Part shown: one piece after another, positions 1-24,053 of the stretch
Position numbering within the stretch: position 1 is the stretch's first letter
Layout: each line of letters begins with the position of its first letter
Source of the DNA: a virus
IMG/VR virus record: IMGVR_UViG_3300022927_000120
Location: 1-24,053 of that record
Direction: 5' to 3' (one strand)
DNA: 24,053 nucleotides
Notes under the pieces: generated by a model
Database searches by the model: none
Seen by the model: only the letters and a program-made list of their open reading frames with translations
What the model was told of the DNA's origin: nothing
Position numbers and translations under genes: made by a program

Positions 1-1
1 C

Positions 2-271
2 GTTTATCACAAGACAGTAATTGATATCAATGATCCAATGAAGGATGATTTGCTCGAACTTGAAACAAAAGGTCTTGCACAAATTACACAACTAGATGGT
101 GTCGGCGCAGAAAAGTTTGCAGAACATGCATGGCGCTTTGCTGACAATCTAGTAAAAGAAATGTCACATGGACGCTGTTGGGTCGAGTCTGTAGAATGTT
201 CTGAACACGGCGCGAACAGTGCTATCTTTACTCCCTTTACATGGACTAAAACAAGGTTTATTGATGAGTAA
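2..271 (+). CDS. C-terminal part of a probable 6-pyruvoyl-tetrahydropterin synthase / QueD-like protein (5' end outside window)
   Basis: The reading frame is open from the window edge and ends in TAA at 269-271, so only the last 89 residues are visible. The tail has an amphipathic helix (AEKFAEHAWRFADNLVKEM) followed by a strand with VESVECSEHGANSAIF. This layout matches the end of the QueD/PTPS fold, where a helix precedes a strand carrying the conserved Glu of the active site (here probably the E of SEHGANSA). If correct, the protein makes 6-carboxy-tetrahydropterin from dihydroneopterin triphosphate in the 7-deazaguanine (preQ0/queuosine) pathway, a set of genes often carried by marine T4-like phages. 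The N-terminal zinc-binding histidines lie outside the window, so the family call is tentative. The stop codon overlaps the start of the glycosyltransferase gene, which suggests one operon. Confidence 0.45.
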   Translation, partial: VYHKTVIDINDPMKDDLLELETKGLAQITQLDGVGAEKFAEHAWRFADNLVKEMSHGRCWVESVECSEHGANSAIFTPFTWTKTRFIDE

Positions 272-977
272 TCCAAGATACGTATGTTGTCTAAAATATG
301 GTAAAAAATATTCAGCACAATATGTAAATAATCTTTATAATATGGTTAAACGTAATCTTACAATTAATTATAACTTTGTATGTTTTACAGAAGATTCAAC
401 TGATATTGATCCTAACATAAAAACTATACCTTTACCTGTTAATAAACATGTACAAGGATGGTGGTACAAGCCATTCTTTTTTAATCCTGAATTAGAAGTA
501 CAAGGTACATTATTGTTCTTAGATTTAGATATGATTGTGTTTGACAATATAGATAAACTTTTTACATACAAGCCAGGTGAATTCTGTATTATTAGAGACT
601 TTAACCGTATGCGTATACATGATTATAAAAAATTTAATTCTAGTGTGTTTAGATTAGAAACTGGACAACACACACATGTATATACTGATTTCATAAAAGA
701 TATCAAAACAAATTCAAAACGATGGCATGGTGACCAGGACTGGATGAAACATAAAATCACTTCAGGATACGATTTTTGGCCAGATGAATGGATCAGAAGT
801 TACAAATGGGAAATGCGTGGTAATCCAAGACTTGTCTTAGATAAAACAAACGGTGGCAGAAACTTTCCTAATATAGGAACTCCTAATATTGATCCTGGAA
901 ATAGTATTGCTGTATTTCACGGAGATCCTAATCCTCATAACTGTCACGACCCTTGGGTAAAGGAGAATTGGAAATGA
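264..977 (+). CDS. GT-A-type glycosyltransferase
   Basis: This encodes 237 residues beginning MSNPRYVCCLKYG. The ATG at 264 overlaps the upstream stop and is preferred to an in-frame ATG at 219, because 219 lies deep inside the upstream gene and would add unrelated residues. Residues 82-92 (TLLFLDLDMIV) form the hydrophobic strand with a DxD motif (D87-D89) that binds the metal and nucleotide sugar in GT-A enzymes. A WWYKP segment at about 66-70, HGDQDW at 155-160 and a terminal FHGDPNPH fit small glycosyltransferases in which a late histidine helps coordinate the metal. There is no signal peptide or membrane segment, so it should act in the cytoplasm of the infected cell. The acceptor (modified phage DNA, virion protein or host surface glycan) cannot be read from the sequence. 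The gene is distinctly AT-rich compared with the flanking QueD-like and uvsE genes. Confidence 0.7.
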   Translation: MSNPRYVCCLKYGKKYSAQYVNNLYNMVKRNLTINYNFVCFTEDSTDIDPNIKTIPLPVNKHVQGWWYKPFFFNPELEVQGTLLFLDLDMIVFDNIDKLFTYKPGEFCIIRDFNRMRIHDYKKFNSSVFRLETGQHTHVYTDFIKDIKTNSKRWHGDQDWMKHKITSGYDFWPDEWIRSYKWEMRGNPRLVLDKTNGGRNFPNIGTPNIDPGNSIAVFHGDPNPHNCHDPWVKENWK

Positions 978-1186
978 CAACTAATATATTCATAGTACAA
1001 CTAATCCCTATACAATCTGAAACACCGCACAAACTTGTAGGTGTTTACAGTACACGAGAACTAGCAGATACAGCAGCCGAAGAAGCAATGGAATTTTATG
1101 ATACAGATAGAATGCAATCGACTATTACAATTTTACCACTAGATGATATAATTAACGGAGTGCATAAAAGTGAGTTTGTTGAATAG
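974..1186 (+). CDS. Small conserved-type phage protein of unknown function (70 aa)
   Basis: The start is the ATG at 974, which overlaps the glycosyltransferase stop as ATGA and has AGGAG at 961-965 eight bases upstream. The in-frame ATG at 953 lacks this spacing. The 70-residue product begins MTTNIFIVQLIPIQ and reads as a strand, a turn (GVYSTRELADTAAEEAMEFY helix) and a second strand, a small alpha/beta pattern. It is soluble and mildly acidic, without cysteine pairs or membrane segments. I do not recognise the family. The 56-residue protein at 1304 has a similar plan (strand, an alanine-rich helix, strand), so the two may be distantly related. Confidence 0.65.
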   Translation: MTTNIFIVQLIPIQSETPHKLVGVYSTRELADTAAEEAMEFYDTDRMQSTITILPLDDIINGVHKSEFVE

Positions 1187-1307
1187 TATAAAAGATTTCA
1201 TTTGGTGGTATAAACACTTGACATCCCAAGGTTATGGCTATATTATAAGTGTTGACTATGCTTTTTATAATTGTAGAAACTATGACAGGACAGGCAAAAA
1301 TAGATGA
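1170..1307 (+). CDS. Very small ORF with GTG start (45 aa), unknown
   Basis: This frame opens with GTG at 1170, with GGAG at 1157-1160 nine bases before it inside the preceding gene, and ends in TGA at 1305-1307. The stop overlaps the ATG of the next gene as ATGA, the arrangement used by the true genes around it, which is the best argument that it is translated. The product is basic and aromatic (IWWYKHLTSQGYGY, then AFYNCRNYDR). No domain is recognisable. A strong sigma70-like promoter at 1218-1246 lies inside this frame, so the stretch may also act simply as the promoter region for the next two genes. Confidence 0.4.
   Translation: MSLLNSIKDFIWWYKHLTSQGYGYIISVDYAFYNCRNYDRTGKNR
1218..1246 (+). 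promoter_or_regulatory. Consensus sigma70-type (early) promoter
   Basis: A perfect -35 box TTGACA at 1218-1223 is separated by exactly 17 bases from TATTAT at 1241-1246. Transcription would begin near 1253 and read into the 56-residue gene at 1304 and uvsE at 1467. The position, with genes of DNA repair type downstream, fits early expression by host RNA polymerase. Confidence 0.65.
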
Positions 1308-1474
1308 CTAGAACATTTCAAGTATATGCTAACCTTACTTTTTTAGGTTACGAGTATGCAGACTCCGCAGAAACTGCAATTTCTAAAACTAAAATGAAAT
1401 ATGGTCCAGCAGCAAATTGGAACTGTGCTGACTACACTGTAAAGTTAATCGAATGGGAAGAACTTAATGATTAA
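1304..1474 (+). CDS. Small unknown protein (56 aa)
   Basis: The frame runs from ATG at 1304 (ATGA overlap with the preceding small ORF) to TAA at 1472-1474, overlapping the uvsE start at 1467. The product, MTRTFQVYANLTFLGYEYA onward, has a strand, an alanine-rich helix (ADSAETAISKTKMKYG) and a final strand (DYTVKLIEWEE). It is soluble with a single cysteine. The compact strand-helix-strand design resembles small phage proteins of unknown role, including the one at 974-1186. Its place directly before uvsE under the promoter at 1218 implies early co-expression with the repair enzyme. No function can be assigned. Confidence 0.6.
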   Translation: MTRTFQVYANLTFLGYEYADSAETAISKTKMKYGPAANWNCADYTVKLIEWEELND

Positions 1475-2558
1475 GCGTATCGGATTTGCTTGCAAATACA
1501 TGCACCCTAATCAAAGTGCTAAGAAACAAATTTTAGAGGACCTACAACGTCCGCTAAATACTCGAAGCACAACAGTTCAATGGCTTAACCGTCAAACTAA
1601 GACTGTTGCTGAAGAACGCTTGTGGGACATTATGGTCCATAACATTGCGTCATACAAAAGGTTGATTCAGTATGTTGGATCTCTTGAACCAGGTCTTCGT
1701 ATGGTCCGATTGGGTAGCGATGTGCTTCCTGTTTATACCCAGCGTGACTGGAGCTATTTTTGGCAGCGCCCTGATGTGGTGGCATACTGCGAAAGAGAAT
1801 TCGCAAAAGTTGGAGACGAAGCAAGAAGACTCGATGTTCGACTCTCCATGCACCCAGGCCAATTTACAGTCCTTGCTTCAGATAGTGAAGAAATCGTAGA
1901 GCGGTCAATTGAGGAATTTGAGTATCATATCAATGTTGCACGGTACATGGGCTACGGTAAACAGTTCCAAGACTTCAAGTGCAACGTCCACATCTCCGGT
2001 AGAAAAGGTCCAGCCGGTATCCAAGCTGCGCTTAAACGACTCACCCCCGAAGCCCGTAATTGTATCACTATCGAGAACGACGAAAACAAATGGGGAATCG
2101 ATGCATCCTTGTGTTTGGAGAAAGATGTGGCGTTGGTTCTAGACATTCATCACCACTGGTGTAATAGTGGAGGCGAATATATTGAACCAACAGATGATAG
2201 ATTTAAGAGAATCATTAACAGTTGGCGTGGCGTGCGTCCTGCAATACATTACAGTGTAAGCCGTGAAGACTGTCTTGTTGATCAACGTCCAGACACAAAG
2301 CCTGACTTTCAAGCATTGCTAGAGCAAGGCTACAAGAAAGCAAAGATGCGAGCACACAGTGACTACATGTGGAATACTGCGGTTAATGATTGGGCATTAA
2401 GCTTTTTACCCTATACTGACATTATGGTAGAATCCAAATGTAAGAACTTAGCAAGCATTGGCCTTTATAAATACAATGAAGGAAAAGATAATGAGCAATT
2501 ACTTGAGCAGCATGTACGGTCGGAAGAGCAAGACACTAGAGACACCGTCCTCGGATAA
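1467..2558 (+). CDS. uvsE: UV damage endonuclease (UvsE/UvdE family)
   Basis: This 363-residue protein belongs to the UV damage endonuclease family, TIM-barrel metal enzymes that nick DNA 5' to cyclobutane dimers, 6-4 photoproducts and other distortions, starting a photolyase-independent repair route. Family signatures are present in order: GFACKYM at 6-12, MVRLGSDVLP at 79-88, the HPGQ box at 129-132, NVHISG at 173-178, TIENDE at 201-206, DIHHHW at 226-231 and HYSV at 261-264. These motifs supply the metal-binding His, Glu and Asp residues. Length is close to the bacterial norm. The start overlaps the preceding stop. The gene is richer in G+C than the virion genes (33 of 60 bases in 1981-2040 against 15 of 60 in 15301-15360), suggesting more recent acquisition. 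A late promoter for the next gene is embedded in its 3' end. The role is presumably repair of sunlight damage in a surface-water phage. Confidence 0.9.
   Translation: MIKRIGFACKYMHPNQSAKKQILEDLQRPLNTRSTTVQWLNRQTKTVAEERLWDIMVHNIASYKRLIQYVGSLEPGLRMVRLGSDVLPVYTQRDWSYFWQRPDVVAYCEREFAKVGDEARRLDVRLSMHPGQFTVLASDSEEIVERSIEEFEYHINVARYMGYGKQFQDFKCNVHISGRKGPAGIQAALKRLTPEARNCITIENDENKWGIDASLCLEKDVALVLDIHHHWCNSGGEYIEPTDDRFKRIINSWRGVRPAIHYSVSREDCLVDQRPDTKPDFQALLEQGYKKAKMRAHSDYMWNTAVNDWALSFLPYTDIMVESKCKNLASIGLYKYNEGKDNEQLLEQHVRSEEQDTRDTVLG
2466..2473 (+). promoter_or_regulatory. T4-type late promoter box TATAAATA (inside uvsE)
   Basis: An exact match to the T4 late consensus TATAAATA lies 17 bases before the ATG at 2491, with an AAGGA ribosome site between. 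It lies in uvsE codons but in the arrangement seen at 3652, 12541 and 18054. It should switch the downstream gene to late, gp55-type sigma control, separately from early uvsE. Confidence 0.6.
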
Positions 2559-2781
2559 AAACCCAAACAGAGTTACTGGCGGCCTTAGAGCGCAGGGCGC
2601 TGATTCTTATAAAATTATTGCAGAAGATGGATCCACACAAGAGATACCAACACAAGCATATGTGCGTAGCCTTGAGGATCAACAGAAAAAAATGCGAGCA
2701 GCCATTAACGTATTAGAACGTAAGACTACTCGCCAAGAGTCAGAACTGACTACTATTAGAAACTTAATTAAGCGGACCTAA
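2491..2781 (+). CDS. Late-expressed small phage protein with C-terminal coiled coil (96 aa)
   Basis: The start is ATG 2491, preceded by AAGGA and the late box at 2466. An in-frame ATG at 2458 lies upstream of that box and is rejected. The 96-residue product overlaps the last 68 bases of uvsE in another frame. The first 40 residues are polar and probably flexible (SSMYGRKSKTLETPSSDKN). A short beta segment follows (SYKIIAEDGSTQEIPTQAYV), then a charged heptad-like helix to the end (about residues 58-95), probably a coiled coil. Late promoter control suggests a virion or assembly role. I recognise the general type from T4-like marine phages but know no function. It ends tail-to-tail with the minus-strand gene, overlapping by 14 bases. 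Confidence 0.7.
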   Translation: MSNYLSSMYGRKSKTLETPSSDKNPNRVTGGLRAQGADSYKIIAEDGSTQEIPTQAYVRSLEDQQKKMRAAINVLERKTTRQESELTTIRNLIKRT

Positions 2782-3115
2782 TTGCCTTAATAACAGCATC
2801 TTTGTTCATACTGGCATTGGCTTTAACACCCTTTTCCTTAGCAAGGGCTAGAAGATCACGTTTATTCATTACGTCTAAACCGTCATCTTTCTTTGCTGCT
2901 TTTTTAGCCGCTGGTTTTTTAACTGCTGCCGCTGGTTTCTTTTCAGCCTTAGGCTTTGCTTCTGCTTTTGCCTTTGGTGCTGCTTTTTTAGCCGCTGGTT
3001 TCTTTTCAGCCTTAGGCTTTGGTGCTGGTGCTGGTGCTGGTGTCGGAACCGGCATTGGTTCGCTTGGTGCATCAGCTGGTGTAATGCCTAGTAGTTTTCC
3101 CAACCATGTTAACAT
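2768..3115 (-). CDS. Lys/Ala/Pro-rich histone-H1-like protein with C-terminal Rho-N/SAP-like helix pair
   Basis: The minus frame is chosen because AAAGGAG precedes its ATG at the usual spacing and its composition is coherent, whereas the opposite plus frame is a hydrophobic low-complexity shadow. The 115-residue protein has three parts: a hydrophobic N-terminus (MLTWLGKLLGI), a PAPAPAP hinge with long K/A/P repeats (about 33-76) like the tails of histone H1 and bacterial H1-like proteins, and a C-terminal segment (about 77-115: MNKRDLLALAKEKGVKANASMNKDAVIKAI). The last part resembles the Rho N-terminal/SAP/HeH helix-turn-helix that binds nucleic acid. The likely role is nucleic-acid binding, for example packaging, condensation or membrane tethering of DNA. 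This is inference from composition. It is one of only two minus-strand genes here. Confidence 0.75.
   Translation of the reverse strand: MLTWLGKLLGITPADAPSEPMPVPTPAPAPAPKPKAEKKPAAKKAAPKAKAEAKPKAEKKPAAAVKKPAAKKAAKKDDGLDVMNKRDLLALAKEKGVKANASMNKDAVIKAIRSA
2895..3021. repeat. Internal direct repeats coding the Lys/Ala/Pro tail
   Basis: A 31-base unit is repeated exactly at 2928-2958 and 2991-3021. An overlapping 23-base unit is repeated exactly at 2895-2917 and 2979-3001. The exactness exceeds what the repeated amino acids require, implying recent duplication and a tail whose length can change by recombination or slippage. Confidence 0.75.
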
Positions 3116-3140
3116 TTTCTTTACTCCTTTGAGAAATTGT

Positions 3141-3148
3141 ATTAAATA
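3141..3148 (+). promoter_or_regulatory. Possible late promoter box ATTAAATA in divergent intergenic region
   Basis: The 57-base gap between divergent genes (3116-3172) holds ribosome sites for both: AAAGGAG on minus near 3122-3128 and AGGAG on plus at 3160-3164. ATTAAATA differs from TATAAATA at the first two bases and lies 24 bases before ATG 3173. A minus-strand promoter must also lie here or be read from the complement, but I see no good box for it. Confidence 0.3.
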
Positions 3149-3172
3149 TAGTTAGCCATAGGAGAACCTAAA

Positions 3173-3334
3173 ATGATAAAGAAATGGATTAAAGATAGAT
3201 TAGAAGAACGTTCTAGCATCGATGGTGCTTTAATGATTGCAGCAGGTGCTTGTATAATTATATTTTCACCTTTTGCAAAATTAATTGCATACGCTGCAAT
3301 TGTATACGGTGCTTATACAATATACCGCAACTAA
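3173..3334 (+). CDS. Small membrane protein conserved in T4-like marine phages (53 aa)
   Basis: The frame starts at ATG 3173 with AGGAG at 3160-3164 and ends in TAA at 3332-3334. The product begins MIKKWIKDRLEERSSIDGAL, a positively charged amphipathic helix, followed by hydrophobic stretches (about 19-32 and 36-48), enough for one long or two short membrane segments, ending in YRN. Cyanophages and relatives carry a very similar short protein (charged KKWIKDRLEERSS head and hydrophobic tail); I say this from memory of the family, not a search. The function is unknown. An inner-membrane role during lysis or assembly is possible. The stop overlaps the end of the minus-strand zinc-binding gene by four bases. 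Confidence 0.7.
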   Translation: MIKKWIKDRLEERSSIDGALMIAAGACIIIFSPFAKLIAYAAIVYGAYTIYRN

Positions 3335-3618
3335 AATCTACCTATTGGCAAGTCTGAACTAGCACTCATGTTCCAGACTTGCTTTTTTTCTACACCCTTT
3401 TTTTGTGCAAACTTTTTACTATCACAGTTAATGCACACGTGGAAGTAGTTATTACTAAGTCTTTTAGGGTCCATTGTTCCTCGTTCCCTAGTAAATTCTA
3501 CAGCACAATTATCACATCTTAATAAAATCAGCGTCTTATGGCGGTAGTATGTGTGTTCTATACCGCTTTTACTTTTACGAACATGAGTAGTTTTTTTCTG
3601 TGTCTCACCTAAATACAT
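3331..3618 (-). CDS. Small four-cysteine zinc-binding protein, unknown role
   Basis: On the minus strand this encodes 95 residues from the ATG at 3618 (MYLGETQKKTTHVRKSKSG) to a TAG at 3333-3331. Two CxxC knuckles (C35/C38 and C62/C65, 23 residues apart) should bind one zinc ion. The N-terminus is rich in Lys, Arg and His, which fits nucleic-acid contact. An in-frame ATG at 3654 would add 12 residues, but a minus-strand TATAAT (3642-3637) lies between the two ATGs, so 3618 is preferred. Neither start has a clear ribosome site. No known endonuclease catalytic motif (HNH or GIY-YIG) is seen, although zinc knuckles of this type occur in phage endonucleases and transcription factors. The plus strand here has no competing reading frame. 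Confidence 0.55.
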   Translation of the reverse strand: MYLGETQKKTTHVRKSKSGIEHTYYRHKTLILLRCDNCAVEFTRERGTMDPKRLSNNYFHVCINCDSKKFAQKKGVEKKQVWNMSASSDLPIGRF

Positions 3619-3651
3619 AAGTATATTTACATTAAGATTATAAAAAATAGC

Positions 3652-3659
3652 CATAAATA
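3652..3659 (+). promoter_or_regulatory. T4-type late promoter box CATAAATA
   Basis: CATAAATA lies 16 bases before ATG 3676, with GAGGA (3664-3668) between as ribosome site. A second related box, CTAAATA at 3609-3615, lies further upstream inside the minus gene. Transcription would cover the Fe-S carrier gene and, with only 20 bases between, the giant virion gene at 4056. Confidence 0.6.
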
Positions 3660-3675
3660 ATAGTGAGGAATAGCA

Positions 3676-4035
3676 ATGTCAATATGTACACTAACACCAT
3701 CTGCACAAGCACAAATTGAAAAATTATGTGACGAAAACGATTGTTACGGAATAAGCCTTAACATCAAAGGCGGAGGATGCGCAGGGTTTGAATACGAATG
3801 GGGCACTGTCAAATTACCATCTGATATGGACGAAGACGACGAAGTTATAAAAACTGAAAATAATTATAGTTTTATCATTGGAGTCGATAGTATGATGTTT
3901 TTGATAGGTACTGAAGTAGACTATGTAACTAGTCTAGTAGGATCTAACTTTGAAATTAACAATCCTAACGCTCAATCATCGTGTGGATGCGGCGTAAGTG
4001 TAAATTTTGACTTGGAGAATATACCGCAACTGTAA
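3676..4035 (+). CDS. iscA: A-type iron-sulfur cluster carrier (IscA/SufA/ErpA family)
   Basis: This 119-residue protein has the full HesB/IscA fold signature. It opens with a TPSAQAQIEKL helix. C35 sits in GGGCAGFEYEW, and C103 and C105 sit in the C-terminal CGCG motif. These three cysteines bind iron or a [2Fe-2S]/[4Fe-4S] cluster that family members pass to target enzymes. Length is normal for the family, and the middle (SDMDEDDEVIKTENNYSFIIGVDSMMFLIG) holds the expected strands. The late promoter at 3652 and the position 20 bases before the giant tail gene are notable: a metabolic carrier is expressed with virion genes. It may support host Fe-S enzymes late in infection, or load a cluster or iron into a phage enzyme or tail protein. 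The role is inference; the family assignment is firm. Confidence 0.88.
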   Translation: MSICTLTPSAQAQIEKLCDENDCYGISLNIKGGGCAGFEYEWGTVKLPSDMDEDDEVIKTENNYSFIIGVDSMMFLIGTEVDYVTSLVGSNFEINNPNAQSSCGCGVSVNFDLENIPQL

Positions 4036-4055
4036 AAAATTAAAGGGGGCACATT

Positions 4056-7000
4056 ATGGCCAAGCAACAGGTAGATATTGGTACCGAGGGTAATGACGGT
4101 ACTGGTGATAGTATACGTGAAAGTTTTAAGAAGGTAAATGAAAATTTTGAGGAACTGTATGCCGTATTTGGCATCGGGGGGCAAATTGGATTTGTGGATC
4201 TTACAGATACACCTAACACATTACTAGGTAATGAAACTAAGATTCCGGTAGTCAATCCAGCAGGTAATGCTATAGAACTTAGAAGTTTAACTAGTAATGG
4301 CTCAGTAGCATTTAGTTTTGATCAAGATGGTGAAGTAGTAATTAGTGTTGCAAGTTCTAATGTTGAGTTAGACACAAGTCCTACACTAGGTGGCCCGTTA
4401 GACGGCGGCGGTTTTGCTATAGGAAACATAGACGTATCAGAAGATGCAGTAACACTTCTTAATGGTATTCATGGCGCTAATTTTACAATTGACGACTTGG
4501 CGATTAATAAACGTTATGCGGATGCTACTTACGAACCTAAACTTACTATAGGTGGTTTAAGACTTGCAGACGAACCTACAACAGTTTCGCAATATACAAT
4601 AGCAGTTGATACAATAACAGTAGGTGCTGGTGACTTACGCGGTGACTTAACTGTTACAGCACACGGATTAGCAGATAACTATACAGGATCAGGCTGGGTA
4701 TTCTCTAGTACTGGTGATATGCCAACATTTCTAAATTCTACAACAGGCGCCGGTGGTACCCTTACACAGGGCGCAGTTTATTTTATTGGAGTTAAGGATG
4801 AAAACACACTTACAGTTCATCCTACACAAAATGATGCACAAACAGGCGGCACTAGATATATTCTTACTACAGGCACTGGCACATTAACTCTTGTAGACCA
4901 AGACTATGATGCAACCTTACCAGGTAACTGGTTAAAGAGTGTTGCTATTCCAAGAAAGTCAGCAGTACGTAGACAAGGTGATTCGATGGACGGAGCATTA
5001 TTCCTTTCTGACCATCCTGGATCATTCAAAGGTGTAGGTATTCCTAACGGACAAGATGACCTACAAGCAGCAACAAAATTATACGTAGATCAACTATCAG
5101 GCGAAAGCCAAGTTAACATTTATGTTAGTGAGCAAGGCGACGATTTACAAAAAAACACACCAAACGGCAAAGAAGGATCTAGTTTACAACTAGCCTTTAG
5201 ATCTGTCAATGCAGCATGTAGAAAAGCTGAGGAAATTATGATTGCTGCTCCTAGAGAGCCGGGTCCGTATATGCAAACTATTACATATAATAATTTTGAA
5301 AATGCCGCAACTGTTCTAAACGCAGGTATGCAATCACCGGTAGCAGATAGAGCTGATGCAAGAGTATTACTAGAAAAGAATAAACTATTTTTACAAAAAG
5401 AAGTTATAGCGTATACTGATGCACAGTTTCCTGCATTTAATTATGATAGAGCAAGATGTGAACTTGACGTTGGTTTAATACTAGATAGTATTGGGCTAGA
5501 TATTCTAAGAGGTAATACTGCTAACTTCCTTTCAAGACAAGCAGGACTTAGATATTATAGCACGTCTAGTGGTAAGAGAGCGGTAGGTGAACAGTTGATT
5601 CAAACTGTAGCAGCAATGCAATACCTAAAACAACTTGTTACACAATATATTGTTAATAATGTAGCAGTTCCGCTTCCAACACAAAGTCGTGTTGACCAAG
5701 TTATAGACACAAATTACGAACCTGATAACCTTGCTGTAGCAGCAATTTCTGATAAATTTGATGTTATACTTGCTATTGTACAGAATGGTGTTTTTTCTGC
5801 TCCTCAAATAATTGACGGTTCTACAGATTATAAAATTAACATTGATCAAGGTACATCGTCAAGAGTTGATCAGGCAGATCCTACTAATACAGATATCATT
5901 CCAGGTAAACTTATTAGAGGTAAAACAAGTGGTGCTCTAGGACGTATTATTGATTATGTAAGAGAAGAAGATGCTGGAAACAGTGACCCGTTTGATTTTG
6001 CTCTAGTTGAATTATATGAACCAATTGACTTTTTACCTGATGAAGAATTAGAATACGGTAACCAAGTGCAAGAGAAGCAAATATCGATTATAATCGAATC
6101 AGGAATTTATGACGAAGACTATCCAATAAGAGTTCCGCCGAATGTATCTATTGTAGGTAATGAATTTAGAAGAAGTATTATACGTCCTAAAGATAGAGTA
6201 TCACAATCACCACTTGCAGATTTATTCTATTATAGAGATAATGAATTTGATGGATTAGTTATAGGTATATCTAACATAGGTACTATAGGTACATTTGTTA
6301 ATGATGGCGCAGATGCTAGTAGAACTCCAGGTACATATACAGTTGATTCTACTTTATATACAACCTTAGGATATGGCGCAGATGCGATCTTTACAGTAGT
6401 TGTCGCACCAGACGGTGCAGCAACAGTTACAGTTACAGACTCTGGAAAGAACTGGAGAGTGGGAGATACAATTAGTATACCTGATTCTGCACTAGGCGGT
6501 GGCGGCGGCGCTTTGTTATCGTTTAATGTTGCTACTGTTGATAACGGCGTTCCGTATGTAAATCCTTTAACTGGTAACACTGACGGATATTTTGGTAGAC
6601 ACTATTTAAGAAATCCAGCAGCAACTAAAAATGTAGGACCAGGTTTTACAAATATAGGTAACTGGAATACATATGCTACTGTGTTTACAGATAATAAAGA
6701 ATTTATAAAAGAACAAGTTGATGCATATTTACAAGATCAACATTTTACAGCAGTAAATGGTAATTATGTAAGAGCTGATTTTAAATCCTTAATTGGTAAT
6801 ATGGTAGATTTAATTGCACAAGATCTTGTAAGAGGCGGATTAGAATTTACACTAGAAGCACAAGGTTTACTATTTGAAAATTCTACAACTTATACAGGTA
6901 TAGAAACTGAAATTTCTGACGCATTAGATCATATTCCTACAATGTTTGACAATATATGGATTGGACAAAATCCAACAGAATTGTATGACAGTGCAAGGAT

Positions 7001-10000
7001 TTATCAAAATGCTGATGTATTCTACGGAGATATTACTCCTGACTTATGGGAAACAGATGTAAAATACGAAGCCTACGAAGTAATTAGATTTTACGAAGGC
7101 GGGAACTTTAATTGGTATAGTGCAAACACTTCACATAGAAGTGGTCCTGCGTTTGATGCTACTGAAAAGAATCAATATTGGACACAAGTCGAAACACCGT
7201 TTACTATTATACAAAACATGATCGACTCTATAAAATTTGCGTTCAATGCCGCATACAATCCAGCTAAGAACAACAAAGACATGGATGTATTCTTAATGAA
7301 CGATGGTACAATTCTACGTAACATTACAGTTAAAGAGCATGGCGGGTTTATGGGTGTATTAGATCCTGAAGGACAAGTACTTACACGCTCTCCTTATATA
7401 CAAACTGGATCAAGTTTTAGTGCTTCTGTTAACAAACAAGCATTTAGAGGTGGATTGTTTGTTGATGCATTTTCTGGTAATATGGCAGTACAGGTTACTG
7501 GTAAAGTTACAGGTGATGCGTTTAGATTAAATATTCAAAGTTTACCTGGGCAAGGCTTGTTTATTAGACGCCCACAAACGCCAAGTGCATTTTATATACA
7601 AGGTAGACGTTTCCAAGTTAATGCTATTACAGCATACGATCAATCATTAGGTACTGCTACAATTATATTAGATCCTAGTTCTAACAGTGGTATAGGTTTT
7701 AGTGGAATAACCAGTGCTATTAACGGTATTGATTTAGATAATGCTACACCGGGTACTCCGATTGCAATTACATTACAAACTGCTGGTAACAGAAGTATGC
7801 TAGGTAATGACTTTACACAAATTAATGACTTAGGTTATGGACTTGTTTGTGTAAACGGAGCTTTATCAGAAATGGTTAGTATGTTCACTTATTATTGCTG
7901 GACTTCATACTATAGTAAAAATGGTTCTGAGATTAGATCAATTACAGGATCAAGTTGTTATGGTGAGTACGGACTAGTTGCTGAAGGTGCTGATCCTAAC
8001 GAAGTTCCTGATAGAGTTTCGCTTGTTGAAGATATGGTTGATCCTGCTAAGGTATTTACAGCAGAATTAATTCTGCATATGCCAACAGGCGTAAGTGTAT
8101 CAGCAGGTGATGCTGTAACAAGTGCAAATCCGGGTGTATCAGCAGAGGTTGCAATTAGCACAAACGGGTTATATGTCTATCTAACAAATGTAGTAGGGGT
8201 ATTTACTACAACTGATGCAGTTTCAGTTTCTGGTACACCGATTGGTACACCGGCTGACATAGACAGTGTTGGATATAATAATAGAGAAGAAGCACTTAGC
8301 ATTTATACATATGATTTTAAAACACCGCCTGATGCTAGAGCAGAGTTTGATTTATATCATACTAATCTAGGTAGAATGGAAAGATATAGTGTAAACAGTA
8401 TTGAAAGAGTATCAACACATATCATAAATTCAACACCATATATAGGACAATCTACTACACCAAATGTACAAACACAAACAGACGGTGGTACAGCTTCTGG
8501 TACAAATGCTATGTTTACTGTATTGAAGAACGTAACAAATGGTTATGAAGTTATTATAACAACAGCAGGTACAGGATATGCTGTAGGCGAAACGTTTACT
8601 ATTGTAGGTACAAAATTAGGTGGTGCTACACCTCTTAACGATGCAACTATTACAGTATCTGAAATTGATGCTGGCGCAGTTGGTGGGATAGGATCTATTA
8701 CAGGAGTTACTATATCGGGTGCCTTTGCTGGTGATAGTTTAACACCGATATATAACAACTATATCTACAAATTAAATTTATCAAGCGGCAATAGTGGTTC
8801 AACAACCAGCGGGTTTAGTTCTGAAGGACTTGCAGAGGCTGTTCCGTTAGATACGTTTATTGAATACAGACGTAACAGTATTCATATTCTTGATGACTTA
8901 ACTAATATTCAAACTCTAACAATTCGTCCTAGTACAGCTATTGTGTTTGATGAAAATAAAGACCAAGTTTATAGATCAATTAGTTTCCAAAATTCAAACA
9001 GTGCAGGTGACGAACTTGAATCAGATGAAGTAGCAGCAGGTATCGATACTGTTTTTGATTATATTAGACTACAGATTAACAACACTTATGCAGCTGAACC
9101 AATCGGTAACGTAACTGGGTTAAATAATCAACCTCTTACAGGTGGTACTACAAAAGGTAATTCTGTAGATGACGTAGTGTTGGCGGTTGAAGCACCAACA
9201 GATGTTAAAGATATTAACAGATTGAACAACAACGCTAGAACACCTACAGAAAATCGTCCAGTAGGATGGACAGCAGATACGCTAACGGCTGAAGCACCGA
9301 TATTTACATATCAAGGTACAAAGTTTTATGTGTTTAACTATAGAGGCGTTGGTGACGATGGTGCAGGCAACGATATTGTGCAAACACTTGATAATGTAGT
9401 TAATCCTAATAACTTATATGGTATTGTTGACATTTTACCTGTTGGGCACGATATTAATACAACACATGCAGGCAGTGGCTTACCAGCAAGTATTGTTCTT
9501 AATCCAGGATATACTATTAGAGCCGGACTAGCCGCAGGCGCATTAGGTGATGTTACAGTTAACATCAGTACATGTAGAGCAACAGGACACGATTTCCTAG
9601 ATGTCGGTACAGGGTCGTACAACACAAGTAACTATCCAAATGTTATTTTTGGTGCGCCGAGAGAGCCAGATCAATCTAATGAAGTTATTGAACGTGGTAA
9701 AGGGCGTGTGTTCTACGTAAGTACAGATCAAAACGGTATGTTTAGAGTAGGACGCTTCTTTAGTGTTGATCAAGGTACTGGTGCTGTTAGTTTTGAAGCA
9801 AGTATTGCTCTTTCAAACGTTGACGGATTAGGATTTAAACGTGGTGTTGTTATTGCTGAATTTAGTACAGATTCTAGTATGGCAGATAATGCTACTGATG
9901 CAGTTCCAACTGAAAGTGCAGTACGTGGCTACGTTGACAGACGCTTTGGTATTGATGTTGAAGGTCAAACAGTTCCGAATCCATTAGGACCTAGTATTTT

Positions 10001-12524
10001 ACTTGCTAACGGTGCAAACCAAATGACAGGTGATTTAAGAATGAATGGTCAAATGGTTACTGGCTTAACATTCCCTGAAGCAGATACAGATGCTACACGT
10101 AAGAGTTATGTAGACGCAGTAGCAGGAGCAATCGACTCATTAAACGATCTAACTGACACTACAATTTACGATGCACAGGAAACACAATTCCTTGTTGCAT
10201 CAGGTAAACAAAAAATCGGAGTAAAAGGTATTACAGGTGGATTATTTGAATTAGGACAAACAATTACAGGTGGCACTTCGGGTGCAACTGGGTTAGTAAT
10301 TGACTTTGCTACAGAAAGTGATGTAAAATTAGGTACTGTACAATATCTAACTTACGATTCTACCAATGCATTTGAATTTGTCGAAGATGAAGTAATATCA
10401 GTTGTAGCTGGACCGAGTGCTACTACAATTAACTTTCCAGAATACGAATGGATGAACGGTATTTTTGATGCAGGAAGTGACATTGATTTTTCAGCTACAC
10501 GTAATACAAGTCAATCAGGCGGTAACCCAACTGGACGTAGTCTTACACTAGATGTTCAATATAAAGCAGGTAGTATAGTAAATTCAGATGTAAATGCATC
10601 AGCGGCTATTGCACAAAGTAAACTTGCAATGAATGCTGCAACAACTAGAACAGATGCTACTGGAATAGGTCAAAACGATTTAGGACTAGTTGCATTTCAT
10701 AATACTCAATTTACATTGACTAATGGTTGGGCTGAGATTGCCACAGCATCAAATGCAACTACTGGCGTTGAAAAAGCAAATCTTGCGCATATCGAAACAG
10801 AAAATGTTTTAGGTAGAGCAACAGCAGCAACAGGTGCAGTTGAAGAAGTGTCATTTAATACTGTAGTTAACACAGGCGGCGGCATATTACACACTGACAT
10901 TCCTGATGCTGACACAGGTGCAGTTATTAGAACTGGTACTGAAGCATATGATATCACTGGTATTACAACATCAGCAGCAAATGATAGTATTGTAAAGACT
11001 ACTGCAGATGGTAGTGTACATGTCAAAAAACTTATTGTAGGAACTAATACTACTCAAATAATACTTGACACTGATAATACTGACATTACCTTTAAAACAC
11101 CAGCGCAGGGTACAATATTTACTGCTAGAGGTGCGGCCGGTGCAGAAGTTGCTAGAATTACAGCAGATTTGGATATAATTGGTGATGGTACAGCAGGTCA
11201 AGATTTTGTTGTAGAAAGCTCACTTAAAACTAACAGTACATATGGTACTGCAAAAGCATTAGCAAGTCGCTGGAACTATATGAGTTTTATAGAAGCTCCT
11301 GATGAGAAAAACGCTTATAGTACAGGGATATCAATCGGCGCTGGTACTGGTAAAACAGCAGCAGGACAGGTTGGTGTTGTTGTATCAAACCAATCCGGCG
11401 GGAGAAGTGATGTTCCAGCAATATTCTCTAGTTACGGACAAGAGCCAGACGCAGATGCGTCAACTGCAAGTGCAGGATATAACATTGGATCTACAAGTTT
11501 TAAGTACAATACAATGTATGCTAGAAACTTTGTTGCTGACATAAACTTTGTTGGTAACTTAACTGGTGATGTGATGGGCGATGTGTATGCAATTACAGAT
11601 GACGGCTTAGCAACTACTAAGATAGTAGAGACAGGAACATATACTGGTACTACACACAACGGTGATGCAACATTTGCTGGAACAGCAGATAAGGCAGACA
11701 ATGCAGACAACGTTGAAATTGATGTTGTAAATGATAATACAGATTATCAAATTACATTTGTTAATGCAGCAAGTAATCCAAATGACCCTAGTTATAGTAG
11801 ACTTAAGATTGATGATGATAATACACATTTAACTTATAATCCTGATTCAGGAAATTTAACCACAACTACAGTCACTGCTAATTTAACTGGTAATGTTACA
11901 GGTAATCTAACTGGTAATGTTACAGGTAATATTTCAGGTAACTTAAAGTCTAGCAATGGTACTAATATAATTGATACAGGTAATGACGGAACTGCTACTG
12001 AATTAAAAGTTGACATTAGAACAAGGGAGATTGTTCCTGAAGGTAGTGGCACAAGTTCAGCAACCTATAATATAGGCGCATCATCTAACACTTACAACAC
12101 AGGGTATATCGACTTTATACAAGGTATTGCAAATGAAGCATACTATGCTGACCTTGCAGAAAACTATACTGCTGACACTCATTATGAGCCAGGAACTGTA
12201 GTCATATTTGGTGGTGAAAAAGAACTTACATTAACTACACGCAACAGTGATCATAGAGTAGCAGGTGTTGTTTCTACAAATCCAGCATACTTAATGAATT
12301 CACATTGTGAAAGCGAGTTTGTAGCTGCTGTAGCATTACAAGGGAGAGTACCGTGTAATGTTATAGGCAAAGTAGAAAAAGGTGATATTTTAGTTACTAG
12401 TGATATTCCAGGATTTGCAGTAGTCAATAACGATGCTAATGCAGGTAGAATAATTGGTAAGTCTCTAGAAAATAAAACCAATGAAAGTGAAGGAATTATC
12501 GAAATTGTAGTTGGCAAGCATTAA
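4056..12524 (+). CDS. Giant tail-fibre / adhesin-like virion protein (2,822 aa)
   Basis: The ATG at 4056 follows AAAGGGGG, and one frame stays open for 8.5 kb. Residues 7-33 carry the phage structural motif (DIGTEGNDGTGDSIRESF, then KVNENF), also present in the 13136 protein. About 106-130 has SPTLGGPLDGGG, and 337-347 and 1993-2025 have ATKLYVD / ATRKSYVD modules of long tail fibres. About 678-712 (IIIESGIYDEDYPIRVPPNV) looks like the opening of a right-handed beta-helix. Two Gly/Thr-rich beta modules with 'vGdtftI'-like ends lie near 745-830 and 1475-1545. GNLTG/GNVTG repeats occupy 2609-2631. The last 125 residues start YYADLAENYTADTHYEPGTV and recur at the ends of marine phage fibre proteins, perhaps as a trimerisation or tip-processing domain. 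It most likely forms a tail or baseplate fibre contacting the host. The first strand-rich part probably attaches to the virion. It is far longer than T4 gp34 or gp37. Confidence 0.85.
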   Translation: MAKQQVDIGTEGNDGTGDSIRESFKKVNENFEELYAVFGIGGQIGFVDLTDTPNTLLGNETKIPVVNPAGNAIELRSLTSNGSVAFSFDQDGEVVISVASSNVELDTSPTLGGPLDGGGFAIGNIDVSEDAVTLLNGIHGANFTIDDLAINKRYADATYEPKLTIGGLRLADEPTTVSQYTIAVDTITVGAGDLRGDLTVTAHGLADNYTGSGWVFSSTGDMPTFLNSTTGAGGTLTQGAVYFIGVKDENTLTVHPTQNDAQTGGTRYILTTGTGTLTLVDQDYDATLPGNWLKSVAIPRKSAVRRQGDSMDGALFLSDHPGSFKGVGIPNGQDDLQAATKLYVDQLSGESQVNIYVSEQGDDLQKNTPNGKEGSSLQLAFRSVNAACRKAEEIMIAAPREPGPYMQTITYNNFENAATVLNAGMQSPVADRADARVLLEKNKLFLQKEVIAYTDAQFPAFNYDRARCELDVGLILDSIGLDILRGNTANFLSRQAGLRYYSTSSGKRAVGEQLIQTVAAMQYLKQLVTQYIVNNVAVPLPTQSRVDQVIDTNYEPDNLAVAAISDKFDVILAIVQNGVFSAPQIIDGSTDYKINIDQGTSSRVDQADPTNTDIIPGKLIRGKTSGALGRIIDYVREEDAGNSDPFDFALVELYEPIDFLPDEELEYGNQVQEKQISIIIESGIYDEDYPIRVPPNVSIVGNEFRRSIIRPKDRVSQSPLADLFYYRDNEFDGLVIGISNIGTIGTFVNDGADASRTPGTYTVDSTLYTTLGYGADAIFTVVVAPDGAATVTVTDSGKNWRVGDTISIPDSALGGGGGALLSFNVATVDNGVPYVNPLTGNTDGYFGRHYLRNPAATKNVGPGFTNIGNWNTYATVFTDNKEFIKEQVDAYLQDQHFTAVNGNYVRADFKSLIGNMVDLIAQDLVRGGLEFTLEAQGLLFENSTTYTGIETEISDALDHIPTMFDNIWIGQNPTELYDSARIYQNADVFYGDITPDLWETDVKYEAYEVIRFYEGGNFNWYSANTSHRSGPAFDATEKNQYWTQVETPFTIIQNMIDSIKFAFNAAYNPAKNNKDMDVFLMNDGTILRNITVKEHGGFMGVLDPEGQVLTRSPYIQTGSSFSASVNKQAFRGGLFVDAFSGNMAVQVTGKVTGDAFRLNIQSLPGQGLFIRRPQTPSAFYIQGRRFQVNAITAYDQSLGTATIILDPSSNSGIGFSGITSAINGIDLDNATPGTPIAITLQTAGNRSMLGNDFTQINDLGYGLVCVNGALSEMVSMFTYYCWTSYYSKNGSEIRSITGSSCYGEYGLVAEGADPNEVPDRVSLVEDMVDPAKVFTAELILHMPTGVSVSAGDAVTSANPGVSAEVAISTNGLYVYLTNVVGVFTTTDAVSVSGTPIGTPADIDSVGYNNREEALSIYTYDFKTPPDARAEFDLYHTNLGRMERYSVNSIERVSTHIINSTPYIGQSTTPNVQTQTDGGTASGTNAMFTVLKNVTNGYEVIITTAGTGYAVGETFTIVGTKLGGATPLNDATITVSEIDAGAVGGIGSITGVTISGAFAGDSLTPIYNNYIYKLNLSSGNSGSTTSGFSSEGLAEAVPLDTFIEYRRNSIHILDDLTNIQTLTIRPSTAIVFDENKDQVYRSISFQNSNSAGDELESDEVAAGIDTVFDYIRLQINNTYAAEPIGNVTGLNNQPLTGGTTKGNSVDDVVLAVEAPTDVKDINRLNNNARTPTENRPVGWTADTLTAEAPIFTYQGTKFYVFNYRGVGDDGAGNDIVQTLDNVVNPNNLYGIVDILPVGHDINTTHAGSGLPASIVLNPGYTIRAGLAAGALGDVTVNISTCRATGHDFLDVGTGSYNTSNYPNVIFGAPREPDQSNEVIERGKGRVFYVSTDQNGMFRVGRFFSVDQGTGAVSFEASIALSNVDGLGFKRGVVIAEFSTDSSMADNATDAVPTESAVRGYVDRRFGIDVEGQTVPNPLGPSILLANGANQMTGDLRMNGQMVTGLTFPEADTDATRKSYVDAVAGAIDSLNDLTDTTIYDAQETQFLVASGKQKIGVKGITGGLFELGQTITGGTSGATGLVIDFATESDVKLGTVQYLTYDSTNAFEFVEDEVISVVAGPSATTINFPEYEWMNGIFDAGSDIDFSATRNTSQSGGNPTGRSLTLDVQYKAGSIVNSDVNASAAIAQSKLAMNAATTRTDATGIGQNDLGLVAFHNTQFTLTNGWAEIATASNATTGVEKANLAHIETENVLGRATAATGAVEEVSFNTVVNTGGGILHTDIPDADTGAVIRTGTEAYDITGITTSAANDSIVKTTADGSVHVKKLIVGTNTTQIILDTDNTDITFKTPAQGTIFTARGAAGAEVARITADLDIIGDGTAGQDFVVESSLKTNSTYGTAKALASRWNYMSFIEAPDEKNAYSTGISIGAGTGKTAAGQVGVVVSNQSGGRSDVPAIFSSYGQEPDADASTASAGYNIGSTSFKYNTMYARNFVADINFVGNLTGDVMGDVYAITDDGLATTKIVETGTYTGTTHNGDATFAGTADKADNADNVEIDVVNDNTDYQITFVNAASNPNDPSYSRLKIDDDNTHLTYNPDSGNLTTTTVTANLTGNVTGNLTGNVTGNISGNLKSSNGTNIIDTGNDGTATELKVDIRTREIVPEGSGTSSATYNIGASSNTYNTGYIDFIQGIANEAYYADLAENYTADTHYEPGTVVIFGGEKELTLTTRNSDHRVAGVVSTNPAYLMNSHCESEFVAAVALQGRVPCNVIGKVEKGDILVTSDIPGFAVVNNDANAGRIIGKSLENKTNESEGIIEIVVGKH
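11880..11927 (+). repeat. Tandem 24-base repeat coding N-L-T-G-N-V-T-G
   Basis: Two copies (11880-11903 and 11904-11927) differ at one base and are followed by a degenerate third copy (ISGNL). They encode GN-L/V-TG units, common as shaft spacers near the ends of marine phage fibres. A looser copy (VGNLTGDVMGDV) is encoded near 11550. Confidence 0.8.
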
Positions 12525-12540
12525 GCTGACTGCAATTTTG

Positions 12541-12548
12541 CATAAATA
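12541..12548 (+). promoter_or_regulatory. T4-type late promoter box CATAAATA
   Basis: The 44-base gap after the giant gene holds CATAAATA 20 bases before ATG 12569, with AGGAAGA at 12558-12564 as ribosome site. It is identical to the box at 3652, and gives the following fibre genes their own late start. Confidence 0.6.
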
Positions 12549-12568
12549 CATTACAATAGGAAGAAGAC

Positions 12569-13126
12569 ATGGCAGATAGATTTCCACTTATATTAGATGT
12601 AACTGATAATAATAAGATTAAAGAAATACCCGAGGGTGATAATTTAAATCTTAGAGATGTTTCTATTACAAATGTTGCTGGCGTGGCATCATTAGGTACA
12701 GTAAGTGCTGCTACATTAGAAGTAGATGGCACAACAGTTACTCCGGAAAATTATTTAAGAGCAAATAATGCTGTTGATTTATACGGCGGAAAACAAAATA
12801 AATTTTTAAGAGTAGCGTCAAATGGTAGAGATATCGAATATGTTACACTAAGCGAGGCAGGCTTGTTTAATGGTGAATTTACAGATGATTTATTTCCAAC
12901 ATCTGATGATACAGTTTTTGTCGGTCAACCTAGCAGAAGATTTGCTCAAGCACATATAGTAGAAACGTATACAGATTTAGTAGGTAGAATTAAAAACACT
13001 GCATTAGAAGGTATAGGTGGTATATCATTTGATTCTGATACTGGTGTGTTTTATATAATAGAAGAGGGTAAAAGAAGAAAAATGGTAAGTGAAGCTAGAT
13101 CACTTGTATTTTCAATTTTATTTTAA
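12569..13126 (+). CDS. Tail-fibre-like structural protein (185 aa)
   Basis: The protein begins MADRFPLILDVTDNNKIKEI and continues PEGDNLNL, an opening I recognise from fibre-type structural proteins of marine myoviruses. A short beta-rich region follows (SITNVAGVASLGTVSAATLE) like trimeric fibre shafts. Then comes a compact part containing GKQNKFLRVASNGRDIEYVT and DDTVFVGQPSRRFAQAHIV. The latter resembles the 'nlGs.s.rfk.gyv' segments of tail proteins, and GSTSFKYNTMYARNF in the giant protein has the same design. The C-terminus (GISFDSDTGVFYIIEEGKRR) is hydrophobic at the end. It is presumably a short fibre or a collar/baseplate attachment protein. It is driven by the late box at 12541 and followed after nine bases by the next structural gene. 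Confidence 0.7.
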   Translation: MADRFPLILDVTDNNKIKEIPEGDNLNLRDVSITNVAGVASLGTVSAATLEVDGTTVTPENYLRANNAVDLYGGKQNKFLRVASNGRDIEYVTLSEAGLFNGEFTDDLFPTSDDTVFVGQPSRRFAQAHIVETYTDLVGRIKNTALEGIGGISFDSDTGVFYIIEEGKRRKMVSEARSLVFSILF

Positions 13127-13135
13127 GGATTAACA

Positions 13136-14023
13136 ATGAGTTTAGAACAGATTAACATAGGAACTTTTGCAAATGATGGAACAGGCGATGACCTTAGAGA
13201 AGCCTTTCGTAAAGTAAACCTTAATTTTATAGATCTGGATCTAAGAGACGACGAGTCTACCACAGCAACTAATATCGGAACTATCGGCGAAGGAATATTT
13301 GCAAAGAAAAATAATTTTGAATTACAATTTAAAAAACTCGTAGGCGGGTTTGATACTACTTTAACATCATCTGAAGATAAAATAACTATTGACGTAGATA
13401 CTGGATTAAAGCGTATAGTTGTTGTTTCAGATAGTGGTAGTAAAATATTAGAAACCACTGACAACATTAATCTGTATGGTAGCGGAAGCATTTCTACAAG
13501 ACTTGTTGGATCAACTTTAACTATAACATCAACATTTAACGAACTAAGTGAAGATACAACACCGGTTCTTGGAGGAAATTTAGATGCAGGCGGTAATACA
13601 ATTACAAACTCACCTAGTATTTCAGCTACTAAATTTATAGGAACTCATGTAGGCAATGTTACAGATGCTAACGAAGCAGTATTAGTAAATGCTGCAACTG
13701 GTAAAATTACAGGACCGATTGCTAATCAAGTTGTAAATACAGCAGCATTAGAATTTGATTCACAAAATGCAAACGGATTTAAAGTTACACTAGCGCAGGG
13801 CAATTATTCAGCAGATAGAACTATAACACTTCCTAACGCAAATGGCGAATTAGCATTAAGAAGTGATATTCCTGCTGTTGTAGAAAATGAATGGAATTTT
13901 GGATTTTTAGGAGATACTATAGCTAGTGTACAAGAGTGGCTTTATGGCGATCCTGATGTAGACATGGGAACATTTGGAGATCCTGAAACAAGGACGATTG
14001 ACTTAGGTGATCTTATTGTGTAA
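13136..14023 (+). CDS. Fibre-type virion protein sharing the giant protein's N-terminal module (295 aa)
   Basis: The ATG at 13136 has AAGGAT upstream. Residues 6-31 (NIGTFANDGTGDDLREAF, then KVNLNF) match residues 7-33 of the giant protein, and residues about 140-160 (DTTPVLGGNLDAGGNTITN) match its SPTLGGPLDGGG segment. The middle has IGTHVGNVTDANEAV and the end has GNYSADRTITLPNANGELAL, a strand pattern typical of fibre tips. The acidic C-terminus (WLYGDPDVDMGTFGDPETRT) is unusual. The shared head strongly suggests that both proteins dock to the same virion site or to each other. This is probably a short tail fibre or baseplate-wedge-associated protein. Only 12 bases separate it from the next gene. 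Confidence 0.75.
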   Translation: MSLEQINIGTFANDGTGDDLREAFRKVNLNFIDLDLRDDESTTATNIGTIGEGIFAKKNNFELQFKKLVGGFDTTLTSSEDKITIDVDTGLKRIVVVSDSGSKILETTDNINLYGSGSISTRLVGSTLTITSTFNELSEDTTPVLGGNLDAGGNTITNSPSISATKFIGTHVGNVTDANEAVLVNAATGKITGPIANQVVNTAALEFDSQNANGFKVTLAQGNYSADRTITLPNANGELALRSDIPAVVENEWNFGFLGDTIASVQEWLYGDPDVDMGTFGDPETRTIDLGDLIV

Positions 14024-14035
14024 GGGAGACAATAA

Positions 14036-17000
14036 ATGACACAAACCTCGTTATGGAGCACAACTTCAGGTTCTACGTTAAAAACAATTAATGAAGGCAC
14101 TTACATAAATCTCTCTTTACCTATTGCTAACGGATTAAGCGGTATAGAGTTAGAAATATTAAGTGGAAATTTACCAAAAGGTACAATTTTAAATAACAAC
14201 TCTATTAGAGGTACCGTAGAGGAAGTTACACTTGATACAGAATATGAATTTGTTGTTCGTGCGTTTTATCAAGGTTATTTTGAAGATCAACATTTTAAGA
14301 TTATTGTCATAGGACCAGATAATCCAGCATGGGTTAGTCAAGAAGGACTATTACCTGTAGGCCCAAATGACACGTTGTTTATACTTGACAACGAATTTAT
14401 TGATTTTCAATTACTTGCAACTGACGACGATATATTAGCAGGACAAGTGTTAGATTTTTATATTGCAAATGACGACGGGGTATTACCTCCAGGGCTTACA
14501 CTTTCTCGTGATGGTAAAATTACAGGTACAACTGAACCGTTACTAAGTTTAGATAAAAGATATAGAGATAGCGGATACGATGCACAGCCATTTGGTGATA
14601 TACCATTAGATTACGGACAGCGTAACCAAAGCGGATATAGTTCATTTTTTTATGATTCACAACCGTTTGGTTATTTTGAAGAACTACAAACGTATAAAAA
14701 ATTAAATAGATATTATCCATTTGCTGTTACTGTAACAGATGGTATATCAGAAGTACGCAGAGAGTTTCAAATCTACGTAGTCGGTGATGATTTTCTAACA
14801 GCAGATAACACTGTGATGCAAGCTGGTACAGGGGTATTTAGAGCCGATACTACAAATGTAAGATCTCCAGTTTGGATTACACCGAGAAATTTAGGCATAA
14901 AGCGAGCAAACAATTACACAACTATATTTTTAGATATTATTGACGATCCAACGCTTGTGGGTACAGAAGTATTTGAACTAGAAGATTTTAACGACGACGG
15001 CAGTATTAGTGAATTACCTGAAGGATTAAGTTTACAAAGTAATACCGGTGAGCTTTCAGGATACATTCCATATCAGCCTGCTGTAACTAAAAATTATAAA
15101 TTTACAATCAAAGCAACACGTATACAAGTTGACTACGAAACTGTAACTGTATTTGGAACTTACTACGAAGATGTAGTAATGGGCGCTAAAGAATTTAAAA
15201 TTTATAAAACTGACTTAACTGCATCTGATGGTATAAATGATTTAGAAGCATTAGTTAATAAGCAATTGTTTATTAATAATGCACTAGTAACTGTAACAGG
15301 CTATGATGATACTAATAATGATTATGATATTATAACACTACTTGAATCATTATCGCCTAAAAATAGTTTAGTAATTTTTAAAACTGCTCAACCTGGACAA
15401 AACTTTGTCTATGTAAATTCTATTTCACAATCGCAAAAAGACGAATATGCAAATCGAACACTTAAGGTTGACGGAAATAATTATGTAGTACAAAGTATAA
15501 GCAAATTCTTAACTTACGAAATTAATTCACATGCACTCGATAACACAACCGTAAATGATTTGAAAGCATATTTACAAACTACATATGGCGGATCGTTAGT
15601 TGACTACGAAGTAAATGTTGTCGAAGGACATAGATGGCAAGTTACACTACCAGATACATCTTTTACAAGATTCTTAGTTCAGTTTAAAGAAAAGATAGAC
15701 GCATTTCTTACATATGATTCTAGTCCAGCTGAAATTACTATAGTTGCACGTAACTTTGATAAGATAACATTTAGTGGCAACATTGTTGCACAACTTGATA
15801 AAAATAGAAATATAGGTTTAGCTTTATTAAAAGATGACTTCTTTAAAAAGAATCTTATAGTTAGTAGTGTTGACGAAACCACACAACCAACTAAAAGTAA
15901 AACATTTGAACTTGCAGTAATAGGTGAAATAGATAGTAATATTGTTTGGAATACACCGGCTGATTTAGGAACTGTACAAACTAACAAACCTACATATTTG
16001 TTTGTCGAAGCAGAAACAGTTAATATTGAAAGTCCAATGCTTTACGACTTGACCGCAGGTACACTGCCACAAGGAATTGAATTATCATATCGAGGGTTAC
16101 TAATAGGTAGTCCACAGACTTGGAAAGATAGTGCAAATGACTCTAGTGAATTTTTATACGAAGAAACATTTAAGTTTACAGTAAGAGCTAGAGATAGATT
16201 TGGACTGAATGCAACGTCACGTGAATTTACACTAAAAGTTGTCGAACCTACAAAAATGGAATATACTGACATTGTAGCAAAACCTTTATTAGAAACTACA
16301 ATGCGTAAGTCATATAAAGAGTTTATGACAAACCCAGAAATATTTGATCAAACAAAAATATATAGAGTAAGCGATCCTATGTTTGGCATAAAGCGTGAAA
16401 TGGAAATGCTTATATATGCAGGTATTGAAAAAAGTTTAATAGATGAATTTGTAAGTGCAGCAGCAAAGAATCATAAACGTAAAAAATATATATTAGGTGC
16501 ACCAACAAAGGCAGTAGCAAAACAACCTGGACAGAATACTCCGATATACGAAGTTGTTTATATTCCTGTTATTGACACAGCAGAGAGCAAGACAGGTTTG
16601 ACAAAAAAATCATTTAGTATCGAAACTAAGAATAAAATTACAGTTGACAGTGTACAGTATAGTGCTCTAGATGATAATTCAAAAATTGGATCTGGTGAAA
16701 GTGTACTTGCTATCGAAGGCAGAAATACTGTAAAATTTGTATACCAAAAAACTACAGGTACAATCTTAATCGAAACACGAGACGGCGATGTTAAACTTAA
16801 CGTAGACAAAGACGACTTTGAAGTTGAACTTAGAGACGGTGGCGAAGCAGGTATATCAATAAAACTTGAACTATTAGATTCTGAGCCTAAGAGACTACGT
16901 CCTATCGCAAACACAATCAAAGTTGATAGTGATGCTATAAAAATAAGCCAGTCTACAGATAATGTTAGACATAGAGTAAGTTTAGAACATATGAGATCTA

Positions 17001-17272
17001 ATATAAGAGCAATAGGCGATACTGATAGAGATTACTTACCGTTATGGATGCGTACACCACAAGAAGGCGTTGTGCAAACTGAGCATACAAATGCAGTTGT
17101 ATTATGTTATTGCAACCCGGGCGACTCGGATGCAATTATTAAAAATATTACAGAATCAAACTTTAACTTTAAAAATATAAATTTTGATTTAGATAGATAT
17201 ATTATTAAAAACAGCATAGAAGACGATAAAGAAAAATATATTCTATTTGCAAACTATCAATTCAACATTTAA
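14036..17272 (+). CDS. Large baseplate/tail-associated protein with Ig-like (He_PIG-type) repeats (1,078 aa)
   Basis: The ATG at 14036 follows AAGGGAG. At least four segments match the 'LP.GL.L....G.i.G' signature of putative Ig/cadherin-like domains: LPKGTILNNNSIRGT at about 46-60, LPPGLTLSRDGKITGT at about 150, LPEGLSLQSNTGELSG at about 327 and LPQGIELSYRGLLIG at about 676. The following strands (YKFTIKAT, FKFTVRARDRFG) complete each fold. Such domains decorate tail and capsid proteins and often bind surface sugars weakly. After residue about 740 the character changes to charged helices (MRKSYKEFMTNPEIFDQTKI and later VSAAAKNHKRKKYILG) and a lysine-rich beta region, probably the assembly end. 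The order after two fibre proteins is as expected for a late virion operon. The gene is very AT-rich. Confidence 0.75.
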   Translation: MTQTSLWSTTSGSTLKTINEGTYINLSLPIANGLSGIELEILSGNLPKGTILNNNSIRGTVEEVTLDTEYEFVVRAFYQGYFEDQHFKIIVIGPDNPAWVSQEGLLPVGPNDTLFILDNEFIDFQLLATDDDILAGQVLDFYIANDDGVLPPGLTLSRDGKITGTTEPLLSLDKRYRDSGYDAQPFGDIPLDYGQRNQSGYSSFFYDSQPFGYFEELQTYKKLNRYYPFAVTVTDGISEVRREFQIYVVGDDFLTADNTVMQAGTGVFRADTTNVRSPVWITPRNLGIKRANNYTTIFLDIIDDPTLVGTEVFELEDFNDDGSISELPEGLSLQSNTGELSGYIPYQPAVTKNYKFTIKATRIQVDYETVTVFGTYYEDVVMGAKEFKIYKTDLTASDGINDLEALVNKQLFINNALVTVTGYDDTNNDYDIITLLESLSPKNSLVIFKTAQPGQNFVYVNSISQSQKDEYANRTLKVDGNNYVVQSISKFLTYEINSHALDNTTVNDLKAYLQTTYGGSLVDYEVNVVEGHRWQVTLPDTSFTRFLVQFKEKIDAFLTYDSSPAEITIVARNFDKITFSGNIVAQLDKNRNIGLALLKDDFFKKNLIVSSVDETTQPTKSKTFELAVIGEIDSNIVWNTPADLGTVQTNKPTYLFVEAETVNIESPMLYDLTAGTLPQGIELSYRGLLIGSPQTWKDSANDSSEFLYEETFKFTVRARDRFGLNATSREFTLKVVEPTKMEYTDIVAKPLLETTMRKSYKEFMTNPEIFDQTKIYRVSDPMFGIKREMEMLIYAGIEKSLIDEFVSAAAKNHKRKKYILGAPTKAVAKQPGQNTPIYEVVYIPVIDTAESKTGLTKKSFSIETKNKITVDSVQYSALDDNSKIGSGESVLAIEGRNTVKFVYQKTTGTILIETRDGDVKLNVDKDDFEVELRDGGEAGISIKLELLDSEPKRLRPIANTIKVDSDAIKISQSTDNVRHRVSLEHMRSNIRAIGDTDRDYLPLWMRTPQEGVVQTEHTNAVVLCYCNPGDSDAIIKNITESNFNFKNINFDLDRYIIKNSIEDDKEKYILFANYQFNI

Positions 17273-17276
17273 ATAA
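17269..17276 (+). promoter_or_regulatory. Weak late-type box TTAAATAA
   Basis: TTAAATAA spans the stop of the Ig-repeat gene and lies eight bases before ATG 17285. This is closer than in the other late boxes and the match is partial, so it may be only AT-rich sequence. No ribosome site is seen for the next gene. Confidence 0.25.
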
Positions 17277-17284
17277 GTAATACT

Positions 17285-17518
17285 ATGTTTAACCCACTTG
17301 TAGATAGTTTAACAGATCTTACCGATTCTGAAATCGAAGATAAAATTATTGAACTTAGTCGTAAATATTTTATGACACACAATCCTGCGGTTCAACAGCA
17401 AATAAATGTTATACTAGAAATGTTTAAAGATGAGTCAAGAGCAAGACAGGCGAAGCAATATAAAAAAATGCAAGGAGATGACGATTCTCCACTTGACAAT
17501 CTAATAAATGTAAGTTAA
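17285..17518 (+). CDS. Small helical protein conserved in T4-like marine phages (77 aa)
   Basis: MFNPLVDSLTDLTDSEIEDK begins a protein that is helical throughout: SEIEDKIIELSRKYF, then NPAVQQQINVILEMFKDESRARQAK, and a short acidic-to-hydrophobic end (DSPLDNLINVS). The NPLVD head and the DNLI.VS tail recur in small hypothetical proteins of cyanophages next to structural genes, in my recollection. No catalytic motif is present. It is probably a small virion or assembly factor. A promoter-like sequence for the next gene lies inside its last codons. Confidence 0.65.
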   Translation: MFNPLVDSLTDLTDSEIEDKIIELSRKYFMTHNPAVQQQINVILEMFKDESRARQAKQYKKMQGDDDSPLDNLINVS

Positions 17519-17521
17519 AAT
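17493..17521 (+). promoter_or_regulatory. Possible sigma70-type promoter overlapping the 77-aa gene end
   Basis: TTGACA at 17493-17498, then 17 bases, then TAAAAT at 17516-17521. The expected start point (about 17528) falls on the ATG of the DnaE-like gene, which would give a nearly leaderless message. It could be coincidence in AT-rich coding DNA. Confidence 0.35.
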
Positions 17522-17527
17522 AAGAGT

Positions 17528-18058
17528 ATGTTAATGAAAACTGATGACTTAGGTATTCCACGATTCTCTAACCGCGATCTTATTGATATGATCTATTCAG
17601 GTCATGCGGATAAAGTACACGTGGTATTGTGCGATGCAGATGACGATGTAGACAAGTTTAATGCCGCTATGGAAGAACAAGGTTTTGAAAAACTACAAAA
17701 GTATATTCCTCTAGATGTAGATCAAAAGACTTTTGACGGTGTATGTCAAAGTGAATGGTTTATGCCTCAAGAATATAAAGCGATTAGCGTATACGAATAT
17801 GTTCTTGGTAAAGCAGAAACACCTTGTCCACAACATATACAAGATCGCATTTGGGAAGAACTAGACGAATTTAAAAAACGTGGTATGCACGATTTACTAC
17901 GCTATATGATCTATCTTGTGGACTTTATGCGTGAGAACAATATTGTATGGGGTGTAGGCAGAGGATCAAGTGTAGCAAGTTATGTGCTGTATTTGATAGG
18001 TGTACATAAAATAAACTCAATCCAGTATGGCCTGGATTGGCGTGAATTCTTACGATAA
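17528..18058 (+). CDS. DnaE-like (DNA polymerase III alpha) fragment lacking the catalytic aspartates (176 aa)
   Basis: Residues about 105-176 (RIWEELDEFKKRGMHDLLRY, then MIYLVDF, then VWGVGRGSSVASYVLYLIGV and IQYGLDWREFLR) align in order with the palm entry of bacterial DNA polymerase III alpha. There a long helix leads to the GPGRGS loop (here GVGRGSS, 142-148) and to the 'LLFERFL' helix. In DnaE the metal-binding Asp pair (PDFDVDF) follows that helix. Here the protein stops right at the end of it, so it cannot be a polymerase on its own. The first 100 residues (MKTDDLGIPRFSNRDLIDMI) do not look like a PHP domain. An ATG at 17534 is an equal start. The location among virion and assembly genes suggests a reused fold, perhaps binding DNA or nucleotide. 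Similar short DnaE-like proteins occur in T4-like marine phages as far as I recall. Confidence 0.7.
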   Translation: MLMKTDDLGIPRFSNRDLIDMIYSGHADKVHVVLCDADDDVDKFNAAMEEQGFEKLQKYIPLDVDQKTFDGVCQSEWFMPQEYKAISVYEYVLGKAETPCPQHIQDRIWEELDEFKKRGMHDLLRYMIYLVDFMRENNIVWGVGRGSSVASYVLYLIGVHKINSIQYGLDWREFLR

Positions 18059-18061
18059 ATA
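18054..18061 (+). promoter_or_regulatory. T4-type late promoter box GATAAATA
   Basis: GATAAATA overlaps the end of the DnaE-like gene and lies 21 bases before ATG 18083, with AGGAG at 18072-18076. It should drive the PAP-hinge protein and the co-chaperonin late in infection. Confidence 0.55.
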
Positions 18062-18082
18062 TGCATATAACAGGAGAATATA

Positions 18083-18448
18083 ATGGCTAAAAATACACAT
18101 ACAAGCTTACGTGGTAAAACTGTAGACATGAGTTTACTACAGAAGAAAAATGAATTAACACCAGCAGTTGGTAATGCTAGAGTAAATGCACGTGGCGATA
18201 CATTAGGTGCAGGCAATAAAATTATTAAAACAAGAGAAGAAGCATCTAAAGAATATTACGGATCTTCTGCTATTGTTCCAGATCAAGCACCAGCACCAGC
18301 GCCAGCACCAACACCAGCGCCAGCAGAACCAAAAGCAAAAACTAAAAAAACAAAAGCACCAGTTGTAAACGATGTTAAGGAAAACGAATTAGACTTCGAT
18401 GATGAATGGGTCGAAGACGAAGACGGAAATTTTGTAAAAAGAGGATAA
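18083..18448 (+). CDS. Conserved T4-like phage protein with Pro/Ala hinge and acidic tail (121 aa)
   Basis: AGGAG precedes ATG 18083. The first 60 residues (MAKNTHTSLRGKTVDMSLLQ, then KKNELTPAVGNARVNARGD) are basic and polar and look conserved in type across T4-like phages. Residues 69-92 form an APAPAPTPAPA and Lys-rich hinge. The C-terminus (97-121, NELDFDDEWVEDEDGNFVKRG) is strongly acidic. The basic head, flexible linker and acidic tail suggest an assembly or scaffold partner or a nucleic-acid-associated protein; no enzyme motif is seen. It is under a late box and is followed after two bases by the co-chaperonin gene, so the two are co-expressed. Confidence 0.7.
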   Translation: MAKNTHTSLRGKTVDMSLLQKKNELTPAVGNARVNARGDTLGAGNKIIKTREEASKEYYGSSAIVPDQAPAPAPAPTPAPAEPKAKTKKTKAPVVNDVKENELDFDDEWVEDEDGNFVKRG

Positions 18449-18450
18449 CA

Positions 18451-18819
18451 ATGAAAACATATAACGGTAAGCTTAATCCTATTCATGATAGAGTAATTGT
18501 AAGCGAAATGAATTTTGGAGAACAAAAAACATCTGGAGGATTAATACTAAGATCAGACGACGGAGAAACTAGAGGTATCTATCCACGTTGGGGTAGAGTG
18601 CATTCTAAAGGACCTGAAAACACAGACGATTACAATGTAGGTGATTGGATCCTAGTAGAGCACGGCCGTTGGACTAGAGGTGTAAAAATAGATGACGGCA
18701 ACGGTGAAGATACGTTGCGTATGGTTGAAGCTGAGAGTATACTAGGCTGGAGTAAAGATAAGCCGACAGATCATACTATCGGTAAAGAATATGCAGATGG
18801 AGATGCAGTATCGATATGA
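18451..18819 (+). CDS. GroES / gp31-like co-chaperonin (122 aa)
   Basis: The start is ATG 18451 with GAGGA upstream; an earlier in-frame ATG at 18406 lies inside the preceding gene and is rejected. LNPIHDRVIVSEM (8-20) is the first strand of the Cpn10 fold. It is followed by the mobile loop (about 21-38) with the GGLIL anchor (29-33), which corresponds to the GGIVL that docks into GroEL. VGDWILVEHGRWT (63-75) matches the 'VGD.V.f' strand. At 122 residues it is longer than GroES (97) and close to T4 gp31 (111), which replaces GroES so that the host GroEL chamber can fold the major capsid protein. The C-terminal extension (about 95-122) is not typical of GroES. The late setting fits capsid folding. 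Confidence 0.8.
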   Translation: MKTYNGKLNPIHDRVIVSEMNFGEQKTSGGLILRSDDGETRGIYPRWGRVHSKGPENTDDYNVGDWILVEHGRWTRGVKIDDGNGEDTLRMVEAESILGWSKDKPTDHTIGKEYADGDAVSI

Positions 18820-18989
18820 TAGATCCTAGTGTTTTTAAATTTATATCAACACAAGAAATTGAGAAAAGGTTGGCTAGAATGGACGCTAATCTTTACCACA
18901 CTGACGATTTGAGAATGCAGAAGAAGATGATGGAAACTATGGCTGCACTATCAGAAGAATTAGAAAAAAGAAAACAAGGAATAAGATGA
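18816..18989 (+). CDS. Small helical protein (57 aa), unknown
   Basis: ATG 18816 overlaps the co-chaperonin stop (ATGA), and the TGA at 18987-18989 overlaps the next start in the same way, so it sits in a translationally coupled chain. MIDPSVFKFISTQEIEKRLA is followed by one long charged helix rich in Met, Lys and Glu (MQKKMMETMAALSEELEKRK), likely a coiled coil. No family is recognised. Confidence 0.65.
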   Translation: MIDPSVFKFISTQEIEKRLARMDANLYHTDDLRMQKKMMETMAALSEELEKRKQGIR

Positions 18990-19360
18990 CAAACGTTTTT
19001 AAAGATATAGATCGATTTGCAACAGCATGTGATCAACCAGCAACTGAATCAAACTATAAAATGTACCTAAGTCTCATCGACGAAGAATATGGCGAATTAG
19101 TTGAAGCAGTCAATAATAACGATCGTGTAGAGCAATTAGATGCACTAGTAGACATCTTAGTTGTTACTATGGGTGCGATTCGTGCTGCTGGCTGGAACGG
19201 TGAAGCAGCTTGGAAAGAAGTAATGTCATCTAATTTTGCAAAGATTGATCCTTCAACAGGTAAGGTTCGTAAGCGTGAAGATGGCAAGGTTTTAAAGCCA
19301 GTCGGTTGGCGAGCACCTAATCTACAACAATTTGTAGGTGAAGACGGAGGAGAATTTTAA
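18986..19360 (+). CDS. mazG: MazG-like nucleoside triphosphate pyrophosphohydrolase (124 aa)
   Basis: This is a short all-alpha protein with the MazG/PRA-PH signature: SLIDEEYGELVEAV (29-42) supplies the E34-x-x-E37 metal-binding pair, and VEQLDALVDILVV (48-60) supplies E49/D52/D56 on the partner helix. It continues with AAWKEVMSSNFAKIDPSTG and KVLKPVGWRAPNL, the latter typical of phage MazG-like proteins. Such enzymes hydrolyse (d)NTPs, or possibly (p)ppGpp, to monophosphates. In marine phages they are thought to adjust nucleotide pools or host starvation signalling. The start ATG 18986 overlaps the previous stop and follows AAGGA. The single-domain length is usual for phage versions, whereas E. 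coli MazG has two domains. Confidence 0.8.
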   Translation: MTNVFKDIDRFATACDQPATESNYKMYLSLIDEEYGELVEAVNNNDRVEQLDALVDILVVTMGAIRAAGWNGEAAWKEVMSSNFAKIDPSTGKVRKREDGKVLKPVGWRAPNLQQFVGEDGGEF

Positions 19361-19377
19361 TAAAAAGTGGGCGCAAT

Positions 19378-19644
19378 ATGGATCAGCAAGTACAACAGTT
19401 TGAAGAGTGGCATACTCTAATTGCAGAGTGGCACAAGTATCACAAATCAACATCTCCCGGCACAACAACTAGATTGAAGAAACGATTCGCTCAGTATTCT
19501 TTTGACTATTTTAAGTTGATGTCAGAGTATAGAAAAACAGGCAAACCTAGTTTACTTAGTAAAGCTGATGCTATCTACGAATCTGCAGAGAAAGAAATAA
19601 AAACTTTCAAAAGATATGAATTAATAGGTACATTATCAAAATAA
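19378..19644 (+). CDS. Unknown helical protein (88 aa)
   Basis: The frame begins MDQQVQQFEEWHTLIAEWHK and is helical and basic throughout, with aromatic residues spaced along the helices (SFDYFKLMSEYRKTG, then ADAIYESAEKEIKTFKRYEL). No ribosome site of normal strength is seen before ATG 19378; only GTGGGCG lies there. No motif identifies a function. It ends directly before the early promoter at 19648 and so may be the last gene of the preceding unit. Confidence 0.6.
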   Translation: MDQQVQQFEEWHTLIAEWHKYHKSTSPGTTTRLKKRFAQYSFDYFKLMSEYRKTGKPSLLSKADAIYESAEKEIKTFKRYELIGTLSK

Positions 19645-19647
19645 AGG

Positions 19648-19675
19648 TTGACACTGTGTTGATTAGTGTTATATT
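19648..19675 (+). promoter_or_regulatory. Early sigma70-type promoter with extended -10, and a second overlapping promoter
   Basis: TTGACA at 19648-19653, 16 bases, TATATT at 19670-19675, preceded by TGT to give an extended -10 (TGnTATATT). A second set, TTGATT at 19659-19664 and TATAAT at 19681-19686 (16 bases), overlaps it. The inverted pair TGTTAT (19667-19672) and ATAACA (19685-19690) brackets the region. The leader then gives AGAGGGCAACATG. The same ordered elements recur at 22777-22831. Confidence 0.7.
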
Positions 19676-19705
19676 AGTAGTATAATAACAGACACAGAGG
19701 GCAAC

Positions 19706-19870
19706 ATGCTAGAACAACTTATCGAACAATACGCCAATTGGATTGCAGAACAAGGTCTTCCTGCTATGAGTGCAGACGAACTTGAGTGGGAAGATTGTGT
19801 TAATGCAGAACAGCGTAAATGGTTGCGTGATTTTTGTGAGCAATGGGAAGCAGCAGAGGAGTTGGTGTAA
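19706..19870 (+). CDS. Very acidic 54-aa protein preceding the nuclease gene
   Basis: ATG 19706 has AGAGG upstream, and the TAA at 19868-19870 overlaps the next ATG as TAATG, so translation is probably coupled. The product (MLEQLIEQYANWIAEQGLPA onward) has 14 Asp/Glu against 3 Lys/Arg, and four tryptophans. The cluster DELEWED (24-30) and the C-terminal EQWEAAEELV are strongly negative. No family is recognised. Small, acidic, helical proteins next to a nuclease gene can be inhibitors or DNA mimics, such as anti-restriction proteins. That is only a suggestion from charge and position. Confidence 0.65.
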   Translation: MLEQLIEQYANWIAEQGLPAMSADELEWEDCVNAEQRKWLRDFCEQWEAAEELV

Positions 19871-20511
19871 TGTCTAAACAAGATGTTATAGATTCTAAAG
19901 AGGATCTAAAAGAAGCATTTCGTCTTCTTAAAAAAGTAGTGGATGCAACAGGAGTAAATCTTATCGACAACTATAGTTACCGTGAATTTACTTCATTAGC
20001 AGACATTCAGGAACTACTTCCAAGCGTTAAAAAGACACCAGGCCGGACCGGCGACGATGCGAGTGCAATAGAAGAAGGTTATAAAAGTCTTGAATTGAAA
20101 TCAGGCACTTGTAGAGCTAAAACACTAACTGAAAACAATTTTGCTCAACTAAAATTTGACAAACAAAACGAGTCAGTTCGTAGGGAAGCAATTTTTAAAT
20201 ATGACGGATTTGGGTTAAGTGTGTTTGAATATTATGAACCTTACCCTACTGCTACTATTTTTGTATCTAAAGATCATGTTGAAAAATTACATCCAGTTTT
20301 TAAAGAAAAACAATCTGATAAACTTGCAGTTTTTGAGAGGAAACGGGCCGAGGGTAAAAATATTGGCAGAGACGATATTGGAATTACACTAAAAGATATC
20401 GTTAATTCGGTAGGAGAAGAGAATCTTATCTGCTGGTTGTATGGAAAAAGAATTAATTCTGTTGAGTTCTTTCGTAGATTACGTAACAAAGAAATTAAAT
20501 TAAGTCAATAA
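19870..20511 (+). CDS. Candidate PD-(D/E)xK nuclease, possible restriction endonuclease (213 aa)
   Basis: The start is ATG 19870 (TAATG overlap); an earlier in-frame ATG at 19843 is rejected because it lies inside the acidic gene. After a helical N-terminus comes GRTGDDASAIEEGYKSLELK (58-77). Here D62/D63 followed by E75-L-K77 fits the D...ExK active site of type II restriction-type nucleases, where the Asp and Glu bind magnesium and the Lys activates water. A second strand region follows (AIFKYDGFGLSVFEYYEPYP), then KDIVNSVGEENLICWLYGK. Length suits a small type II enzyme. The neighbours are a ParB-like protein and a DNA methyltransferase, the usual company of such enzymes. The sequence target is unknown. 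The call rests on the motif and context, since no close family name comes to mind. Confidence 0.55.
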   Translation: MSKQDVIDSKEDLKEAFRLLKKVVDATGVNLIDNYSYREFTSLADIQELLPSVKKTPGRTGDDASAIEEGYKSLELKSGTCRAKTLTENNFAQLKFDKQNESVRREAIFKYDGFGLSVFEYYEPYPTATIFVSKDHVEKLHPVFKEKQSDKLAVFERKRAEGKNIGRDDIGITLKDIVNSVGEENLICWLYGKRINSVEFFRRLRNKEIKLSQ

Positions 20512-20610
20512 TTTATATAGTGTAGTATAATTGCGCTAAATAAACTGTAAGCAAAAAAGCTTTTAGCACCTTTGCTTACCCTTAAAACATTATGTATAAA
20601 GGAGACACAA
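20512..20610 (+). promoter_or_regulatory. Leader region of the ParB-like/methyltransferase unit with alternative hairpins
   Basis: This 99-base gap holds a TATAAT at 20526-20531 without a good -35 box, a late-type GCTAAATA-like stretch at 20535-20542, and an inverted repeat GTAAGCAAA (20547-20555) with TTTGCTTAC (20571-20579). A second possible pairing, GCTAAA (20535-20540) with TTTAGC (20562-20567), overlaps the first, so the two hairpins exclude each other. Inside the loop is the palindrome AAAAGCTTTT (20555-20564). No U-run follows, so a simple terminator is unlikely. AAAGGAG precedes ATG 20611. Confidence 0.45.
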
Positions 20611-21717
20611 ATGAATACAATGTTTAATACAGTCGAACCTTCGACAAAAGTCCGTGCTAGAGTTCAAGGCAAACCGCAACAACCAAATTTCAACGGACAA
20701 GGTGTAATAGACCTAAATACTTTTACCAATATGAATATCCCAAATCCCAAAGACGATTCTTTGATGTTTAGTCATTGGACTTTTTTAAATATCTCACAAT
20801 CACAATATTCCTTAAATGATCTCAATTACGGCATTAGAGAAAGCGATATAGATTCTTGGGAAGATCATGTCGAAGATCTCAAACAAAGCCTAGTATCTGC
20901 AGGATTTTCAATGTCCCAAACTACACCCTGGATTTATGAAGATGGCGGCACAGGTGACGGAAGATCACGATTTAAAGCTGCTAGAGATTTAGGATATGAT
21001 TATTTTCCTGTAGCAGTTTTTGTTAAAGCAGAAGGCGAAGTCACAGACTTAGATCGTTTAGTCAATGCAACAAAATCAAATATGCAAGGGTTTCCGCAAA
21101 AAAGAGCAAAGAAGAACGACTTCATTGCTAATGCAGAAAAGGCTCTCCGCGAACAATGGATTGAAAATAATTTAGAATCTGTTAGAGAGTTTTGTTTTGA
21201 AACTCTAGGGTTATCTGAATATTATGCAAACAGCACTGCAACAGTAACTGAAATTGCATCAAAAGCATATAATAATTTTAATGCAGGTGGAAATAGCGTC
21301 TTAAACGCTCCTACAACTACAATTAAAGACTGGCTAAAAGATAACGGATACAATTTAAATAAAAAAACTAAACTTGTTGCAACAAACAACGAGACATACG
21401 CTCTAAGAGAATTTGAGTCAATCTTAGATAGTGTGAATAAAGGCTACGATCCTATTTCTTTTATTTTTTATACCAAGGCATCTAACAGTGATAAAGCAAG
21501 AAAAGACCTTGATAACTTTTTAAAGAAACTGGAGTCGTTATATACTTTATCGCAGAAAGCAGTACTAAAGAATATTGAGAAAAGTACTGGCATGAAAATG
21601 ACTTTACCTCAAACTGATGAAAGGCCTTGGCAAGTCTTAGGATGTATTCCACAAATACTCGGTGAGCATCCAAATTTAGAAGATACTAACCAACTTATTT
21701 CAGTAAAGGATTACTAA
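20611..21717 (+). CDS. ParB/Srx-like nuclease-domain protein linked to DNA methyltransferase (368 aa)
   Basis: ATG 20611 follows AAAGGAG; a longer frame through the leader hairpin is rejected. Residues about 84-145 (SWEDHVEDLKQSLVSAGF, TPWIYEDGGTGDGRSRFKAA, then LGYDYFPVAVFVKAEG) match the ParB N-terminal/sulfiredoxin-like fold: a helix that selects a value, a 'GDGRSR' loop (115-120) for phosphate or CTP binding, and a 'LGYd.fPVavf' strand. Such domains are common in phage proteins next to, or fused with, adenine methyltransferases. The remaining 220 residues are helical and polar (ESILDSVNKGYDPISFIFYT) and may bind DNA or the partner enzyme. TAA overlaps the methyltransferase ATG, indicating coupled translation. 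The activity could be DNA binding, an NTPase switch or nicking; the sequence does not settle this. Confidence 0.7.
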   Translation: MNTMFNTVEPSTKVRARVQGKPQQPNFNGQGVIDLNTFTNMNIPNPKDDSLMFSHWTFLNISQSQYSLNDLNYGIRESDIDSWEDHVEDLKQSLVSAGFSMSQTTPWIYEDGGTGDGRSRFKAARDLGYDYFPVAVFVKAEGEVTDLDRLVNATKSNMQGFPQKRAKKNDFIANAEKALREQWIENNLESVREFCFETLGLSEYYANSTATVTEIASKAYNNFNAGGNSVLNAPTTTIKDWLKDNGYNLNKKTKLVATNNETYALREFESILDSVNKGYDPISFIFYTKASNSDKARKDLDNFLKKLESLYTLSQKAVLKNIEKSTGMKMTLPQTDERPWQVLGCIPQILGEHPNLEDTNQLISVKDY

Positions 21718-22586
21718 TGACATATAAAGTTTACAATCAAGATTGTATATCTGGTATGCGTAAACATGTAGAAGATGGGTCAGTGGATTTAATTTTCACT
21801 GATCCTCCTTATGGTATTGATGGCGATAAACTAGATGCACACTATCACCGAGATGAAAGCAATGTTGTTCCGGGTTACGTAGAAGTTCCACTTGAAACAT
21901 ACGACCAGTTTAGCAAAGACTGGATAAGTGAATGTGCAAGATGTTTGCGTCCAGGTGGCAGCATTTATATTGTAAGTGGATATACTAATCTGCATCATGT
22001 ATTAAATGCACTACACGCAACAGATTTACAAGAAGTTAATCATATTATTGCAAAATATTCATTTGGTGTTAGCACTAAAAAGAAATGGGTCAGTAGTCAT
22101 TATCATATATTGTTTTGGCAAAAGCCAAACAAAGGAAAACAGACTCGTACATTTAATACAAATGTATACTACACTGATCAAAAAGACAGTTATCACGATA
22201 GATTAACTGTGCAAGATATGCCTCGAGCACATAATCCTGGTGAAACAAAAAATAAAAATCAACTTAACGAAGACTTTATTGAGAAGTTTATTTTATACAG
22301 TAGTAGTAGAAATGAAACTGTAATGGATCCATTTTGCGGCGGATTTACAACGCCTCGAACTGCATTAAGATATGGTAGAAACTTTGTTGGGTTTGAAATG
22401 AATAAAAATGCGTATGATGCTTTTCTTCCTACATTAGATAAGGTAGAAGAAAAAGATGACCCTGTTCCTGTTAGTCCTGATGCTGCCGAACTTGCAAAGC
22501 GAGAAAAAATGCGTGAAGGTTGGAAAAGAGATAGAGCCAAACGTAAAGCAGAACTAAACTCTAATTTATTTAAGGAAGAAAATTAA
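21717..22586 (+). CDS. DNA methyltransferase, DPPY class (adenine-N6 or cytosine-N4) (289 aa)
   Basis: The catalytic motif IV is FTDPPYG at 27-33 (DPPY 29-32) and the S-adenosylmethionine motif I lies near the end (MDPFCGGFTTPRTA, 203-216), followed by FVGFEMN (223-229). Catalytic motif before binding motif is the beta-type order of N6-adenine/N4-cytosine methyltransferases. CLRPGGSIYIVSG (76-88) is the conserved strand before the target-recognition part (about 120-185, KKWVSSHYHILFWQKPNKGK). The C-terminal 45 residues are basic (KREKMREGWKRDRAKRKAEL) and may bind DNA. ATG 21717 overlaps the ParB-like stop, with AAAGGA upstream. All motifs are intact, so it should be active. It could protect phage DNA from the neighbouring nuclease or from host restriction. 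Confidence 0.88.
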   Translation: MTYKVYNQDCISGMRKHVEDGSVDLIFTDPPYGIDGDKLDAHYHRDESNVVPGYVEVPLETYDQFSKDWISECARCLRPGGSIYIVSGYTNLHHVLNALHATDLQEVNHIIAKYSFGVSTKKKWVSSHYHILFWQKPNKGKQTRTFNTNVYYTDQKDSYHDRLTVQDMPRAHNPGETKNKNQLNEDFIEKFILYSSSRNETVMDPFCGGFTTPRTALRYGRNFVGFEMNKNAYDAFLPTLDKVEEKDDPVPVSPDAAELAKREKMREGWKRDRAKRKAELNSNLFKEEN

Positions 22587-22592
22587 AACACA

Positions 22593-22787
22593 ATGCTAAA
22601 CGATAATATATTTGAAAACTTTCAATGGTATGACTTCGTTGTAATCTTTATGATGTCACACCTCCTGTCGGTGTTATTAATTGTAACACTGATGGGCGGA
22701 GGATTTATAACAGGCATAATGTTAGCCCTAGGTTGGGAAGTGTGGCGTTTTTATGAACGTGCCCGTGCGAAAATGGTTGACACCTAG
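22593..22787 (+). CDS. Small membrane protein (64 aa), unknown
   Basis: MLNDNIFENFQWYDFVVIFM begins a short cytoplasmic or periplasmic head. Two hydrophobic stretches (about 15-33 and 35-46, SVLLIVTLMGGGFITGIMLA) with a GGG turn suggest a membrane hairpin, and the end is basic (YERARAKMVDT). It follows the methyltransferase after six bases, and AGGAAG lies rather far upstream of its ATG. Size and layout would suit a holin-like or membrane-anchoring protein, but no family is recognised. The next promoter overlaps its last codons. Confidence 0.6.
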   Translation: MLNDNIFENFQWYDFVVIFMMSHLLSVLLIVTLMGGGFITGIMLALGWEVWRFYERARAKMVDT

Positions 22788-22805
22788 CACTCTCTATGTT
22801 ATAGT
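22777..22805 (+). promoter_or_regulatory. Early sigma70-type promoter with extended -10
   Basis: TTGACA at 22777-22782, 17 bases, TATAGT at 22800-22805, preceded by TGT. TGTTAT (22797-22802) and ATAACA (22811-22816) form an inverted pair around the start point. The leader AGAGGTGCAACATG then leads into the SWIM gene. The ordered elements are shared with 19648-19708. Confidence 0.7.
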
Positions 22806-22828
22806 AACACATAACAAAGAGGTGCAAC

Positions 22829-23041
22829 ATGTCTAAGTATGGTCCTAGAATTTATCCTAGCGATATTATCAGCACTAAGTCTCACTGGGCTGTTGGCACA
22901 GTGTGGAATGCTAAAGGCTCAAAAGGCACTTATAATATTGAAATGCTAGACAAAGGCTTTACTTGTGATTGCCCTGCATTTAAAAAGTGCAAACACATAA
23001 AAGCAGTTGAGGAAAGATTTGATGAAAATACCGCAGAATAA
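22829..23041 (+). CDS. SWIM-type zinc finger protein (70 aa)
   Basis: The first ATG after the promoter leader, with AGAGG upstream, opens a 70-residue protein. Residues 33-58 have the SWIM pattern: GTYNIEMLDKGFTCDCPA followed by FKKCKHIKA. The ligands are C46, C48, C54 and H56 (CxC-x5-CxH). SWIM fingers bind zinc and occur in transposases, kinases and DNA-binding proteins. Stand-alone phage versions are of unknown role but are plausible nucleic-acid or protein adaptors. Being the first gene of an early unit suggests action soon after infection. It overlaps the next gene by 20 bases. Confidence 0.8.
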   Translation: MSKYGPRIYPSDIISTKSHWAVGTVWNAKGSKGTYNIEMLDKGFTCDCPAFKKCKHIKAVEERFDENTAE

Positions 23042-23183
23042 AACAGGCATTGGCACAGCTGGTGCAGCAGGTGTTGCACTAATGGTGCTGCATATTACTG
23101 GATACTTAACAGGATGGGCTTGGCCTATTTTGTATGTTTTGTTAATTTTAAGTGGTATAGGATCAGAACAGGGAAAAAGATGA
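23022..23183 (+). CDS. Small membrane protein (53 aa), unknown
   Basis: ATG 23022 lies inside the end of the SWIM gene with GAGGA (23009-23013) eight bases upstream. The product, MKIPQNKTGIGTAGAAGVAL onward, has one or two hydrophobic segments (about 9-27 and 33-46, WAWPILYVLLILSG) and a charged tail (SEQGKR). TGA at 23181-23183 overlaps the following ATG. The size is typical of phage membrane peptides; no family is recognised. Confidence 0.65.
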   Translation: MKIPQNKTGIGTAGAAGVALMVLHITGYLTGWAWPILYVLLILSGIGSEQGKR

Positions 23184-23383
23184 GCTGGACAATAACATCA
23201 ACTTTTAGCAAACCTAACCCATTGAGACCAGATGACGGACTTGAATGGAGTGGACTTGTCGTTGACACACAAAAAGAAGCCAATGAGTGGTGGAGAACTA
23301 GAACTAGGTCATACACGCCGATAAGAAGAACACATGTAATGACTGATCCTAATGGAAACGTAGTAAAGGTAGAATTCACATGA
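23180..23383 (+). CDS. Unknown small protein (67 aa)
   Basis: ATG 23180 overlaps the previous stop and is preferred to the in-frame 23114 start, which lies inside the membrane-protein gene. MSWTITSTFSKPNPLRPDDG and later DTQKEANEWWRTRTRSYTPI give a polar, Arg/Trp-rich protein, ending in the strand pair HVMTDPNGNVVKVEFT. No motif is recognised. The ATGA at its end couples it to the next gene. Confidence 0.6.
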   Translation: MSWTITSTFSKPNPLRPDDGLEWSGLVVDTQKEANEWWRTRTRSYTPIRRTHVMTDPNGNVVKVEFT

Positions 23384-23637
23384 AACTTTTTAACACACTA
23401 AAATTTGAAGAAGTAAGAGATGGTCACTTCCAAGCAAAACAACAGTTTGGTCGGTATCAACTTAGTGTAATATTAGAGCCCGGCAAAACACTGTATGAAG
23501 CAGCAGTTTTTGATGACGATTTGTTTGTACAGTTGCCGGGTATACACGACAACGACGATGTCATTCCAGGATTGACACCTAATGCAGTTGATGCTGTAAT
23601 GAGAAAATTGCAACTTTTAGAGTATATAGATGCGTAG
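23380..23637 (+). CDS. Unknown small alpha/beta protein (85 aa)
   Basis: Coupled by an ATGA overlap at 23380. MKLFNTLKFEEVRDGHFQAK and FGRYQLSVILEPGKTLYEAA form a beta sheet pattern, followed by an acidic loop (FDDDLFVQLPGIHDNDDVIP) and a closing helix (TPNAVDAVMRKLQLLEYI). This is a complete small fold of unknown function. The acidic cluster HDNDD could bind metal, though no family is recognised. Confidence 0.6.
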   Translation: MKLFNTLKFEEVRDGHFQAKQQFGRYQLSVILEPGKTLYEAAVFDDDLFVQLPGIHDNDDVIPGLTPNAVDAVMRKLQLLEYIDA

Positions 23638-23851
23638 AATATTAAATCCTGATGATGTTATACATCCATTGCGTAAAGAATATGTTGACGGATTATTGCC
23701 TGAAGAAATGCAAAAACGTTGTATTGAAGCACTAAAATCGTTAAATGCCGATTTAGCAACAATAGATGAAATTGATGCATATGTAGACTTAATACACGAT
23801 AGTATATCTATGAAAAAACAGACACATCTAGGAATTACAACAGAACAATGA
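23630..23851 (+). CDS. Unknown small helical protein (73 aa)
   Basis: ATG 23630 overlaps the previous gene by eight bases, and its TGA overlaps the exonuclease start. The product begins MRRILNPDDVIHPLRKEYVD and then forms helices (GLLPEEMQKRCIEALKSLNA and DEIDAYVDLIHDSISMKKQ). It may be a partner or regulator of the following exonuclease by position, but no motif supports this. Confidence 0.55.
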   Translation: MRRILNPDDVIHPLRKEYVDGLLPEEMQKRCIEALKSLNADLATIDEIDAYVDLIHDSISMKKQTHLGITTEQ

Positions 23852-24053
23852 TACATGCAATGATTGACCTTGAGACACTTCACACTACTCCACAAGCAGC
23901 AGTGCTAACAGTGGGTGGTGTGAAGTTCGATCCACTAAGCGACTCAGAACCTCATAGCGAGTTTTACTACAAATTAGATTTGGACACACAAAATCGTGAT
24001 GTTAGTGATGATACTATCGCATGGTGGAGCAAGCAGGATCCGAAGATACAAGA
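23848..24053 (+). CDS. dexA: DexA-like 3'-5' exonuclease (DEDD fold), truncated by window end
   Basis: The first 68 residues are visible. MIDLETLHTTPQAAVLTVGG (5-24) contains the ExoI motif, with D7 and E9 as metal ligands, followed by the strand GVKFDP. DDTIAWWSKQDP, near the cut end, is characteristic of the DexA/Rv2179c group of DEDD exonucleases, which degrade single-stranded DNA or RNA from the 3' end. T4 DexA is an early enzyme of DNA metabolism and is an expected neighbour here. ATG 23848 overlaps the preceding stop. Confidence 0.75.
   Translation, partial: MIHAMIDLETLHTTPQAAVLTVGGVKFDPLSDSEPHSEFYYKLDLDTQNRDVSDDTIAWWSKQDPKIQ

Follow-up and report, generated by a model that had tools for sequence, protein, structure and literature searches.

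Complete restriction-modification (R-M) systems are rare in phages, with 9 systems in 831 genomes (PMC4176335). In the IMG/VR virus record analysed here (24,053 bases, hereafter the window), a sequence-only reading had pointed to a cluster of four linked genes running in the same direction, with a nuclease candidate next to a ParB-like protein and a DNA methyltransferase (MTase). The locus therefore raises the question of whether nuclease and MTase form a functional pair, which site they act on and whether the ParB-like protein is part of it. Based on homologues, gene neighbourhoods and tetramer counts, we consider it quite probable that the cluster is a compact phage-borne type II-like R-M cassette, in which the nuclease would cut AGCT unless the site is marked by the MTase.

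Layout of the cluster, its carrier and its methyltransferase

All four ORFs of the cluster (19706–22586) are intact, tightly packed and located on the plus strand, as had been read before (Table 1). Stop and start codons overlap by 1 nt at 19870 and 21717, both times as TAATG. The 54-aa protein is found only in the window and in the near-identical loci L002 and L003, and it is absent 5′ of the nuclease in other loci. Since it is missing from most loci and has no Pfam match, we rejected it as the small HTH controller of a C-protein-controlled R-M system. It is a weak member of the four-gene cluster, and its gene is probably a bystander of the window's phage lineage.

Table 1. Features of the cluster, in positions of the window
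Feature	Position	Strand	Basis or remark
Probable early promoter, sigma-70-type, TTGACA-16-TATATT	19648..19675	+	11/12 consensus matches; 5′ of 54-aa gene and nuclease
54-aa acidic protein (phrog_9962)	19706..19870	+	ORF
Putative PD-(D/E)xK restriction endonuclease, 213 aa (D63, E75-x-K77)	19870..20511	+	Homologues, weak fold lead
Exchanged segment (nuclease, leader and ParB)	19873..21705	.	blastn against L002/L003
CTAAATA, one mismatch to T4-late-type ATAAATA	20536..20542	+	No mismatch at the corresponding place in L002, L004 and L011
Inverted repeat GTAAGCAAA...TTTGCTTAC in ParB leader	20547..20579	+	3′ of the late-type motif
ParB/Srx-like accessory protein, 368 aa (GDGRSR)	20611..21717	+	Homologues
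Beta-class N6/N4 DNA methyltransferase (MTase), 289 aa	21717..22586	+	Pfam, PDB, motifs

A T4 gp23-type major capsid protein is encoded by two cassette-bearing relatives of 236 and 256 kb (E about 1e-102 to 1e-103); its nearest matches come from jumbo phages, among them Sinorhizobium phage Phosso and Vibrio phage 2.275.O. No gp23 was found in the shorter cassette-bearing records, all of which are fragments. Judged by the gp23 of these two relatives, the carrier is probably a giant T4-like (jumbo) aquatic myovirus.

The MTase had been described as a complete beta-type DPPY enzyme. It matches the Pfam model N6_N4_Mtase at 1.6e-29, and its catalytic set is complete, with DPPY and the SAM-binding DPFCGG motif both conserved among homologues. 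Compared with CcrM and other beta-class N6A MTases, CcrM (PDB 6pbd, 5e-18) is its closest solved relative, but the window MTase is shorter (289 aa). The CcrM site GANTC, suggested by this similarity, was rejected because it is not avoided (O/E 0.94).

Two nuclease families and their linkage to the methyltransferase

The catalytic motif noted earlier in the 213-aa protein is present as D62/D63 and E75-L-K77, and D63, E75 and K77 are invariant across three homologues with identity down to 30%. Only three diverse sequences represent the family, and the predicted model has a pLDDT of 69.5. The structure check for a PD-(D/E)xK core that had been proposed gave a mixed result: Foldseek with this model ranked PvuII chains 1–3 among 350,542, with an E value of 0.14 that is not significant. 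BLASTP against authenticated PvuII returned a common PGR-x-G-x-D...ELKS stretch (E 0.008, single comparison). Homology was not established by hhalign (prob 3%, E 0.013), and the PvuII family profile ranked the 213-aa protein only about tenth among 1,247 ORFs. Since a Pfam match is missing as well, membership of the PvuII family (Endonuc-PvuII) was rejected and PvuII was kept as a fold lead only. Searches against Pfam, PHROG, PADLOC, NCBIfam and PDB sequences gave nothing usable, and pattern scans of GTDB genomes found no relative of this nuclease. Comparison with the L028 homologue (dN 0.32, dS saturated) shows that the 213-aa nuclease is under purifying selection. Taken from model and motif, a PD-(D/E)xK nuclease fold is likely for the 213-aa protein, not demonstrated.

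Related MTases are accompanied by a second nuclease family (family B), for which no homology to the 213-aa family was found. Its AlphaFold model reached a pLDDT of 91.6, and the best PDB matches in Foldseek were DpnI (E 8e-4, prob 1.0), NhoI and Eco15I. Each of these is a PD-(D/E)xK restriction enzyme, and the match is partial with a TM of about 0.4. E44, D64, E75 and K77 (L015 numbering) are invariant, and by its predicted structure family B is a PD-(D/E)xK restriction-enzyme fold. It is under purifying selection, with dN/dS of about 0.1–0.2. A remote relative by fold and profile was found in cyanophage S-SM1, whose genome has no MTase of the N6/N4 class. In a tblastn search of 50,697 deposited phage records neither nuclease family had a match.

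To what extent do nuclease and MTase occur together? A scan of 2.9 million viral contigs yielded 44 loci with 71–99% identical MTases, and the neighbourhoods of related MTases fall into six arrangements. The window has the 213-aa nuclease, ParB and MTase in this order (i), and in L002–L012 nuclease B takes the first place (ii; L007 is cut short). Nuclease B lies immediately 5′ of the MTase in L013, L015–L019 and close relatives, L035, L036 and L038 (iii). A window-type nuclease of 58% identity is found without ParB in L028–L030 and L047, overlapping the MTase where the contig reaches (iv); the L048 contig, of the same arrangement, ends inside the nuclease. L049, from an unrelated phage, has UvsX upstream and a nuclease of 30% identity that overlaps an MTase of 40% identity (v). 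In L031 and L033 the MTase comes first, and downstream of it lie a ParB-like protein of another kind, an HNH-like ORF and nuclease B (vi; read in L031). The L031 MTase had been considered an orphan, which was dismissed because the nuclease lies 1.8 kb downstream in the same record. L014 has a truncated nuclease only, no nuclease was seen in the 5.9-kb L020, and L037, an MTase-bearing record of useful length (30 kb), contains no nuclease of either family.

For a test of linkage, both nuclease families were searched in 12 MTase-bearing records and, for comparison, in 12 giant-phage records that are gp23-related but lack the MTase (24 in total). A nuclease of either family was detected in 10 records of the first group and in no record of the second (hypergeometric 3.4e-5). 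As the records are related and many are fragments, this is a strong association and not a clean p value; kinship among records means that p values overstate independence. Judged by gene order, nuclease and MTase are genuinely linked and maintained as an adjacent pair. The pairing recurs across distant phages, which bears out the earlier idea of an R-M-like unit in a phage. Linkage of all the proposed genes does not hold, since ParB and the 54-aa gene come and go, whereas nuclease and MTase stay together.

The nuclease itself can be replaced. Compared with L002/L003, the window shows 97.9% identity as far as the nuclease start codon (19872) and again 99.7% from a point just 5′ of the MTase start (21706), whereas blastn found no similarity in between. 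In L002/L003 this segment is replaced by a nuclease unrelated to that of the window and a ParB of 30% identity. Thus, the exchanged unit comprises nuclease, leader and ParB, with clean boundaries. Because the MTase is 99% identical in the window and L002/L003, a single mark must suit both nucleases. Among L002, L004 and L011, the ParB proteins are 76–88% identical and the nucleases only about 23–29%, which indicates that the nuclease is the fast-changing part. L062 was tried as a near-isogenic control, but it has only about 300 bp (92%) in common with the window and serves as an unrelated comparison. Neither the nuclease exchange nor the avoidance of AGCT described below had been foreseen in the sequence-only reading.

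Probable recognition site, expression signals and the ParB-like protein

Tetramer avoidance was calculated against a Markov expectation for 136 tetramers in 15 MTase-bearing and 12 MTase-less records. The median O/E of AGCT was 0.17 in the MTase-bearing and 0.87 in the MTase-less records (log difference -1.45, p 2.3e-4). AGCT was the only one of the 136 tetramers to separate the groups strongly, the next negative shift (-0.32) being about a fifth as big. Since AGCT alone is strongly purged from the MTase-bearing relatives, it is the likely site, and depletion across flanking hexamer contexts indicates that the site is probably the 4-mer. Avoidance is milder in the window (36 observed, 77 expected; O/E 0.47) and in the L002 genome (O/E 0.39). 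G008, which carries the distant pair, shows much stronger avoidance of GGCC (4 of 40) than of AGCT (39 of 61). Taken together, the tetramer counts suggest that AGCT is probably the site of the MTase. As a side observation, the PvuII site CAGCTG has AGCT at its centre, in agreement with the fold lead, which is weak alone.

Avoidance of AGCT could reflect self-restriction by the phage's own nuclease and also a host restriction enzyme of the same site; it informs on the MTase's site more than on which enzyme cuts. A reading by counter-defence only would have the MTase shield the phage against a common host AGCT enzyme, with the adjoining nuclease degrading host DNA independently and with a specificity unrelated to the MTase. 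Phage MTases are indeed mostly solitary (PMC4176335), L037 is depleted of AGCT with no nuclease detected, and three contigs (G014, G019, L139) strongly avoid AGCT without a visible MTase. We nevertheless regard this reading as unlikely, as two unrelated nuclease families each recur beside the MTase, and neither is present in any of the 12 MTase-less relatives. Even at 30% identity of the nuclease and 40% of the MTase the two genes are still head to tail with overlapping ends, and it is hard to see why a nuclease that ignores the MTase should be kept beside it.

Candidate signals were found for an early and a late promoter. The nuclease had been credited with its own early promoter, and the TTGACA-N16-TATATT element upstream is in agreement with this; it is conserved at the equivalent place in L002. 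Other loci mostly have a different strong promoter 5′ of the nuclease. Promoters with at least 9 of 12 matches precede the nuclease, or the preceding 54-aa gene, in 10 of 12 related loci (at least 10 matches in nine of these), compared to 5% of random 110-nt stretches. The T4-late-type core ATAAATA occurs four times in the window (13.5 expected), always on the coding strand and in three cases just 5′ of genes. Downstream of the late-type motif before ParB, the arms of the hairpin change in step in L002 and nearly so in L004 and L011. With a sigma-70-type promoter before the nuclease and a late-type motif before ParB, the nuclease would be expressed early and ParB-MTase also late in the ParB-bearing arrangement. 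In the other arrangements, nuclease and MTase mostly appear to share the early promoter.

The GDGRSR loop noted earlier is present in the 368-aa protein. Six homologues keep the G, R and R of this loop without exception; two of them are cyanophage proteins, and one of these two is annotated as ParB. The protein has no direct Pfam or PDB match and no useful curated model. Its L004 relative weakly matches a type II MTase model, upstream of the methylase part of that model. The 368-aa protein is probably a DNA-binding regulator.

It had also been suggested that restriction might be gated by ParB, the ParB-like protein then being an obligatory third component that controls or targets the nuclease. 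That ParB separates the nuclease from the MTase in the window and L002–L012, and that nuclease and ParB were exchanged jointly between the window and L002, would fit this. The neighbourhood of the pair also includes ParB-like proteins of other families in L013 and L031 (by eye in L031), as does that of an alternative cassette in L062, so that a role in regulation or DNA handling is plausible. However, the window's ParB is missing from most nuclease-MTase pairs, among them pairs whose nuclease belongs to the 213-aa family (L028, L049), and cyanophages P-SSM3 and RN05-S carry ParB without an adjoining nuclease or MTase. ParB is thus better seen as an optional accessory. In addition, it does not co-vary with the nuclease among L002, L004 and L011, and no evidence of gating was found in these comparisons, so that obligatory gating appears improbable. 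It is most improbable that the nuclease requires modified DNA for cutting, as do DpnI and the BisI family, to which family B is closest among solved folds: DpnI, NhoI and Eco15I are modification-dependent and one viral restriction enzyme that depends on m6A has been described (PMC10101028), but the adjoining MTase makes that very mark, which would expose the phage's own genome to attack, the family B match is partial, and the window's own nuclease best matches PvuII instead.

Proposed mechanism and relation to known systems

In the R-M cassette as we picture it, the MTase would mark a short palindromic site on phage DNA, most likely AGCT, and the 213-aa protein would be the matching nuclease, cutting unmarked AGCT. 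The nuclease would be read early from its own host-type promoter, and ParB-MTase could also be read later from a T4-late-type promoter, the motif of which is one mismatch off in the window. Virion DNA methylated in the previous round would be spared on entry, unmarked DNA of the host or of a competing phage would be cut, and the MTase would then mark progeny DNA. The nuclease would be the exchangeable part, with two unrelated families serving one MTase, and the ParB-like protein an optional DNA-binding regulator. More tentatively, and with slightly less than even confidence, we propose that an uncultivated T4-like giant phage clade has kept the MTase and AGCT fixed and swapped non-homologous nucleases in the form of a cassette, that AGCT is purged because the early nuclease precedes full methylation of progeny, and that the system is a weapon directed at DNA of the host or of rivals.

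Nuclease swapping around a retained MTase within one phage family would provide a natural test of how R-M partners evolve, and the model predicts AGCT-specific enzymes from two unrelated nuclease families. If the more tentative proposal is true, self-restriction by a viral weapon would shape the phage genome.

Solitary phage MTases are likewise phage-borne, but here a nuclease gene accompanies the MTase in most records. PvuII, from an R-M system of the Proteus plasmid pPvu1, is the best, though not significant, fold match of the 213-aa nuclease; the two have the PGR-x-G-x-D...ELKS stretch in common, and the PvuII site contains AGCT. The PvuII system differs in having an HTH controller gene, none of that kind being present in the window cluster. 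The PvuII MTase is an SPPY-type N4C enzyme, whereas the window MTase has DPPY. Virus-borne R-M is known from chloroviruses and marseilleviruses, and the kind of system is therefore not new; the cassette would be their bacterial-virus counterpart, with host degradation and rival exclusion as competing roles. Chlorovirus pairs such as CviAII and CviJI also comprise an adjacent virus-encoded nuclease and MTase, and host DNA is degraded early, presumably by the viral restriction enzyme, with viral DNA being methylated (PMC7019647). However, these are eukaryotic algal viruses that package the nuclease in the virion, and the available part of that source mentions neither a ParB-like gene nor nuclease exchange with a constant MTase (PMC7019647). 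The marseillevirus GATC system is likewise a complete viral R-M with the nuclease expressed before the MTase, and it is able to cut rival viruses without the mark, but it belongs to amoeba viruses, acts on a different site and does not degrade host DNA (PMC7253447). As judged from the compared genomes, what is new here is that bacterial viruses combine a constant MTase with unrelated nucleases that can take each other's place.

Leader hairpin and the position behind the 88-aa gene

Both arms of the hairpin preceding the ParB-like gene are altered together in the related locus L002 (GTAAACAG...CTGTTTAC), and in the relatives L004 and L011 one arm differs. Possibly, this hairpin is an RNA or operator element.

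The window's 88-aa gene has a 92% identical copy in another viral contig, L062 (IMGVR_UViG_3300025658_000255), and immediately behind that copy lies a cassette unlike the window's. Modification/restriction modules may have a hotspot at this position.

Features in the window and in other loci
Feature	Location	Details
88-aa gene	window:19378-19644
Leader hairpin, 5′ of ParB	window:20547-20579
Cassette	L062:6340-11894	ParB-like protein (WDGQHT; phrog_1033 weakly), HNH protein, helicase-like pieces, Eco57I-type MTases
363-aa protein	window:1467-2558	match to a phage endonuclease family, phrog_8420, 8.9e-74
Tail-fibre-like protein, 2,822 aa	window:4056-12524	phrog_9851, 1.6e-50
ATAAATA	window:3653, 12542, 18055 (+)	20-30 nt upstream of gene starts
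409-aa ORF	L049:9931-11160	TnpB-type likeness

Tetramer avoidance and the distant pair

CATG is absent from the giant-phage contigs G014 and G019 (loci L115, L112, L183, L184), against 190 and 51 expected occurrences, respectively, and AGCT is strongly depleted in both. Together, these tetramer counts suggest a further restriction pressure, so far unrecognised. The record of the distant pair, G008 (L049, L174), shows a tenfold shortage of GGCC (4 against 40 expected). Of the three N6/N4 MTases that this record encodes, one forms a pair with the distant homologue of the 213-aa protein. Near this pair, an ORF resembles, by eye, a TnpB-type transposon-associated protein.

Promoter-like motifs

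ATAAATA is depleted overall in the window and occurs only on the coding strand. The three sites in the table, all located shortly upstream of genes, are likely T4-late-type promoters of the window's clade.
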